Assembly (NCBI GenBank): GCA_016765135.1
Contig: JAESQN010000030.1
Location: 62,001 to 126,000, forward strand
DNA: 64,000 bases
Direction of reading: 5' to 3'
DNA from: Robiginitomaculum sp.
GTDB taxonomy: Bacteria; Pseudomonadota; Alphaproteobacteria; Caulobacterales; Maricaulaceae
This document shows positions 1 to 64,000 of this stretch, piece by piece. The notes beneath the pieces are model-generated. The model was not told where the DNA came from, ran no database searches, and worked only from the letters and a program-made list of their open reading frames with translations. The stretch's first letter is position 1; each line of letters opens with the position of its first letter. Position numbers and translations under genes: made by a program.

Positions 1-8
1 CACCAAAA

Positions 9-66
9 GGTGGATTATGACCAACGGGAATGCCCTCTTGGTGCGCGTGAAAAACGCTAATCCACC
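9..66. repeat. Inverted repeat at window edge
   Basis: Bases 9-17 (ggtggatta) and 58-66 (taatccacc) are perfect 9-nt inverted arms separated by 40 nt. No gene can be supported in positions 1-92. The arms could belong to an intergenic repeat cut by the window edge, or to a terminator region downstream of the cell-wall hydrolase, whose stop codon is at 93. Seen directly; function unknown. Confidence 0.3.
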
Positions 67-92
67 CTACAGGACTATATTGTTTTACCCAA

Positions 93-827
93 CTAAGGCG
101 CAACGCTTACCGGGCGCAATCTGCGTTTCCTTGGCATGAAGCGATAAAACACATGGGTTTCGTATTTGCGGAGTTTGCGCAAACTTGGTGCCCATTTCGG
201 CGACACGCCCGTTGTGTGGTAATGGGTGGCGCGGTTGGTGAGCGGCGCGTTAGCACCGATCATCATATGCTTGGCGATGGTTTGGGATTTTTCCCAATGC
301 TTGCCGTAAGGTAGTTTGGCGGTGGAGCCGTCGCAGGTGAATGAGAACTGGCAGCCAGTTGTCCGCTCTGCGCCCTGATAGACAACTGCGCATACGGAAT
401 TTGGAAACGCTCTGTGTTCGACACGGTTCAGCACAACTTCGGCTACGGCTTTTTGACCGTCTGTGGTCTCGGAACGGGCTTCGTAATATACGGCTTCGGC
501 CAAACAATTGGTCTCGCGGGTCATGGTTTTGGCTGGTGCAATATAAGCCAGGCCGCCTTGGGATAAATCCCGTGTGATTTGGTAATCCAGCATGTACGGA
601 TTGCTGATGCGTGCGTCCAGTTGCCGTTCGGACATGGTTTTGGCCAAATTGGAAGTGGAATGGAATTCGGCACCAATATTTTGCAAATTGCTGGCACGGG
701 CTTGCCACCGAGCCTGATCTTTCAAATCCATTGAGGCGCCCGCCATTTTAGGCAAGCCGATCAGGGTCGTTGCCAGGACAGCGATAACCAGCCCCCAGCC
801 GAGGAATATGTGTGCGTTCTTAATCAT
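93..827 (-). CDS. Cell wall hydrolase, SleB/CwlJ-type (Hydrolase_2)
   Basis: Predicted peptidoglycan hydrolase. The 244-residue product opens with a hydrophobic segment (residues ~5-30) that acts as signal peptide or membrane anchor. The C-terminal half holds the SleB-type domain, recognisable from NCLAEAVYYEARSE, then AVAEVVLNRV, FPNSVCAVVYQG and CQFSFTCDG. In this family the conserved glutamate of the YYEAR motif is the likely catalytic residue. I chose the ATG at 827 because AAGG lies five bases before it; an in-frame ATG at 839 has no clear ribosome site. The gene stands alone, downstream of ppdK on the same strand. In alphaproteobacteria these proteins are envelope enzymes, not spore enzymes. 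The family call is firm; the exact bond cleaved is not shown. Confidence 0.85.
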   Translation of the reverse strand: MIKNAHIFLGWGLVIAVLATTLIGLPKMAGASMDLKDQARWQARASNLQNIGAEFHSTSNLAKTMSERQLDARISNPYMLDYQITRDLSQGGLAYIAPAKTMTRETNCLAEAVYYEARSETTDGQKAVAEVVLNRVEHRAFPNSVCAVVYQGAERTTGCQFSFTCDGSTAKLPYGKHWEKSQTIAKHMMIGANAPLTNRATHYHTTGVSPKWAPSLRKLRKYETHVFYRFMPRKRRLRPVSVAP

Positions 828-1040
828 TTCAGCCTTCATATAGCCGCAAAAGCGATTCTTTCAACCCTTGCAGACAGGTAATTAACAGATAGTTTACAAA
901 TATTCGTATTGGCTCAGTACCCGTTTGGATTAGAAATAGCATACTAATCCGCATATAATGCGTGAACTTCATCACACAAACAGATGCAAAACCTGTGCCA
1001 AATGGCGGCTTTGATGTACATAACGAAGATTAAGCTTACC

Positions 1041-3731
1041 TTAAGTTGCTTTATTTTCTTTTGAACGAATTGTCGTCTTAATAGCTGCCTGGCCCGCCGC
1101 CAACCGGGCTATGGGCACTCGGTAAGGCGAGCAAGACACATAATCCAGGCCAACTCTATGGCAAAACTCAATACTGGCCGGGTCACCGCCGTGTTCGCCG
1201 CAAATGCCCAACTTTATGTCCGGGCGGGTTTCTCGCCCGCGCTCTACGGCGATTTCTATGAGACCCCCGACACCCTCTTGATCAAGCGTCACGAACGGGT
1301 CTTTCTCGACAATGCCCTGGGCCACATAGTCCGGCAAAAACCGCCCGGCGTCATCCCGCGACAGCCCAAAGGCGGTCTGGGTTAAATCATTGGTGCCAAA
1401 GGAGAAAAATTCGGCGTGATCGGCGATCTTCCCGGCCATAAGCGCAGCGCGGGGCAGTTCGATCATAGTGCCTATACTATAGGTGACGGGCGCGGAGGTT
1501 TCTATCGCTACCTGCTCGGCAACGACCTCAATAGCATCTTTCAAAATCTTCAACTCTTTCTCGGACGACACCAACGGGATCATCACTTCGGCCACCGGAT
1601 GAACGCCCGTCTCGGTCGCCACCAAGGCTTGCGCCTCAAATATAGCCCGTGCCTGCATTTCGTAAATCTCCGGATAGGAAATGCCCAAACGGCACCCTCT
1701 GTGTCCGAGCATAGGATTGGTTTCGTGTAGCTCCTTGGCCCGCTCCATAAGCTCGCTGGCGGACAAGCCGGTCGCCTCAGCCACGGCTTTCACATCATCT
1801 TCACCGTGGGGAAGAAATTCATGTAAGGGCGGGTCGAGCAAACGTATGGTACACGGAAGTTCACCCATAATGCGGAAGATCGCCGCGAAATCATCGCGCT
1901 GGGTTGGCAGAATTTTCTCAAGTGCCGCCACCCGGCCCTTTTTATCAGACGCCAAAATCATTTCGCGGAAATGCGCCAGTCGGGATGCCTCAAAGAACAT
2001 ATGTTCGGTACGGCAAAGCCCGATACCTTCGGCGCCAAAGCCTTTGGCGGTCTCTACATCCGTGGGCGTTTCCGCATTGGTGCGAATGCCCAGCGTGCGA
2101 GCTTCGTCCGCCCATCCCATGAGCGTTTCAAAATCACCGCTCATTTCCGGTTGTACCATATCGACCGCGCCCGCAAACACTTGTCCGCTGGCCCCGTCAA
2201 CTGTGACAATATCGCCCTTATTGACAACACGCCCGGCCACGGAAAATGTCCCGGCTTCGTAATCAATCCGCATACTGCCCGCACCGGATACGCACGGCGT
2301 ACCCATGCCGCGCGCCACCACGGCGGCGTGTGACGTCATGCCGCCGCGTGCGGTTACTATCGCTTCCGCCGCGTGCATGCCGTGGATGTCTTCGGGGCTG
2401 GTTTCCGTGCGCACTAGAATGACTTTGTGTCCAGCCCGTGCCAGCGTCTCCGCTTCGTCGGACGAAAACACCACCTCGCCAATGGCCGCGCCGGGTGATG
2501 CGGGCAGGCCCATGACCAATAAATCACGTTCGGCTTTGGCATCCAAAGTCGGGTGCAAAAGCTGGTCTAGCGACATGGGTTCGATGCGCAGCACCGCCTC
2601 ATCTTTGGAGATCAGCCCTTCGCCCGCCATGTCCACGGCAATTTTAATAGCCGCTTTGGCGGTGCGTTTTCCGGCGCGGGTTTGCAGCATCCAGAGCCGC
2701 CCGTCCTCGACGGTAAATTCGATGTCCTGCATGTCGCGGTAATGGGCTTCCAGCACGGCGAACACATCCGCCAATTCGCCGTACACTTTCGGCATGGCTT
2801 CTTGCATAGACGGCTCGGTTTCGCCCATGTCAATGCGGGATTTCTTGGTCAGGGTTTGCGGGGTGCGGATGCCCGCCACCACATCTTCGCCCTGAGCGTT
2901 GATCAAAAACTCGCCGTAATATTCGTTTGCGCCCGTGCTTGGGTCGCGGGTAAAGGCCACGCCCGTGGCAGATGTATCGCCCATATTGCCAAATACCATG
3001 GCCTGGACATTGACCGCCGTACCCCAGCTTTCGGGGATGTCGCTGAGGCGGCGGTAAGTGATAGCCCGCTCGGTCATCCAGCTGTCAAACACGGCGGATA
3101 TAGCCCCCCAAAGTTGCTCGTCGGGGTTTTGCGGAAAGTCGCGGCCAAGCTCTTCGCGCACTGCCGCCTTGTAATTATCTATAAGCTCGCGCCAATCATC
3201 GGCGCTCATTTCCGTGTCCGACAAATAGCCGTTATCGTCTTTGTGGTTCTCCAAAATGTCTTCGAATGTATGGTGGGCCATGCCCAAAACCACATTGGCA
3301 TACATCTGGATAAACCGGCGATAGCTATCCAGCGCAAAGCGCATATCGCCCGACAGTTTCGCCAACCCCTTGACGGTTTCGTCGTTAAGCCCAAGGTTGA
3401 GAACCGTGTCCATCATACCCGGCATAGACGCCCGACCACCCGAACGCACGGACAAGAGAAGCGGGCACTCCGCATCACCCAAAACTTTCCCCGTGTCGGC
3501 TTCCAGCGCTCGCCCCGCTTGCTCGACCTGAGCTTTCAAATCGTCCGGATAGTTTTTATCGTTGGCGTAATAAGCCGTGCAAACCTCGGTGGTCAAAGTA
3601 AAGCCCGGCGGCACTGGCAAGCCAAGCACGGCCATCTCCGCCAAATTGGCACCCTTGCCACCAAGCAGGTTTTTCATGGACGCATTACCGTCGGTAGCAT
3701 CAGCCCCAAATTTATAAACGTATTTTGTCAT
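1041..3731 (-). CDS. ppdK: Pyruvate, phosphate dikinase
   Basis: Interconverts pyruvate, ATP and phosphate with PEP, AMP and pyrophosphate, linking glycolysis and gluconeogenesis in the cytoplasm. The 896-residue length is normal for bacterial PPDK. The N-terminal ATP-grasp region begins MTKYVYKFG and contains LLGGKGANLAEM and SVRSGGRASMPGMMDT. The phosphohistidine swivel domain carries GGMTSHAAVVARGMG with the catalytic histidine. The C-terminal PEP/pyruvate barrel has GLCRTEHMFF and ends with CGEHGGDPASIEFC. The open frame extends to 3878, but the ATG at 3731 is preceded by a strong GGAGGAAGG and matches the family start. A GC-rich inverted repeat lies between it and glyS upstream, so the two are probably separate transcripts. 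Confidence 0.97.
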   Translation of the reverse strand: MTKYVYKFGADATDGNASMKNLLGGKGANLAEMAVLGLPVPPGFTLTTEVCTAYYANDKNYPDDLKAQVEQAGRALEADTGKVLGDAECPLLLSVRSGGRASMPGMMDTVLNLGLNDETVKGLAKLSGDMRFALDSYRRFIQMYANVVLGMAHHTFEDILENHKDDNGYLSDTEMSADDWRELIDNYKAAVREELGRDFPQNPDEQLWGAISAVFDSWMTERAITYRRLSDIPESWGTAVNVQAMVFGNMGDTSATGVAFTRDPSTGANEYYGEFLINAQGEDVVAGIRTPQTLTKKSRIDMGETEPSMQEAMPKVYGELADVFAVLEAHYRDMQDIEFTVEDGRLWMLQTRAGKRTAKAAIKIAVDMAGEGLISKDEAVLRIEPMSLDQLLHPTLDAKAERDLLVMGLPASPGAAIGEVVFSSDEAETLARAGHKVILVRTETSPEDIHGMHAAEAIVTARGGMTSHAAVVARGMGTPCVSGAGSMRIDYEAGTFSVAGRVVNKGDIVTVDGASGQVFAGAVDMVQPEMSGDFETLMGWADEARTLGIRTNAETPTDVETAKGFGAEGIGLCRTEHMFFEASRLAHFREMILASDKKGRVAALEKILPTQRDDFAAIFRIMGELPCTIRLLDPPLHEFLPHGEDDVKAVAEATGLSASELMERAKELHETNPMLGHRGCRLGISYPEIYEMQARAIFEAQALVATETGVHPVAEVMIPLVSSEKELKILKDAIEVVAEQVAIETSAPVTYSIGTMIELPRAALMAGKIADHAEFFSFGTNDLTQTAFGLSRDDAGRFLPDYVAQGIVEKDPFVTLDQEGVGGLIEIAVERGRETRPDIKLGICGEHGGDPASIEFCHRVGLDYVSCSPYRVPIARLAAGQAAIKTTIRSKENKAT

Positions 3732-3782
3732 GTTTTCCTTCCTCCATTTTTCATGGGGTTTGAGCCAAAGCAGGGCAAATGC

Positions 3783-3953
3783 CCTGTGACGCGAATGGTA
3801 CCCCGAAGGGGGGATGGGGGCCGTCGCTCTTGCGACGTCGCAAGGTAAGTGTGGTAGACGAAAGATTGTTGCGCACAAGAGGTGCGCGCCCCCATCGCCT
3901 CCGCAAGAGCTCCGGCACTTCCCCCGTAAACGGAGGAAGGAAAGAAGTATTCG
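3783..3953. repeat. GC-rich imperfect inverted repeat between glyS and ppdK
   Basis: The gap contains a compact palindromic element. A gatgggggc block near 3818 is mirrored by gcccccatc near 3890, with nested arms around cttgcg and cgcaag; cttcccccgtaaacggagg also folds on itself. Structured GC-rich elements of this sort are common dispersed intergenic repeats in alphaproteobacteria. No coding frame here is convincing. It may also act as a transcription or processing boundary between glyS and ppdK. Confidence 0.5.
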
Positions 3954-3961
3954 CCCATCAC

Positions 3962-6151
3962 CTAACCCTCCACCTTATCAAAATCAGCAATACGCCCGGC
4001 CAACTCCCGGATTTTCATCAACAGCCCCAAACGGTTTTCGCGCTCCGCAGTAATCTTGGAAACCACTAACATATCTCCATCAAAAAACGCATCTATCGGC
4101 GAGCGCAAACCCGCCAGCGCCGTCATAGCCCCGGCGTAATCCTCAGCCGCCAAAGCTTTTTCGATTAAAGGCTCGGCAATCCCGATAGCCCCAAACAAAT
4201 CCGCCTCCTGCGGCTGTGTGCCTTTATGAGGGGCCGCATCCGGCAAGGCTCCTTTTTTAGCCTCAGCCTTGAGGATATTCACCGCCCGTTTATATCCGGC
4301 GAGCAGGTTGGCACCGTCGTCGGTGGAGAGGAAAACACCGAGTGCTGTTACGCGGTTGGTAATGTCCACAAGGTCGTCTCCGCCTAGAGCGAATACTGCG
4401 TCGATGTGGTCGTGAGATATGCCCTGCTCGCGCAGGTGGACTTTTAGGCGATCTAGGATGAATGTTAGTAAATTTTGTGCCGGTTTCGATGAATATTCTA
4501 CAATGAATTTTTTCTTTTCGCTTTCTGGCCCACCATAACCTGCTCCACTTAGCGTTAAATATAGTTCGGCGTAAGATTCAACAAGGCCCCCAAAACCATA
4601 ACCGCTACCATCTCCAAATTCTATGGTTCCTGGCATGTTGATAGGTCGTATGAAAAGTTTTCGAATTACTTGCGTAAGACCAATATTTAGGATGCTCTCC
4701 AAAATAATCCGCACAACCCCAAGCGCAGCCCTGCGCAAGGCATACGGATCCTTACTGCCCGTAGGTTTTTCATCTATCGCCCAAAACCCGACCAAGGTGT
4801 CCAGTTTATCTGCGAGGGCTACTGCTACTGCCACCGGGTTTGTTGGTACGCTATCGCTTGGCCCTTGGGGTTTGTAGTGGTCTTCTATGGCTTGGGCTAT
4901 GTTTGGGTTGCCGCCTTCGCTTTCATACATTAAGCGCCCAATTTTGCCTTGCAGACTGGTGAATTCCACCACCATATTTGTGACCAAATCGCATTTGGCG
5001 AGGCGGGCGGCTTGTTCGGCTGCGTCCGGGTCGGCACCTACTTTGGGGGCGAGTTCTCTTGCCAATGCCGCGACCCGTTCGGTTTTGTCTTTGACCGTGC
5101 CTAGTTTTTGGTGGAAGACTATGCCGTCCAGTTCGTCGAAGCGGCTTGCCAGTGTGCGTTTGGCGTCTTCCGCCTGGAAGAAGCGCGCATCATCCAGCCT
5201 TGCCGATAGTACCCGCGCATTGCCTTTGGCGATTTCTATGCCGCCGTCTGGTGCCTCTTGGTTGGCGACGACGACAAAATTTGGCGCCAGCTTGCCGGAC
5301 TTGTCTTTGACGGCGAAATATTTCTGGTGGGTGCGCATGGAGAGGCGAATTACATCGGCGGGCAGTTCCAAAAACGCCGCGTCCATATCGCCCAGAATAA
5401 CCACGGGCCATTCGACCAGGCCGGCCACTTCGGCCAGCAAGCCAATGTCTTCGACCAGCTCCAGCCCGGCCTTGGCGCACACCGTTTTGGCATTGCGCAA
5501 AATCATGTCCGAGCGGGCCTGGGCCGATAAAATAACATGACCTTTGGTTTGCAATGTATTTTTATAGGCTTTGAAATTGGTCACAGAAAACGGCCCGCGC
5601 CCCATACGGCGGTGGCCCTGGGTGATATTGCCGCTGTCTATGCCGGCGACATTAAATGGCACGACTTTCCCGTCCAACACACACAGGATAGATGTGAGTG
5701 GTCGCACCCATCTAAACGGACTATTTCCGGATTTCATGGATTTCGGCCACGGGAACTTGCCCATGATTTCAGGCACGGCCCCGGCGATTATATCGCCCGC
5801 ATCTCGTCCCGGCTTTTCCATGACCGCCACATAATGCTCACCTTTTTTATCGCTACGGATTTCGGCTTCGGAAATATCCGACAGCCCCGCGCCGCGCATA
5901 AATCCGGTCAAAGCTTGCTCGGGCGAACCAACACGCGGCCCCTTGCGTTCTTCTTTCACGTCCGGGCTACGCGGCGGCACATCAGCCACAAACACCAATC
6001 TTCGCGGCCCGGTGAATGTCTGCACATTGTCAACCTCAAGCCCGGCCTTGGCCAAAGCATCCGTTAACATCCGCGCCAAATCCGCCCCGGCCTTAACCTG
6101 CATCCGCGCCGGAATTTCCTCGCACATGATTTCTAATAGAAGTTCAGACAT
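3962..6151 (-). CDS. glyS: Glycine--tRNA ligase beta subunit
   Basis: Beta subunit of the heterotetrameric glycyl-tRNA synthetase; it supplies tRNA recognition to the catalytic alpha subunit encoded just upstream. The 729-residue product starts MSELLLEIMCEEIPARM, a typical GlyS N-terminus, and contains the GPRRLVF and GVEWP-like segments of the family. It ends with an anticodon-binding-like helical region around FFDGDMLVV. The ATG at 6151 is chosen over upstream in-frame codons because those lie inside an intergenic repeat. A stretch at about residues 495-570 (roughly 4440-4670) is AT-richer than its surroundings and contains FGDGSGYGFGGLVES; it appears to be a lineage-specific insertion before the conserved FILDRLKVHLREQG. 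Gene identity is certain; the insertion is my inference. Confidence 0.96.
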   Translation of the reverse strand: MSELLLEIMCEEIPARMQVKAGADLARMLTDALAKAGLEVDNVQTFTGPRRLVFVADVPPRSPDVKEERKGPRVGSPEQALTGFMRGAGLSDISEAEIRSDKKGEHYVAVMEKPGRDAGDIIAGAVPEIMGKFPWPKSMKSGNSPFRWVRPLTSILCVLDGKVVPFNVAGIDSGNITQGHRRMGRGPFSVTNFKAYKNTLQTKGHVILSAQARSDMILRNAKTVCAKAGLELVEDIGLLAEVAGLVEWPVVILGDMDAAFLELPADVIRLSMRTHQKYFAVKDKSGKLAPNFVVVANQEAPDGGIEIAKGNARVLSARLDDARFFQAEDAKRTLASRFDELDGIVFHQKLGTVKDKTERVAALARELAPKVGADPDAAEQAARLAKCDLVTNMVVEFTSLQGKIGRLMYESEGGNPNIAQAIEDHYKPQGPSDSVPTNPVAVAVALADKLDTLVGFWAIDEKPTGSKDPYALRRAALGVVRIILESILNIGLTQVIRKLFIRPINMPGTIEFGDGSGYGFGGLVESYAELYLTLSGAGYGGPESEKKKFIVEYSSKPAQNLLTFILDRLKVHLREQGISHDHIDAVFALGGDDLVDITNRVTALGVFLSTDDGANLLAGYKRAVNILKAEAKKGALPDAAPHKGTQPQEADLFGAIGIAEPLIEKALAAEDYAGAMTALAGLRSPIDAFFDGDMLVVSKITAERENRLGLLMKIRELAGRIADFDKVEG

Positions 6152-6178
6152 TGCCCTGTATACCTTTCTGAGAGCATA

Positions 6179-6314
6179 ACCCCTCACCTTGTTCCTCTCC
6201 CAAAAGGAGAGGAGACGTTGGCGCGCCGACCATAACATTCTCAAATATATGGTGTAGGTTTGGCAATCTTAGCCTTTCCTTTAGGGAGAGGCGCGCGACA
6301 GCGTGGTGAGGGGT
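6179..6314. repeat. Intergenic repeat copy A with inverted ends
   Basis: A 136-bp element bounded by acccctcacc and its exact inverse ggtgaggggt. Inside, ttgttcctctcc follows the left end and gagaggcgcgcgacagcg precedes the right end. The same ends and inner blocks recur at 20943-21089. It occupies the whole glyQ-glyS gap except the glyS leader, so it is probably transcribed as a long hairpin within the glyQ-glyS message. It resembles the dispersed palindromic repeats of alphaproteobacteria and encodes nothing. Confidence 0.8.
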
Positions 6315-6335
6315 TTTAATCTTCAAATAGTGCAC

Positions 6336-7211
6336 TTACACCGCCTCCTTCTCACTGGCAACCCAGGCTTCGGCGCAACCCTTGGACAAATCGCGCACGG
6401 CTTTGATATATCGCGCCCGGTCGGTGGGGGAGATGACGCCGCGTGCATCGAGCAGGTTGAAACAATGCCCGGCTTTTAGGGCGTGGTCATAGGCGGGAAG
6501 CGGTAGGGGTGGATCTAACGTCAGCAAGGCTTTGCATTGTTCTTCTGCACCCTTGAACCAATCTTCGAGGCGTTTCACACCCGCATGTTCAAAATTAAAC
6601 TTTGATTGTTCGACTTCGTTTTGGTGAAACACATCACCGTAGCTCACGCCATCACTATTATAAGCCAAATCATACACATTATCGACGCCTTGCACATACA
6701 TGGCCAGACGTTCCAGACCATATGTCAATTCGCCCGATACCAACTCCACATCCAGCCCGCCGACTTGTTGGAAATAGGTGAACTGCGAAACCTCCATGCC
6801 GTCGCACCACACTTCCCAGCCCAGGCCCCATGCGCCGACCGTCGGGTTCTCCCAATCATCCTCGACAAAACGAATATCGTGGAGATCCATATCAATGCCA
6901 ATGGCCGCGAGCGAGCCAAGGTATAAATCTTGGATGTCCGGTGGGTTGGGTTTGAGCAGTACCTGAAACTGATAATAATGTTGCAGCCGGTTCGGGTTTT
7001 CGCCGTAACGCCCATCGGCCGGGCGGCGCGAGGGCTGCACATAGGCGCATTTCCAGGGCTTTGGCCCGAGCGAGCGCAATGTCGTCGCCGGGTGCAGCGT
7101 CCCTGCCCCAACCTCCATATCGTAAGGCTGAAGAATGGCGCACCCTTGCTTACTCCAATAATGTTGGAGGGTGAGGATCAGGTCTTGGAAAGAAAGCGGC
7201 TTTTTGCTCAT
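6336..7211 (-). CDS. glyQ: Glycine--tRNA ligase alpha subunit
   Basis: Catalytic subunit of the alpha2beta2 glycyl-tRNA synthetase, which activates glycine and charges tRNA-Gly together with GlyS. The 291-residue length is standard. Signature segments are [20 protein letters not shown] near the N-terminus, [31 protein letters not shown] and [18 protein letters not shown]. It lies 184 bp upstream of glyS on the same strand, separated by a dispersed repeat, and the pair is very likely one operon. A striking 42-bp palindrome sits 142 bp upstream of the start codon. Confidence 0.98.
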
Positions 7212-7353
7212 AAAATATCTTCTGGAGAATCTCTAAAATCCGGTTGTCAACTAAGCGGAACCTATGAAGCGGCGCAGATAAAATCAAGCCGTGATTACAA
7301 CAGAATGCGCCTGTAACCCTATAAAGTATAGTTAGTTTATAATAGATTGACGC

Positions 7354-7395
7354 GTTTAACATAATAATTAAACTAGTTTAGTTATTATGTTAAAC
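7354..7395. repeat. 42-bp near-perfect palindrome upstream of glyQ
   Basis: The 312-bp gap between glyQ and the polysaccharide polymerase gene contains no gene but holds this AT-rich palindrome. The outer arms are gtttaacataataa and ttattatgttaaac, exact inverses of 14 nt. The core is ttaaactagtttag with one unpaired position. The core TAAACTAGTTTAG recurs as a 16-bp perfect palindrome at 43638. Each outer arm also resembles one XerD half-site of bacterial dif (ttatgttaaa), but here the half-sites are inverted and 20 bp apart. It could be an operator, a cruciform, a bidirectional terminator without a T-tract, or a recombination site. Confidence 0.85.
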
Positions 7396-7523
7396 GATAA
7401 AGATTTGAGGGAAAGCTAGACATTACTGATTAGGGTTATGCGAAAGAAATGCGAATAAGTCGGGCAAGGCTTACGACTAAACATCACTTCTAAGTAGATT
7501 GGTTATTGTTTAGGTGTATCACC

Positions 7524-8828
7524 TCAAACAGCAATAGGCGTTTTGCGCCAATAGGCAGGAGAAAACGCGAACAGTTTGGCCGAGGTCGCGACAAACATCA
7601 CCCAGCTCAAATCGTTTTGTTGTAATATTGTGCTTTCCGACAGGGAGATCATCAAAAACAAAATTGTTGATAAAATCACCCAATAATTCTCCACCCCGCC
7701 CCGGTATAATCTGTCCAGCGCCAAGAATATGGTAATCATATATAAGAGACCAAACAAAACAACGGCAACAACCCCGGCAGACAACCATGTCTCCATCCAG
7801 CCATTATGGGCCGTTGGCACCCCCCATTCTAGGGAGAAACGTACCCAATAGGACGGGCCGGTGGTATCGTGCCAAAACGCCCCATAGCCGTAACCGAGCA
7901 ATTGTTTGTCCTGGATAGCCAATACAAGTGCCTGCCAAATATCTGTCCGCCCCGTCAGCGTGCGTTCTTTGCCGATAATCTCAAACATCATATCGGGCAT
8001 GAAGATGATCAAAAACCCCAACAAACCAAGCGAGAGAACAACACTATACATCACCGGAATACGCAAAATGGGAAAACGGCGAAACACCCGAATAACCAAA
8101 AAACCGATGATGGCTACCAAAGCCGCAAGCAAAGCCGCCTTGGACGTGGACATAATAACCAAGCCAAAACACAATACGCCTGCCGGCACCCATAGCCACC
8201 AGCGTTTTGGTTGCATGGCAAAGGCGCACATCATCAAAGTCAAACCCACGGCCATGCGTGTTCCGAAAGAATTTTTCTCCAGCCATGCGCCCCGCCAGGC
8301 CCCGTGGTGGATTTCTTGCATGACCCCAAGGCTCGGCACAAACACCGCCAAAACCAGGCTGATAACCGCCGTAACCAAAAACACGAGGGCCAGGCGCTGT
8401 ACAAGCTCATTCCAATCGTAACGGGCCGCCAACACCAGGCCAAATAATGTGGTCATAAGCAGGGCTATGCTTCTGCGCAAGGTCACGTCAGGCTCGATCG
8501 ACCATAGATAACTTAGACCGCACCACAGAATTGCCAGGATCAAAAGCGGGTTAAACACAGCCGTACGCACTACTTTTGGCAGGTCTCGGACGGTTAAAAA
8601 CAAGACCATAAAATAACCCGGATACCACAGATTTCGCGCCAGGCTGGACTTGGATTCCAGATCATTAGGGTCTGTCAACAATGAGGCGACAAGCGCCGTG
8701 GAAAATTGAAAGATCAACAAAAAGACAACGACCTCTTCGGCCCAATAGAGCAGCCTGCTCGCCATCCGGTTTCGGGCAGCCCTATTGCCCCTATAACCAC
8801 GGGTTTCTAATGTAGCAGTATAACTCAT
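7524..8828 (-). CDS. hfsC: O-antigen ligase/polymerase-like membrane protein (HfsC-like)
   Basis: Multi-pass inner-membrane protein of 434 residues with about ten to twelve hydrophobic segments. The Wzy_C-type region around residues 180-330 contains WRGAWLEKNSFGTRMAVG and later GVPTAHNGWMETWLSAG, typical of the ExoQ/Wzy O-antigen ligase/polymerase superfamily. It is expected to polymerise or transfer lipid-linked repeat units on the periplasmic side. It overlaps the upstream ATPase gene by four bases (ATGA) and is the last gene of a three-gene minus-strand operon opposite a Wza-like gene. That order, D divergent from A-B-C, matches the Caulobacter holdfast cluster, hence the symbol; general capsule or exopolysaccharide export remains possible. 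Confidence 0.7.
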   Translation of the reverse strand: MSYTATLETRGYRGNRAARNRMASRLLYWAEEVVVFLLIFQFSTALVASLLTDPNDLESKSSLARNLWYPGYFMVLFLTVRDLPKVVRTAVFNPLLILAILWCGLSYLWSIEPDVTLRRSIALLMTTLFGLVLAARYDWNELVQRLALVFLVTAVISLVLAVFVPSLGVMQEIHHGAWRGAWLEKNSFGTRMAVGLTLMMCAFAMQPKRWWLWVPAGVLCFGLVIMSTSKAALLAALVAIIGFLVIRVFRRFPILRIPVMYSVVLSLGLLGFLIIFMPDMMFEIIGKERTLTGRTDIWQALVLAIQDKQLLGYGYGAFWHDTTGPSYWVRFSLEWGVPTAHNGWMETWLSAGVVAVVLFGLLYMITIFLALDRLYRGGVENYWVILSTILFLMISLSESTILQQNDLSWVMFVATSAKLFAFSPAYWRKTPIAV

Positions 8829-9535
8829 ACGCCGCTTCCGTAGCCGGAAAACTGCGCAGGGATTTCATTAAATATCACCCCCGAACAATGACCGTTCATA
8901 GATGTTACTTTACGATAAGCATCGCCCAGCGCCGTGGATTTCGCATCTTGTTCGGCGCACACCAAAACCGTGCTGTCGGCTTCGGGGCATATGGAGCTGA
9001 GAATATCAGCCCGGTCAAGGGCTGGAATATCAACAAAAATTGCGCTGAAACATTCCCGCAATTTATGCCAATAGGCCCGGGCATTTTGAATATGGACGTT
9101 TTGTCCTTGCCGAAACTGTTGCCATTCAAAACGCGTAAATGTAATGCGCGCCGCGTCCACAACATGTAAACTCATGAAATGGCTGTCGGTCAGGTTCTGT
9201 CCATGATTATCAACCATGGACGGCGTGACCCGCCAAAACGGCACTGTGCCAAAACAAGCATCATATGGCCCGACAGGACTTCCGTATTGGGCCTGTGCTT
9301 GCGGTGATGAAAACCAATCCGATTGCGTGTTTTTTTGAATATCCATATCGACAACAAGCACCGGTTTATCGCCGTGCATATGTGCGCCAGCCAATAGAGC
9401 CATAGTGCGCGCTACATAGGATGTGCCCACACCGCTGGTCGGCGCGGTAAATGCGTAAATAGACCCGCGCCCGTCGGCACGTTTGTCTTTCGATAAATCC
9501 TCCCAGACGGATTGTAAATTTTGTGCATTATCCAT
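8825..9535 (-). CDS. hfsB: Degenerate BY-kinase/CpsD-like ATPase (HfsB-like)
   Basis: A 236-residue P-loop-fold protein paired with the chain-length determinant gene upstream. The fold is clear: a Walker A position at residues ~31-40 reads APTSGVGTSYVA, Walker A' is VLVVDMD and Walker B is AIFVDIPALD. The lysine expected in GxGKT/S is missing (GVGTS), so ATP hydrolysis or tyrosine autophosphorylation is doubtful. There is no C-terminal tyrosine cluster. In Wzc/CpsCD systems this partner controls polymer length through the membrane co-polymerase. The gap to the upstream gene is 8 bp, and its stop overlaps the polymerase start. Holdfast HfsB is the best match by context; the function is inferred. 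Confidence 0.65.
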   Translation of the reverse strand: MDNAQNLQSVWEDLSKDKRADGRGSIYAFTAPTSGVGTSYVARTMALLAGAHMHGDKPVLVVDMDIQKNTQSDWFSSPQAQAQYGSPVGPYDACFGTVPFWRVTPSMVDNHGQNLTDSHFMSLHVVDAARITFTRFEWQQFRQGQNVHIQNARAYWHKLRECFSAIFVDIPALDRADILSSICPEADSTVLVCAEQDAKSTALGDAYRKVTSMNGHCSGVIFNEIPAQFSGYGSGV

Positions 9536-9543
9536 ATGCGCAC

Positions 9544-11421
9544 TTATAACGGTTCCCTGCCAGTTGTTCCAAGTATGGTTTTTCCAAGCACGGGTATATT
9601 ATTGTCCGGCCCGGCATATCCAACCTGCTCGTTAGTCGCAGGGTCAGAATAAACTTGCTCAGAATAAGCTTGGGCAGGGATAGTTGGATCCGCATATGGC
9701 TTGGGCGGCGTGCTTACATAAGGATTGGCACCTCCATAACTCCCGTCTGCATACATTTGCTCACTATAAGGCTGTGGGGGGTGAGCGTAAGCTTCAGGCA
9801 TATAAGCCTCAGGCGTATAAATCTCAGGCATGGAGGCCGCAGGCATATGGGCCGGCATGGGTGCCACCTCTGGCGCAAATGGAACGGCTTCGGGAATATC
9901 TTCGTAAAGCCTTGCGTCAGGCGCGTATTCCTCCTCTTGCCTTTGACGAGCCTGGGGACCGGGGCCGTAAATGCGCGGGTCAAGGAATACGCGTAACAAA
10001 GCCAGCATCAACACACTAAACAAGGATGCCATAACACCCAATGCAAGCATGATTTTTTTCATATTGCGGCCCTTGCGCGGTATGCTCGGGCGGGTGATAA
10101 ATTTGATATTGTCGCTGCTTTCGATTTGCTTTTCGTTGACGAGGGCTTCGGTTTCGCGGGCTTGGAGGCCTTCCAGCCTTGCCTCAATAATGGTCTTTTC
10201 GCGCACAAGATTGGTGTAAACAGGGCCGAGCTGGCGCATACGTTTCACCTTGGCGTTGACGCCAGTAAGCTGTCTTTCCAATGCGATTTCTTGCTCACGC
10301 AAGCTATCCGCATTGGCTTGGTATGTATTGCGCTGGGTCAACAAGGTCTGGTAAACCGGGTTGGGGCCGACCCGGCGACCACCACGCGGTTGACCACCAT
10401 TGCTATTAACTTGCGCTTTAAGCTCTTGAATTTCTACTTCTTTGGCTCGAACAGGGCGACTGGTCGGTAAATATTTAGCTAGCAATTGCCGCTTCTCAAG
10501 CTCGGCCTGGGCCAGGCGTTGTGAAGCCCGATCATCCACATATAAATCAATAGTTTGCGGAAGTTTGCGGAGTTGATCTTCACTGGCCGCCAAAGCCGCT
10601 TCCGCCGCCGCAAGACCGCCCTTTATTGTATTTATTTGTGCCCGCAAGGCTTCTGCCCGCGTTTGCACACCGGTTTGCTCGGAGACAAAATCCGATATAC
10701 CATTTTTATTCAAAGTGCTTTGAATTTTGGCTTCGATTACCGCCAATTGTTCTTCTGTATCTATACGGCGCTTTTCCACCAATGGGATTTTTGCATTGAC
10801 AAATTTTTCTTTGCGGAAATTGCCATAAGCCGTCATCAAAGCGTCCAGGGTTTTAACTGCAACCTCACCGTCCGGATGCTTGTAAACCAAATCAACGATA
10901 GACGATTTTGGCTGGGGTATAACCGCATAGGACGTATCTACCAGCTTAATCAGATCGTTCCGGCGATCCGCCCTGTCGTTTGCGCCTGCTTTCGCATACT
11001 TTTCAGATATTGCGGGCGCAAATCTCTCTATGCCAACCCCGCCATTGGCCGGAGAAGAAATCATCTTGTTGATCACTTGATCCATAATGTCCGAGTTTTT
11101 GATAATTCCGATTTCGGTTAACACCACTTGATCGGGGGTTATTGTCAACGGGCTACCGACATTGCCACTCCCTGTGACCGGATTATAGACATAATCACTG
11201 CCAAGCAACACCAGCAGCCGCCCATCAGCGATATAATCGCGCTTGATATCTTTAGTAAACCAAAAACTGAGAAACGCCAGGATTAGAAACAGCGGGATCA
11301 TCCATTTTATCTGCCGGCCAATTGAAGCCGGAATAGCAGATAGCCGAATATTGCCCGCCGCCGCATGGTCACCGCGCACACGCATATCGCCGCCACCACC
11401 TGTTTGACCATATTGGTCCAT
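9544..11421 (-). CDS. hfsA: Polysaccharide co-polymerase / chain-length determinant (HfsA/GumC-like)
   Basis: Inner-membrane Wzz/GumC-type protein of 625 residues. The first transmembrane segment is at ~35-53 (WMIPLFLILAFLSFWF) and the second near residue 455 (MLALGVMASLFSVLMLALL). Between them lies a large periplasmic coiled-coil region and the conserved IPRKGRN motif before TM2. After TM2 comes a cytoplasmic tail of ~140 residues rich in proline and tyrosine, with repeated short PEAY/PYSEQ/QVYS-like motifs. Such a tyrosine-rich tail normally ends a BY-kinase, not a co-polymerase. The ATG at 11421 is preferred because GAGGACGG precedes it at ideal spacing. It diverges from the Wza-like gene across a 120-bp region that contains three gttaac words. 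Confidence 0.75.
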   Translation of the reverse strand: MDQYGQTGGGGDMRVRGDHAAAGNIRLSAIPASIGRQIKWMIPLFLILAFLSFWFTKDIKRDYIADGRLLVLLGSDYVYNPVTGSGNVGSPLTITPDQVVLTEIGIIKNSDIMDQVINKMISSPANGGVGIERFAPAISEKYAKAGANDRADRRNDLIKLVDTSYAVIPQPKSSIVDLVYKHPDGEVAVKTLDALMTAYGNFRKEKFVNAKIPLVEKRRIDTEEQLAVIEAKIQSTLNKNGISDFVSEQTGVQTRAEALRAQINTIKGGLAAAEAALAASEDQLRKLPQTIDLYVDDRASQRLAQAELEKRQLLAKYLPTSRPVRAKEVEIQELKAQVNSNGGQPRGGRRVGPNPVYQTLLTQRNTYQANADSLREQEIALERQLTGVNAKVKRMRQLGPVYTNLVREKTIIEARLEGLQARETEALVNEKQIESSDNIKFITRPSIPRKGRNMKKIMLALGVMASLFSVLMLALLRVFLDPRIYGPGPQARQRQEEEYAPDARLYEDIPEAVPFAPEVAPMPAHMPAASMPEIYTPEAYMPEAYAHPPQPYSEQMYADGSYGGANPYVSTPPKPYADPTIPAQAYSEQVYSDPATNEQVGYAGPDNNIPVLGKTILGTTGREPL

Positions 11422-11433
11422 ATCCGTCCTCAT

Positions 11434-11541
11434 ATTAACAAATTCGTTAACCTATCTGAGCCGCTAAAATTTAATAATTCCTTAGCCATTTTTGTTAACT
11501 GTTGAAAAAACACATTTAATTTCTCATTAAGGTTGGTAAAT
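11434..11541. promoter_or_regulatory. Divergent promoter region between hfsA-like and hfsD-like genes
   Basis: An AT-rich region carrying gttaac near the hfsA end twice (separated by aaattc) and again near 11494. The repeats could be regulator sites. TTAA-type words with 7-bp spacing would fit CtrA, but the spacing here is 8, so I do not assign the regulator. An AAGG element at 11529-11532 serves the hfsD-like ATG. Confidence 0.4.
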
Positions 11542-12486
11542 ATGCAAAAAATCGGCAAAAATGGCGTTTTTATGGGGGTCGTGGCCATTTCTTTACTGTC
11601 ACTGGCTGGGTGCGGTGCAAATTCAAACATGCATCCCTATGCCAAAACGAATCACTTGAAGGCGCAAAATGCTTCAGGTGTTAACTATAATACGCCCCAT
11701 AATACGCCCTATAACGCATTGAGATATGGTGGTCAAAACCGTTTCGCACCGCCGAAATTACGCGCACCAAAACGCCATAACGGGCGCTATGGAAATTCTA
11801 CGCGGGCTCACGCCCCGCTTTCTATAGCCAGACCAAACCCGTATGACAGACCAAGCCCACATGATATGTTTCAGCGCTGGGTCGATTATGAGCCCCAATA
11901 CACACTATACCCCGGCGACCAGCTAGACATTATAGTCGAATCAGCGCCAGAATTATCACGGACACTCACCGTGGCACCGGACGGACGCATTACAATGCCT
12001 ATGGCGGGAAGCGTTATGGTGGCCGGCAAGGCCATTCCCTGGATAGAACAAGCTTTGAAAACCGAATTGGCTAAACAATTGCGCGACCCAACCATCGCTA
12101 TAACCAGCCGGGCATTTGCGCCGCAAAATATTTATGTGGGTGGTCAGGTCGGTCAACAAGGCACCTATACCCTCAGCGGGCCGGTCGGTTCGCTGGAAGC
12201 CATTATCATGGCGGGCGGTTTCTTGCCCTCTGCTAAAACCCGCGAAGTGGCCATCTTGCGCCGCGCCCCAAATGGTGGCTTGATGATGCGGGTGATCAAC
12301 CACAAGGCTGGCCTGAAAAATGTCCGCGCATACGCGGATAACATGCAGCTTAGGCGCGGGGACATTGTTTTCGTACCGCGCAGCAGTTTGTCAGAAATCG
12401 GCGTATTTGTACAACAAGCCCGCGGTGTTTTACCATTTGATATCGGTGTAAGTTACAATTTGGGTGATACCTTTAGAGCCAATTGA
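11542..12486 (+). CDS. hfsD: Polysaccharide export outer-membrane lipoprotein (Wza/HfsD-like)
   Basis: Outer-membrane polysaccharide secretin of the Wza/GumB family, 314 residues. It begins with a lipoprotein signal ending LLSLAGC, so Cys ~21 is lipidated. A ~90-residue low-complexity linker rich in Asn, Arg and Pro follows. The Poly_export domain starts at YTLYPGDQLDIIV and is followed by SLBB-like repeats (IYVGGQVGQQGTYTL, RGDIVFVPRS). The ATG at 11542 has AAGG nine bases upstream; a TTG at 11533 has no room for a ribosome site. It faces the hfsA-like operon and should form the exit channel for the polymer made by those genes. Confidence 0.8.
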   Translation: MQKIGKNGVFMGVVAISLLSLAGCGANSNMHPYAKTNHLKAQNASGVNYNTPHNTPYNALRYGGQNRFAPPKLRAPKRHNGRYGNSTRAHAPLSIARPNPYDRPSPHDMFQRWVDYEPQYTLYPGDQLDIIVESAPELSRTLTVAPDGRITMPMAGSVMVAGKAIPWIEQALKTELAKQLRDPTIAITSRAFAPQNIYVGGQVGQQGTYTLSGPVGSLEAIIMAGGFLPSAKTREVAILRRAPNGGLMMRVINHKAGLKNVRAYADNMQLRRGDIVFVPRSSLSEIGVFVQQARGVLPFDIGVSYNLGDTFRAN

Positions 12487-12610
12487 TCCAAATATGTACA
12501 CCATAACCTGAGCAATCCTGTTGCATTTTTTCAAGAGTAAAAGCTTTATAAGCGTCTTGGGTACACAGGCTCAATAAATTTTTCAAGGACATGAATTCAA
12601 GGACATGAAC

Positions 12611-13048
12611 ATGCAAAAAACACTTTTAATCACAATTGGCATGAGCGGATTATTAGGCGGCTGTATCGTAGCAAAAACCACGGGCAAAGTCGCGGCCCTG
12701 CCGTTCAAGACTGCTTACAAAACCGGGGAGCTGGCCACAAAAGGCGTCTATTACACCGCTAAGGGCACGGGAACCGTTGCATATAAAACCGGCATGTTTG
12801 CCGGCAAAGGTGTCTATTATACGGGAAAAGGCACATATGCCGTCGCGAACGTACCCGTCAAAGTGACCAATGCCGCACTGGATACCAACATCAAAGCTCT
12901 GACCGTCACCACCCAAGTCGTCAATTTGTCCGGTAAAGTCGTCACGGTCAGCCGCACCATGCAACGCTCCGAAGTCGATGCCTATATTAACCAGGCCCGA
13001 GGTGCAGCGAATATTGTCAGCATTTTGGTTGATGTTTTTAGGGGCTGA
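12611..13048 (+). CDS. Small repeat-containing lipoprotein, unknown function
   Basis: A 145-residue predicted lipoprotein with lipobox GLLGGC. Its middle consists of imperfect ~20-residue units (AYKTGELATKGVYYTAKGTG, then AYKTGMFAGKGVYYTGKGT), giving alternating lysine, glycine and tyrosine. The C-terminal third (SRTMQRSEVDAYINQARG) is a short helical tail. It follows the hfsD-like gene by 124 bp on the same strand, so it may be an accessory of the polysaccharide exporter. The leader contains a tandem duplication of ttcaaggacatgaa that provides two AAGGA sites and two in-frame ATGs; I chose 12611 because its AAGGA spacing is seven. I do not recognise a named family. Confidence 0.7.
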   Translation: MQKTLLITIGMSGLLGGCIVAKTTGKVAALPFKTAYKTGELATKGVYYTAKGTGTVAYKTGMFAGKGVYYTGKGTYAVANVPVKVTNAALDTNIKALTVTTQVVNLSGKVVTVSRTMQRSEVDAYINQARGAANIVSILVDVFRG

Positions 13049-13157
13049 CTTTTAGAATCTTTCCAATTTGTAACCCTTCACCCCGCCTCCAATCCTTGTA
13101 ACAACACCTAAATTGTGGTAACTCTCGCGGGAGAAAGCTCTTAGTTCGGAGAATGTT

Positions 13158-13775
13158 ATGAAAAAAATCGCAACAACAACCCTGTTGGCATTAGCCGTTA
13201 GTGCTGGTGCTATGGCTGTGGCTAGCACGGCCAATGCTGGCAATACCAAATCGTTTACATCTACGATGCAAGTGCCAGCAACACCCGTAAGCATCAATGT
13301 TACACTGGGCGAGGATCTTGCCCACCGGGCTGACAATCTTTCGGACGATATCCGTGACAGATTTAAATCGCGAAGTCGTAGAAATGGCTTTGCCAATAAT
13401 GGATTTTTTGGACAAAGAGACCTGGACAGATTGACGAAACGCCTGGAAACTAAAATGGCATATCGACTTGAAAAAAGAGGTTTCGTCATCAGCGAAGATG
13501 CCCCCACAGTGCTCAACCTGGTGATAACCGATGCAAGGCCTAACCGCCCGACATTTAACCAAATATCCAAAGCTACCTCATTGTCGTTCCGAAGTTTTGG
13601 CATTGGTGGCGCCAAATTTGAGGGCAGTTTAACAAGTGCGGACGGCGAACAAGGCGATGTCAGCTATGGCTGGTACGAAACCGACATTCGCTTGGCACAA
13701 GGTTCAGGCACCTGGACAGATGCCGACCGGGCCATTGACAAATTCGCCCGCAAAGTCGCGAAGTCGTTTCGGTAA
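13158..13775 (+). CDS. Exported protein of unknown function
   Basis: A 205-residue protein with a clear Sec signal peptide ending ASTANA. GGAG lies seven bases before the ATG. The mature part contains RLTKRLETKMAYRLEKRGF followed by VLNLVITDARPNRPTF and, near the C-terminus, DRAIDKFARKVAKSFR. This arrangement resembles the DUF3313/DUF4410 type of periplasmic or outer-membrane-associated proteins, in which an LxLxITDxxPNRPT stretch is conserved, but I cannot assign a role. It stands alone and converges with a nuclease gene. Confidence 0.7.
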   Translation: MKKIATTTLLALAVSAGAMAVASTANAGNTKSFTSTMQVPATPVSINVTLGEDLAHRADNLSDDIRDRFKSRSRRNGFANNGFFGQRDLDRLTKRLETKMAYRLEKRGFVISEDAPTVLNLVITDARPNRPTFNQISKATSLSFRSFGIGGAKFEGSLTSADGEQGDVSYGWYETDIRLAQGSGTWTDADRAIDKFARKVAKSFR

Positions 13776-13837
13776 ATTGAATAGGCGCATTATTGGCTTC
13801 CGCATTACGCCTTATATCTTGGTATAATGTACTCTCT

Positions 13838-14401
13838 TTAGCCCTCATAAAATTCGACACGCGCACAGCCAGATTGCAACAATTTTTCGTTTAAATTGAC
13901 CCCGCCCTTGTGGATAATGGCCAGCATACGGCCATATTTACCCTGCTTGTCTTTAATGGTTTCAATAATGACGGGCACGGGCGGGTTTATGTCTATAAAC
14001 TTCGCTTTGCGTGGATAGTCCTCCGGTGACAAGCCGAGCAAACCGAGCATAATATCGCGACAATCGAAACCGTGCTTTACATCATGCCCGGTTATGCCTT
14101 TGCTTGTTGAGCGTTTAATTTCGGGCGCATCTATCCCGTAAAGGCGCAAAGGCTCGTTACGGCGCCAAGTATTAAACCCCAGATCAACATCCGCCCGCCA
14201 GCTATCCGCATCATACACCTTGGTCAAATTTGCGCGGTAAGTATAAGCGGGCGCGGTGGCGCTTTGCGGTGCCGGGCTATCCATCCGCGTTTCAGGATAA
14301 TTTGTGGCATCATTGGCCAAAGACAGTGTGCCTAAATTAGCGCCAAGCAAAATCACCAACACCGGAAAGGTTTTAAAATAATTTTGCCAAGGGTTTTTCA
14401 T
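13838..14401 (-). CDS. Secreted thermonuclease-like protein (SNase family)
   Basis: Predicted exported nuclease of 187 residues with the staphylococcal-nuclease OB fold. After an N-terminal hydrophobic segment (residues ~12-30), KVYDADSW is followed by LRLYGIDAPEIK, matching the R-L-x-x-(I/V)-D-x-PE motif with catalytic Arg and Glu. Later GKYGRMLAIIHKGGVNLNEKLL aligns with the second catalytic Arg region. All three catalytic positions seem retained. Expected to cut DNA or RNA in the periplasm or outside the cell. It is separated from neighbours by ~100 bp on each side and is probably monocistronic. Confidence 0.85.
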   Translation of the reverse strand: MKNPWQNYFKTFPVLVILLGANLGTLSLANDATNYPETRMDSPAPQSATAPAYTYRANLTKVYDADSWRADVDLGFNTWRRNEPLRLYGIDAPEIKRSTSKGITGHDVKHGFDCRDIMLGLLGLSPEDYPRKAKFIDINPPVPVIIETIKDKQGKYGRMLAIIHKGGVNLNEKLLQSGCARVEFYEG

Positions 14402-14497
14402 CTTTTACACGGCCCAATAATTACTGCCCTCTTGTCTCACAAGGCGACATGTTTGTCCATGTTAAAGTTGTATATTGTAAATTATACCATTTTAAGT

Positions 14498-15085
14498 TTA
14501 ATCTAATAAAGCCTTGGCATTGATGACCACCTGAACATTTACATTATGTTTCACCCAGTCCTCATTTTTCCACATACCCGTGCCAATATTATAATCCCGG
14601 CGGTTGAGGCTGATTTGACCTTGCATAGCCGCCTGCCCGCCTTCAATATCAAGCGTAAAAGGCAGGGTTATCGTCTTGTCCACCCCCCGTATAGTCAACT
14701 GACCGGTGGTTTCGTAAGCATTGCCGCCCAGATGCTTAAAGCCTGTGGCTTCAAATCTGGCCTTTGGAAACTTTTTGACAAAAAACCATTCCTTGCCCGG
14801 CAAAGCTCCGTTGCGGTCTTTATCGCCTGCATCCACACTGGCCAGGTCAATCACGGCAACAATTTTCGCACCGGCCAAATCGTCCGGGCTGAACGTGATC
14901 TGCACATCGAAATTCGCGAACGAGCCGGTGAATTTTTCTCCCGTCTGCTCACCGCTAAACGCAATACTGGATGTGCTTTTGTCCACCGCCCAATTAGATT
15001 GGGTTTTGGCACTATCTTGCGCCCGTACATCGGGGGCTAAAAAGACACCAAACACCAAAATGAAAATAACAAACACACTTCGCAT
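14498..15085 (-). CDS. YceI family periplasmic protein (second copy)
   Basis: A 195-residue exported lipocalin-like protein of the YceI family, which binds isoprenoid or polyprenoid ligands. A signal peptide ends FLAPDVRAQ. The family pattern is visible: WAVDKSTSSIAFSGEQTGEKFTG near the mature N-terminus, VDAGDKDRNGALPGKEWF in the middle, then TGQLTIRGVDKTITLPFTL. It is the third gene of an operon (yceI, cytochrome b561, yceI) and starts 6 bp after the cytochrome gene. The two YceI copies are divergent paralogues, not a recent duplication. Confidence 0.88.
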   Translation of the reverse strand: MRSVFVIFILVFGVFLAPDVRAQDSAKTQSNWAVDKSTSSIAFSGEQTGEKFTGSFANFDVQITFSPDDLAGAKIVAVIDLASVDAGDKDRNGALPGKEWFFVKKFPKARFEATGFKHLGGNAYETTGQLTIRGVDKTITLPFTLDIEGGQAAMQGQISLNRRDYNIGTGMWKNEDWVKHNVNVQVVINAKALLD

Positions 15086-15091
15086 AATAAA

Positions 15092-15664
15092 CTAATCCAC
15101 TTTTTTCTTATTGGGTAACATACGCCGTAAAAATACACCGTCCTCGCGGTGATGTTTAACGGCAGCAACAATATGCAAGATAATCAAAGCAATGGCCATA
15201 TAGGCGAAAACTTCGTGAATGTCTCCCAATAAGTCGTTGAGTTTATCCCGCGCATCACCCGTATAATTCCGCAAACCCGGAAGCTTGGCCAATGGCAGGA
15301 CGTTAAACAGTTTGGAAGGAAAACGCGACGTCGAAATAATCGCCCAACCGATTAAAGGCATGCCGATCATGAACACATAAAAGAACACATGAACGGCTTT
15401 GGACAACAGAACCTCCCAACCCTTTATATTGGCATCATGTACTGGTGGTTTATGAATAAGTCGCCAAACCAAACGCACCACAGATAACACAAGAATTAAT
15501 ATACCAATGGTCTTGTGCCAATTATACACCAACACCGTGAGCGAAAAATTATCCTCCGGCAAAAACCTCATCAAAAGTCCGCCCGCCAGCATACAGACGA
15601 TCAAAACCGCAATGGCCCAGTGTAACCACCGGGCCGTGCGCGTGTAGCTAGGCGTCGTCACCAT
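15092..15664 (-). CDS. Cytochrome b561 family protein
   Basis: A four-helix inner-membrane di-haem b protein of 190 residues. Expected haem-ligating histidines are in RTARWLHWAIAV (helix 1), VYNWHKTIGI (helix 2) and the helix 4 region ending ILHIVAAVKHH. It moves electrons from quinol to periplasmic acceptors. It overlaps the upstream yceI stop by one base and lies 6 bp before the second yceI, so the three are translationally coupled. The linkage of cytochrome b561 and YceI is recurrent in proteobacteria; the electron acceptor is not known. Confidence 0.88.
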   Translation of the reverse strand: MVTTPSYTRTARWLHWAIAVLIVCMLAGGLLMRFLPEDNFSLTVLVYNWHKTIGILILVLSVVRLVWRLIHKPPVHDANIKGWEVLLSKAVHVFFYVFMIGMPLIGWAIISTSRFPSKLFNVLPLAKLPGLRNYTGDARDKLNDLLGDIHEVFAYMAIALIILHIVAAVKHHREDGVFLRRMLPNKKKVD

Positions 15665-16326
15665 TATTTGTCTTTATGGAATTCCGCACTGATCAAAAGA
15701 TCAACTTTATCGGTCACGCCGGGTGCATAATTGCCCAACCCGAAATCAGACCGCTTGAGCGTGCCGCGTGCTTCAATGCCAATGGCAGGCACTTTTGTGA
15801 AGGGATGGAGTTTGGCCGCCAACAATGTCACATCCAGTGTCAATGGCTTGGTGATCCCCATAATAGTCAAATCACCGCTCATCGTGCCAGCCGCCGCGCT
15901 AGAGCGGGTAAATCCAGTAGCTTTGAAAGTGATTTTTCCGTGTTTGGCCGTGTTAAACCAGTCGGGGCTGTTTAAATGCTCGTCAAAAACGTCGACGCCG
16001 CTATCAATACTGGCCGCGTCGATCACGACATTTAATTGGCTATTTTCAGGCACATCCGCGTCCAAAACCAATGTCGCGTCAATATCCCGAAACCTAAGCT
16101 GGGGGTTGGACAGGCCGAAATGGGAATAGGAAAATGTCACATAACCATGAGTTTTATCCATGGTATAAGCACCCGACGGTACACCTATATTTTCATATGG
16201 AGCCGCCATTTTATGGGCTTCATTGGGGTGGAGTTTTGCTTGCGTTTGGGCCACGCCTTGAATTGAATACGCACTACCGCCGAGTAAGGCACCTGTTAAA
16301 ATTAGGCTTTGCATCGTCTTTTTCAT
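15664..16326 (-). CDS. YceI family periplasmic protein (first copy)
   Basis: First gene of the yceI-cytochrome b561-yceI operon. The 220-residue product has a signal peptide ending GGSAYSIQGVAQ. Its YceI domain includes YTMDKTHGYVTFSYSHFG, the DSGVDVFDEHL segment, and SGDLTIMGITKPLTLDVTL. GAGG precedes the ATG. It diverges from the DUF6249-ECF sigma operon across 145 bp, which suggests that the ECF factor could control both directions, although I cannot define its promoter motif. Confidence 0.88.
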   Translation of the reverse strand: MKKTMQSLILTGALLGGSAYSIQGVAQTQAKLHPNEAHKMAAPYENIGVPSGAYTMDKTHGYVTFSYSHFGLSNPQLRFRDIDATLVLDADVPENSQLNVVIDAASIDSGVDVFDEHLNSPDWFNTAKHGKITFKATGFTRSSAAAGTMSGDLTIMGITKPLTLDVTLLAAKLHPFTKVPAIGIEARGTLKRSDFGLGNYAPGVTDKVDLLISAEFHKDK

Positions 16327-16471
16327 AAATATATCCTCAGATTTTTATTGTCTATAACAGGATATACGTGTCTTGCCTATAGCCACAAATCACGATGCTG
16401 TGAGAATATTTGCATCCAAAAGAGGACGGCGCGACGTCTTAGGGGTATAACAAGCAAAAAGGAGGTTTCTC

Positions 16472-16837
16472 ATGGAAGGAACAATTGCAATTATCGCGGT
16501 TTTTGGTACAATTCCACTAATCCTATTCATCATTATGTTTTTTCGCTATAAAGCGCGGGGGAAAAATGTCGCACTGGTCAAAGCCATGCTCGACAAGGAC
16601 AAAGAAATTACGCCCGACGTGATCAAAGCTGTCGGCTTTAGCGCCAAACGCTCCCACTCGGATTTGCGCGCTGGCATGATATTGGTGGCTATCGGGATTG
16701 CCACTTTCATCTTTGGCGGCATGATACCGGAAGATGAAGCCGTAAAAGTCATGGGCGGACTGGCTATGTTTCCCCTGTTTATCGGCGCAGCATATTTAGG
16801 TTTCTGGTTCATGATCAGCCGCAAAGACCCGGAATAG
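16472..16837 (+). CDS. Small membrane protein, DUF6249-like
   Basis: A 121-residue inner-membrane protein: an N-terminal helix (residues 5-25), a cytoplasmic lysine-rich segment with DKDKEITPDVIKAVG, then two more helices (~65-85 and ~92-112). The pattern matches DUF6249 proteins, which are often encoded beside ECF sigma factors. It has a strong AAAGGAGG site. The ECF sigma gene starts 3 bp after its stop codon, so it is probably part of the regulatory module (membrane sensor or effector). Function inferred from context only. Confidence 0.7.
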   Translation: MEGTIAIIAVFGTIPLILFIIMFFRYKARGKNVALVKAMLDKDKEITPDVIKAVGFSAKRSHSDLRAGMILVAIGIATFIFGGMIPEDEAVKVMGGLAMFPLFIGAAYLGFWFMISRKDPE

Positions 16838-16840
16838 GTT

Positions 16841-17344
16841 TTGCCTGGAGCTGGGACAGATACTTACGCCGCGCTCGTAAAAACCCATCAAGGGCAGATA
16901 CGGGCGTTTTTGCGCCGTTTGTGCCGCAATGCCGCTCTGGCCGACGATTTGGCCCAGGATACATTCCTGCGGGCTTTTCAAAACATGGATAAAATCCAGG
17001 ATAGTGCCAAAGCTAAATCCTGGCTGTTTCAAATCGCCTACCGCATTTTTCTGGATCATGTGCGCAAGCAAAAGCGCCGGACTGAACTGGCAGGCGAAAA
17101 CATGCCCGATCCAGACCCAACACCAACACAAGAAGCCCCTCAAGGCATAAAAATGGACATAGAGCAGGCCATGAATACCTTGTCCCCCGAACAACGGGCC
17201 GCAATCATGCTGTGTTTATCTTACGGCTTCAGCAATGCCGAAGCGGCAAAAGCCCTGAACCAACCATTAGGTACGGTAAAATCGCACATAGCACGGGGCA
17301 AAGACAAGCTTAGGGCTTTCCTTTGCGTCTATGAGAAGGCATAA
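16841..17344 (+). CDS. ECF-type RNA polymerase sigma factor
   Basis: A 167-residue extracytoplasmic-function sigma factor. Region 2 spans about residues 12-75 (HQGQIRAFLRRLCRNAALADDLAQDTFLRAF). Region 4 is at about 105-160, with LSPEQRAAIMLCLSYGFSNAEAA and the helix-turn-helix LNQPLGTVKSHIARGKDKLR. The start is a TTG three bases after the DUF6249 stop, served by GGAATAGG. The gene after it encodes a small two-helix membrane protein and may be the anti-sigma factor. The operon reads DUF6249 - sigma - membrane protein - PPK2. Confidence 0.9.
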   Translation: MPGAGTDTYAALVKTHQGQIRAFLRRLCRNAALADDLAQDTFLRAFQNMDKIQDSAKAKSWLFQIAYRIFLDHVRKQKRRTELAGENMPDPDPTPTQEAPQGIKMDIEQAMNTLSPEQRAAIMLCLSYGFSNAEAAKALNQPLGTVKSHIARGKDKLRAFLCVYEKA

Positions 17345-17348
17345 TGAT

Positions 17349-17702
17349 ATGATGGTTGATAACACTGAAAATAACGAATTTACAGAGCTGCTATCGGATT
17401 ACGCCGCCCCCATAAAGGACGACGGGTTTAGTGAGCATATAATGCTGCAAGCACAAACGGCCCGAAATACCGCACCGTTAAAGCCCATCATGGTCGGCAG
17501 CGCTACCTTGCTGGCCGCGCTTATTGCCGCGCCGCAATTGGTAAATCTGAAGCATGTGATATCTGACGTTAAGCTCCCTGAATTCTCCTTGGGCATTATA
17601 CCTTTGAACGATATGAGCATGTCTACTTTAGCAATGTCTACCCTCTTGGCTGTTATGGCCGCCGGGGTTGCCACATCCCTTTGGTTTAGCGAGGATATGT
17701 GA
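17349..17702 (+). CDS. Putative anti-sigma or membrane-anchored regulator
   Basis: A 117-residue protein with an acidic cytoplasmic N-terminus (MMVDNTENNEFTELLSDY), a hydrophobic segment at ~45-62 and another near the C-terminus (MSTLLAVMAAGVATSLWF). It lies 4 bp after the ECF sigma gene, with AGAAGG nine bases before the chosen ATG, and its stop overlaps the PPK2 start (GTGA). Size, topology and position fit an anti-sigma factor, but no zinc-binding or ChrR-type motif is visible, so the role is an inference. Confidence 0.6.
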   Translation: MMVDNTENNEFTELLSDYAAPIKDDGFSEHIMLQAQTARNTAPLKPIMVGSATLLAALIAAPQLVNLKHVISDVKLPEFSLGIIPLNDMSMSTLAMSTLLAVMAAGVATSLWFSEDM

Positions 17703-18523
17703 CCAAAAACACTGTTCCCATAAATGCCGCAGACTATATTGCCGCCCCAAAATCCAAATTTAAACTGGCCGAAAGACCAACTCGCGTCTCTTTGTTCGAA
17801 AACAAAAAACAAGCCAAAGACAGCATAAGGCAAGATGCCAAACTAATTAAAGACCTTTCCCACAAGCTATATGCGGGGAACAAACGCTCCCTGCTCATCG
17901 TCTTGCAAGGCATGGACACCAGCGGCAAGGACGGCACCACGTCCGCCATTTTCTCGCGCACCCCGCCGCTCAACCTGCATGTGGTCAGTTTCAAAGCCCC
18001 CAGCAAGGTCGAGCTAGCCCATGACTATTTGTGGCGCGTCCACAATGTCTGCCCCGCCAAAGGCCAGATCACCGTGTTTAACCGTTCCCATTATGAGGAT
18101 GTTTTGGTGGTCAAGGTGCGCAGATTCGCGCCGACAAAGAAAATCAATAAACGCTACCGTCAAATCAATGATTTCGAGCAGCACCTTACGGAAAACGGCA
18201 CCACCATCCTGAAATTCATGCTCAATGTTTCCCATGAAACCCAAGGCCAAAGATTGGCTGAGCGCCTGGAAGCCCCTCATAAATACTGGAAGTTCAACCC
18301 CGGTGATCTGGAAGACAGATTGCTGTGGCCAAAATTCATGAAAGCCTACCAGATCATGGCGAACCGCACCTCCACCAAACACGCCCCGTGGCACATCATC
18401 CCGTCCGACCACCGCGCCACAAGAAACGCCATCATCACCAGCATAGTCCGCCAAACCCTGGAAAGCATGAACCCGCAATATCCAGACCCCGGCTACAGAC
18501 CGGGTGATTTCGTGATTGGGTAG
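17699..18523 (+). CDS. Polyphosphate kinase 2 family protein
   Basis: PPK2-type polyphosphate:nucleotide phosphotransferase, 274 residues. The Walker A region reads LIVLQGMDTSGKDGTTSAIF; the lid-side motif is ITVFNRSHYEDVLVVKVR, diagnostic of PPK2. RYRQINDFEQHLTENGT and KYWKFNPGDLEDR follow in the usual order. It transfers phosphate between polyphosphate and nucleoside mono- or diphosphates; the exact class is not resolved from sequence alone. It begins with GTG overlapping the preceding stop and has GAGGA as ribosome site. Being the last gene of the ECF operon, it may link polyphosphate metabolism to an envelope stress response. Confidence 0.9.
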   Translation: MTKNTVPINAADYIAAPKSKFKLAERPTRVSLFENKKQAKDSIRQDAKLIKDLSHKLYAGNKRSLLIVLQGMDTSGKDGTTSAIFSRTPPLNLHVVSFKAPSKVELAHDYLWRVHNVCPAKGQITVFNRSHYEDVLVVKVRRFAPTKKINKRYRQINDFEQHLTENGTTILKFMLNVSHETQGQRLAERLEAPHKYWKFNPGDLEDRLLWPKFMKAYQIMANRTSTKHAPWHIIPSDHRATRNAIITSIVRQTLESMNPQYPDPGYRPGDFVIG

Positions 18524-18634
18524 GTAATCATGACCGGGCAATCCAAACATAACACATTTGGTGAAACATCTATAAGACAAGCAGTTCCAGTTTAGGACAG
18601 ACCCTAGAGCAACGAAACCTAAGGAAGGTTACAG

Positions 18635-19720
18635 ATGAAGTATCATATGTTGAGTTTTCTCTTCGCCATCTTTATGGTATCATGCGCGGCTTCTGAGCAG
18701 GGCTACAATCCCTCTTTCGACCCAAGCCAACATAAAGGGCCGCAAAACGGACTTCAAAATCAAGTTCTGGTTCTTGGAACGCCTCACCTTTCTGGCCTGC
18801 CAGACTCATTCAAAACCGATCAACTAATCCCGTTAATTGACCGATTAGTTATTTGGCAACCGCAGATAATCGCCATCGAAAGTGTTTCAGGGCCGCAATG
18901 CGAATTCATGCGTAATCATCCGAACCGATATGCACGTAGTGTAGAGAGGTATTGCTGGGACCCCGCGCCCGCACGAACAGCGACCGGGTTGAATGTTGCT
19001 CAGGCGACGGCTGAAACAGAACAATTGCTCGCACAATGGCCAGAGAACCCCAAGGCGGCGGATCGAAGAAAACTCGCAGCCCTGTTCCTTGCAAGTGCTG
19101 ACAGGGCATCGGCATTGGTGCAATGGTTACGCCTGCCTGAAAGCGAACGCCATTCAGGGGATGGTCTCGATGACATTCTCGTCGAACTGCTAAATGCATT
19201 GATAACCAACCAAAATGAGAATTACCAGATTGCGGCACCATTAGCCGCGCGTCTGGGCCTAGAACGGCTCTACCCATTCGACGACCATACCGCCGACAAC
19301 CCTGTTAGCGAAGAAGATAGAAAAGCCTATGGCGCGGCTATCGAAAAAGCATGGGACAATCCAGCGACGAAAAAACGCCTACAGGGTGAAAAAGCACTGT
19401 ATGCTAATGTGGGATCGCCTGACGGACTACTCGAAATCTACCGCTCCTTCAACGCACCTGACTGGGGCCTGTTAGTTTTCAAAACCGATTTTGGAGCGGC
19501 GCTTGAAGAGCCTTCGCCGCAAGCGTTTGGGCGCGGCTATGTTGGGTATTGGGAAACCAGAAACTTACGAATGACTGCTAACATTCGAGGTGTAATAGGG
19601 AGAAAGCCGGGTAGTCGGACACTCGTGATTGTCGGGGCTTCACACAAACCCTATCTTGAAAGCTATTTGAACCAGATGCACGACATGAGAATCGTGGATG
19701 CTGAGAAAGTACTGCGCTAA
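18635..19720 (+). CDS. Lipoprotein, DUF5694 (TraB/Tiki-like fold)
   Basis: A 361-residue lipoprotein (lipobox FMVSCAAS). The domain begins VLVLGTPHLSG and has IIAIESVSGPQC, then YPFDDHTADN, and ends LVIVGASHKPYLESYL. This GTPHL ... AIE ... GASHK pattern marks DUF5694, related to the TraB/GumN (Tiki) superfamily of putative metalloproteases. The conserved acidic and histidine positions are retained, so activity is plausible but unproven. It is monocistronic with an AAGG site. Confidence 0.75.
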   Translation: MKYHMLSFLFAIFMVSCAASEQGYNPSFDPSQHKGPQNGLQNQVLVLGTPHLSGLPDSFKTDQLIPLIDRLVIWQPQIIAIESVSGPQCEFMRNHPNRYARSVERYCWDPAPARTATGLNVAQATAETEQLLAQWPENPKAADRRKLAALFLASADRASALVQWLRLPESERHSGDGLDDILVELLNALITNQNENYQIAAPLAARLGLERLYPFDDHTADNPVSEEDRKAYGAAIEKAWDNPATKKRLQGEKALYANVGSPDGLLEIYRSFNAPDWGLLVFKTDFGAALEEPSPQAFGRGYVGYWETRNLRMTANIRGVIGRKPGSRTLVIVGASHKPYLESYLNQMHDMRIVDAEKVLR

Positions 19721-19972
19721 GGATGTGACGGCTTGAGATTGCTTACAGCTTAGGGTCAACGCTTCTGCTCAGAACCATAACACATAACTATTCTTTTAAG
19801 CAATATTCCAAACTCCCAACGGCGGCTTCTGCCCCCAAAGCAGGCCAAGCCCCACCTCTACATCTCCTCCCGCTTTTCCAACCATAAAATAATACACCCG
19901 CCCAGCCGTACACAAGCCGCTTTACATTACGAGCGCGAGCCATTAGACATGCGAAAATTACACAGGGTCGTT

Positions 19973-20926
19973 ATGCCAAATGCGCATACAATATCTGGGC
20001 TGGCCACACGCCACCTGCTCTCTATAGCGGATCTCCACCGCCCTGATATTGATTCTTTGCTGGCTTTGGGCGAAACCTATCTGGATTTATCCGTGCAAAA
20101 AGACGCCCGTAATGATATACTGGCGGGCAAAACCCTGATCAATTTGTTTTTTGAAAACTCGACCCGGACGGAGAAATCCTTCGAACTGGCGGCCCGCAGG
20201 CTCGGAGCTGATGTCATCAATATGTCCATGTCCACCAGCAGTGCCGCCAAGGGCGAAACCCTGCTCGACACGGCCACCACCCTCAACGCCATGAACCCGG
20301 ACTTGTTGGTTATCCGCCACGGCGCCTCTGGCGCTCCGGCGCTTCTTTCGCAAAAAGTGTCCTGTGCCGTGATCAATGCCGGGGACGGAGCCCATGAACA
20401 TCCGACCCAGGCCTTGCTGGACGCACTGACATTACGCACACGCCTGGGCGCAATTGACGGGCTGCGTATTGCCATTTGCGGTGATATTCTGCACTCGCGG
20501 GTGGCCCGCTCCAATGTGCAACTCCTGAATATTTTAGGGGCAGAAGTGCGCCTAATCGGCCCGCCGACCTTGATCCCCCAAGACGCGGATCAATGGGGTG
20601 TGGAGGTATTTCATGACATGAAATCCGGCCTTAAAGCTTGTGATGTGGTTATGATGCTCAGGCTACAGCTAGAGCGTATGGGCGGGGCATTTGTGCCGTC
20701 AAAACGCGAGTATTTTCACTTTTACGGCCTTGACCAGAAAAAACTCGATTATGCCGCACCCGGCGCACTGGTCATGCACCCCGGCCCCATGAATAGAGGC
20801 GTAGAGATCAGCTCCGACATAGCCGATGACCCGGACATAAGCCTAATCACCGCGCAAGTAGAAGCCGGCGTCGCCATGCGCATGGCCATCCTGCACGCGC
20901 TTTCGCTAGGTGGTGTAAATGGGTGA
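19973..20926 (+). CDS. pyrB: Aspartate carbamoyltransferase catalytic subunit
   Basis: Catalyses carbamoyl phosphate + aspartate to carbamoyl aspartate in pyrimidine synthesis. The carbamoyl-phosphate loop is [35 protein letters not shown] and the C-terminal [10 protein letters not shown] are conserved. The product is about 317 residues from the ATG at 19973 (MPNAHTIS), which has an acaggg site; an ATG at 19949 is possible. It is followed, across a dispersed repeat, by a dihydroorotase-like gene that lacks catalytic histidines. Such pairs are known as PyrB with a structural pseudo-dihydroorotase. Confidence 0.96.
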
Positions 20927-20942
20927 TCCTATCAACAGCATT

Positions 20943-21089
20943 ACCCCTCACCTTGTTCCTCTCCGCATTTTTGTTTCGGGGGAAGAGGAAACGGCGGATT
21001 GTCTACCTGTGATTTACCGGAAGCTCTGTGAAAGATCGGCAAACTTAGCTTCTCCTTTTGGGAGAGGCGCGCGACAGCGGGTGAGGGGT
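20943..21089. repeat. Intergenic repeat copy B with inverted ends
   Basis: A 147-bp element with acccctcacc at the left and ggtgaggggt at the right, sharing ttgttcctctcc and gagaggcgcgcgacagcg with the copy at 6179-6314. The blocks preceding the right end are also related (ggcaa.cttagc). It fills the pyrB-pyrC' gap. The middle differs between copies, so the ends and inner arms are what is conserved. Confidence 0.8.
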
Positions 21090-21138
21090 AAAGGGTTCAA
21101 AATTATACACATACTTTCATGCAAGACGGGAGGCAAAT

Positions 21139-22434
21139 ATGTCTAAACTCGCCATCCGCAATGCACGGCTTATGGACCCGGCCAGTAAAATGGACGAAAT
21201 GGGTGATCTCCTGATTGAAGACGGCAAGATCGCCACTTACGGCCCGGACTTGTTTGCTGAAGGTCTCAGCCCCGATATTGAAACCATAGACGCGGACGGT
21301 TTGATCCTGGCACCGGGGCTTATTGATATGCGCGTCGTGACCGGGGAACCGGGCGCCGAGCACAAGGAAACTCTGGCCAGCGCCGGACGTGCCGCCGCCG
21401 CAGGCGGGGTCACAAGCATGGTTGTCATGCCACAAACCAATCCGGTGATCGACGATATTTCCCTAGTGGACTTCATCAAGCGCCGCGCAGGAGAGACCTC
21501 CCCGGTCAAGGTTTACGCGGCGGGTGCCTTGACCAAGGGGCTGAAATGCCAAGACATGACCGAGCTGGGCTTGATGAGCGAAGCCGGAGCCGTGATGTTT
21601 TCCAACGGCGATGCCCCCATTGCAGACGCAGGCCTGATGCGCCGCATTATGGCGTATTCGTCCGCCTTTAATGCCCTGATAGCTCACCGCGCCGTCGATC
21701 CGCATCTATCTAAAAACGCCGTTGCCCACGAAAGCGATTTTTCCGCTCGCCTCGGGCTAACCGCAGCCCCCGCCGCGTCTGAGCGCATTATGGCCGAGCG
21801 CGACATGGCTTTGGTTGAATTAACGGGCGCACGTTATTTGCTTGACCTCATTTCCAGCGCACAAACCCTGGCGCCCCTGCGCCGGGCCAAAGCAAAAAAT
21901 CTGGATGTCAGCGCATCGGTTAGCATCAATCATCTGGCCCTCAACGAGCTGGACATCGGAGATTACCGCACATTCGCCAAGCTCGACCCGCCCTTGCGCG
22001 GGGAAGATGACCGCCAAGCTTTGCTGGCCGCCGTAAATGACGGCACCATAGACATCATCGTCTCCAGCCACGACCCGCGCCCGGCTGGCGACAAACGCCG
22101 CCCATTCTCTGAGGCTGAATTTGGGGCGGTTGGCCTGGAAATGCTGCTGCCCGCAGGCTTGACATTGGTGGCCGACGGGCAACTTGACTTGCTGGCATTC
22201 TTGCGCGCCGTGACCAGCACCCCCGCAGATTTACTCGGCCTGCCACAAGGCGTTTTGGACATTGGCGCTCCGGCTGATCTTGTCTTGATTGACCCCAGAA
22301 AGCCCTGGCAGTGCGGTGTAGACAATCTCCTGTCCAACTCCCGCAACACCCCGTTCGACGAACGCCTCATGCAAGGCGCAGCCATCACCACAATCTGCAA
22401 CGGCAAAATCGTTTTTGACTCTCGTGCCAGTTAA
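21139..22434 (+). CDS. Dihydroorotase-like protein, catalytically degenerate (PyrX type)
   Basis: A 431-residue amidohydrolase-fold protein that aligns throughout with class I dihydroorotase, but the metal-binding HxH is gone: the usual DLHVHLREPG reads DMRVVTGEPG. The later TDHAPH site reads SSHDPR, and the middle histidine pair is NH. The substrate-side segment AAAAGGVTSMVVMPQTNP is intact. Such proteins, called PyrX or pDHO in other bacteria, lack activity and serve as scaffold for the PyrB dodecamer. The position after pyrB supports this. A genuine PyrC must be encoded elsewhere. Start ATG has a GGAGG site. Confidence 0.85.
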   Translation: MSKLAIRNARLMDPASKMDEMGDLLIEDGKIATYGPDLFAEGLSPDIETIDADGLILAPGLIDMRVVTGEPGAEHKETLASAGRAAAAGGVTSMVVMPQTNPVIDDISLVDFIKRRAGETSPVKVYAAGALTKGLKCQDMTELGLMSEAGAVMFSNGDAPIADAGLMRRIMAYSSAFNALIAHRAVDPHLSKNAVAHESDFSARLGLTAAPAASERIMAERDMALVELTGARYLLDLISSAQTLAPLRRAKAKNLDVSASVSINHLALNELDIGDYRTFAKLDPPLRGEDDRQALLAAVNDGTIDIIVSSHDPRPAGDKRRPFSEAEFGAVGLEMLLPAGLTLVADGQLDLLAFLRAVTSTPADLLGLPQGVLDIGAPADLVLIDPRKPWQCGVDNLLSNSRNTPFDERLMQGAAITTICNGKIVFDSRAS

Positions 22435-22449
22435 GGGCATGGTGGGGGA

Positions 22450-23067
22450 ATGGGGATTGAAAACATATATTCGCTAATATTAGGCTATGTGCTTGGCTCC
22501 ATACCGTTTGGCTTGTTGATAGCGCGGTTTGCCGGGCACGGCGATATTCGTAAAATAGGCTCGGGGAATATTGGCGCCACCAATGTGTTGCGCACGGGTA
22601 GCAAGAAACTGGCCATTTTGACCCTGTTGCTTGACATGGCCAAGGCTGGCGGAGCGGCTCTGATTGCCGCATCCCTTTTTGGGTTTACTGCGTCGCTTAT
22701 CGCAGGCGGAGCGGCTTTATTTGGACATTGTTATCCCGTGTGGTTAAAGTTCAAAGGCGGCAAGGGCGTGGCCGCATATTTTGGTGTGCTTATTGCCGTA
22801 TCGTGGCCGCTTGCATTGATCGCCGCCGCGCTCTGGCTGGCCAGCGCCGCCTTTATCCGCATAGTCTCCCTGTCCGGCATTATCACCGCCGTCGCCATCC
22901 CCATTGCCGCATATTTCATGGGCCAGCCCCAAATCGCTATTTTATCCGCCGCACTCGGTGCAATAATCATTTTGCGCCACCGGGAAAATATAGTCCGTAT
23001 TCTAGCGGGTTTTGAGCCAAAAATCGGTGGCCAAAAACCTGAGAAAAAAACCGGGAAGAAAAAATGA
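22450..23067 (+). CDS. plsY: Acyl-phosphate:glycerol-3-phosphate acyltransferase
   Basis: Inner-membrane enzyme that makes lysophosphatidate from acyl-phosphate in phospholipid synthesis. The 205-residue product has five predicted helices and the family motifs GSIPFGLLIAR, GSGNIGATNVLRTG, GHCYPVWLKFKGGKGVA and, near the end, LRHRENIVRIL. It starts 15 bp after the pseudo-dihydroorotase gene and overlaps dprA by four bases, so pyrB, pyrC', plsY and dprA probably form one run. The C-terminus is lysine-rich. Confidence 0.95.
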   Translation: MGIENIYSLILGYVLGSIPFGLLIARFAGHGDIRKIGSGNIGATNVLRTGSKKLAILTLLLDMAKAGGAALIAASLFGFTASLIAGGAALFGHCYPVWLKFKGGKGVAAYFGVLIAVSWPLALIAAALWLASAAFIRIVSLSGIITAVAIPIAAYFMGQPQIAILSAALGAIIILRHRENIVRILAGFEPKIGGQKPEKKTGKKK

Positions 23068-24182
23068 CCGCTCACGAATTATCTTTCGCCGAGCGGCGCG
23101 ATTGGCTCAGGCTTATCCGAACAACCACGGTTGGCCCGGTAGCGTTTGACAATTTGTTGAAACGCTACGGCAATGCGGGTGATGCGCTAAAGGCTCTCCC
23201 TCGCCTGGCCGGACGTGTGTCGCGAAAATCCAAAATGGTCATCCCGCCCATAGAAGACATCGAGCGCGAAATGGAGGCTTGCGAGCAAATGGGTGTGCGC
23301 CTGCTGTGTTCGTGCGAACCGGATTATCCGCCCTATCTCAAAGCTCTGACCCCGCCCCCACCCGTGATCAGCGTGTTGGGTAAAATTGAATTACTCCACA
23401 AGCCTTGCGTTGCCATTATCGGGTCACGCAATGCGTCCGCCATTGGCCTAAGGTTCGCTCGCCAAATTGCCCATGAACTAGGCGAAGAAGGCTATACTGT
23501 GGTTTCTGGTCTGGCTCGCGGCATTGACGCGCAAGCCCATACCGGCGCGCTTGAAACGGGAACCGTTGGCGTCCTCGGCGGCGGGGTTGACCATGTTTAC
23601 CCCAAACAAAATGCAGAGATTTTCGCCGAAATGCGCGAGCGGGGTGCTCTGGTTTCGGAAAGCCCGTTGGGACACCGGGCCACCGCCCGTGATTTCCCGC
23701 GCCGCAACCGGATTATTTCCGGCCTGTCCCAAGGCGTGGTGGTCATAGAAGCCGCCGAGCGTTCCGGCACATTGATCACGGCCCGTTATGCTCTGGAGCA
23801 AAACCGCGAGGTTATGGCCGCGCCTGGCTCGCCGCTTGACCCGCGCACCAAAGGCTGTAACCGTCTGATCCAGCAAGGGGCGGCATTGATTGAAAGCACC
23901 GAGGATATTTTACATGCCTTGGCCAACACCAGACCACCAGATTTCGCCGAACCCCAAGACAGCTATGACCAGCCTGAAATAAACTGGGACGAGGTCGAAG
24001 CCGACATTGATGCGGCCCGGGGTGTGCTCTTATCCCTATGCTCCCCCACCCCAACAATCCGCGACGAGATTATCCGCCAATCAAACGTCCCAACCCCCAT
24101 AGCCAGCGCCGCCCTGCTGGAGCTGGAACTGGCCGGAGAGATATTGGTAGAAGGCGATGGGCGGATTAGTTTGAATGTTTGA
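23064..24182 (+). CDS. dprA: DNA-processing protein DprA
   Basis: Loads RecA on incoming single-stranded DNA during natural transformation. The 372-residue length and domain order are normal: an N-terminal helical region, a Rossmann-like domain from VAIIGSRNASAIG through GLARGIDAQAHTGAL to SPLGHRATARDFPRRNRIISGLS and GSGT, and a C-terminal winged helix (~residues 310-372). The ATGA overlap with plsY suggests coupling. It is the last gene before a tandem repeat and the convergent suhB. Confidence 0.95.
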   Translation: MTAHELSFAERRDWLRLIRTTTVGPVAFDNLLKRYGNAGDALKALPRLAGRVSRKSKMVIPPIEDIEREMEACEQMGVRLLCSCEPDYPPYLKALTPPPPVISVLGKIELLHKPCVAIIGSRNASAIGLRFARQIAHELGEEGYTVVSGLARGIDAQAHTGALETGTVGVLGGGVDHVYPKQNAEIFAEMRERGALVSESPLGHRATARDFPRRNRIISGLSQGVVVIEAAERSGTLITARYALEQNREVMAAPGSPLDPRTKGCNRLIQQGAALIESTEDILHALANTRPPDFAEPQDSYDQPEINWDEVEADIDAARGVLLSLCSPTPTIRDEIIRQSNVPTPIASAALLELELAGEILVEGDGRISLNV

Positions 24183-24216
24183 TATTTAAAGCAAAGAAGT
24201 TTGCATTTCCCCTACT

Positions 24217-24268
24217 CTAGCCCAACTTTAGCCCAACTTTAGCCCAACTCTAGCCCAACTCTAGCCCA
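24217..24268. repeat. 11-bp tandem repeat between dprA and suhB
   Basis: Four full and one partial unit of (c/t)tagcccaact. The last unit contains the suhB stop codon (complement of cta at 24261), so the array extends into the coding end. Length changes in the array would alter the convergent terminator space or the last residues of SuhB. Confidence 0.85.
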
Positions 24269-25064
24269 GTAGTTTTTGCAGGCGCGGCATTAAATCATGG
24301 CTCGCGCAGAGTAGGTTGCCGCTGGCTTCGGGGTTGTTTTCACCTGTATCCAAATCATTGGTGGTGCCGCCCGCTTCGCGCACGATGACAAGTCCGGCGG
24401 CGATGTCCCATATCTTGAGACCTCGCTCCCAAAACCCGTCAAAACGCCCAGCCGCCAGCCAGGCCAAGTCGAGCGCGGCGGAACCATTGCGGCGTATGCC
24501 CGCAGTTTCAGCCATAACCTTATGAAGCTCGGTCAAGAATTTAGCGTGGCCCTTCTTGCCGCGCCACGGCGTGCCCGTAGCAATTGTGCAGAGACCCAGG
24601 TCGGTTCGAGCCGGAATACGCAAGCGTTTATCCACGCCCCGGCTGTCCAACAAAAACGCGCCCTTACCAGTTTCAGCGTAAAACATTTCGTCGCGCAGAA
24701 TATCATAAATCACGCCTGCATGTAATTGTCCGTCGCGCTCGACACCAATGGAAATAGCGAAATGGGGGTTGCTGCGCATAAAGTTTGTTGTGCCGTCCAG
24801 AGGGTCAATGATGAAACGGTGCGTTTTATCAGAACCACCGACCTCGCCGCGCTCTTCCATAAGATAGCCGTAGCCGGGGCGGTCATGACGCAAGCTTTCA
24901 AAGATTTTTTCCTCGGACATTCTGTCCGCAGCCGTGACAAAATCCGCCGGGCCTTTGCGCGACACTTGCAGGTTTTCAACTTCGCCAAAATCACGGGATA
25001 AAGTGCGCGCACCCTTACGGGCGGCTGCCATCATGACGTCAACAAGGGGGGATGAATTGGCCAT
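24261..25064 (-). CDS. suhB: Inositol monophosphatase family protein
   Basis: Mg-dependent phosphatase of the IMPase/SuhB family, 267 residues. Metal-site motifs are present: EERGEV (Glu ~70), IIDPLDGTTNF (~87-97) and WDIAAGLVIVREAGG (~220). In bacteria SuhB also acts in transcription complexes on rRNA operons. It follows efp with a one-base overlap (TAATG) and is co-transcribed with it. Its 3' end runs into an 11-bp tandem repeat. Substrate not predictable from sequence. Confidence 0.93.
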   Translation of the reverse strand: MANSSPLVDVMMAAARKGARTLSRDFGEVENLQVSRKGPADFVTAADRMSEEKIFESLRHDRPGYGYLMEERGEVGGSDKTHRFIIDPLDGTTNFMRSNPHFAISIGVERDGQLHAGVIYDILRDEMFYAETGKGAFLLDSRGVDKRLRIPARTDLGLCTIATGTPWRGKKGHAKFLTELHKVMAETAGIRRNGSAALDLAWLAAGRFDGFWERGLKIWDIAAGLVIVREAGGTTNDLDTGENNPEASGNLLCASHDLMPRLQKLLG

Positions 25065-25627
25065 TAGTCAGCCCTCTTTATATAAGAACCATCTTCGGTT
25101 AGCACCAAGATACGTTCGCCACTATTTACGAAAGGCGGCACCAAAGTCCGCACGCCGTTTTCGAGAATGGCGGGTTTGTAGGAATTCGCCGCCGTTTGAC
25201 CTTTAACCACCGGCTCGGTCTCGGTGATTTCCAAAACCACTTGATCTGGCAGGGAGACAGAAATCGGCTGGTCTTCGTGAAATTCCAATTGCACTTCCAT
25301 GCCGTCGGTAAGAAATGCGGCGCGCTCGCCGATAAACTCCGCTTGCAAATTGATTTGCTCATAATTTGCAGAATTCATAAACACCAGCATGTCACCCTCG
25401 GCGTATAAATACGTATGGGCTTTTTGTTCGAGCCTGACTTTTTCTACGGTTTCGGAAGATCGAAAACGCTCATTTAGCTTACGCCCGTCGATCAAGTTTT
25501 TCAGCTCGACCTGGTTAAATGCCCCGCCCTTGCCCGGTTTAACGGCATTAGCCTTCACCGCGACCCAAAGACCGTTTTGGTGGCTGATAATATTGCCGGG
25601 TTTTATTTCATTGCCGTTGATTTTCAT
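25064..25627 (-). CDS. efp: Elongation factor P
   Basis: Three-domain translation factor that relieves ribosome stalling at polyproline. The 187-residue product starts [12 protein letters not shown] and has the conserved loop KPGKGGAF with the modifiable lysine. The C-terminal domain ends [18 protein letters not shown]. Of two adjacent ATGs I chose the one at 25627 because AGGAG lies five bases before it. Polyproline-rich proteins in this window (CpaE, HfsA tail) are plausible clients. Confidence 0.97.
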
Positions 25628-25761
25628 CATGGCTCCTTTTGGGTTGTGCATAAACTGTGGCGGCTCTTAACAAACGCTGATGCAAGGGGCAAGCAGGTAA
25701 TACTTACATATATGGACTTTGGCCGCGAATTAGGTATTGTGGATTAAAACGGGAGACTGAC

Positions 25762-26157
25762 ATGCTTGACTTACTCAATAATTTTTCGGCAGACGTGAAA
25801 GCAGGGCCGACATGGGTTTATTATTGGGTTAATTTTATGGGCTTGGTGTTTGTGCTCTCCATACCCTTTGCCTTCAAACGGGTGGAAGCGCGGTGGATTG
25901 CTTTGTCAACGCTTGTGGTCGCACCGATCATTATGCTCGTGCTGTATCACAAGCTTGGTTATCAGCGAGTTTTGGGGTGGGGGCATATTATCGCCTGGAC
26001 ACCCGTTCTCATATATTTGTGGAAACGAAAAACCACATGGCGCGTGCAAGAGACCTGGACGGGGAAATGGATCGTGCTGACGGTTATTGTTATGCTGATA
26101 TCCCTCGCCTTTGATGTAACGGATGTGGTTCGCTATGCCCTTGGACACTCAATGTAA
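25762..26157 (+). CDS. Four-helix membrane protein, unknown function
   Basis: A 131-residue protein with four predicted transmembrane helices (about residues 18-38, 45-63, 72-88 and 104-123). It begins MLDLLNNFSADVKAGPTW. The charged loop after helix 3 is KRKTTWRVQETWTG. I do not recognise a named family. It diverges from efp and converges with tadC. The reading frame is supported by coding-like composition and a GAGA site, but function is unknown. Confidence 0.65.
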   Translation: MLDLLNNFSADVKAGPTWVYYWVNFMGLVFVLSIPFAFKRVEARWIALSTLVVAPIIMLVLYHKLGYQRVLGWGHIIAWTPVLIYLWKRKTTWRVQETWTGKWIVLTVIVMLISLAFDVTDVVRYALGHSM

Positions 26158-26173
26158 TGGGCACCGCATGTAA

Positions 26174-27136
26174 TTAACCTAGATTGGCAGCCATACGCAT
26201 ACCTGCTGGTGTCAGGATCACGATAAACAACACCGGTAAGAAAAACAAGATCATCGGTACGGTTAGTTTTGCAGGCAAGGCGGCCGCTTTTTTCTCGGCG
26301 GCCAAAATCCGCATTTGCCGGTTCTCATCAGCCATTGTCCGGAGCGTGCTCCCAAGCGGCGTACCGTATCTCTCAGTCTGGATCAGAGCCGTGGAGACGG
26401 CGCGAATGCCAACATGGTTATTGCGCCGTGCCAAGTTTTCATAGGCTTGGCGACGACTTTGCAAATAGGAGAGTTCTGCGGTTGTCAGAGAAAATTCCTC
26501 TGCAAGCTCCATAGAATTTTCCGCCATTTCGCGTGATACCTTGCCAAATGCCAGCTCTATTGACATGCCGGATTCCACACAAATCAGTAACAAATCAAGA
26601 GCATCTGGGAATACTGGTGCGATAGACGCCATCCGTTTACCAGCTTTGTTTTTAACATATATGCCCGGTGCATAATAGCCCAAAAGCATCAACGCGAAAG
26701 CCACCAGCCAAGATTGGCTCGCGCCCCATTCCAAGGGATTGAGCAAGACAAAATACAATATCCCAAACACAAGCAATAAGATCGGCATAACAAGCCGGAA
26801 CAGATAAAACATATATACGGGTCTTTGCCCGCGAAGTCCTGCCTGGCTCATTTTATCTTTCAAATCTGTCGCCGCCAATAATCTTTCCAAGGATAAATTG
26901 TCCACCAAGTTTTTAACAAACCCCTTGGATTCAGAACGTAGCCCCTGACCTTCATTTAGATGGTCCATACGGGCTTTACGCATAGTGTCGCGTTCATTGG
27001 AAACTGCACCCATGCGGCGCTTCAAATGGTTACCTTCCAATAATGGTGCCAACAAAGTATAAAGTGTCGCAACGCTAGCCAGGATGACTAGCAGGATCAA
27101 AGCCATTTTAAAAAGTTCTATGGATCCAGCAGACAT
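26174..27136 (-). CDS. tadC: Tad pilus assembly protein TadC (T2SS F family)
   Basis: Inner-membrane platform protein of the Tad pilus, 320 residues. Membrane segments lie at ~9-30, ~115-150 and the C-terminal end (LTVPMILFFLPVLFIVIL). The T2SSF domain (~165-290) includes FPDALDLLLICVESGMSIELAF. It pairs with TadB to form the platform above the CpaF ATPase. It is the last gene of the operon, 9 bp after tadB. Confidence 0.93.
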   Translation of the reverse strand: MSAGSIELFKMALILLVILASVATLYTLLAPLLEGNHLKRRMGAVSNERDTMRKARMDHLNEGQGLRSESKGFVKNLVDNLSLERLLAATDLKDKMSQAGLRGQRPVYMFYLFRLVMPILLLVFGILYFVLLNPLEWGASQSWLVAFALMLLGYYAPGIYVKNKAGKRMASIAPVFPDALDLLLICVESGMSIELAFGKVSREMAENSMELAEEFSLTTAELSYLQSRRQAYENLARRNNHVGIRAVSTALIQTERYGTPLGSTLRTMADENRQMRILAAEKKAAALPAKLTVPMILFFLPVLFIVILTPAGMRMAANLG

Positions 27137-27145
27137 TCAATATTC

Positions 27146-28132
27146 CTAAAACTTGAAGTTAATCATTTTACGCATGACGAAAATGCCAAACGCCATCATC
27201 ACGACACTGATCATTAGGTTCTTTTGCCCCGTTTCCGTAAAGTATAAATCCGCCATATATTCGGGATTAACAGCAGTAACCATAGCCATAACACCCGGCG
27301 GCAATACACCAATAATCATCGCCGATACTTTCGCTTCAGCCGCCAGAGCTTTGATCTTTTCCCGTAACAATTTGCGCCCTCGTAAAACTTTCGACAAATT
27401 GTCAAGGCTCTCGCCAAGATTGCCACCCGTTGATTTTTGAATAGACAACACTGTGCCGAAAAAGTTCACCTCTGATAGAGGCATACGGTCATACATACGT
27501 TCGATACAAATCTCAAGCGGAACACCGACACTCTCGCCTTCCACCAAACGTGTAAACTCGCCGCGCACCGGTTCTGGACTTTCATGGGCGATCATGCGTA
27601 AGCAATCACCCAAGGGCAATCCGGTTCGAACACCGCGAACAATAATATCCATTGCGTCTGAAAAATGAGCTGTGAATTGTTTTTGCCGTTTGGTAACAAG
27701 GAAATTCAAAACAAACCTTGGTAATCCAAAGCCACAAACAAACCCAATTCCAACAGACGTCAAGGGACTTAGCCCAAAGAAAATTGGCGTACCGGCACTA
27801 ACAACACCTATAATTATTGACATAATTGTGAAGGTCCTTGGATCCATTTTTGAATCCGCCTGGATCAATTTCGCCTTTAGGCCTTTTCTCTTCTTTGATT
27901 TTGTTTTTTGGTCTTTCTCAAGATCTGCCAATGACGATTCAATGATTTTGCGGCGATTGCTACTATCATCGACCTTCATAAAAGAAAAAACTGATTTACG
28001 CGCTTCATTTTGCGGGATGCTCATTTTCTCCACACGCCTCTTTGGCGAGTTACCACCCGAGTCGAGGATTAAATACCCAACAATCATAACGCCAACGGCA
28101 CCCAAAATAGCCATTATTGTGCTGGGTTCCAT
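27146..28132 (-). CDS. tadB: Tad pilus assembly protein TadB (T2SS F family)
   Basis: Second T2SSF platform protein, 328 residues. Helices lie at the N-terminus (~5-22), ~100-130 and the C-terminus. The T2SSF domain includes HFSDAMDIIVRGVRTGLPLGDCL and FGTVLSIQKSTGGNLGESLDNLS. A lysine-rich cytoplasmic segment (~60-90) precedes the second helix. The start overlaps the cpaF stop by one base (TGATG). Confidence 0.94.
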   Translation of the reverse strand: MEPSTIMAILGAVGVMIVGYLILDSGGNSPKRRVEKMSIPQNEARKSVFSFMKVDDSSNRRKIIESSLADLEKDQKTKSKKRKGLKAKLIQADSKMDPRTFTIMSIIIGVVSAGTPIFFGLSPLTSVGIGFVCGFGLPRFVLNFLVTKRQKQFTAHFSDAMDIIVRGVRTGLPLGDCLRMIAHESPEPVRGEFTRLVEGESVGVPLEICIERMYDRMPLSEVNFFGTVLSIQKSTGGNLGESLDNLSKVLRGRKLLREKIKALAAEAKVSAMIIGVLPPGVMAMVTAVNPEYMADLYFTETGQKNLMISVVMMAFGIFVMRKMINFKF

Positions 28133-29565
28133 CAGCTCTCTCCCGCCTCATCAAGCGCCATGGCCAATTCTTTTTCAAGATTAAAGTATCGAGCCCGCTC
28201 CCAAAATGCCGGACGGGCAATGCCAGTAGATTTGTGTGCCCCGACAATTTTTCCTTCCGCGTCCTCACCGTCCATCTCATATACAATGAGATCCTGGGTC
28301 ACAATGACGTCGCCCTCCATACCGAGAACTTCGGTAATGTGCGTGATTTTGCGCGACCCGTCGCGCAGACGTGTCGCTTGAATAACCACATCAATAGACC
28401 CAACGATCATTTCGCGGATTGTCCGCGTTGGCAGCGAAAATCCACCCATGGTGATCATGCTTTCAAGGCGCGATAAACCCTCACGCGGTGAGTTAGCATG
28501 AAGCGTCCCCATAGAGCCATCATGGCCCGTATTCATAGCTTGGAGTAAATCAAAGGCTTCCGGGCCACGCACCTCACCCACAATAATTCGCTCAGGGCGC
28601 ATCCGCAGGCAGTTTTTCACCAAATCGGACATGGTGATTTTACCCTTGCCTTCCAGATTTGGCGGTCTTGTTTCCAAGCGCACCACATGAGGCTGTTGCA
28701 ATTGTAACTCGGCAGCATCTTCACAGGTGATAATCCGTTCATCAGGGTGGATAAATGCCGTCAAACAATTCAGCAATGTGGTTTTACCTGAACCCGTACC
28801 GCCAGAAATGAGGATGTTACACTGACACGCGCCAATGATTTCCAGTACTTTCGCCCCGGCAGGTGAAATTGATTTAAAATCAACCAGATGCTGTAGGGTC
28901 AATTTGTCTTTTTTAAACTTTCGTATGGTCAATGTTGGCCCATCAATGGCCAAAGGCGGTGCAATCACATTCACCCGTGACCCATCCAAAAGGCGCGCAT
29001 CGCAAATCGGCGAGCTTTCATCTACCCGGCGACCAACTTGCGAAACAATCCGCTGGCAGATATTCATCAGTTGTTGATTATCCCGAAACCGGATATTGGT
29101 TTTTTCCATCTTACCATCGGTTTCGATAAACACATGTTTAGCACCGTTGACCATAATATCGGCAATATCATCGCGCATCAGTAACGGTTCCAATGGGCCG
29201 TAACCAAGAATATCATCACAAATTTCGCCAATGAGCTGGTTTTGTTCATTGACGGATAAGCGGACATTACGGATCGCAATAATTTCATCCACGATTGTAC
29301 GGATTTCAGCACGGGCGGCTTTTGGTTCCATGCCTGCCAAAGCCGAAACATCAATCGTTTCAAAAAGCGCATTGAAAATTGTCGCCTTGGTTTCATAATA
29401 GGCGTCTGAAGTTTCGCCAGCTCTATCCGACTTTACGGCAGGTGCGTTAACGGGTGCGCCCGCGGCCTCTACAGGCTCAACCACAGGTGCAGATGTTTCA
29501 GAGTTCTGTACCTCTGGTGCGCTGGTTGTGCGTCCAGTGTTCCCACTTGTTCGTTTTCCAAACAT
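28132..29565 (-). CDS. cpaF: Tad pilus secretion ATPase CpaF/TadA
   Basis: Hexameric ATPase that drives pilus extension and retraction, 477 residues. Walker A is [14 protein letters not shown] (~residue 255). [19 protein letters not shown] (Asp/Glu box), the His box [16 protein letters not shown] and the Walker B-like [13 protein letters not shown] are all present. The N-terminal ~45 residues are a low-complexity linker rich in Ala, Pro, Val and Glu. AGGG six bases before the ATG overlaps the cpaE stop region. Confidence 0.97.
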
Positions 29566-29571
29566 TATACC

Positions 29572-31317
29572 CTATTTCCGTTTTTTTAGTTTCGCTAGAA
29601 AACCATCTGGCTTTTTAGCTTTTTTATCGGTTTTTCCCGCTTTCTTACTCGGCAAAAATCGGCTTTTTTTAGAATTTTCGTGCTGGGGAAACTCGCCAGT
29701 CTTTAACCTGTGGGCCAGATGCATTATCCCGCTAAATGCGGCTTCTGCCCCTTTTAGTTCGCTCAGCATTTTCCCGTCATTTGATGCTTCTGTATAAATA
29801 ACGGGCTCATATCCCAACACCAAAGCAGGTTGAATACCCACCGCCGCCGCAAAGTCCTTGATTGGGATTTCTGCCGTTTTTGGCACACCCGTTTTGTTTA
29901 TGATCAAAAGCGGGTCGGCATCGTTGGGACGCGCTGATTTTAAAAACTCTATCAAGTTTTTCGCATTGCGTAAATTGGCCAGGTCAGGTGTCACCGTAAT
30001 CACAATTTCGTCCGCGCCTTTAAGAATAGCACTTGACCAATCCGTCCAGATATGTGGCATATCAAGGATGGTTAACGGCGACAGCCCGCGAATACCGTTA
30101 ACTAAAACCTCGTAGGATTCGGCTGGTATCTGCTCTGTGGAACCAAGTGTTGCCGCTGCCGGTAAAATTGAAAGCTTCTCCGTGTGGCGGATCATGATCC
30201 TGTCAAGCAAGGTCTCGTCCATACGTTCAGGATCAGCGAGCGCTTCTTCCAAACCCTGGCTACTATCATAATTAAAATCTAAACCCGTCGTACCCCAGCT
30301 CGAATCCATATCAACCAGAGCCGTTTCCTGACCCATCTTGGTGGCCAAACCCCAAGCAACATTGTGCGCCAGAGTTGACGAACCAACGCCGCCCTTTGCG
30401 CCGAAGAACGCGACAACACGGCCAATAAACGGCTTGTCGGGGTCTGCATATAAGTCTGACATAGAGCGGATCAGTGTCAGGGGATGGAATGGGGGCACCA
30501 AATACTCGCTCAACCCCTGTTCCATCAATTCCCGATATAGCTTTATATCATTAACCGCTCCGATCATGACAACTTTAGTATCGGCATCACAATTGGAAGC
30601 CAATTGTGCCAATTGTTCAAATAATGCCGGGCCGCGCAAGGCGGATTCGAATATTACCAATGACGGCGTACTTTCATTGCGGTAATATTCGATGGCCGCA
30701 GGCAGACCGCCCATATAAACTTTGAGATTGGTTCTGGCCATGCGCCAGTCTTCGCTTGTCGATTGAATGGTTGCAGCAGTTTGCGGGCGCTCACAAAAGG
30801 CATGAACGGCAATCCGGGGCAAGGCTTTTTCCCCGCCGTCGCGTGTGGTTTCAGGTTCTGGGGCAGCACTTGGCGGCATGCCGGTTTGCTCTAGGTTAGG
30901 CATGTCAGCTTGCATGGGGTTAGACATTGAGCTTGGCACCATGTGTCCAGTCTGCGGCGTGTGTGGTGTCTGCGAAGGCTGGAGTTGAGGTTGCGGCATA
31001 TACCCAACAGGCGCTTGCGACCCCTGAGGGGATGGTGCCTGAAGAGATGGTATCTGGGGCATGGGCGGAAAGCCAGCCTGGGTTTGCGGCATGGACATTG
31101 GTTGGGACATTGGTTGCACTGGCGCTGGACGACCAACTTGGCCTGGTGTCGGTCCAGGCATTGGAGATGGCCCCGAACTAGGTACAGGACTACTAGATAC
31201 AGGAGGCACCGCAGTCGGAAGTATACGCCCTTGCGCCTGCCCTCCCCCTGATACAGGTTGCCCGGGTGCCGGGTAAGGTTGAGGTGCCGTTGCTGAATTA
31301 GGTTGCGGCTGTTTCAT
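29572..31317 (-). CDS. cpaE: Tad pilus localisation ATPase CpaE/TadZ
   Basis: A MinD/ParA-type protein that positions the Tad machine, 581 residues. The first ~165 residues are an extreme proline/glutamine/serine-rich linker. A receiver-like domain (~165-280) follows. The ATPase domain starts at VVAFFGAKGGVGSSTLAHNVA, a deviant Walker A with the lysine before GGVG kept and the second lysine replaced by Ser, as is usual in CpaE. Polar localisation is known for the Caulobacter protein. The long N-terminal linker is longer than in most homologues that I know. Confidence 0.93.
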   Translation of the reverse strand: MKQPQPNSATAPQPYPAPGQPVSGGGQAQGRILPTAVPPVSSSPVPSSGPSPMPGPTPGQVGRPAPVQPMSQPMSMPQTQAGFPPMPQIPSLQAPSPQGSQAPVGYMPQPQLQPSQTPHTPQTGHMVPSSMSNPMQADMPNLEQTGMPPSAAPEPETTRDGGEKALPRIAVHAFCERPQTAATIQSTSEDWRMARTNLKVYMGGLPAAIEYYRNESTPSLVIFESALRGPALFEQLAQLASNCDADTKVVMIGAVNDIKLYRELMEQGLSEYLVPPFHPLTLIRSMSDLYADPDKPFIGRVVAFFGAKGGVGSSTLAHNVAWGLATKMGQETALVDMDSSWGTTGLDFNYDSSQGLEEALADPERMDETLLDRIMIRHTEKLSILPAAATLGSTEQIPAESYEVLVNGIRGLSPLTILDMPHIWTDWSSAILKGADEIVITVTPDLANLRNAKNLIEFLKSARPNDADPLLIINKTGVPKTAEIPIKDFAAAVGIQPALVLGYEPVIYTEASNDGKMLSELKGAEAAFSGIMHLAHRLKTGEFPQHENSKKSRFLPSKKAGKTDKKAKKPDGFLAKLKKRK

Positions 31318-31374
31318 AATATTGTCCAGTTTAAATCATATAAACATGTGTGTGTTTCAAGTTCATGGTGCATT

Positions 31375-32067
31375 TTAACCACCATCGCCTGTATCTATTT
31401 CTTGGCCGGCTGGCCTTGGCGTAGCTGTGGCTTGACCATTGCTGTAATTATCCAAAACTGTCAAACGACGCACTGAAGATGCGTTATCCCAAGCATAAGG
31501 CGCAAGCAATTGTCGGGGATTATCGATAAGAGCTGCCAAATTCGCTGTTTGCGCACAGCCAAAATTTCCGTAAGGCTGATTGTTTGATGTATGGGTAAGA
31601 CTTGCGCCTTGTTGACAATCAATCGGCACAACTGCCAGTCGCCTGAAGGATACAATAACAGGCGCAGGCGCACCTGGAGCGGCGGCATATTGGCCAGATT
31701 GCAGGTTGGTTCCGTTCATTCCGTAACGCTCCAACAGAGACTGAATAACACCATTGGCCTGAGAGACACCATGGCTGTTTGAACCGTTTGCGGGGACATT
31801 TATATATAATGGCCCTTCACCAGAAATGGAATATTGCCTTATAAAATTTCCAACAGCATCTTGGTCACGGGCAGATAAATGCAGACCTGCCTGGCCGACA
31901 TAAAGCTCCAACCGCTCGACTGTTTCCGCAACTGTGATCTTATTTCGTAGCGAGGTCGGGCCGTAAGATGGTTGATATATTGTACAACCGCTTACCACTA
32001 CACTGATAATGCTAGCCATTATTGACAACCTCAACCTATGAGGAATACATCTTTTTGCTTTTTGCAT
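31375..32067 (-). CDS. cpaD: Tad pilus lipoprotein CpaD
   Basis: A 230-residue outer-membrane lipoprotein (lipobox SVVVSGC) that helps the CpaC secretin. The family pattern includes VERLELYVGQAGLHLSARDQ, IDCQQGASLTHTSNNQPYGNFGCAQTANLAA and ALIDNPRQLLAP. The ATG at 32067 follows AGGAG at seven bases; a TTG directly before it is in frame but not needed. The gene lies between cpaC and cpaE. Confidence 0.9.
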   Translation of the reverse strand: MQKAKRCIPHRLRLSIMASIISVVVSGCTIYQPSYGPTSLRNKITVAETVERLELYVGQAGLHLSARDQDAVGNFIRQYSISGEGPLYINVPANGSNSHGVSQANGVIQSLLERYGMNGTNLQSGQYAAAPGAPAPVIVSFRRLAVVPIDCQQGASLTHTSNNQPYGNFGCAQTANLAALIDNPRQLLAPYAWDNASSVRRLTVLDNYSNGQATATPRPAGQEIDTGDGG

Positions 32068-32077
32068 CAACCTACTC

Positions 32078-33571
32078 CTAATCTACTACATGACCGAACG
32101 GGCCAAACAGGCGTTGTTTCGGGTCAGGTTTGACGTTTTTTCCGTACACTTTATTCAAACGGCCTAACAATGCCGCTTCACGATCATTTGCCGGTATGAA
32201 GCCGTCTAGAGGTGTTTGTAATTTGTCAGGATGTGTCGGCTTAACCAGATATGGTGTCACGATTACAACAAGCTCCGACTCGGTTGTTTCGCTGTTTCGA
32301 CTTCTAAACAAAGCACCAATACCTGGAATATCTTTAACGCCCGGAGTTCCGCTTGAGCTTAGCCTGTTTTCTTCACGTATAAGACCGGCAATCACCATGC
32401 TGCCACCTGCAGGCAATTCGACCACCGTATTGGCGAGCCGTTTGCGAATTGCTAGAACTTCGGCACCATTGACTTCAAATGCGCCTTCTGTTGTTGGTTC
32501 AGACACCTCAGTGGATATATTTAAAGATATCCGCCCCTCACTTAACACAATAGGCGTGAAGCCTAACGATACACCAAAAGATCTGTACTCAAACTCCCGT
32601 TGCAACCTACCTTGGGCATCAATAAAAACATTGGTGAGAACTGGGAATTCTCCGCCCGATAGAAAATTCGCCGTCTCGCCAGATATTGCGGTCAACACGG
32701 GCTCTGCCAGCGTTCTTACCAGGCCCACTCTCTCCAAGGCTTGTAAATTGGCGGTTAAAGACCGAAGCGCACCACCGCCGGAGTTAGTCCACGCCAAATT
32801 TCCACCGAATCCAGCGCCCGCTCCCACGCCTGCGCCTATATTACTGAGCAAACCGAAGCTGGCATCGCCGACTTGGGCCAATGCATTGAAATCGATACCC
32901 AATTGTTTGGTAACGGATCTTTGCATCTCAATGATCCGTACTTTTAACATCACCTGTTCATTGCCCAAAACGGTCATGATATTGGTAATCTCTCCCGGCG
33001 CAGCACCGGGCGTGGTCTCGCCCAACCATAATGTGGCAAGATCCACAACAACTTTTGACGCACCCGCGTTTTCTACTTCCCCAGACAACAAAATATTGTT
33101 GTTAAATGATTTTACCGACACATTGTTACCGGGAGCGTGTTGCGAAATCAGCGCTTCCAACCCCGCCATATCGCGCTCAACCCGTATTTCCAATTCCAGC
33201 ACTTCATTACCATTGATATCGTAGAAAAATGCGTTGGTCTGTCCAGGCTGTTTACCAACCAATAAAACCCGGTTTTGTGTGTGTATAATGGCATCAACAA
33301 TATTTGGATTTGATACAATAACATCCATCATACCGCCCGGCAGTTCAATGGTACTGGATTTCCCAAATGGAATGAGCATGGACTTTTTTGTCGTGTTGAC
33401 AGTGCGAGTAATCCCAGCTTGCGGGCTGATCGACCGAATGTCCGCATAGGAACGTGGCCCGGCATAAGCGGGCCCGGACAAGGATGCTGACACCCCAACA
33501 AGGGCTGCCAAAGCCAATCCGGTGGAAAGTGCTAATGCTTTAGTGGGCCTGGATAACATTTTAGCGTCCAT
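32078..33571 (-). CDS. cpaC: Tad pilus secretin CpaC/RcpA
   Basis: Outer-membrane secretin that forms the pilus exit pore, 497 residues. A signal peptide (ALALSTGLALAALVGVSASLSGPAYA) is followed by the pilus N-domain (IELPGGMMDVIVSNPNIVDAIIH), a BON-like domain, and the secretin core with EFEYRSFGVSLGFTPIV and VVELPAGGSMVIAGLIREE, ending before the Phe-rich tail. The frame is open to 33691, but AAGGA at seven bases before the ATG at 33571 decides the start. A 13-bp tandem duplication (ggacgctaaaatg) spans the start and yields an alternative in-frame ATG at 33559. Confidence 0.95.
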   Translation of the reverse strand: MDAKMLSRPTKALALSTGLALAALVGVSASLSGPAYAGPRSYADIRSISPQAGITRTVNTTKKSMLIPFGKSSTIELPGGMMDVIVSNPNIVDAIIHTQNRVLLVGKQPGQTNAFFYDINGNEVLELEIRVERDMAGLEALISQHAPGNNVSVKSFNNNILLSGEVENAGASKVVVDLATLWLGETTPGAAPGEITNIMTVLGNEQVMLKVRIIEMQRSVTKQLGIDFNALAQVGDASFGLLSNIGAGVGAGAGFGGNLAWTNSGGGALRSLTANLQALERVGLVRTLAEPVLTAISGETANFLSGGEFPVLTNVFIDAQGRLQREFEYRSFGVSLGFTPIVLSEGRISLNISTEVSEPTTEGAFEVNGAEVLAIRKRLANTVVELPAGGSMVIAGLIREENRLSSSGTPGVKDIPGIGALFRSRNSETTESELVVIVTPYLVKPTHPDKLQTPLDGFIPANDREAALLGRLNKVYGKNVKPDPKQRLFGPFGHVVD

Positions 33572-33572
33572 T

Positions 33573-34421
33573 TTAGCGTCCTTGTATAGCGACTTGTTGC
33601 TTTTGACCGTTTCGGTAAATAGTGAGCGAGCCGAGGGCCGTTGAGCTTTTTTTGCGTTCAGATGTTGCTCTGCTGGCAACAAAATTGGCACTTCGGCGGT
33701 TAAGCCCTCGCAAAATCAGCGAAATATCACCCCGCGATTGCGCTTCGGTCAGGTTTTCCGCATCAGACCGCGACATTTCAAGTAAGGCTGTGGAGCCAAT
33801 AACATAAGCCGTACCGTCAGGGTTTTGCGTACTGGTTTGGCCGATTGCCAAAACGGGTACGTTCTCAAATATTGTATTTGAAACAAAATTGTTTTGCCCA
33901 CCTGTTGTCGCTGCTTGCCGACGTTGGAGTAATTGCGTGGTTAAAACGACATCCACCCTGTCTCCGGGTTGGATAAACCCGCCCGCAGCGGTATCGGCGG
34001 TGATCCGCGTAGATATTGCCCGCATACCTGGCTTTAGCTGGGCTGCCATCAGACCTCTGTCCCCTGCCTGGACAACCTTTGGGCGCATAAGTGGTTCACC
34101 CTCGTAAATTTTTGCCAAGGTGACAGCGCCCGTATATTCTTCAAGAGCCTGGGGTTGGTTTTGAATATCGACCAAATTTGCTTCCAACGCTTCCGCCGGC
34201 CATTTCTTCCACTGTAGCATATCTGACGTTAGGCGCGTTCCCTGACCTATGTCTCGGGTTGTCGCTAAAATCTCTACATATTCTACATTTGCAATAACCT
34301 GCGCTATAGGGGCGGCGGTGGCAACTGGTGCAGGTGGTTCAGACATCCTCTGTAATTGCAAGAATGCGACAACAGCGATTACGCCCAGCCCGCCCAGTAA
34401 TATAATTTTCTTCGTATCCAT
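33573..34421 (-). CDS. cpaB: Tad pilus assembly protein CpaB
   Basis: A 282-residue inner-membrane-anchored periplasmic protein with SAF and RcpC/CpaB domains. The N-terminal helix is IILLGGLGVIAVVAFLQL. The SAF-like domain follows from VEYVEILATTRDIGQGTRL with WKKWPAEAL and the RcpC region with MRAISTRITADTAAGGFIQPGDRVDVV. It opens the cpaBCDEF-tadBC operon. A CtrA-like motif lies ~55-70 bp upstream of the start. Confidence 0.93.
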   Translation of the reverse strand: MDTKKIILLGGLGVIAVVAFLQLQRMSEPPAPVATAAPIAQVIANVEYVEILATTRDIGQGTRLTSDMLQWKKWPAEALEANLVDIQNQPQALEEYTGAVTLAKIYEGEPLMRPKVVQAGDRGLMAAQLKPGMRAISTRITADTAAGGFIQPGDRVDVVLTTQLLQRRQAATTGGQNNFVSNTIFENVPVLAIGQTSTQNPDGTAYVIGSTALLEMSRSDAENLTEAQSRGDISLILRGLNRRSANFVASRATSERKKSSTALGSLTIYRNGQKQQVAIQGR

Positions 34422-34475
34422 AACCCCTCACGGTCTAATTTTTGCCCGACTACATCAAAAACTAGCCTCCCATTT

Positions 34476-34491
34476 GATAAAGCATGGTTAA
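34476..34491 (-). promoter_or_regulatory. Possible CtrA box upstream of cpaB
   Basis: Read on the minus strand the bases are TTAACCATGCTTTATC, matching the CtrA consensus TTAA-N7-TTAA except for the last base of the second half. It lies 55 bp upstream of the cpaB start, a sensible operator or promoter position, and Tad pilus genes are CtrA-dependent in Caulobacter. A single near-match is weak evidence. Confidence 0.35.
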
Positions 34492-34525
34492 TAAGTATGA
34501 ATTTTGTTCATTATTTTGATTAAAA

Positions 34526-35032
34526 TCACGATAAAGAGACGGCAAACTGATATAAATCGCTTTTTGGCAGTGTCACAAGCGCCCCAAATGCTAGTGCCAA
34601 CCCGTATGGCATCTTTTTTTCGTCTTTAAATAAGCGGTGTAGCCAATCGGTTTTCAATATCGAAACCGGGAAAAATTTCCGTCCGAGGATTAAAAATATG
34701 GCCAAAACACCTCCAGCAATAGCGGTGGAAGCCAAATAATAAGGCAAATCACCCCACACCCACCAAATAGACGTGGCAGCAAGTAACTTGGCATCGCCGC
34801 CGCCCATCCATCCCAGAGCAAACATGCCCACACCGATTGCAAAGAAAATCACACCGACCAATATATGGGTTCCAAATATTTCCCATCCCTGCCAGGCAAA
34901 TGGCGTAACTATGAAAAAGCCCGCAACCAAAACCAGACTAATCCAATTTGGTATAAGCATGCTGGTCATATCGTTCCAGCTTGCCGCCAACATACAGCCC
35001 ATAAAAATTAAAATAATAAATAATGTTAACAC
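34526..35032 (-). CDS. cpaA: Prepilin peptidase CpaA (type IV leader peptidase family)
   Basis: Aspartyl membrane peptidase that cleaves Flp prepilin, 168 residues with about six helices. Catalytic aspartates are in SWNDMTSMLIPNW and MGGGDAKLLAATS. The GTG at 35032 is preferred because AGAGGG lies five bases before it, whereas the ATG at 35077 adds 15 non-hydrophobic residues. It lies between the pilin gene and cpaB, after the pilin terminator. Confidence 0.92.
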   Translation of the reverse strand: MLTLFIILIFMGCMLAASWNDMTSMLIPNWISLVLVAGFFIVTPFAWQGWEIFGTHILVGVIFFAIGVGMFALGWMGGGDAKLLAATSIWWVWGDLPYYLASTAIAGGVLAIFLILGRKFFPVSILKTDWLHRLFKDEKKMPYGLALAFGALVTLPKSDLYQFAVSLS

Positions 35033-35130
35033 GTCACCCTCTTGTTTGCCTGGAGGAGGGCAAATACCCTCGTCCAATTTTTATTTCCCTCCTACTTAAC
35101 AAAACAGAGTTAACGGGTAGTTTAAGGCAT

Positions 35131-35164
35131 AAAAAAACCGTCCTGGATAAAATATCCAGGACGG
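35131..35164 (-). terminator. Rho-independent terminator of the Flp pilin gene
   Basis: Perfect 12-bp stem (ccgtcctggata / tatccaggacgg) with a 3-nt loop, followed on the minus strand by seven T. It lies 40 bp downstream of the pilin stop and should limit read-through into cpaA, so that the pilin is made in excess. Confidence 0.93.
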
Positions 35165-35204
35165 CCCAATTTCAAGATCCCTTTATCAGGGAATTCAAAT
35201 TTGT

Positions 35205-35396
35205 TTATGGAGCCGCCGGAGCCGCACCAGCACTACCAACAGCCTCTGCAACAACTTCGAACCTGTTGTTGATGTTTCCGCCAAGTGTAGTAGCGGCACT
35301 GATAATACCAACTGAGATCAAAGCAGCGATCAGGCCATATTCAATAGCCGTTGCACCAGACTCGTCGTTCATAAAACGTGTAACAAAATTTTGCAT
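35205..35396 (-). CDS. Flp-type pilin (major Tad pilus subunit)
   Basis: A 63-residue Flp prepilin. After a short leader, the processing motif GATAIEYGLIAALI appears: cleavage after Gly, mature N-terminus ATAIEYG with Glu5 and Tyr6. The hydrophobic helix continues to ISAATTLG. The C-terminus is Ala/Gly/Pro-rich. GGGAG seven bases before the ATG at 35396 fixes the start. A strong terminator follows, and the adjacent prepilin peptidase gene supports the call. Equivalent to Caulobacter PilA. Confidence 0.96.
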   Translation of the reverse strand: MQNFVTRFMNDESGATAIEYGLIAALISVGIISAATTLGGNINNRFEVVAEAVGSAGAAPAAP

Positions 35397-35670
35397 AACT
35401 AACTCCCACGTATGCATTAAAAAAAAGGGACAATCCCAATGACAAGGAGCATCCCCTGACTTGATGCAATATAGAGATAAGGTTTTACCGTTCCGCTAAA
35501 GAACAGGGTAAAAATTTGGTAAATCGTAAAAATACACAAATATTGAAGAATATATATGCAAAACAATGTAGCAGTACATTATATATAGGAAAAATATATT
35601 TTAACGGTTTTTTTGTAAACCCTTCATTCACTACATCAGTTTATCAAGAGATAAATTTGAGGATATTGCT

Positions 35671-36318
35671 ATGATAAAACGTCAATTTACCCGCCTCCTA
35701 CGGAACATTGCCAGCCTTGCGGGAATTTTTGCAATGACTTTTGTACCGCTGACCAGCCATGCACAAATATATAACCAGGGACAGAATTACACGGTTGATA
35801 TCAATAAAACCCAAATCATGCACCTCCCTGCACCAGCTTCCGCAATTGTGGTCGGCAATACGGCCATTGCAGATGTGTCCGTACATTCCCCTAATTTGCT
35901 CTTTATTATTGGGCGGGGTTATGGGGTTACCAATGTTATTGTGCTCAATGATCTGGGACAAACTATTGTGGAAGCCGATATACAGGTAAAAAACAGCCAT
36001 TCCAATACGGGCAAGCGGGTTATGTTGGTAGGCCAGGGTTGGCAATCCTATGAATGTTCACCATTTTGCCAACCAGCACCAGTGCTAAGTGATGACCCAG
36101 GGTTCGTAGCGCAGTTTAGGGGCGGGGGCCAAGCTATCGACAACACTGGCACACCCGTCACCTCTGCGTCTTTCCCTACAACATCTTCGAACTCTGGTGT
36201 GCCTGGTTCCGCTTTGCCATCATTCCAACCACCGGCGCTAAACTCAGGCCTATCTAACCCGACCGTGCAGCGAAACCCGTTGCCAACCCCATTACAAGCA
36301 CAGCGCCAACCAGAATAA
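35671..36318 (+). CDS. Stand-alone pilus N-domain protein (T2SS-T3SS_pil_N)
   Basis: A 215-residue exported protein with a signal peptide ending LTSHAQ. Residues ~35-110 form the same N-domain as found in CpaC: INKTQIMHLPAPASAIVVGNTAIADVSV, then LLFIIGRGYGVTNVIVLNDLG. The remainder is a proline/serine-rich tail with a Cys pair (SYECSPFCQP). It lacks secretin domains, so it may bind the secretin or the outer membrane as an accessory. It diverges from the pilin gene across 274 bp of AT-rich DNA. Confidence 0.8.
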   Translation: MIKRQFTRLLRNIASLAGIFAMTFVPLTSHAQIYNQGQNYTVDINKTQIMHLPAPASAIVVGNTAIADVSVHSPNLLFIIGRGYGVTNVIVLNDLGQTIVEADIQVKNSHSNTGKRVMLVGQGWQSYECSPFCQPAPVLSDDPGFVAQFRGGGQAIDNTGTPVTSASFPTTSSNSGVPGSALPSFQPPALNSGLSNPTVQRNPLPTPLQAQRQPE

Positions 36319-36427
36319 CGTCTATATTACATAGGCCTCACCCAAGTATTTATGAAGTATTAACCAATAAGTTTAAACGCAAATTAGGCTCTTACTGCTA
36401 ACCATGCCCATATAAACATGATGTGGG

Positions 36428-37069
36428 ATGAAGCTTATGCACACTTTGATTACTCAAGAACTTCGGTCTATACGAGTGCGCGACTTACCTCGTGTAAAAT
36501 CTCGCCGATTGGGGCGCGGTATTTTTGGGGCCTTGCGTAAAAACCGTGACGGTACGACAGCCATTGAATTTGCCATTCTGGGCGTTCCTTTTATGGCGCT
36601 TTTGTTCGGTATTGTAGAAATTTCCGTATTGTTCTTCGTTACATCAACAACCCATCATGCCGTTGCGGAAGTGTCTCGACAAATACGTACAGGCGAATTT
36701 CAGTCAACTGGCGGCGGGGCAGAAGAATTTAAAGACGCTATTTGTGCCGCTATGAGCGGGGTCGGGAGTTGTGATAATTTGCGGGTTGATGTCCTCTCTT
36801 CCGCCACGGGTCAATTTTCAGACCTTAATTTGCCAACCTCCCCGGTAAGTTGTTCCGGGACATCTGAGGAAATTGAAGCCTGCGAAGCCGCAGATCCGGA
36901 AATGCTCGCAGACGAATACACGGATACAAGCGGTGGTGATGTCGTGATTGTCCGCGTACAATATGTACATCAACTAGCGGTCCCTAATGAACTGACCCGC
37001 TTGTCTAACGCCGCAGGGAATACCCATATCATCACGGCAACAACTGCATTTAAAAATGAGCCGTTCTAG
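36428..37069 (+). CDS. TadE-like pseudopilin (first)
   Basis: Minor pseudopilin of 213 residues. The N-terminal basic leader ends KNRDGTTAIEFAILGVPFMALLFGIVEISVLFF, a TadE-type processing site plus hydrophobic helix. The mature periplasmic part has two Cys pairs. Two ATGs (36428 and 36437) are possible. It precedes a second TadE-like gene by a few bases, giving a plus-strand pseudopilin operon. Confidence 0.87.
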   Translation: MKLMHTLITQELRSIRVRDLPRVKSRRLGRGIFGALRKNRDGTTAIEFAILGVPFMALLFGIVEISVLFFVTSTTHHAVAEVSRQIRTGEFQSTGGGAEEFKDAICAAMSGVGSCDNLRVDVLSSATGQFSDLNLPTSPVSCSGTSEEIEACEAADPEMLADEYTDTSGGDVVIVRVQYVHQLAVPNELTRLSNAAGNTHIITATTAFKNEPF

Positions 37070-37086
37070 GCTTGAGAGGTATGAAA

Positions 37087-37716
37087 ATGTTTACGAAAAA
37101 TATGAAATCCCCCAAAATAACAAACACCGGCTTTAAGTCCCGTTTGCAACAAACTTGGAACAACAAAGACGGCGTTGCCGCCATTGAATTTGCATTGATT
37201 GCTCCAATCATGATTGCGCTATACCTTGGGTTAGCGGAAGTTTCTCTCCTTATATCCGCAGACCGGAACGTTTCTCACGCCGCCTCCGTTACTGGGGATC
37301 TGGCCACGCAGGAAGAAAATTTAACCACAAGTGATATTGAAGATATTTTCAACGCTAGCCTGGCGGTTATGGGAACGAATTTTACCAATTCGCAAAGGGT
37401 CAGTATCGACATCAGAAGTTTCGAAATAGACGGTTCAGGCAACGTGCAAGAGGTTGGTTATGCCAAGCTTGGCACCGGGATAACCGATAAATATGACGCA
37501 ACTGACACAAATGCGGTCTTGCTCAACCAAGCATCCGGACTCGTTGTAACGCGGGTGCAATACGAATATTATTCACCGTCGCAGACATTTGTGCAAACAC
37601 CGACACTTTCGGAAACATTTATGCTAAAACCGCGTAAATCCGTAGCCATACCATTTGGCAGTAATATAACCTGCTCGGTGATCAGCTCTGGCAATAATGT
37701 GCGGGCAAGCTGTTAA
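37087..37716 (+). CDS. TadE-like pseudopilin (second)
   Basis: Second minor pseudopilin, 209 residues. The processing and helix region reads NKDGVAAIEFALIAPIMIALYLGLAEVSLLISA. The periplasmic domain has a C-terminal Cys pair (ITCSVISSGNNVRASC). GAGAGG at 37074-37079 gives ideal spacing to the ATG at 37087. Its 3' end overlaps the convergent phosphatase gene by four bases. No TadG-like gene with a VWA domain is found here. Confidence 0.86.
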   Translation: MFTKNMKSPKITNTGFKSRLQQTWNNKDGVAAIEFALIAPIMIALYLGLAEVSLLISADRNVSHAASVTGDLATQEENLTTSDIEDIFNASLAVMGTNFTNSQRVSIDIRSFEIDGSGNVQEVGYAKLGTGITDKYDATDTNAVLLNQASGLVVTRVQYEYYSPSQTFVQTPTLSETFMLKPRKSVAIPFGSNITCSVISSGNNVRASC

Positions 37717-38492
37717 GTTCTATAATGCTTGCGTAAATTCTCTACATGGTTGGGGCCGAGTTTAAGCACGTTACGAGCATAATCACCTATATCACCGATC
37801 ACATCCAAGGATTTTTGTAAATATTGTGTCTCCACGTCAAAATACGGGCGCAAAGCCTCGGGTGAAAATTTTCTGCCGTAGCGTTGTTCCATTTTCAAAG
37901 TGATCATATCAATAACCAAATCGAGATCCATCGCTTGTCGCGTCCGCAAGTACTCATCCATCACCTCGTCTTTGGAGACACCCAGCAACATCAAAACTAT
38001 GGCCGCGAATGTACCCGTCCGGTCTTTGCCAGCAGCACAATGCACATATATGCCCTCGCCGGTACCCGCCATGCGTTTCAAACTTCTGGAAACAATGTCA
38101 ACAAACCCAGGTGCCAAAGGCCTGGCTTCATAGGAGCCGAGCATGTAATTATATGCATCCTCCGCCGTGTTTAAATCTCGTATGGCAAAGGCTTCGTGGG
38201 GTGCCAATTTGTCAGCGCTGTCTTGGTCATATTGGGCGGAAAATTCGAAAATATCGGGGTTATAGGTACTACAAAATTTGCTGGCTTGCCGACGTCTTTC
38301 TGTCAGATATCTCAAATCAACGACGAGAGAGACACCAAATTTGTCAAAACGTCCCTGCTCCGCCTCGGTCATCTTGCTGAGCTGCGCGCCGCGAAATAAT
38401 TTTCCGGCGCTAACCTTGGTGCCGTCCGGTAATTCATGGCTACCAAAATCCCGAACGTTGAGAATATTATCAAATTTCAGAATTTTGGACAT
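37713..38492 (-). CDS. Protein tyrosine phosphatase (Y_phosphatase3 family)
   Basis: A 259-residue phosphatase related to MptpB-type tyrosine/phosphoinositide phosphatases. The N-terminal NVRDFG...DGTKVSAGKLFRGAQL motif is typical, and the active-site loop VHCAAGKDRTG (HCxxGxxR) has catalytic Cys and Arg. It is cytoplasmic, with no signal peptide. It lies immediately downstream of nrdB on the same strand (12 bp), so may be co-transcribed. Substrate unknown. Confidence 0.87.
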   Translation of the reverse strand: MSKILKFDNILNVRDFGSHELPDGTKVSAGKLFRGAQLSKMTEAEQGRFDKFGVSLVVDLRYLTERRRQASKFCSTYNPDIFEFSAQYDQDSADKLAPHEAFAIRDLNTAEDAYNYMLGSYEARPLAPGFVDIVSRSLKRMAGTGEGIYVHCAAGKDRTGTFAAIVLMLLGVSKDEVMDEYLRTRQAMDLDLVIDMITLKMEQRYGRKFSPEALRPYFDVETQYLQKSLDVIGDIGDYARNVLKLGPNHVENLRKHYRT

Positions 38493-38504
38493 AATAATAG
38501 TCGT

Positions 38505-39548
38505 TTACTGTGGAGTTTGCAGTGTTTTACCGGAACCCGATTTTTCAAACATATCCCACACACCGTCATCACCGTGCCATTCGCCTTTGGAAGCACCTTT
38601 GGAGTACTCTGTTGCCCGGGCTTCAAAGAAGTTGGCATGCTCAACACCGTTGAGGATTTCTGTCAGCCAAGGCAGTGGATGTTTCTCAATCCCGTACACC
38701 TTGGGCAAGCCAAGTTGTTCCAGCCGCCAGTCGGCAATATAGCGGATATAGGTTTTAATATCCTGGGCCGTCATACCCTCTACTGGACCCATTTCAAAAG
38801 CCAGGTCAATAAATTTATCCTCAAGCCCGACCACGGTTTTACAACAATCAATAATATCGTCTTTGACGCTAGGAGTCACACACCCAGTCTCGCGGGAAAA
38901 TTCGTGGAACAGCTTGATCATACCCTCGCAGTGCAGACTTTCGTCGCGGATCGACCAGGTGATGATTTGCCCCATGCCTTTCATTTTGTTAAAGCGCGGG
39001 AAATTCATCAACATGGCAAAGCTGGCAAAGAGTTGCAGCCCTTCGGTAAAGCCGCCAAACATAGCGATAGAGCGGGCGATGTCGGCGTGGCTGTCCGTAC
39101 CAAATTCCTGCATATAATTATGCTTGGCCGCCATGCTCTCATATTCCATGAACGCGGAAAACTCGCTTTCGGGCATACCAATGGTTTCGATCAGCAAAGC
39201 ATAGGCGGCGATGTGGACGGTTTCGATATTGGAAAACGCCGCAATCATCATTTTAAGCTCGGTCGGTTTGAACACCTGCGCATAGTGCTCCATATAATTA
39301 TCATTGACCTCAATATCGCCCTGGGTGAAGAACCGGAAAATTTGGGTCAACAGATTGCGCTCCGAATCAGTCAGGCTGGTCGCCCAGTCCTTGCAGTCCT
39401 CCCCGAGGGGCACTTCTTCGGGCATCCAGTGCACTTGTTGTTGTTTGCGCCAAAATTCATAGGCCCAAGGGTAGCGAAACGGCTTATAGCCCACGGACCG
39501 TGTCAGAAGTCCCGGTTTTTCAGCACCAATAATGATAGAATCCGCCAT
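38505..39548 (-). CDS. nrdB: Ribonucleoside-diphosphate reductase beta subunit
   Basis: Small subunit of class I ribonucleotide reductase, 347 residues. Iron ligands and the radical Tyr are visible: ETVHIAAY has the Glu, His (+3) and Tyr (+7) spacing of E. coli Glu115/His118/Tyr122; TEGLQLFASFAML and RDESLHCEG supply the remaining ligands. GGGAG six bases before the ATG at 39548 (MADSIII) decides the start. nrdA is not in the window, so the two subunits are not in one operon unless it lies elsewhere. Confidence 0.96.
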   Translation of the reverse strand: MADSIIIGAEKPGLLTRSVGYKPFRYPWAYEFWRKQQQVHWMPEEVPLGEDCKDWATSLTDSERNLLTQIFRFFTQGDIEVNDNYMEHYAQVFKPTELKMMIAAFSNIETVHIAAYALLIETIGMPESEFSAFMEYESMAAKHNYMQEFGTDSHADIARSIAMFGGFTEGLQLFASFAMLMNFPRFNKMKGMGQIITWSIRDESLHCEGMIKLFHEFSRETGCVTPSVKDDIIDCCKTVVGLEDKFIDLAFEMGPVEGMTAQDIKTYIRYIADWRLEQLGLPKVYGIEKHPLPWLTEILNGVEHANFFEARATEYSKGASKGEWHGDDGVWDMFEKSGSGKTLQTPQ

Positions 39549-39798
39549 TTTTTTCTCCCAGTCATCGCTTAAAAATTTCGATATGCCTATATATAGACAT
39601 TTACACCACACTACCCTCCATATCTTGTATCCACCCCCCTTAGCAAGTCCACATTTGCAATTAATATGAAAAATTTTGTGGAGACCCCAAAATCATTACA
39701 CCGGAGCCGAAACAATCCCGGCCAAGCAAGTCTCGTATTTTCGAATTCTTCTGCTAGACTACCAGTGTAATAATAATTTGGATTATCGGGGATATATC

Positions 39799-40296
39799 AT
39801 GACAAAATTTCTGGACTTTTTGGCGCGGACGCCTGTGCTTTTAGGACTGTTTTTACTGTTTATTTTCCTCGGCGGAGGGTTTTATTTTGTTGAACAGGCC
39901 GTGGGCGGTCCACTTCTTGATATGCAGATGAACGCGAAAGATGCCTTGACGAGGCTCGGCGCTATGTCGGACGAACAAAAACATATGCATTTGATTGCCA
40001 CCCTGACTTTGGATACGTTTTACCCTCTGGCTTACGGCGGTTTGCTGGCCGGTATCGTGTGGCGGTTCGGCGGCAGATTTCGGCGGTTTTTGGTTATTCC
40101 TGCACTCTTGGGCGTGATTGCAGACTTTGCGGAAAACACCGTGCAGGCTTTCGCACTCGCCGGGTCTGAAAACATGCTTGTCGCGAAAGACATTCTGACA
40201 CCGCTAAAATATACCGCCATTGGGCTGGCCACAATGATCGCAACAGTCATGATGCTTCAAGCTATGGCGCAATGGACGCGGCGTAAACGGAACTGA
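39799..40296 (+). CDS. Membrane protein of unknown function
   Basis: A 165-residue protein with four predicted helices (~10-30, ~70-90, ~100-120, ~132-152). The first half carries a short periplasmic stretch (DMQMNAKDALTRLGAMSDEQKHMH). The ATG at 39799 is preceded by GGGGA. I do not recognise a family. It converges with the gene at 40303. Confidence 0.65.
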   Translation: MTKFLDFLARTPVLLGLFLLFIFLGGGFYFVEQAVGGPLLDMQMNAKDALTRLGAMSDEQKHMHLIATLTLDTFYPLAYGGLLAGIVWRFGGRFRRFLVIPALLGVIADFAENTVQAFALAGSENMLVAKDILTPLKYTAIGLATMIATVMMLQAMAQWTRRKRN

Positions 40297-40302
40297 TTGC
40301 GC

Positions 40303-41352
40303 TTAACGTTTCCAGGTAATAGAAAGGGCGGCGGCGTCTTCATCATAGCTGTAGTTTTCAGCCTTTGCCTGACGCTTGTAATATGTCAGTGCCAGATCAG
40401 CATCACCGATCCTGTAGCCCAGTCCAGCCTGGGCATCTCCGATAATGATTTGATCTTGTAGGGCAAAGTTACCACTGGTAAGGCGGCGCATGGAATTTGG
40501 CGTATATGTGAGAGCCTCAGCGTCCGCGCCAGCGAAAAAATACCAGGTGTTGGATTTCTTCTCGGCCCCTTCGCGTAAATTATCACCAATACGCACCAAT
40601 GCACCCACCAGTGTACTTTGGCTGTCGCCATCGACACGCACGCTACCATGGGGGGTCAGTTGCAGATTAAACCCGTCTATTTTTCCTGTTGTGATATTCT
40701 TAGCGTATCCAATATCAATGCGACGTGTCACATTTGCCCGGCATTCCCCGGCCGTGCCAAGACAGGGCTGGCCGCCAAGGTCAAGCTTGAAAACCGAGGC
40801 GTTTACATTATCAAAAGTTGGCGAGGCGAACAAAGCACCGCGCAGTGTCGAGCCTAAATTTATGACACCGTCAGATCGCGATACCATGCCCAGAGGCACT
40901 GCGGCGGGAACGACAGGCGCACTGCCTGTCAACAATAAATCCCCAGCAGATAGTATCTCGTTTGGTAAAATCTTGACACCCGTTTTTGAATGGCGGGTGC
41001 GCCGGGTTTTACCTTGCCCGCGCAAACTGGCGGCACTTAGCCCCGTAGGCTGGGTCAGGGTATGGGGATTCCACCGATTACTACGTTTGTTTTGCCGCTT
41101 TATATCATTCGGATTTATGGTGCGCAGATTAGGTGTGTTTAAAACTTCGGGCGCAATATCAACGGGCATAGTTTCGGACACAGGCATTTCTGGTGCCGAA
41201 CTGCCCGCCAAAGGTTGGTCTTGGTTTGATGAAACTTGTGCAAAAGCCGATACAGACATCAATAATGGCGCAATCACGCACCCGGCCACCACAACCCTGA
41301 TCGTCCCCCTAAACCGTCTATTTGGGGTGTTTATGTCTCGTCTTATGCCCAT
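40303..41352 (-). CDS. Exported protein with LpxR-like outer-membrane barrel end
   Basis: A 349-residue protein with a signal peptide ending SVSAFAQ and a low-complexity linker (~30-130). The C-terminal ~200 residues alternate hydrophobic and polar residues as in an outer-membrane beta-barrel and end in a classic terminal strand (AAALSITWKR). The stretch WYFFAGADAEALTYTPN followed by LGYRIGDADLALTYYKR resembles the DUF2219/LpxR lipid A deacylase family, but I cannot confirm the catalytic residues. The ATG at 41352 is favoured by GGGAACGA upstream; it diverges from the ABC-F gene. Confidence 0.55.
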   Translation of the reverse strand: MGIRRDINTPNRRFRGTIRVVVAGCVIAPLLMSVSAFAQVSSNQDQPLAGSSAPEMPVSETMPVDIAPEVLNTPNLRTINPNDIKRQNKRSNRWNPHTLTQPTGLSAASLRGQGKTRRTRHSKTGVKILPNEILSAGDLLLTGSAPVVPAAVPLGMVSRSDGVINLGSTLRGALFASPTFDNVNASVFKLDLGGQPCLGTAGECRANVTRRIDIGYAKNITTGKIDGFNLQLTPHGSVRVDGDSQSTLVGALVRIGDNLREGAEKKSNTWYFFAGADAEALTYTPNSMRRLTSGNFALQDQIIIGDAQAGLGYRIGDADLALTYYKRQAKAENYSYDEDAAALSITWKR

Positions 41353-41678
41353 TTCGTTCCCACACATTGCAACAAATCCCATGATTTGTTAGATTCAATA
41401 TATAGCTTATAAACGTAAATTCTAGCTTAATTCGCCGTAATATTACGTTAATCTGTGTTAATGATGTGTTTATGCAACACAATCACACGGTGATAGTCTA
41501 GTTTCTACTATATTTTAGCGACTATGACCGTGATTATTGTCACGATTGTGGCGATTTTATGATTACCTTTATGAAAACCGGGCAAAATACTGCAAGAATC
41601 GACGAAATGAACGCTTTTTCTTGTGCTATTTACACACACCCATATAAGCACCCTCAAAATAGAAACTTAGGACAGTCA

Positions 41679-43475
41679 ATGCCTCCACCGATTCTAACAC
41701 TGAAAAACATCCATTTGTCTTTTGGCTCGACGCCTCTGATCGAGGGTGCGGAATTTGCGGTTCAGCCGGGTGCGCGTATATGCCTGGTCGGGCGCAACGG
41801 CTCGGGGAAATCAACCCTGCTCAAAATTGCCGCTGGCATAATCGAGCCAGACGAGGGCGAACGGTTTATTAAACCCGGAACCACGGTGCGTTATATGCAC
41901 CAGGAACCGGACTTATCGGCCTATACAAATCTGGGCGATTATGTCTCGGGCGGGCTTGAGGGCGCGGACGACGGCTACCGCCTGCATTATTTATTGGACG
42001 CCCTTGGTCTCGACGGCAAAGCCGACCCCAAAACCATATCAGGCGGCGAATCGCGCCGTGCCGCTTTGGCCCGCGCATTAGCACCAGAGCCTGACTTGCT
42101 GATGCTGGACGAGCCTACCAATCATTTGGATTTACCTATCATTGAATGGCTGGAAGAAGAACTGGCCGCCTATAAAGGTGCGCTCATTCTCATCTCCCAT
42201 GACAGGCGCTTTCTCTCAAAACTCACCCGCGAAACCATTTGGGTAGACCGGGGCGAAACGCGGCAGATCAATAAAGGCTTTGGTGCCTTTGAAGACTGGC
42301 GCGATAATTTCCTGGAGCAAGAGAGCCTCGACCGTCATAAATTATCACGCAAAATAGAGCGCGAACAACATTGGGTGGTTCACGGCGTTTCGGGGCGGCG
42401 CAAACGTAATGTGCGCCGCTTGAAAGAGCTGGGCAATCTGCGCAGCACCAAGCGCGGCGAAAAACAGTCCGTCGGCAAAGCCAATATCAGCGTAACCGAA
42501 GGCCAAACGTCCGGAAAATTGGTGGCCAAGCTCGAGCATGTCAGCAAAGCGTTTGGGGAGCGTCTAATCATAGATGATTTCTCGATCCGAATTGCACGCG
42601 GTGACCGGGTCGGCATTCTCGGCCCCAACGGCAGCGGCAAGACCACCTTGCTCAAATTGATCATGGGCCAATTGGAACCGGACGACGGCACCATCAAGCT
42701 TGGCACTAATTTACAGCCCTTGATCCTAGACCAAAAACGCGAAGGCCTTGATCCGAATACGACCTTGAAAGACGCGTTGACGGGCGGCGGCGGCGACAGT
42801 GTCATGGTCGGCGACATTCAAAAACACGTTGTTGGCTATATGAAAGACTTCTTGTTTCTACCCGAACAACAACGCACGCCAATTTCGCGCCTGTCTGGCG
42901 GCGAACGCGCACGGTTGGAACTGGCACGCGGTCTGCGCCTGCCATCCAACCTGCTGATTTTGGACGAACCGACCAATGATTTGGACTTGGAAACGCTCGA
43001 CTTATTACAAGAACTGATCGCCGACTATAAAGGCACGGTGCTGCTGGTTTCCCATGACCGGGATTTTCTCGACCGAACGGTAAACTCGGTTATCGCCTAT
43101 GAGGGCGACGCCAAATGGCAAGAATATGCCGGCGGCTATAGCGATATGATCGCCCAACGCGGCTACGGTGTTAAAGCCGACGTTAAACCTGGGCAAAAGT
43201 CCACGGGTGGACGAAAAGAAAAACCCCAGCAGAGCAAACCAAAACTTAGCTACAAGCATAAATTCGCCATGGAAACTCTGCCAAAAACCATGGCGGCCCT
43301 GGAAACCGAAATCGCGGCGCACAACGCAAAACTGGCCGACCCGAATTATTACATCAAAGACCCGGACGGCTTCACCAAAACCATAGAAGATTTAGACAAA
43401 GCCCAAACCAAAATGGAAAAATGCGACGAAGAATGGCTAGAGCTGGAACTGCTGAGGGAAGAAGCGGGGCAATAG
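41679..43475 (+). CDS. uup: ABC-F family ATPase (Uup-like)
   Basis: Soluble double ATPase of 598 residues without membrane helices. First domain: Walker A GRNGSGKSTLLK, signature ISGGESRRAALARALA and LDEPTNHLD. Second: [27 protein letters not shown] and LDEPTNDLD. A linker with basic residues joins them. The C-terminal coiled coil (~residues 530-598) is typical of Uup, implicated in ribosome or DNA-repair functions. The ATG at 41679 with AGGA at seven bases is chosen over upstream in-frame starts. Confidence 0.93.
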   Translation: MPPPILTLKNIHLSFGSTPLIEGAEFAVQPGARICLVGRNGSGKSTLLKIAAGIIEPDEGERFIKPGTTVRYMHQEPDLSAYTNLGDYVSGGLEGADDGYRLHYLLDALGLDGKADPKTISGGESRRAALARALAPEPDLLMLDEPTNHLDLPIIEWLEEELAAYKGALILISHDRRFLSKLTRETIWVDRGETRQINKGFGAFEDWRDNFLEQESLDRHKLSRKIEREQHWVVHGVSGRRKRNVRRLKELGNLRSTKRGEKQSVGKANISVTEGQTSGKLVAKLEHVSKAFGERLIIDDFSIRIARGDRVGILGPNGSGKTTLLKLIMGQLEPDDGTIKLGTNLQPLILDQKREGLDPNTTLKDALTGGGGDSVMVGDIQKHVVGYMKDFLFLPEQQRTPISRLSGGERARLELARGLRLPSNLLILDEPTNDLDLETLDLLQELIADYKGTVLLVSHDRDFLDRTVNSVIAYEGDAKWQEYAGGYSDMIAQRGYGVKADVKPGQKSTGGRKEKPQQSKPKLSYKHKFAMETLPKTMAALETEIAAHNAKLADPNYYIKDPDGFTKTIEDLDKAQTKMEKCDEEWLELELLREEAGQ

Positions 43476-43637
43476 TTGGTTCGTAGTTAGAGCGCCCCCT
43501 CCTAAGAAACCTCTAAACAACTTCTGTATTTTTGTTTTCTATAATTATGCCGAACAGGTTTATGTTATTGCCGCTAAGCCCTGACTTTGAAATAAAAATT
43601 TTATCGTAAATAAACCCTTATTATTCAAAGGATAAAC

Positions 43638-43653
43638 ACTAAACTAGTTTAGT
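43638..43653. repeat. 16-bp perfect palindrome sharing the glyQ-upstream core
   Basis: The sequence actaaactagtttagt is fully palindromic and shares TAAACTAGTTTAG with the core of the 42-bp palindrome at 7354-7395. The 287-bp region 43476-43762 between convergent uup and queE has no convincing gene and is AT-rich. Operator, terminator or unknown element. Confidence 0.75.
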
Positions 43654-43762
43654 AATTCAGCTCTTAAATTGTGTTATTATTTGTGAGGCACGCACCAATT
43701 TATTGGTGCTAGGCTAAAAAATACATAAAGGAAGGTTGTTCAGACATACCTTAATATAGCCC

Positions 43763-44485
43763 CTAACGCACCCCTAAATACTTATGGGTTTGCAGGCTCA
43801 AATGCCAGTTTGGATGTTTGAGGCAATAGTTAAAGGCGGCCCTCATAGTATCTTGGGTGTCGTCTTTTTCATCACCTTTTTCGTTGTCTTTTTTGTTGTC
43901 TTTTTTGCTGTCTTTTTTGTTGTCTAGCGGCTGTAATGAAAATACCTGAAAGTCCAGATGGGCAAAATCTTCGGGCTTGTTCTCTATTTGCGGATAGACC
44001 AGTTTTATCTCGTCTCCACTGACCTGCACCAATTTTGCGTCTGCTTTCGGGCTAACACAAAGCCAGTCAATGCCCGACGGTGCCTTGAGCGTGCCATTGG
44101 TTTCCACGGCGACTTTAAATCCGGCGGCATGTAGAGCCGTGATTAAGGGCGCGTCCAATTGCAATAAAGGTTCACCGCCCGTGCAAATCACCCATTTTTC
44201 ACCATGCTTTTCGCCATCTCTATCATCATGTTTGCCATCATGATTCATGGGCCAATAGGACAAGACTTCATCCGCCAAAAGCGCCGCCGTTTTAAATTGC
44301 CCCCCGCCCAAACCGTCCGTACCAACAAACTGCGTATCGCAAAATTTGCACACGGCATTGGCCCGGTCTTTCTCCCGGCCTGACCATAGGTTACAGCCGC
44401 TAAAGCGGATAAATACCGAGACCCGCCCCGTATGTGCTCCCTCGCCCTGTACCGACAGGAATATTTCTTTGACGGAATATGTCAT
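43763..44485 (-). CDS. queE: 7-carboxy-7-deazaguanine synthase (CX14CX2C type)
   Basis: Radical SAM enzyme of queuosine/7-deazaguanine synthesis, about 240 residues. It begins [20 protein letters not shown]. The cluster cysteines are spaced CX14CX2C (CNLW...AVCKFC), the atypical class known from Burkholderia QueE, not the standard CX3CX2[12 protein letters not shown] follows. Two hydrophilic insertions, one with Asp/His/Lys/Glu (~95-110) and one made of DNKK/DSKK repeats (~190-215), set it apart. It overlaps queC by four bases (ATGA). Confidence 0.93.
43883..43925. repeat. 12-bp tandem repeat inside queE
   Basis: About 3.5 copies of g(t/c)tgtctttttt, encoding a Lys/Asp-rich four-residue repeat (DNKK/DSKK) on the minus strand. 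The unit is a multiple of three, so slippage would change protein length without frameshift. Confidence 0.85.
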
Positions 44486-45195
44486 GCGCAATACTCATCA
44501 CTTTTATAAACTTGCCAGCCCTTGGCCCGCAAGACGCAAGCCGGACACGCCGCACACCCATAGCCCCAAGCATGACGTTCCCCGCGCTCGCCCATATAAC
44601 AGGTGTGGGAATATTGATTGATAATATCAACCAATATATTACCGCCCAATTTTTGCGCCAAATCCCAGGCACCCGCCTTGGACAAAAACATCAAAGGTGT
44701 GCGCAGCATAAATTCTCTATCCATACCCAATGACAAAGCTTGCATGGCCGCGTCCAGGGTATCTTTGCGACAATCCGGATACCCCGAAAAATCCGCCTCG
44801 CACATACCCGCCACCAGAGTATAAATACCGCGCCTATAGCCAAGGGCCGCCGCAAAGTTCAGAAAAATGATATTACGCCCCGGCACAAATGTATTGGGCG
44901 GCCCGTCCCCGTCTTCCACAATCTCAATATCGCGGGTCAGAGATGTATTGCTGATTTTTCCCAGCACGGATAAATCCAGCACATGATCCCGCCCGAGCCG
45001 CTCGGCCCAGTCTGGAAATGCCGTGCGGATCTTCTCCAAAACACTTCGGCGGCACTGCATTTCCACCATATGACGCTGCTCATAGTCAAAGCCAATTGTC
45101 TCCACATAGTCATATCTGTCCAACGCCCACGCCAAAACAGTGGCGGAATCCTGTCCGCCGGAGAATAACACCAAGGCTTTGTTTTTATGGGTCAT
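44482..45195 (-). CDS. queC: 7-cyano-7-deazaguanine synthase
   Basis: ATP-dependent enzyme that makes preQ0 from the QueE product, about 237 residues. The PP-loop is [37 protein letters not shown] and the zinc-binding end ([17 protein letters not shown]) are conserved. The ATG at 45195 ([10 protein letters not shown]) with an AGGG site is more likely than the upstream start at 45234. queE follows in the same operon. Confidence 0.95.
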
Positions 45196-45299
45196 GACCG
45201 CCCTATATCGCGTCTTTTCCCCCATGACCAGCATCTTGGCACTAAAATTGAATAGAATAACACTCTGTGTGCAACAGAGAATCAGATAGAAAGAAAATC

Positions 45300-45812
45300 A
45301 TGGGTGTTAAGAAAAAAATTCTGGTGGGCTGGCTCGCGTTTGAAGCTGCCGGCTTGTTGATTGCCCTGCCCGCCGCCGCCCAGATCGTCGACCGTGTCAT
45401 GTTCAGTGTCCCGCCCCGCGCTGCCCATATCATCACACCAATAGCACCAGGACTTACCGAAGTCGTGGTTGCGTCTAACGCCCCATTTAACATTATTTCA
45501 CAAGGTGCCATCGGAGAAATGCAGTTAAGCTTGCACGTAAACGGCACCATTAACGGCACCAATTTTGGCGGACAGGCCCAACACCCCGGCTCCATATCCG
45601 AATGCGTAACGCCGACCAGCCCCGCGCCCACCTCGCTTTATATGGCCACCAGAAAAACCGCCGCCAACCGGGGCGAGGTTATCGGTCAGGCAGTCATGAT
45701 ACGCATAAAATACGACCCGAGCCTAAACCCGACCTTCACGGTTAAAACCCAAAACCAACCAGAAGCAAAATCCGCAACACAAGCCCCAACCTGCACAGGC
45801 GTTTCGAGCTAG
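45300..45812 (+). CDS. Exported or membrane-anchored protein, unknown function
   Basis: A 170-residue protein with an N-terminal hydrophobic segment after MGVKKK that fits a signal peptide or anchor ending ALPAAAQ. The rest is rich in Thr, Asn and Pro (VASNAPFNIISQGAIGEMQL; NGTINGTNFGGQ), with a Cys near the middle and one near the end. I do not recognise a family. Two upstream in-frame codons exist; the ATG at 45300 has the better ribosome site. Confidence 0.6.
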   Translation: MGVKKKILVGWLAFEAAGLLIALPAAAQIVDRVMFSVPPRAAHIITPIAPGLTEVVVASNAPFNIISQGAIGEMQLSLHVNGTINGTNFGGQAQHPGSISECVTPTSPAPTSLYMATRKTAANRGEVIGQAVMIRIKYDPSLNPTFTVKTQNQPEAKSATQAPTCTGVSS

Positions 45813-45929
45813 GTTACATGGCTACTTGGTTTTGTTACGAGCTATTGGGGAAACACGGTGTTTTCCCGCCTAATTTTATTATTCCCAAAATCTAATCCAC
45901 GGTTCCTTGGAGGCGTATATGGTGCGTCC

Positions 45930-46688
45930 ATGAAACTTGATTTGATCGCTATTGAGAAACTTTGTCCGGCCGGGATTACGCCTTTGGCGGAGTTGCGGGC
46001 GTTTGTTTTGGTGTTGGTGCGGGTGATCGAACTAGGAATTGGCGGCGCCAGGGACGTTAAATCTTACGCCCACATGTTGGCGCAACATAGCCAAGAATTG
46101 CGCACAAAAACCCGCAGCAATTTGAACCTCAAGATCAAGGCTTGGGTGTTGGCTTGTCCCGAACGCATCATCTTGGTGCGCTCTATGATCGGCGAAGCGG
46201 CCATAAGAAACTGGGTTGCTCGGCTCCGGGCTGCTTATACTGCACCCAGAAATATGGGAGATAGGCGGGAGAAAAAACCTGATGCGGAACGCAGGGACAA
46301 GCCGCGCTCATACAAACCGCGCATTGGCAAACCCTTTGCTCTGGTCAGGCTGTCGGAGGTTGAAAAACTGCTCCCGTTTCGGCCCCGCTGGCCGCGCAAA
46401 GTCCGCCCGGTATTCTCTAGCGGCACCGGGAATGTGCGACATGCGGCGCGTTTAGCATGTACTGAACATGCGGAAAAACCGCACCAGTTACACACGCCGC
46501 GCCCGCAAAAACCAATAAGGTTTTTCCCCTCAGAGCTGGGCATAAAAATCCGGGAACCGGCAGCCGAACAGGCGGCACAAAAATATGGTGAAGACCCGCC
46601 ACCGGAAATATCTGGTGAACCAAGCCAAACGCAGCCCGACAAACAAGGCACTGGCCCGGAAAATCCCCGACCACAAAAACCACCTTAA
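45930..46688 (+). CDS. Basic, proline-rich protein of unknown function
   Basis: A ~252-residue protein. The N-terminal ~95 residues are helical (MKLDLIAIEKLCPAGI... LRAFVLVLVRVIELG; ...KAWVLACPERI). The C-terminal ~150 residues are very rich in Lys, Arg and Pro and end in an acidic, proline-rich tail. Cytoplasmic. I do not recognise a family. Start assignment is uncertain because no strong ribosome site precedes the ATG at 45930. Confidence 0.55.
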   Translation: MKLDLIAIEKLCPAGITPLAELRAFVLVLVRVIELGIGGARDVKSYAHMLAQHSQELRTKTRSNLNLKIKAWVLACPERIILVRSMIGEAAIRNWVARLRAAYTAPRNMGDRREKKPDAERRDKPRSYKPRIGKPFALVRLSEVEKLLPFRPRWPRKVRPVFSSGTGNVRHAARLACTEHAEKPHQLHTPRPQKPIRFFPSELGIKIREPAAEQAAQKYGEDPPPEISGEPSQTQPDKQGTGPENPRPQKPP

Positions 46689-46792
46689 ACTACGGCTAAA
46701 AGCCCGGCCTTTTCGATAAAACCGCATGAAGGCTAAACCAAAATCCCGCAAACCAATACACAAAAGCCGTTGCACATTTTCCACAAAAGCGT

Positions 46793-46821
46793 TTGCACTG
46801 GAGGGGGGGCTCGGATATAGA
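46793..46821 (+). promoter_or_regulatory. Promoter of tRNA-Cys
   Basis: A -35 box TTGCAC (46793-46798) and a -10 box TATAGA (46816-46821) with a 17-bp spacer containing a run of seven G. This puts the start site about 20 bp before the tRNA. Confidence 0.65.
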
Positions 46822-46850
46822 GCGCACACTATTGACTTATGATCTCCTCT

Positions 46851-46924
46851 GGCACCATGGCGGAGTGGTTACGCAGCGGATTGCAAATCCGTGTACCCCG
46901 GTTCGATTCCGGGTGGTGCCTCCA
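46851..46924 (+). tRNA. tRNA-Cys (GCA)
   Basis: Cloverleaf: acceptor ggcacca pairs with tggtgcc, anticodon loop ttGCAaa, T-arm ccggttcgattccgg, discriminator t, encoded CCA at 46922-46924. The gene is 74 nt including CCA. The SulP gene starts 42 bp downstream. Confidence 0.97.
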
Positions 46925-46965
46925 ATTTTCTCTCAATTGACAAACCCTATAATGGATATGACCTT

Positions 46966-48588
46966 ATGAAGCCGACTTTGAGTGCTTTTGCAAAAAACCT
47001 GTCCTTTACCAAATGGCGCAACCCGGATTTTACCACATTCACGCCGGTACGCATTAAGATAGAGGTTTTGGCCGGGCTAACGGTGGCTTTGGCGCTTGTG
47101 CCTGAGGCCGTTGCGTTTTCCATTGTCGCACATGTTAATCCCTTGGTGGGCTTGTACGCCGCATTTATTGTTGGCTTGATCACTGCCGTTTTTGGCGGGC
47201 GACCGGGTATGATTTCCGGCGCGACCGGGGCTTTGGCCGTGGTCATGGTCGAGCTTGTTCTGCGCCACGGTGTTGAGTATTTGTTCGCGACTGTGATCTT
47301 GATGGGTATCATGCAGATATTTGCCGGCGTGTTACATTTGGGCAAATTTATCCGATTGGTGCCACATTCCGTCATGCTTGGTTTTGTTAACGGGCTGGCA
47401 ATAGTGATTTTGCTGTCGCAACTTGATATGTTCAAAACTGGCCCCGAAGGTGCTAAAGTCTGGATGGATATGGTGCCGCTCATTACGATGGTCGGCTTGG
47501 TTGGCCTGACGATGTCAATCATCTGGGTCATGCCGAAAATCACCAATGTCATTCCGGCGCCTTTGGCAGGCATTGGCATAGTGGCCGCCATTGTTCTGGG
47601 GTTCGGTATTGATGTGCCGGATGTTGGGTCCATGGCGTCCATCAAGGGCGGCCTGCCCACATTCCATATCCCGGATTTGCCTGCATTTACCAGCCTGGCT
47701 GATGTGAAGGATTTACTGGTTATCATTCTCCCCTACGCCTTTATTCTGGGATCGATCGGTTTGATCGAAAGCTTATTGACGCTCAACCTGGTTGGGGAAA
47801 TGACTGGAAAACGCGGCGGGGCTTCACGGGAATGTGTCGCCCAGGGTATCGCCAACACCGTTACCGGATTTTTCGGCGGCATGGGCGGTTGCGCCATGAT
47901 CGGGCAATCCATGATCAATGTGAAATCCGGTGGCCGCACGCGGCTGTCCGGCATTTCCGCCGCTTTGTTTTTGCTGGCATTTATCCTTGTGGGGTCGGGT
48001 ATAATCGAGCGCATTCCTCTGGCGGCTTTGGTCGGGGTGATGTTCATGGTGGTGATCGGGACATTTGCCTGGCGCAGCCTGATGATCATGCGCAAAATCC
48101 CGCTCACCGATGCTTTGGTGATTATTCTGGTGACAGCCGTAACTGTCATGACAGACTTGGCTACGGCGGTTGTTGTCGGTGTGATCGTCTCGGCTTTGGC
48201 GTTCGCGTGGAGCACGGCGACAAAAACCATGTCCGTCATAGAAGAACCAGACGAGGACACAAAAATATACAAGCTTGAAGGCCCATTGTTTTTTGGTTCC
48301 ATCGAAAGCTTTGTCGATTTGTTTGACCCGGAAAACGACCCGGATAGGGTTATCATTGATTTTATGAACAGCCGGGTGGTTGATCAATCCGCCCTGCAAG
48401 CTATCGAAGACTTGGCATTTAAATATAAATCTCGCGGCAAAGACTTGCAACTCCGGCATCTGGCCAAAGACTGCCATCAATTATTAAAGCGGGCAGGACA
48501 GTTAATAAAAGACACAGACGCTGACCCGGATTACCAAATAGCCGTAGACTATTCAGTAAAAACCGGGATCTTAGGCGGCGGGCATTAA
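46966..48588 (+). CDS. SulP family anion transporter with STAS domain
   Basis: A 540-residue inner-membrane carrier with about ten to twelve helices; the SulP core begins EVLAGLTVALALVPEAVAFSIVAHVNPLVGLYAAF. A C-terminal STAS domain (~435-540) with VIIDFMNSRVVDQSALQAIEDLA is present. Substrates are usually sulfate or bicarbonate; here unknown. The ATG at 46966 lies 42 bp after tRNA-Cys, so read-through from the tRNA promoter is likely. It converges with pepA. Confidence 0.92.
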   Translation: MKPTLSAFAKNLSFTKWRNPDFTTFTPVRIKIEVLAGLTVALALVPEAVAFSIVAHVNPLVGLYAAFIVGLITAVFGGRPGMISGATGALAVVMVELVLRHGVEYLFATVILMGIMQIFAGVLHLGKFIRLVPHSVMLGFVNGLAIVILLSQLDMFKTGPEGAKVWMDMVPLITMVGLVGLTMSIIWVMPKITNVIPAPLAGIGIVAAIVLGFGIDVPDVGSMASIKGGLPTFHIPDLPAFTSLADVKDLLVIILPYAFILGSIGLIESLLTLNLVGEMTGKRGGASRECVAQGIANTVTGFFGGMGGCAMIGQSMINVKSGGRTRLSGISAALFLLAFILVGSGIIERIPLAALVGVMFMVVIGTFAWRSLMIMRKIPLTDALVIILVTAVTVMTDLATAVVVGVIVSALAFAWSTATKTMSVIEEPDEDTKIYKLEGPLFFGSIESFVDLFDPENDPDRVIIDFMNSRVVDQSALQAIEDLAFKYKSRGKDLQLRHLAKDCHQLLKRAGQLIKDTDADPDYQIAVDYSVKTGILGGGH

Positions 48589-48605
48589 CCCGGGAGCTGT
48601 CACGA

Positions 48606-50153
48606 TTATGGCGCCGCGTGGTGCTCGCGTACGACAGCATCTAAAAACCTTACGCCCCATCCGGCATGACCTTTTGGCGTGGTTGGTGTGGCTTTAGTTA
48701 CCCAGTCCACACCTGCAATATCCAAATGCACCCAAACACGGTCTTCGTCGACAAATGTTCCGATGACCGCTGCGCCAATGCTGGCACCCGGACTGCCCGC
48801 CGTGCTTTTGATGTCTGCGATGTCAGAGCTAATGGCTTTGAAGTGGTTTTTGTTGAGCGGCAATGGCCAAACATCTTCGCCGGCCAGTTTGCCGATCCGC
48901 ATCATGTCTTCAGCCAAGTCCCAATCGCGCGTGATCACAACGCCGTAATCAGCACCCAAAGCGCGTGCCGCCGATCCAGTCAGGGTTGCAATGTCAATCA
49001 GCAAACGCGGGTCATATTCTTTTTGAACATAGGTGACCGCATCAGCAAGGACGAGACGGCCTTCGGCATCAGTTGACATTACTTCGATAGTCTTGCCGCT
49101 CATGGTCGTTAACACATCACCCGGACGAATAGCGTCCCGCGACGGCATGTTTTCTGCCATTGCCATAACCCCAACCAAATTGACTTTATCGCCGCGCATG
49201 GCCGTCGCATACAAAGTACCGGCAACCGCTGCTGCGCCAGAAAGATCAGACTTCATCTGCCATTGGCCGGTATTTGGTTTTATGCTAATGCCGCCGGTGT
49301 CAAAGGTAATGCCTTTTCCGGCCAATGCGATCGGCGCTTCGTCTTTCGCACCGCCCATATATGAGACGATGACAAGGCGCGGGTCATGAATGGAGCCTTG
49401 CCCAACGCCGAGCAGGGCGCCCATATTGTGCCGCTTCATTTGCGAGACACCCATGACTTCTATTTTGACATTGGCAACGCCTTTAAATAGCTCGCGTACG
49501 CCCTGGGCATAACTTTCAGGGTATATAGATTTGCCAGGCTCCGTTCCCATGTCGCGGGCAAACCTTACACCGGTTATGATATGGCTTAAATCATTTTCAT
49601 ACAACGCTTTGGAAGCTGCAAACCCGTCTGAAAGGAAGCTAACTGTTCGGTTTTTACCAGTCTTTTTTTCCTTATATTTCTCAAACTTATATGAGCTTAG
49701 CGCATAGCCCATAGCAAGTTGCGCGGCACTTTGCTCAACCGTCGTGTTCAGACCTTCAGCAATGACGCTTATGCCGTAATCATTGTTGCTAACCTGGGCG
49801 ACATATCCACCAAGATCGCGAAGCTTGCGCACGGATAGATCATCTGATCCGGTGCCGATCACAATGATAGACTTGTACGGGCTTAAGCCAAAAAGATGTA
49901 ATTTATTACCAAATTTTCCTTTATAGTCGGCATCTTCTAGTGCGGTCTCAAGTCGACCCCCGGTTTTGGTATTTACGTCCGCCACTGCCGTGCTGAATGT
50001 GCCGTCCTTATTCACAAATATCGCGATATGTTCAGCACCCAACTTTACATCTTCAAATTCAAACCTGTTTTTGCTAGCCTTGGCAGTGGCCGTATGCGCT
50101 AGCATGCTTAATAAAATAAAGATAAGTCCAATTTTAGAAAATAGTCGTCTCAT
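48606..50153 (-). CDS. Exported M17 leucyl aminopeptidase
   Basis: Metallo-aminopeptidase of the M17 (PepA) family, 515 residues. Unlike classical cytosolic PepA, it has an N-terminal signal peptide (IGLIFILLSMLAHTATA). Catalytic parts include GKGITFDTGGISIKPN, MKSDLSGAAAV, and STDAEGRLVLADA, where the usual NTDAEGR motif has Ser in place of Asn. Metal ligands (Asp, Glu, Lys) are retained. GGAG seven bases before the ATG at 50153 fixes the start. It converges with the SulP gene. Confidence 0.93.
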   Translation of the reverse strand: MRRLFSKIGLIFILLSMLAHTATAKASKNRFEFEDVKLGAEHIAIFVNKDGTFSTAVADVNTKTGGRLETALEDADYKGKFGNKLHLFGLSPYKSIIVIGTGSDDLSVRKLRDLGGYVAQVSNNDYGISVIAEGLNTTVEQSAAQLAMGYALSSYKFEKYKEKKTGKNRTVSFLSDGFAASKALYENDLSHIITGVRFARDMGTEPGKSIYPESYAQGVRELFKGVANVKIEVMGVSQMKRHNMGALLGVGQGSIHDPRLVIVSYMGGAKDEAPIALAGKGITFDTGGISIKPNTGQWQMKSDLSGAAAVAGTLYATAMRGDKVNLVGVMAMAENMPSRDAIRPGDVLTTMSGKTIEVMSTDAEGRLVLADAVTYVQKEYDPRLLIDIATLTGSAARALGADYGVVITRDWDLAEDMMRIGKLAGEDVWPLPLNKNHFKAISSDIADIKSTAGSPGASIGAAVIGTFVDEDRVWVHLDIAGVDWVTKATPTTPKGHAGWGVRFLDAVVREHHAAP

Positions 50154-50399
50154 GAAAAACTCCGGTAATACCCTCATATTAAAATACCCCCATATTACGG
50201 GATACTCATAAGGAGAGCGATTGAGGCGACCATCACGACCAGCCTTTGCTTAGGTGTTACTAAACCTGTGAAGATACTAACCTCTTATTGTCGTAAGTCC
50301 AGAGCCACTTATGCGTACTCTTTAATGTTAGGGGTATTGCCTGTTATCAAAGGATTCACCAATCTGAATCAAATCTAAAAATAATTGCGCCCGTTAACT

Positions 50400-50499
50400 T
50401 TATCTTAACTCTGTTCCTTAATAAAGGAGAAGTCTTCTCTTGAAGACACCCCACCATTCACCTAACACCTTCGGGAGCTTTCGGGCTCCCTCTTTTTTT
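50400..50499 (+). ncRNA. Probable small RNA with terminator (unknown)
   Basis: A non-coding stretch upstream of tRNA-Asn contains a tight hairpin (gtcttc-tctt-gaagac, 50432-50447), then an unpaired pyrimidine-rich stretch (ccaccattcacct), then a Rho-independent terminator at 50473-50499. This arrangement looks like a trans-acting sRNA. Alternatively it is the leader or trailer of an unseen gene. No promoter is convincingly identified, so the 5' boundary is approximate. Confidence 0.45.
50473..50499 (+). terminator. Rho-independent terminator
   Basis: Stem gggagc/gctccc with a six-nt loop (tttcgg), then a T-run of seven after ctc. It terminates plus-strand transcription about 155 bp before tRNA-Asn. 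Confidence 0.85.
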
Positions 50500-50653
50500 G
50501 CCTAAATGTTACTTGGGTTTTTTGCCGAAATATAACTTGGAAAAAACTTCAGCTTGGTGTAAAATAATTGTTGTCGTGAGGTGAGACTTGGTGCTATCAG
50601 GCACGACCTTAACGAAATGAGGCGGGTCACCAACCCGATAATAAAGTGAGTAT

Positions 50654-50729
50654 TCCGCAATAGCTCAGTTGGTAGAGCAATTGACTGTTAATCAATGGGT
50701 CGCAGGTTCGAGTCCTGCTTGCGGAGCCA
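50654..50729 (+). tRNA. tRNA-Asn (GTT)
   Basis: Cloverleaf: acceptor tccgcaa pairs with ttgcgga, anticodon loop ctGTTaa, T-arm gcaggttcgagtcctgc, discriminator g, encoded CCA at 50727-50729. 76 nt. Fragments of its 3' end recur at 50781 (direct) and 54296 (inverted), so this tRNA has served as an integration target. Confidence 0.97.
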
Positions 50730-50780
50730 CTCAACAATTTTATCTCACTGATTCACCTACATTTTTTATAAAACCATCAA

Positions 50781-50794
50781 AGGTTCGAGTCCTG
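50781..50794 (+). repeat. Direct 14-bp copy of tRNA-Asn T-arm (att-like remnant)
   Basis: aggttcgagtcctg matches tRNA-Asn positions 50704-50717 exactly. With a one-base gap the similarity continues (ttgc). It lies 77 bp downstream of the tRNA in the same orientation, like a decayed attachment site left by an integrated element. Confidence 0.6.
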
Positions 50795-50899
50795 TTGCAA
50801 TAGACGTTTCGATTAAATTTTTTGCGTGCTCAGTTCATCATTCCATATTGAGGTTATGCCTGCTTCATCCTCCGAAGCAGACGTTAGAATTTTTCGTTA

Positions 50900-51346
50900 T
50901 TACGAATTAAGCAAACTCACTTTGCCTTTGCGTATCCAGAGAATTAGTAGATATAGAGCCAAACCAATTGATCCGAACATAAATGTTAGGGCTAGGCAAG
51001 GAGCGCGCCATAGTGCACCGATGCCGTTTTGTCTTCCGTCGCGGACAATCCACATGCCGACGAATAAATCGAACACTAGATAGTGTGTCCAGCCCGCAAG
51101 TGTTGAAATGGGGCTATCGAATAATAACATAACCGCTTTTAGGCTTCCCATGCCAGCGCCGAGAATGGGTGCTTCAAAGACCATGCCCCATCCCACAAAA
51201 AAGGCATATACGATTCCAAAAAGCAAAGGGATAAGCGCCGTTTGCGCAATTTTATCAGTCCATTTCCAGCTAGGCGCGAATATCAACAATATCCATACGG
51301 GCATGATACTTAGATTGATAAGACTATAGGTGATCTCGAAGTTCAT
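50900..51346 (-). CDS. ABA4-like family membrane protein (DUF4281)
   Basis: A 148-residue protein with four helices. The pattern MPVWILLIFAPSWKWTDKI near the N-terminus and GWTHYLVFDLFVGMWIVRDG in the middle is that of the ABA4-like/DUF4281 family, named for a plant neoxanthin synthesis protein. AAGGA at eight bases precedes the ATG. It lies in the accessory strip downstream of tRNA-Asn. Confidence 0.8.
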   Translation of the reverse strand: MNFEITYSLINLSIMPVWILLIFAPSWKWTDKIAQTALIPLLFGIVYAFFVGWGMVFEAPILGAGMGSLKAVMLLFDSPISTLAGWTHYLVFDLFVGMWIVRDGRQNGIGALWRAPCLALTFMFGSIGLALYLLILWIRKGKVSLLNS

Positions 51347-51409
51347 GATAACATCCTTGTCATAATAAAAAAATCATTCAGTTTACGCGGGTATTGTAAA
51401 CTTCAGGAA

Positions 51410-51859
51410 TTAGATGGTACCACCCAACACCATATGAGGCTGTCCATTTGATGTTCTCTCACTTGAAACACCGCCTGAATCGACCCTGCATGTAATACGT
51501 TTACGCATGTTCGAAAAACTTCCGAAGCTAACTACGTCGACTGGCTCATCTAAATCCAAAGTCAGTTTATATCGGGTCCCATTTGAGAGCTTTTGCATCC
51601 CAATGATTTCACCGACAATCTTTTGCCCAAGATAGATACCGTTTACAGTTTGGCCAATTCTAAGAGTTGATAATATCGAGTTTGTTTGGGCGGCAGCATA
51701 CAGGCCGTTCCAATCTTTATATCCGAATTGATGGGCAAGCATTTCTAGAGATTTACTATGACTTACAGAAATGCCATCATTAGCGAGTTCGGTTCTCAAT
51801 CGCTTGGCTTGTGTTTTTAGCGTGCCTATTGGCGGCACTTGGGAATGGTTATCACTCAT
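51410..51859 (-). CDS. Glyoxalase-related small protein (Glyoxalase_8-like)
   Basis: A 149-residue protein with N-terminal LKTQAKRLRTELANDGISVSHSKSLEMLAHQFGYKDWNGL, the typical Glyoxalase_8 helical domain. The C-terminal part forms a small beta domain of unknown function (IGQTVNGIYLGQKIVGEIIG). AAGG at eight bases precedes the ATG. It follows the accessory strip, upstream of the ABA4-like gene. Confidence 0.7.
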   Translation of the reverse strand: MSDNHSQVPPIGTLKTQAKRLRTELANDGISVSHSKSLEMLAHQFGYKDWNGLYAAAQTNSILSTLRIGQTVNGIYLGQKIVGEIIGMQKLSNGTRYKLTLDLDEPVDVVSFGSFSNMRKRITCRVDSGGVSSERTSNGQPHMVLGGTI

Positions 51860-52347
51860 CTTAAACCTTGTTCAGTTGAACACGCACTATTTTGAATGGA
51901 GCTTGCATTGCCATCTATGCGCATGTTGCTGACATGAAAAGATGATTTAAAATAAATGGACTTCACCATAGCTAAAAGCTTGCAAGCGGCAGGTGCCATA
52001 ACCTTCAAGCCCTATAATTCCTTCTAAATGAGTTGTCAATATTTATACAATTCATTCAGGCAACAAACTTTGTGTGAGAAAACGAATAATAGGCTTAGCT
52101 AACGTCTCCTCCTGCCCCCAATCCAGCCGAAAATAGCCAAGGTATTTTACCATCGGCCTATTTTTTAAATTTGTTGTTCACCTAAGAACCAATTAAATCG
52201 CTTTTAAATATTAGTTTGTTTCTAAATCGACCATCGAGATATGTTAGTCCATCCTTGTGTAACAAAGCGTATAATTTATTGTGTAACGCGCTTTGAATAA
52301 AAAACATCTATGTTGTTGTTATTACTATATATTATTTTTAAGATAGA
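51860..52347. other. AT-rich gene-free stretch
   Basis: No supported gene, RNA or clear repeat is visible in this ~490-bp stretch. Short AT-rich words and a tail of atat near 52325 precede the dead transposase. It may be remnant DNA of an integrated element. Confidence 0.5.
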
Positions 52348-52504
52348 CGCCGTATGGGACGCCATTTTTCTCAATGCTATCCTCACCGCGAAGACCATCC
52401 AGCACAATACGGATCTTCTCCTTGGCGCTATATTACCTACGGGCCTTGCGTTTGATGTCTTTAATAATGCGCCCCGATGAACGTCCTGTATGTTTCTGTC
52501 TCAT
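52348..52504 (-). pseudogene. IS3-family transposase OrfA remnant
   Basis: On the minus strand, starting at an ATG at 52504, the translation reads MRQKHTGRSSGRIIKDIKRK, then ARR, an in-frame stop (TAA), and YSAKEKIRIVLDGLRGEDSI. This is the N-terminal helix-turn-helix of an IS3-type OrfA, broken by a stop and truncated after about 50 codons. No inverted ends or OrfB remain nearby. Seen directly; the family is from established knowledge. Confidence 0.8.
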
Positions 52505-52690
52505 TTTATATGAAGACGGACACGGACGTAAGCACGAAGCCGGCGATAGGGTTCAACAACGGGGACTTGACATCACGGCGCCCATTACGGAAGGTGGATT
52601 TTGAAAAAGATGTCATCGCGGTTTTCACGCCTTGCAAACACATCGATAGTTACGCAACCGACATCAATAACCAGGAAATTCCCGCTCGCC

Positions 52691-53947
52691 ATGACCGCAC
52701 TCACAGATTTTTTTTCGCAATTTAAATTTCTGGGCGCTTATGCGCCCCTTGCTTCGCTCTTTGTCGCCCTGACGGGAACTATTGTTCTCGCTGTCTTGTC
52801 TAATCTCGTCGCCAAAAATTTCATTGTCGCGCTGATTAACCGATTGCTTCACAAATCAACATCGAAACGCGACGATATTCTCGCCCGGCGCAAGGTGTTT
52901 GAACGTCTGTCGCAACTGGCGCCAGCATTGGTGATTTACGCCCTTGCCCCTTATGTTCTGAGCGCCTACCCGGCACCGGGCGCTTTTATCGCCAAGTTGA
53001 GCCTGATCACCATTGTGGTGATCGGGGTTTTGTTTATCGACGCCCTGATCAACGCCGGGCTCGAAATATATGGCACGTATCGTGCCTCCAGAAATTTCCC
53101 AATCAAGAGCTTTGCGCAAGCTGCAAAGCTCATGCTTTATTTTTTGGGCGCTGTTTCAACCCTGTCGCTTATCCTCGGTCAATCGCCAATGACGTTTATC
53201 GCCGGGTTTGGCGCCTTTGCGGCGGTGTTGATGTTCGTTTTCAAAGACCCGATCCTAGGATTTGTGGCGGGGTTGCAGCTCTCGGCGAACCGCATGGTGG
53301 CGGTCGGCGACTGGATTGAAATGCCGAAATACGGCATCGACGGCGATGTCATGGAAATTGCTCTGACCACGGTGAAGATCAGAAATTTCGACAAGACCAT
53401 CACCACCGTGCCGACGCAAGCGCTGATCAATGATAGTTTCAAAAACTGGCGCGGCATGACGGAGACCGGCGGCCGGCGGATCAAACGGTCGATCTATCTG
53501 GACGTTGCGTCGGTGCGCTTTTGCGACGAGGAGATGTTGCGGCGATATTCGAAAATTCAGCATATCGCCGACTATCTGGACGAAAAACGCCGGGAGCTGA
53601 CGACGTATAATGAAACCCATATGAAGGACCCAGACGCCCTCGTTCCCGCAAGCCTTGTCAATGGCCGCCGGCTGACCAATGTCGGGACTTTTCGCGCCTA
53701 TCTTGAGGCGTATCTGCGCGCCCACCCAAAGATCAGCAAGACCCTCACCTTGCTGGTGCGCCAGTTACAGCCGACCGAGAACGGCCTGCCCATCGAGATT
53801 TATGTCTTCAGTACGCAAACTGACTGGGGGGTTTATGAGAGCATACAAGCCGATATTTTCGACCACATCCTCGCCGCCGCCCCGGAGTTCGATTTACGCA
53901 TTTTCCAAAACCCCACCGGCGGAGTTTTTGCGCGGCTAGGGGGGTAG
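52691..53947 (+). CDS. Mechanosensitive ion channel (MscS/YbdG-like)
   Basis: A 418-residue membrane protein. Five helices occupy ~10-190 and the pore helix plus MscS beta domain follow: GFGAFAAVLMFVFKDPILGFVAGLQLSANRMVAVGDWIEM, with GDVMEIALTTVKIRNFD and a large C-terminal cytoplasmic domain. It is expected to release osmolytes on hypo-osmotic shock. The GC content and codon choice are higher than in the surrounding DNA, so transfer is possible. The ATG at 52691 lacks a strong SD (AGGAA at ~13 bases). It lies downstream of the IS remnant. Confidence 0.88.
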   Translation: MTALTDFFSQFKFLGAYAPLASLFVALTGTIVLAVLSNLVAKNFIVALINRLLHKSTSKRDDILARRKVFERLSQLAPALVIYALAPYVLSAYPAPGAFIAKLSLITIVVIGVLFIDALINAGLEIYGTYRASRNFPIKSFAQAAKLMLYFLGAVSTLSLILGQSPMTFIAGFGAFAAVLMFVFKDPILGFVAGLQLSANRMVAVGDWIEMPKYGIDGDVMEIALTTVKIRNFDKTITTVPTQALINDSFKNWRGMTETGGRRIKRSIYLDVASVRFCDEEMLRRYSKIQHIADYLDEKRRELTTYNETHMKDPDALVPASLVNGRRLTNVGTFRAYLEAYLRAHPKISKTLTLLVRQLQPTENGLPIEIYVFSTQTDWGVYESIQADIFDHILAAAPEFDLRIFQNPTGGVFARLGG

Positions 53948-54741
53948 AAGTTGCCAACCCGTATCGGTGAGGAGCGCGGGATTAAGGTTATTTCTCAGTG
54001 GCGGAAGGTTGGGGGCGCAAAGGCGACGGTAGCCGGCATGTGCCGATTGAACCATAACCGACCGCCTGTCTGACGTCAGCGCTTATGGGGTATTACCCTG
54101 CAAAGAAGAAAAAAGATAAGCCACCAGGTAATCCGCCCAGGGCAATTGCTAAGCGTTGGGGATCGTTGGCCCCGAATCGCAAATTAAGAAGTTTCGAGAT
54201 GATAGTTCATCCGTGCTTACTATGTGATTACTAGAGAATAATTTAATTTTTTAGAAAATTTACATTAGTCGTAAGTATATGATTTTATTGAGAAAAGTGG
54301 CTCCGCAAGCAGGAGGCTTGTTCAGAGGTAATATATAATAAAAACAATAAGTTATGGATTTTTCAATTTTTAAAAGGACACATGAGAAGGCACTTAAAAG
54401 GGCACATGAAACCGGTTTTCGTCAGAGAGGTGAGGAAGACTGGTATTGGAGTGCGTAAACCTACTATAAAATGATTCGTTTTAATCAGGTCGTATAAACG
54501 TGATTATGTATAACAATTAGAGCAGTGTAAAGGGGTTGAATTTTTGTCAATACTGGCACCATTTTTGCAATAAATCAGGTGCTTTTAACCGAAATAGTGA
54601 GGCAGGATATGCCTATAAAAGTCGAATTATGGCAGTCACAAGTTACCGGCATAATTTCAGAGAACAACATTTCTGGACATTGACAAAAAGACAGGAGGTT
54701 TTTTAGGCTGGATTGAGGAGCAGCCATAACGCAGAGAGAAG
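53948..54741. other. Gene-poor stretch between mscS and the TPR gene
   Basis: About 790 bp with no supported gene. It holds the inverted tRNA-Asn fragment at 54296-54314 and otherwise AT-rich sequence. An unsupported 49-codon frame at 54085 is lysine/proline-rich but has no ribosome site. Confidence 0.5.
54296..54314 (-). repeat. Inverted 19-bp copy of tRNA-Asn 3' end
   Basis: agtggctccgcaagcagga is the exact reverse complement of 50713-50731, covering the T-arm end, acceptor stem, CCA and two downstream bases. It bounds the accessory strip with tRNA-Asn in inverted orientation, as would follow from an inversion or a nested integration. The copy is too short to be a functional tRNA. Confidence 0.8.
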
Positions 54742-55638
54742 CTAAAGCTGCTTCTCTATGGCTGCACGGTATTTTTTTGCGGTTTGTTGCATGCGTTTTA
54801 GGCGCTTGGCATAGCCTGGGTGATCGGCCAAGGGGGCGAAGATGGGCTCATTGGTCAGTTTTAGATAGACATGGCCTTTATCAATGATGGGATCAAGCCA
54901 GCGCAGGGCGGCGTCCGGGTTGCCCCGCATCATATGCAGGGCGGCAGCGCCCAGGGTTTCTTCGGGGAATTTCGTGGTGTCCGGGGATGTTCCCCGCAAA
55001 CTTTTTTCCAAATAATTCAGCAAAATCTCCGCGTCGGCATCATTTTTTTGCTTTAAGACATAGGCATAGACGGCCAGCCAATGGCCTTCTTGAGGGCGGA
55101 AACTGTCTGGTTCGGTGAGGCCATAGGCGGTGACTTCCTTGCGAAAGACTGCATAAGCGAAATCATAATCCGACAAGAGATAAGCCGCATAGGCTGCGTC
55201 ATAATCACCAGGATCGGTTTTCGCCAGTTCCGCGGCTTTTTGCGGGTCACCCGTCAGCGCAAAGGCTGTGGCTTTAACACCTGCAAGTCTTGCCGCCCCT
55301 CTGGCCTGCTCATCCAGCCCGATATCCAGATATAAATTGGTTAGATCAGTTTGTACAAAATATTCATCGGGGTTGGTTTTTGCAGCTTTGAAAAGCAGCG
55401 CGTGGGCACCCACATAATCCGCATTATGACGGCGTAACCGCGCCATCATATTGAGGGCTTGTGCCGCCTCTCCGTTCCATTTCAGATTTGTGCGTGCGGT
55501 GACAAGCGCACCTTCAAAATCGCCTTTCTCATAACGCAAGGCGGAGATATTTCCTAAAACTGCGGGCGATATGGGATCGTAAACCAGGGCCGTTTCATAG
55601 GCTTTCAAGGATTTCTCGCCGCGGCCAAGTGCGCTCAA
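54742..55638 (-). CDS. TPR-rich C-terminal part of the frameshifted CadC-like regulator
   Basis: A 298-residue TPR-type protein (SLKAYETALVYDPISPAVLGNISAL, FVQTDLTNLYLDIGLDEQARGAARL) that continues the sequence of the upstream regulator in another frame. It can start at TTG 55638, overlapping the TGA of the upstream reading frame (TTGA), so it may be translated by coupling. The natural family product carries both parts in one chain of ~740 residues. Either a real frameshift, a sequencing error or a split gene. Confidence 0.65.
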   Translation of the reverse strand: MSALGRGEKSLKAYETALVYDPISPAVLGNISALRYEKGDFEGALVTARTNLKWNGEAAQALNMMARLRRHNADYVGAHALLFKAAKTNPDEYFVQTDLTNLYLDIGLDEQARGAARLAGVKATAFALTGDPQKAAELAKTDPGDYDAAYAAYLLSDYDFAYAVFRKEVTAYGLTEPDSFRPQEGHWLAVYAYVLKQKNDADAEILLNYLEKSLRGTSPDTTKFPEETLGAAALHMMRGNPDAALRWLDPIIDKGHVYLKLTNEPIFAPLADHPGYAKRLKRMQQTAKKYRAAIEKQL

Positions 55639-56927
55639 TGCGTTGGCGCGCTCTGTGTGGGCATAGGTATGCTGATCGCTCTGTCAAACATCAATATGGC
55701 GTCTTCATAGCGCCTTTCAAACGCAGCATAAACTCCGGCAGCGGTTAAAGTTTCAGGTCTGCCGGGTGCCAGTGCCAGCCCGCGGTCAACATAGGGCCGC
55801 ATATTATTCGCAGCCTCGTCCAGCCCCATACTTGCATAAAAGTTCATAAGTTGATAAGTTTGAACAAGTCCGGAATAAGCGGGCGCATAATCTGGTTCCA
55901 GTTCAATGACCTGTTTGTAGAGCGCGATGGCGCGGCGTAATTCCTCCGGCTTTTTTTCCCGCATCAAAGTGTGTGCGCGCAGATAAAGTTCATAAGCCTC
56001 TACGGAACCAGGTCGGACAGGGGTATTTGTGCCGGGTAAATCTAATTCCAAATGCAGTTGCGCCACAATTTTTGCGGCAATATCGTCCTGAATATCCAGC
56101 AGGTTTTCGGCTGAGAACATCCGGTCATAGGTTTGGCTCCACACATGCTTGTCCGTCTTTGTATCAATCAACTGGGCGGTGACCCGCAAGGCCGTCCCGG
56201 AGTGTCGGATACTGCCCTCAAGCACATGGGCGACCTGCAGGGCTTCGCCAATTTCGCTCATCGTGACCGGTTTATCGCGAAACGAAAAGGCGGACGTGCG
56301 CGATGTGACGCTGAGGCCGCCGACGCGGGTCAGAACATTGAGAAGCTCTTCGGCAATGCCGTCGCCGAGATATTGCTGGTCACCAGCGGCACTCATATCC
56401 GTAAAGGGCAAGACGGCAATGCTGGCGGTTTGTATATTGCTACCAATAGTCCGCGGATTGTCCGCCGAGATATTGCCTTTACCGCCGCTTATGTTCAGCC
56501 CGACAAAAGTTAAGGCGATAACCGCCAATGCGGCTATGCCCCAGCCAAACCATTTTCGAGGAACTTTAGCATTGTCGATCGTTTCTCCCGCTAATGGTGC
56601 GGATGCGACGTCATCCCCCGTGATGGTAACACCCCCGATGAACCGCAAACCAGTGCCAGGAAATGTCTTAATCAGTCTTTGGGTTTTGCCGTTATCGCCA
56701 ATGGCTTTTCGGGCCGCGCTGAGCGTGTTGTCAATGGAGCCGTCCGAGACAATCCGCCCAGCCCAGACATGTTTGATGATCTCGTCTTTCGTGACCACCC
56801 GGTCATGATGAACCAGTAGAATTTCCAGCAGCAAATAAATCTTGGATTCGAGTTTTAAGGCTTTGCCCCCGCGGCTTAATTCGGCGCGTCCGGCGTCCAA
56901 TTCATATTTATCAAATTGATAGCGCAT
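55635..56927 (-). CDS. CadC/ToxR-like membrane regulator, N-terminal part (frameshifted)
   Basis: A winged-helix DNA-binding domain of the OmpR/PhoB (Trans_reg_C) class at residues ~1-100 (MRYQFDKYELDAG... VTKDEIIKHVWAGRIVSDGSIDNTLSAARKAIGD), one transmembrane helix at ~130-150 (WGIAALAVIALTFVGL), then a TolB/FlgO-like domain (SIAVLPFTDMSAAGDQQYLGDGIAEELL) and the first TPRs. The frame runs into IPMPTQSAPTH and a stop; the next frame resumes YAHTERANALSALGRG. The loss of sequence at ~55670 breaks one ~740-residue protein. It faces the adhesin gene across a region with five 10-bp phased repeats, probably its operator. Confidence 0.75.
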   Translation of the reverse strand: MRYQFDKYELDAGRAELSRGGKALKLESKIYLLLEILLVHHDRVVTKDEIIKHVWAGRIVSDGSIDNTLSAARKAIGDNGKTQRLIKTFPGTGLRFIGGVTITGDDVASAPLAGETIDNAKVPRKWFGWGIAALAVIALTFVGLNISGGKGNISADNPRTIGSNIQTASIAVLPFTDMSAAGDQQYLGDGIAEELLNVLTRVGGLSVTSRTSAFSFRDKPVTMSEIGEALQVAHVLEGSIRHSGTALRVTAQLIDTKTDKHVWSQTYDRMFSAENLLDIQDDIAAKIVAQLHLELDLPGTNTPVRPGSVEAYELYLRAHTLMREKKPEELRRAIALYKQVIELEPDYAPAYSGLVQTYQLMNFYASMGLDEAANNMRPYVDRGLALAPGRPETLTAAGVYAAFERRYEDAILMFDRAISIPMPTQSAPTH

Positions 56928-57011
56928 AACTAGCAGCATCCCCTTTGTTTTTTTATAAACTATGGGCGGTTTTTGTCCATACCTCATTAAACCACCTTTT
57001 TATAAGGTTTT

Positions 57012-57061
57012 CATGAGATTTCATGAGACATGATGAGGCTATATGAGGAAGCATGAGGTGC
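57012..57061. promoter_or_regulatory. Five-fold 10-bp phased ATGAG array
   Basis: The motif nATGAG begins at 57012, 57022, 57032, 57042 and 57052, i.e. five units exactly one helical turn (10 bp) apart. It lies 85 bp upstream of the CadC-like regulator start and ~325 bp upstream of the adhesin start. OmpR/PhoB-type winged helices, as in the adjacent regulator, bind tandem direct repeats spaced by about one turn. Direct observation; regulator assignment is inferred. Confidence 0.7.
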
Positions 57062-57092
57062 ACATTAGGCGCAGGCCTGCCAGTTTTATAGG

Positions 57093-57130
57093 GGTGAAAC
57101 CATTCACTTACATTAACGGAGGCAATTATG
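57093..57130 (+). repeat. Leader duplication copy 1
   Basis: A 38-bp segment starting ggtgaaaccattcactta and ending in an ATG. It is 33/38 identical to 57350-57387, the leader of the adhesin. Both copies have a small gtgaa-acca-ttcac hairpin and a GGAGGCAA ribosome site. This copy serves the 48-codon frame at 57128. Confidence 0.85.
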
Positions 57131-57274
57131 AAATTTAGTAAAACAAAATCGGCAATATTTAGCAAACCAACAGGCACGGCAACACGGGCGAGAGGTACAC
57201 CCTTATCCGGTTTGGCGCACAGCAATACGACTTGGAAACAGTCGTATAAATGTAAATTTTGCCTGGCGCCATAA
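57128..57274 (+). CDS. Short ORF after duplicated leader (relic or leader peptide)
   Basis: A 48-residue frame (MKFSKTKSAIFSKPTGTATR...) with an excellent GGAGG ribosome site, ending in CKFCLAP. The first residues are weakly like the adhesin N-terminus (NTFSKAKLF), and nucleotide similarity continues through atttagcaaa. It is either the relic of a duplicated adhesin N-terminus or a short leader peptide. No known family. Confidence 0.4.
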   Translation: MKFSKTKSAIFSKPTGTATRARGTPLSGLAHSNTTWKQSYKCKFCLAP

Positions 57275-57349
57275 AAAGCCACTTTCTTCAAATCAAAACA
57301 TTCAAAATCATTATCGCGTTTCTCGGAGCGCTTTTCAAAATATTTCACG

Positions 57350-57387
57350 GGTGAAACCATTCACTTAAATCAATGGAGGCAACCATG
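57350..57387 (+). repeat. Leader duplication copy 2 (adhesin leader)
   Basis: The 38-bp segment that ends in the adhesin ATG, with the gtgaa-acca-ttcac hairpin and GGAGG. 33/38 identical to 57093-57130. The intervening 220 bp show no further long similarity by eye. Confidence 0.85.
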
Positions 57388-60300
57388 CACAACGATACAT
57401 TTAAAACGAACACAGTAAAAGCAAATACATTTAGCAAAGCCAAACTCTTTGGCTCCATCTCACTCGCGGCTCTCTTAAGCATCGGTACATATACGGTCGT
57501 GTACGCGGCACCGAACACCGCTGCCAGCTGTAATTCCACCGCCCCGACCGGAACCAATGCCACCCAGTGCGGTATTGGCGCAGATGCGTCCGACACCCAA
57601 TCGACCGCCACAGGCAATGGTGCACAAGCGACTGGCCACAACTCGACCGCAACGGGGCAAAGGGCACTAGCGACCGGCGTCAACTCGACCGCCACGGGGC
57701 AAAGTGCACAAGCGACTGGCATCAACTCGACCGCAACAGGTCGGAGCGCAAATGCGAGCGACCTCCAATCGACCGCAACGGGTGCGTTCGCACAAGCGAC
57801 TGGCACCGCCTCGACCGCAACGGGCGTAGGCTCACAAGCGACCGGCGTCAACTCGACCGCCACAGGTGCGCTCGCACGAGCAATAGCCGCCTCGACCGCC
57901 ACAGGCAATGGTGCACAAGCGACTGGCGTCAACTCCACCGCCACGGGGCAAAGTGCACAAGCGACCGGCCTCAACTCGGCCGCAACGGGCGTAGGCGCAC
58001 AAGCGACCGGCATCCAATCGACCGCCACAGGTGCGCTCGCACAAGCGACCAGCGTCAACTCCACCGCAACAGGTCGGAGCGCAAATGCGAGCGGCGTCCA
58101 ATCGACCGCCACGGGGCAAAGGGCACAAGCGACCGGCGTCGACTCGACCGCCACGGGGCAAAGTGCACTAGCGAGCAGCGACAGCTCGACCGCCGCGGGC
58201 GTGGGCTCACGAGCGATCGGTTTCCAATCGACCGCCACGGGCGCGGGCTCACAAGCGACCGGCGACAACTCGACCGCCGCAGGCGCGGGCTCACGAGCGA
58301 CTGGCATCTCCTCGACCGCAACGGGTGCGTTCGCACAAGCGACCGGCCTCAACTCGGCCGCAACAGGTCAGAGCGCAAATGCGACCGGCGACAACTCGAC
58401 CGCCACAGGTGCAAGCGCACAAGCGACTGGCACCACCTCGACCGCAACGGGCGTACGCTCACAAGCGACCGGCGTCGACTCGACCGCAACAGGTCAGAGC
58501 GCAAATGCGATCGGCGTCCAATCGACCGCAACGGGCGCAGACGCACGAGCGACCAACCTCAACTCGACCGCCGCAGGCGCGGGCTCACGAGCGACCGGCA
58601 TCTCCTCGACCGCAACGGGTGCGTTCGCACAAGCGACCGGCGTCGACTCGACCGCAACGGGCGTAGGCGCACGAGCGAGCGCCAACAACTCGACCGCCAC
58701 GGGTGCGGGCGCACAAGCGACTGGCGTCTCCTCGACCGCCACGGGTGCGTTCGCACAAGCAATAGGCATATCTTCGACCGCCACGGGCGCGGGCTCACGA
58801 GCGACTGGCATCTCCTCGACCGCAACGGGTGCGTTCGCACAAGCGACCGGCGACAACTCGACCGCCACAGGTCGGAGCGCAAATGCGACTTCTGCCCGCT
58901 CCATTGCCATTGGCGGGGACGGAGCTGACGCAGACACGCTTGGCGCACTAGCCCGCGGCGAAGACAGTGTTGCGCTCGGCAATGACGCCGATGCAGGCGG
59001 GGCGGCAGGTGCAGCCGGAACAACGGCCATTGGTGCAAATTCCAGTGCTGGTTTTGCTAATTCAACGGCGCTCGGTTTTGGCGCTGCGACGAGTGCGGCC
59101 AACCAGATTGCTTTGGGCACAGCGACAAATACATTAACAGTCGCCGGACTTCCGTCCATGGCCAGTTTGGCGGCGCAAGGGGCAGTCACTGGTCTCGTCA
59201 CCACAGACGCAAACGGTAATCTCGCCTCTGACGGCGGCGCGCTGCAAACACAAGTTACAGGCTTGCAGGGCTTGATTTCTACTGGCACGGGAACAAATAC
59301 GACTGAGGTCGGCGCAGGCGCACTAGCGAGCGGCGTCCAATCGACCGCAACGGGGCAAAGGGCACAAGCGACTGGCGCCTCCTCGACCGCCACGGGTGCG
59401 TTAGCACGAGCGACCAGCAACAACTCGACCGCAACGGGCGTGTTCGCAAATGCGACCGGCGTCCAATCGACCGCAACGGGTGCGTCCGCACAAGCGACCG
59501 CGGCCCGCTCCATTGCCATTGGCGGAGACGGGGCTGACGCAGGCAGGCTTGGCGCGCAAGCACGCGGCGAAGACAGTGTTGCGCTCGGCAATGACGCCGA
59601 TGCAGGCGGGGCCACCAATCAGGCCAACACAACTGCTATTGGCGCATCTGCCGCCGCAACCGGTGCAAATTCCAGCGCATTTGGTATGGGCGCACAGGCA
59701 ACACATGTTAATTCCACTGTCATTGGGGTTGGAGCTGTTAGCAGTTTTGATAACCAGATTGTTTTGGGGTTGGGAAACCAAACCCTAACTGTTGCCGGAC
59801 TGCCTTCTGCGGCTTCCTTGGCAGCCCAAGGTGCGGTGACCGGTCTGGTAACCACCGATGCCAACGGCAATCTAGCCTCTGACGGCGGGACACTGCAAAC
59901 AAGCGTCAACACCAACACTACAAACATCGCTACCAACGCAACAGGTATCACCACGAACGCCGGAGGTATCACAGCCAACTCAGCAGGCGTCACAACAAAT
60001 GCTACGGGTATCACAGCCAACTCAGCTGGGGTCACCACCAATGCTGGGGGCATTACAACGAACGCAGCTGGTATCACAACTAACGCAGCGGGAGTCACCA
60101 CGAACGCGGCTGGCGTCACCACGAACGCGGCGGGACTTACAACAAATGCGGCGGACATCACCACGAACGCCGGAGGTATTACAACGAACGCAGCTGGTGT
60201 CACAGCCAATGCAGCTGGTATCACAACAAATACGGCAGGCGTCACAACAAATGCTACGGGTATCACAGCCAACTCAGCAGGTATCACAACAAATGCAGCT

Positions 60301-61875
60301 GGGGTCACCACGAACGCCGGAGGCATCACAACTAACGCAGCTGGCGTCACCACAAACAGTGCGGGTATCACAACTAACGCCGGAGGTATCGCAACCAACG
60401 CCACCGGTATCGGCGCTAATACGACCAACATCAGTACAAACAGTACGGGTGTAGCTTCAAATGCTGCTGGTATCACAACCATCACCACCAATATTGCTAA
60501 CGCAACCACCAATGTAACCGCGCTACAGCAGCTGATTTCAACGGGTGCCGCTACCAATACGCTTGAGGTCGGGGCTACGGCTCAAGCGACACAACCCGGT
60601 GCCATTGCCATTGGCGATAATAGCCAGGCGACCAACACCCAAGCGGTGGCAATCGGTCAAGGTGCGGTTGCTTCAGGCTCCACAGCCGTCGGCGGCGGCG
60701 CTATGGCGACCGGGGCAAGTTCGGCGGCCTTCGGCATGAATGCTCTGGCCATGGGCGCACGCTCGTCAGCTATTGGCGAGAACACCACGGCCAGCGACGA
60801 CGATACAACGGCATTGGGTGAAGGTAGCTCGGCTACTGCCGCTGGTTCCAGCGCATTTGGGCAAGGTGCATCCGCCGGGTTTGCCAATTCTATGGCCATC
60901 GGATTTGGGGCGACGACAGCATTTGCCAACCAGATTGCTCTGGGGACGGCGACCAATACCGTGACAATTGCCGGTGTCACGTCAGCCGCCTCGACGGCGG
61001 CGCAAACGGGAACGGTGCAAATTCTGACAACCGATGCCAATGGTAATATCGCTGCCATAGCCGGTGGCGGTACCGACCCACAAACGGCAGTCAATACCAC
61101 CAATATCGCCACCAACACGGCGGGCCTTGCCACAAATTCTACAAGCATCGGTACTAACACTACCAATATCGCAACAAACGCAGCGGGCATAGCGACGAAC
61201 GTGACCAACATCGCCACAAATACGGCGGGTGTGGCCACCAATGCGACCGGTATCGCGGCCAATACAACGGCAATCACAGGTGTGACGACCAATATCGCGA
61301 CCAATACTGCCGGTGTTGTAACAAATGCAACCAATATCGCCACCAATACGGCAAGTGTGGCGACCAATGCTACGGATATTGCCAGCAATACGGCAGTTGG
61401 GACAACCAATACCACAAACATTGCCAGCAACACAGTGGTTGGGACAACCAACGCCACCAACATATCGACCAACACAGCCGCGATCGCTGCCTTTAGTACA
61501 GTTGGTCTGGCGTCCAGTATCAGCAGCAATACAAGCGCGATCTTGCTCAACACAGCTGGCATCAACACCAACACGGCGGGCATTGCCACCAATCTAGGCT
61601 TCATTCTTGGCAATACACAAGCGATCAACGAGCTTAGAGAAGGCACGGCGGCTCTGGCGTCTATTCCGGATCTGTACTTGCAGGCCAATGAAAGATGGAC
61701 TGTGGCTGGCGGTGTGTCCGGATATGATGACGGGTACGGCGGCGTAGAACACGGCTTTGGTGGCGGTGCACAATTCCGTCTCGGTGATAAATACAGCCAC
61801 GCCTCATTCGGTGTAGCAGCAGCCATCTCAGGCAGCACTTACACAGCCCGTGTACAATTTCGTATCGGGGGCTAG
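57385..61875 (+). CDS. YadA-like trimeric autotransporter adhesin
   Basis: A 1,496-residue surface adhesin. A long basic N-terminal segment precedes the hydrophobic signal core (SISLAALLSIGTYTVVYA). The head has about 30 units of 14 residues with the pattern xxAxATGxxSTATG. Two related neck blocks follow (SARSIAIGGDGADADTLGAL at ~510 and AARSIAIGGDGADAGRLGAQ at ~710, each continuing with EDSVALGNDADAGG), then a short second head of 3-4 units. Stalk repeats (TTNAAGI, 7 residues) occupy ~840-1030, then a third head-like and second stalk region to ~1410. The C-terminal 80 residues form the YadA anchor (AINELREGTAALASIPDL... ARVQFRIGG). The ATG at 57385 is set by GGAGG; the ATG at 57373 lies over that site. 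Confidence 0.95.
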   Translation: MHNDTFKTNTVKANTFSKAKLFGSISLAALLSIGTYTVVYAAPNTAASCNSTAPTGTNATQCGIGADASDTQSTATGNGAQATGHNSTATGQRALATGVNSTATGQSAQATGINSTATGRSANASDLQSTATGAFAQATGTASTATGVGSQATGVNSTATGALARAIAASTATGNGAQATGVNSTATGQSAQATGLNSAATGVGAQATGIQSTATGALAQATSVNSTATGRSANASGVQSTATGQRAQATGVDSTATGQSALASSDSSTAAGVGSRAIGFQSTATGAGSQATGDNSTAAGAGSRATGISSTATGAFAQATGLNSAATGQSANATGDNSTATGASAQATGTTSTATGVRSQATGVDSTATGQSANAIGVQSTATGADARATNLNSTAAGAGSRATGISSTATGAFAQATGVDSTATGVGARASANNSTATGAGAQATGVSSTATGAFAQAIGISSTATGAGSRATGISSTATGAFAQATGDNSTATGRSANATSARSIAIGGDGADADTLGALARGEDSVALGNDADAGGAAGAAGTTAIGANSSAGFANSTALGFGAATSAANQIALGTATNTLTVAGLPSMASLAAQGAVTGLVTTDANGNLASDGGALQTQVTGLQGLISTGTGTNTTEVGAGALASGVQSTATGQRAQATGASSTATGALARATSNNSTATGVFANATGVQSTATGASAQATAARSIAIGGDGADAGRLGAQARGEDSVALGNDADAGGATNQANTTAIGASAAATGANSSAFGMGAQATHVNSTVIGVGAVSSFDNQIVLGLGNQTLTVAGLPSAASLAAQGAVTGLVTTDANGNLASDGGTLQTSVNTNTTNIATNATGITTNAGGITANSAGVTTNATGITANSAGVTTNAGGITTNAAGITTNAAGVTTNAAGVTTNAAGLTTNAADITTNAGGITTNAAGVTANAAGITTNTAGVTTNATGITANSAGITTNAAGVTTNAGGITTNAAGVTTNSAGITTNAGGIATNATGIGANTTNISTNSTGVASNAAGITTITTNIANATTNVTALQQLISTGAATNTLEVGATAQATQPGAIAIGDNSQATNTQAVAIGQGAVASGSTAVGGGAMATGASSAAFGMNALAMGARSSAIGENTTASDDDTTALGEGSSATAAGSSAFGQGASAGFANSMAIGFGATTAFANQIALGTATNTVTIAGVTSAASTAAQTGTVQILTTDANGNIAAIAGGGTDPQTAVNTTNIATNTAGLATNSTSIGTNTTNIATNAAGIATNVTNIATNTAGVATNATGIAANTTAITGVTTNIATNTAGVVTNATNIATNTASVATNATDIASNTAVGTTNTTNIASNTVVGTTNATNISTNTAAIAAFSTVGLASSISSNTSAILLNTAGINTNTAGIATNLGFILGNTQAINELREGTAALASIPDLYLQANERWTVAGGVSGYDDGYGGVEHGFGGGAQFRLGDKYSHASFGVAAAISGSTYTARVQFRIGG
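57590..58890 (+). repeat. 42-bp tandem repeats of the adhesin head
   Basis: About 30 units of 42 bp, each encoding 14 residues. The variable parts fall into a limited set of cassettes (NGAQ, QSAx, QRAx, RSAN, AFAQ, VGxx, AGSx, ALAx) in shuffled order; unit 7 is 13 residues long. The high identity between distant units suggests recombination or gene conversion. Confidence 0.9.
59907..60480 (+). repeat. 21-bp tandem repeats of the adhesin stalk
   Basis: Units of 21 bp encode TTNAxGI/V heptads (about 25 copies). Typical trimeric coiled-coil stalk repeats. Confidence 0.9.
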
Positions 61876-61892
61876 GTATTCGCGTAACGACA

Positions 61893-61922
61893 GAAAGAAA
61901 GCGCAGGCTTGCGCTTTCTTTC
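61893..61922 (+). terminator. Terminator-like hairpin after adhesin
   Basis: A perfect 13-bp stem (gaaagaaagcgca / tgcgctttctttc) with a 4-nt loop 18 bp after the adhesin stop. No classical T-run follows, though the 3' arm is pyrimidine-rich. Probable terminator or mRNA-stabilising hairpin. Confidence 0.75.
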
Positions 61923-61983
61923 AAACAGTATTGGGAACGTTTTTCTCAGAATGGTTGCCTCCATAAGAAGAAAAACAAACCCA

Positions 61984-62030
61984 GGGACAAAGAAACCTGT
62001 ATGTGTCCCACTTCACGGTTTCTTTGTCCC
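61984..62030. repeat. 14-bp inverted repeat, unknown element
   Basis: gggacaaagaaacc and ggtttctttgtccc are exact inverse arms separated by 19 nt containing gtgtccc. It follows the adhesin terminator. The stretch 61923-62396 has no supported gene; an unsupported 72-codon frame at 62001 is not convincing. Confidence 0.7.
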
Positions 62031-62396
62031 AAATTTTCTGTGATTACCAAGGGAAAAGCAACCAGTGCCCATGTCTGCTATGGAGGATTTAGAAGCCGAA
62101 AATTTTTATCGGTTTTATGCCAAGCCACACTGAAACCCCTCTGTCTCGACTTCGCTAGAAAGGGCTATACGGATTTTGCCTGCAGCCTCATTGTTGGCAT
62201 TTGTGTCTTACTCGCGTAGAATATGAGTCCTTGATCCGTATTACTCGGTAGTGGAAGTATGGGGCGCCGCATAAGCTATGGTCGAATATTTTTTGGCGGA
62301 CGGCGTGACATTTTTGATATGTTTCCTCGGTCTATTTATGTAATTGACCGAGGTTTAATAGCATGGCGGATGTGAGCAATCCGCTAAAACAAAACC

Positions 62397-62828
62397 CTAT
62401 TTGGCAGGATTTACCTGCCAAGGATTGATTGTTTTAACGCCAGTGTGCTTAAAATCAGCAATATTTCTGGTAACAACTACCATACCGTGAACCATTGCCG
62501 TTGCCGCAATCATAGCGTCTCTGTCAGAGCGAGGGTCTGGCACATGTAATTTGGCGCAAGCCTGTGCAATAGCCGTATCTATGACTATTATTCGCTCAGA
62601 AAAGGCAGGCAATACATGCGTATTTAACCATGTGCGCAACAAAGCACCTTGGGCTTTATCTCGTCTTTCAATCAATAATATTCCCGTTTCCAGTTCCAAA
62701 ATAGTAATGACAGATAAATAAAGCTTTGATGCCGAGACCTTGTCTGCCCATGCAAGTACGTTTTTATTTGCTTTACCAGACCCAGCTTTGCGGAGTTCTG
62801 AAATAACATTGGTGTCGAGTAAATACAT
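62397..62828 (-). CDS. vapC: PIN-domain toxin VapC (FitB-like)
   Basis: A 143-residue RNase of the PIN family. The acidic metal site is visible: MYLLDTNVISELRK (Asp near residue 5), VITILELETG (Glu), DRDAMIAATAM (Asp) and the C-terminal VTRNIADF. Toxins of this type cleave tRNA or rRNA. It overlaps the antitoxin by one base. It lies at the edge of a conjugative element. Confidence 0.92.
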   Translation of the reverse strand: MYLLDTNVISELRKAGSGKANKNVLAWADKVSASKLYLSVITILELETGILLIERRDKAQGALLRTWLNTHVLPAFSERIIVIDTAIAQACAKLHVPDPRSDRDAMIAATAMVHGMVVVTRNIADFKHTGVKTINPWQVNPAK

Positions 62829-63085
62829 TAGGAGAGATCGGCTGGCTTATAAAGTTGCTTGTCCATGGGCGGAATATCAAAATCTATATCGGCGACGCCG
62901 GGCATAGAAAGTAAATTGGTAATGCTTTTTTGTTTATCGGTGATTTTCTGATAGAGTTCTATCGTCAATAGGACATGGGCAGGCTGTCCACGATCAGTGA
63001 TAAAAACTGGCCCTGCACAAGCAGCCCGTTTAGACTTACTAATATCTTGATTAAAATCGCGGCTGGAAACTGTTGTAATACCCAT
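62828..63085 (-). CDS. Phd/YefM-type antitoxin
   Basis: An 85-residue antitoxin with the Phd/YefM N-terminal fold (VSSRDFNQDISKSKRAACAGPVFITDRGQPAHVLLTIELYQ). The unstructured acidic C-terminus (DIDFDIPPMDKQLYKPADLS) neutralises VapC. GGAGG precedes the ATG. One base overlap with vapC (TAATG). A likely operator lies 26 bp upstream. Confidence 0.9.
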   Translation of the reverse strand: MGITTVSSRDFNQDISKSKRAACAGPVFITDRGQPAHVLLTIELYQKITDKQKSITNLLSMPGVADIDFDIPPMDKQLYKPADLS

Positions 63086-63110
63086 GATGCGCCTCCTTCA
63101 ATTTATTCAA

Positions 63111-63128
63111 TGTAGGTACGTTACTACA
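63111..63128. promoter_or_regulatory. Probable operator of the toxin-antitoxin operon
   Basis: An imperfect 18-bp palindrome: arms tgtag and ctaca around a central acgt. It lies 26-43 bp upstream of the antitoxin ATG, where Phd/YefM-VapC complexes usually autoregulate. Confidence 0.5.
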
Positions 63129-63295
63129 AATATGGTGGAAATGCAAGGGATTGTCTGTAAATGATTGAATTTATTTTTAACATTGAAAGCACGTTTGTCG
63201 CATTGCCAAATGCTTGTGTAGTCAGAATATTTAATGTTGATGGGTAAATCAGCAAATAAACCCAGTCACTATACGTTTTGCCGTCCTCGTAAAAA

Positions 63296-63354
63296 TCACC
63301 ATTTTCACTAAACATCACTAAAGTTCACGCATGTTCACTAAACCTCACGCGAAT
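63296..63354. promoter_or_regulatory. Six TCAC half-sites in ~10-bp phase upstream of traG
   Basis: TCAC begins at 63296, 63305, 63315, 63325, 63335 and 63345 (steps 9, 10, 10, 10, 10). Several units continue TCACTAAA. It lies between the divergent antitoxin and traG genes. Regular same-face repeats of this kind fit a multimerising regulator or partition/transfer protein, but no candidate is visible. Confidence 0.65.
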
Positions 63355-63394
63355 ACATTATTTAGCAACTAGACGGCATATCCTTCTTTCTGAC

Positions 63395-63426
63395 AGCCTA
63401 AGTCCAGATTAGAAAGGACTAAGGCT
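63395..63426 (+). promoter_or_regulatory. Hairpin covering the traG ribosome site
   Basis: agcctaagtcc (63395-63405) pairs with ggactaaggct (63416-63426) with one mismatch and a 10-nt loop. The 3' arm contains AAGG and ends directly before the traG ATG at 63427, so the folded mRNA would mask the ribosome site. It could let translation respond to conditions or to a bound protein. Confidence 0.65.
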
Positions 63427-64000
63427 ATGTCGCCACAGAGCATATTGATTGGGCAAATAATTATCGTCTTCATGACGATTATTTTGACCACATGGTATGC
63501 AACGCAGTGGGCGGCTTTTCAGTTTGATTATGACGCTTATCTGGGAACAGGCTTATTTTCCATTGGGCAGCATAGGGTTTATGCTCCCTGGAAACTGTTT
63601 CCATGGTGGTATCAGTTTGATGCTTATGCGCCGCATATTTTCAATAAAGCAGGTCAGATTGCAGCAGGCGGCGGCTTTGTTGGAACTTTATTTGCCGTAG
63701 TCGGTTCAGTTTGGCGCGGACGCCAACAACGGGGTCTCAATACCTTTGGTTCTTCTCGCTGGGCCACGCACAAGCAAATAAAACGTGCCGGGCTATTTGA
63801 TGAGGAAGGCGTATTCCTTGGGCGTACCAAACATGACTATATTCGCCATAGCGGGCCCGAGCATGTCATGGCGATTGCTCCGACACGTTCAGGTAAAGGT
63901 GTTGGACTTGTTATACCGACGCTTTTATCATGGACGGATAGTGCCGTTATACACGATATTAAAGGTGAGAACTGGCAGCTTACATCAGGCTGGCGATCAA
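63427..64000 (+). CDS. traG: Conjugal transfer coupling protein TraG/VirD4, partial (C-term beyond window)
   Basis: First 191 codons of a type IV coupling protein; the gene runs off the window. An N-terminal hydrophobic segment (ILIGQIIIVFMTIILTTW) and a second at ~85-105 are followed by GSSRWATHKQIKRAGLFDEEG, LGRTKHDYIRHSGPEHVMAI and the Walker A APTRSGKGVGLVIPTLLSW, then HDIKGENWQLTSG. It would join the relaxosome to the type IV secretion channel. Its presence marks a conjugative element to the right. The ATG at 63427 sits directly after an AAGG hairpin. Confidence 0.93.
   Translation, partial: MSPQSILIGQIIIVFMTIILTTWYATQWAAFQFDYDAYLGTGLFSIGQHRVYAPWKLFPWWYQFDAYAPHIFNKAGQIAAGGGFVGTLFAVVGSVWRGRQQRGLNTFGSSRWATHKQIKRAGLFDEEGVFLGRTKHDYIRHSGPEHVMAIAPTRSGKGVGLVIPTLLSWTDSAVIHDIKGENWQLTSGWRS

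Follow-up and report, generated by a model that had tools for sequence, protein, structure and literature searches.

The window (the whole stretch of DNA analysed here, 64,000 nt in length) carries an array of five ATGAG units at 57013–57057 on the plus strand, extending as ATGAGR to 57058. The array is situated in an AT-richer intergenic stretch between the gene for a membrane-bound regulator with a winged helix-turn-helix (wHTH) domain, on the minus strand, and a YadA-like gene on the plus strand. ATGAG begins at 57013, 57023, 57033, 57043, and 57053 with zero slip, confirming the preliminary description, which had placed nATGAG at 57012, 57022, 57032, 57042, and 57052 in exact 10-bp phase. 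Its statement that this is the sole copy also stands: no second ATGAG array is found within the 64,000-nt window. The core is perfect in all five units, whereas the spacers between them (ATTTC, ACATG, GCTAT, and GAAGC) show 77% mismatch (0.77), which is the level of random DNA. Twenty Markov shuffles of the window yielded zero runs of at least four identical 5-mers at periods of 7–39, and five-copy 5-mer runs are expected 6e-8 times per window for one period and ~2e-6 times when 33 periods and any 5-mer are allowed. A coding repeat was considered and rejected because the 10-bp period is not divisible by three and no gene is expected at the array.

The regulator is read from two minus-strand frames. 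The first (55635–56927) comprises the wHTH domain (residues ~21–96), a hydrophobic helix, a weak FlgO-like match, and the first tetratricopeptide repeats (TPRs); the remaining TPR part continues in another frame (54742–55638). The first open reading frame (ORF) runs to 56987, but alignment with relatives favours a start at 56927 (MRYQF). The wHTH matches the Pfam profile Trans_reg_C (PF00486) along its full length (positions 1–77) with 49.6 bits against a cut-off of 26.2, in agreement with the OmpR/PhoB-type winged helix previously proposed for the adjacent gene, and its best sequence matches in the PDB are PhoB and CadC. No receiver domain is detected in the protein by Pfam. The hydrophobic segment WFGWGIAALAVIALTFVGL, residues 126–144, has a mean hydropathy of 1.99. 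Judged by its sequence, the regulator is a membrane one-component protein of ToxR/CadC-like layout, with an N-terminal wHTH, a single predicted transmembrane helix, and a C-terminal extracytoplasmic sensor.

The frame is not intact: it breaks after ~420 residues (~55640–55690) and resumes in 54742–55638, while homologues elsewhere read through as a single frame of ~710–780 aa. The interruption leaves two possibilities, an impaired regulator or a faulty assembly at the break, mutation and assembly error being indistinguishable here. No homopolymer or short repeat is present at the break; slippage is therefore unlikely, and phase variation at the frameshift was rejected. Searches with the sensor half return best homologues that lack the wHTH and possess instead a membrane N terminus of the type FSELKRRNIFRVAGVYAVVGW; such proteins are found at loci L007–L009 and on a further contig (C26) of the same genome. 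Since the sensor homologues carry this different N terminus, the window regulator appears to be a mosaic of domains, and the sensor-half loci have no bearing on the array.

On the other side of the array, the YadA-like gene (57385–61875, plus strand) encodes a surface protein of 1,496 aa with YadA head repeats (PF05658, E 2.3e-60). These repeats fit the trimeric autotransporter of the preliminary description; its membrane anchor, however, is not detected, as the C terminus gives no match to the YadA anchor domain even at E 1. The C-terminal segment is conserved in the genus (54%–81%). A leader sequence is duplicated ahead of this gene: copy 1 (57092–57130, plus strand; GGGTGAAACCATTCACTTA...GGAGGCAA..ATG) precedes a 48-aa ORF (57128–57274), and copy 2 (57349–57387, plus strand), which is 87% identical to copy 1, precedes the YadA-like gene itself. 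Both contain the inverted repeat GTGAA-ACCA-TTCAC just ahead of the ribosome-binding site, and the duplicated leader was not found elsewhere in 14 genomes of the genus.

The upstream regions of 52 relatives of the regulator (wHTH ~38%–52% identical, mostly from the same order) contain phased repeats of their own. The motif TG.AGA occurs 85 times in these regions, whereas shuffled versions contain 7.3 on average and at most 14, and the distances between pairs fall at 11 bp (n = 31), 22 bp (n = 17), and 10 bp (n = 5), with almost none elsewhere. Phasing is seen solely on the coding strand of the regulator, the repeats reading toward it, and most arrays begin 25–60 bp ahead of the start codon and finish close to a −10-like hexamer; GCTTGGAGACGGTCTGGAGATCACTTGAAGATCGTCTGGAGATTTGAGCTATTAT (L197) is an example. 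Outside the order, L311 has five positions at 11-bp steps, four of which are TGCAGA. Several relatives with wHTHs among the most similar (L196, L198, L199, and, from the same genus as the window, L258) carry TGAAGA-type motifs at 10- or 12-bp steps. On this sequence evidence, members of this wHTH class repeatedly have a direct-repeat array ahead of the gene that encodes them; no papers on these arrays were found in the open-access literature.

Given the recurrence of arrays upstream of related wHTH genes, the window array is best read as the operator of the neighbouring regulator: the five ATGAG units would form a multi-site operator for a divergent, membrane-tethered wHTH protein of the OmpR/PhoB–ToxR type, a reading to which we assign a probability of roughly two in three. 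Although direct and phased, the window array differs from those of the relatives in position (~85 bp upstream of the regulator, rather than ~20–60 bp), in polarity (reading away from the regulator instead of toward it), and in phase (10 bp, not the usual 11 bp). Polarity and phase count against the operator reading, as do the broken regulator frame, the lack of a consensus promoter, an ortholog locus without the array (G086), and a link between TGAG cores and non-R helices that fell short of significance in held-out data (below).

The core word appears, from these sequences, to change along with the recognition helix, which reads SSR(V/I)K in most relatives and DNTLS in the window regulator. 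Across 161 regions, phased TG.AGA is present upstream of 33 of 88 relatives with the R helix and 0 of 73 non-R relatives, whereas phased TGAG[AG] is present upstream of 0 of 88 and 6 of 73, respectively. This rule came from a first set and was checked on a second, held-out one (n = 53), the genomes being related rather than independent. The association of TG.AGA with the R helix held (2/12 versus 0/41 non-R, p 0.048), and that of TGAG with non-R helices was not significant (2/41 versus 0/12 R). Residue 68 is best regarded as a marker of the helix class and not as an established cause, since residues 66, 67, 70, and 71 also differ. ATGAG/TGAGG-type arrays are found in some relatives with no SSR motif in the helix, at L273 (CTGAGGATTTCATGAGGATTTGCTGAAAT), L385, and L401. 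At L273 and L289 (same family, helix SNAIK) the units read TTGAGGGATGT CTGAGGATTTC ATGAGGATTTG CTGAAAT, and at L385 (family f3, helix TQCIR) they read ATGAGCGGC ATGAGGAAGGC ATGAGGTTTCG CTGAAAA. The ATGAG core of the window therefore has precedents upstream of non-R relatives.

The same genome holds one further 10-bp ATGAG pair, located on another contig and forming part of a six-unit array with steps of 11, 11, 11, 11, and 10 bp (G000:C8:63938-63996; L185 1457-1515). This second array lies 128 bp upstream of a transglycosylase gene (SLT_2 + PG_binding_1, peptidoglycan-binding) on the same strand and reads toward it, which is the same polarity relative to the downstream gene as in the window. 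A divergent gene for a TPR secreted protein lies on its other side. Over 440 kb of this genome, chains of at least four units with divergent spacers, allowing any 5-mer core, comprise the two ATGAG arrays only; the scanned sequence took in both arrays, and the second contig was chosen for its ATGAG pair, so this was not a blind whole-genome scan. The pairing suggests a small cell-envelope regulon consisting of a surface protein and a lytic murein transglycosylase. None of the 136 other genomes of the family contains the 10-bp ATGAG array. A search upstream of other YadA-like genes in related genomes, proposed in the preliminary description, finds no array beside those of the genus, and the closest wHTH ortholog (G086, 53%–55%) has none either; absence of the phase at orthologous loci, which that description had named as refuting its reading, is thus seen in part.

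The array might instead be bound by another protein, such as one of this genome's six OmpR-type response regulators or a regulator with a different fold, with the ToxR-like gene a mere neighbour. The genome does encode six other Trans_reg_C proteins, and the transglycosylase array, whose locus contains no wHTH gene, could serve some other protein; the interrupted frame of the adjacent regulator and the array-less closest ortholog point the same way. However, no ATGAG array lies within 1.5 kb of any of the six response-regulator wHTH genes (0/6), the arrays of the relatives adjoin this wHTH class and not other YadA-like genes, and the ATGAG/TGAGG core also recurs upstream of relatives of this very wHTH. 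We regard this alternative as rather unlikely.

It is very improbable that the array is a simple tandem repeat (a VNTR or slippage product) devoid of regulatory meaning. Units 1 and 2 are identical across 10 bp, and head-to-tail copies of ATGAG are common in databases: a scan for at least four ATGAG at 10 bp listed, among its matches, ~150 other sites on public contigs. In nearly all of these listed sites the spacers are almost the same, marking them as plain tandem repeats, and the scan consequently served as a control only; among the matches listed, spacer divergence reaches at least 0.6 in three sites only, and none of the three has five units. As its spacers differ at the level of random DNA, the window array is not a fresh tandem repeat, and a perfect five-unit core between such spacers is the opposite of what a neutrally decaying duplication would leave; moreover, the ATGAG core recurs as an array elsewhere in the genome. 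Action through DNA shape (intrinsic curvature), or as a binding site for a nucleoid protein and not for a specific regulator, would suit the exact 10-bp phase and the AT-richer surroundings, but deserves equally little credence, as there are no phased A-tracts at the array, the conserved word is strictly ATGAG, and the 11-bp phase of the second array fits the word of a protein and not curvature.

If the array is the operator of the divergent regulator, one wHTH domain would occupy the major groove at each ATGAG unit and, because successive units are separated by one turn, several protomers would stack head-to-tail on the same face of the DNA and bind cooperatively. In PhoB-type promoters, the polarity of the repeats is linked to the direction of activation. 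The repeats would accordingly direct activation toward the YadA-like gene and, were this rule kept at both arrays, the activated genes would be the YadA-like gene and the transglycosylase gene. Because the array would also overlie the −35 element of the promoter that drives the regulator, feedback on the regulator is to be expected upon binding. The preliminary description had the array set expression of both the regulator and the adhesin; an operator remains the best reading, but its polarity is toward the adhesin and away from the regulator.

Promoter elements that might accommodate this arrangement were picked out by inspection and are speculative. Toward the YadA-like gene, a candidate −10 hexamer TATAGG lies at 57087–57092 (plus strand), and a possible degenerate sixth unit, ATTAGG, lies at 57064–57069 (plus strand), 11 bp past the fifth; the spacing from this ATTAGG to TATAGG resembles that between the third unit and the −10 element in the relatives (~22 bp). 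For the regulator, a candidate −10 hexamer TATAAA lies at 56998–57003 (minus strand), which would place the array over its −35 region. A consensus promoter scan at the array found no sigma-70 site and neither of the candidate −10 hexamers.

Among known systems, HilA-type regulators share with the window protein a wHTH fused to TPR repeats, but HilA itself is a soluble virulence-island regulator. The ToxR box of Vibrio cholerae, TNAAA-N5-TNAAA (PMC8517210), matches the array in having a five-base core and a five-base spacer and thus a 10-bp direct repeat, and ToxR is likewise a membrane-anchored OmpR-type wHTH protein that controls surface proteins. The core, however, is ATGAG rather than TNAAA, the array has five units against two in the consensus box, and the window regulator has a sensor part of FlgO/TPR type, with no ToxS partner seen. 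The PhoP sites of Mycobacterium tuberculosis are described as direct repeats of 7-bp motifs with a 4-bp spacer (PMC4832192). PhoP, like PhoB on the pho box, illustrates tandem head-to-tail recognition by an OmpR/PhoB wHTH at the 11-bp phase of the relatives' arrays, and the window array resembles such sites; both proteins, however, belong to two-component systems and carry a receiver domain, unlike the window protein, which has none and would face five units at a 10-bp phase. For E. coli CadC, two head-to-head TTAxxxxT sites have been reported (PMC5430869). The regulator had been called CadC-like, and this holds for the sequence similarity of the wHTH (CadC being among its PDB matches), the one transmembrane helix, and the C-terminal sensor; it does not extend to the sites, which are inverted in CadC and direct, head-to-tail repeats here, nor to the sensor part, which differs. 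Owing to the head-to-head binding of CadC, ToxR or PhoB provides the better model.

A broader proposal can be put forward tentatively. The arrays may represent a widespread, apparently undescribed operator class in which every wHTH-TPR membrane regulator has 3–5 helically phased direct repeats ahead of it, with a core that follows the recognition helix. In the present lineage, the phase might have shifted from 11 to 10 bp and the array might have come to face a surface-protein gene, with a second array at a murein-hydrolase gene as its partner, such that a one-face file of membrane-tethered regulators would link adhesion to wall remodelling. For membrane wHTH-TPR regulators, a large family that has received little study, this would furnish a concrete and testable operator code, with arrays readable from sequence and 10- versus 11-bp phases comparable between relatives. 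If true, the regulons of many such regulators would become predictable from genomes, and the window regulator would connect a surface adhesin with a cell-wall hydrolase. The kind of switch is already known, and the array is a good, not a revolutionary, example of it.

Other repeats also occur in the window. At 24210–24268, a near-perfect 11-bp repeat (CCCAACTCTAG × 5.4) lies between a DprA-like and an inositol-monophosphatase-like gene (both named by inspection) and is a plain tandem repeat, since its spacers are nearly identical. A 12-bp repeat (CTTTTTTGTTGT × 4) occupies 43864–43925. At 63305–63350, five TCAC cores recur in 10-bp phase (TTCACTAAAC ATCACTAAAG TTCACGCATG TTCACTAAAC CTCACGCG) and are unrelated to the ATGAG array; they are flanked by a Phd/YefM–PIN toxin–antitoxin pair and a type 4 secretion system (T4SS) coupling-protein gene (TraG/VirD4-like), and are possibly an operator of conjugation genes.
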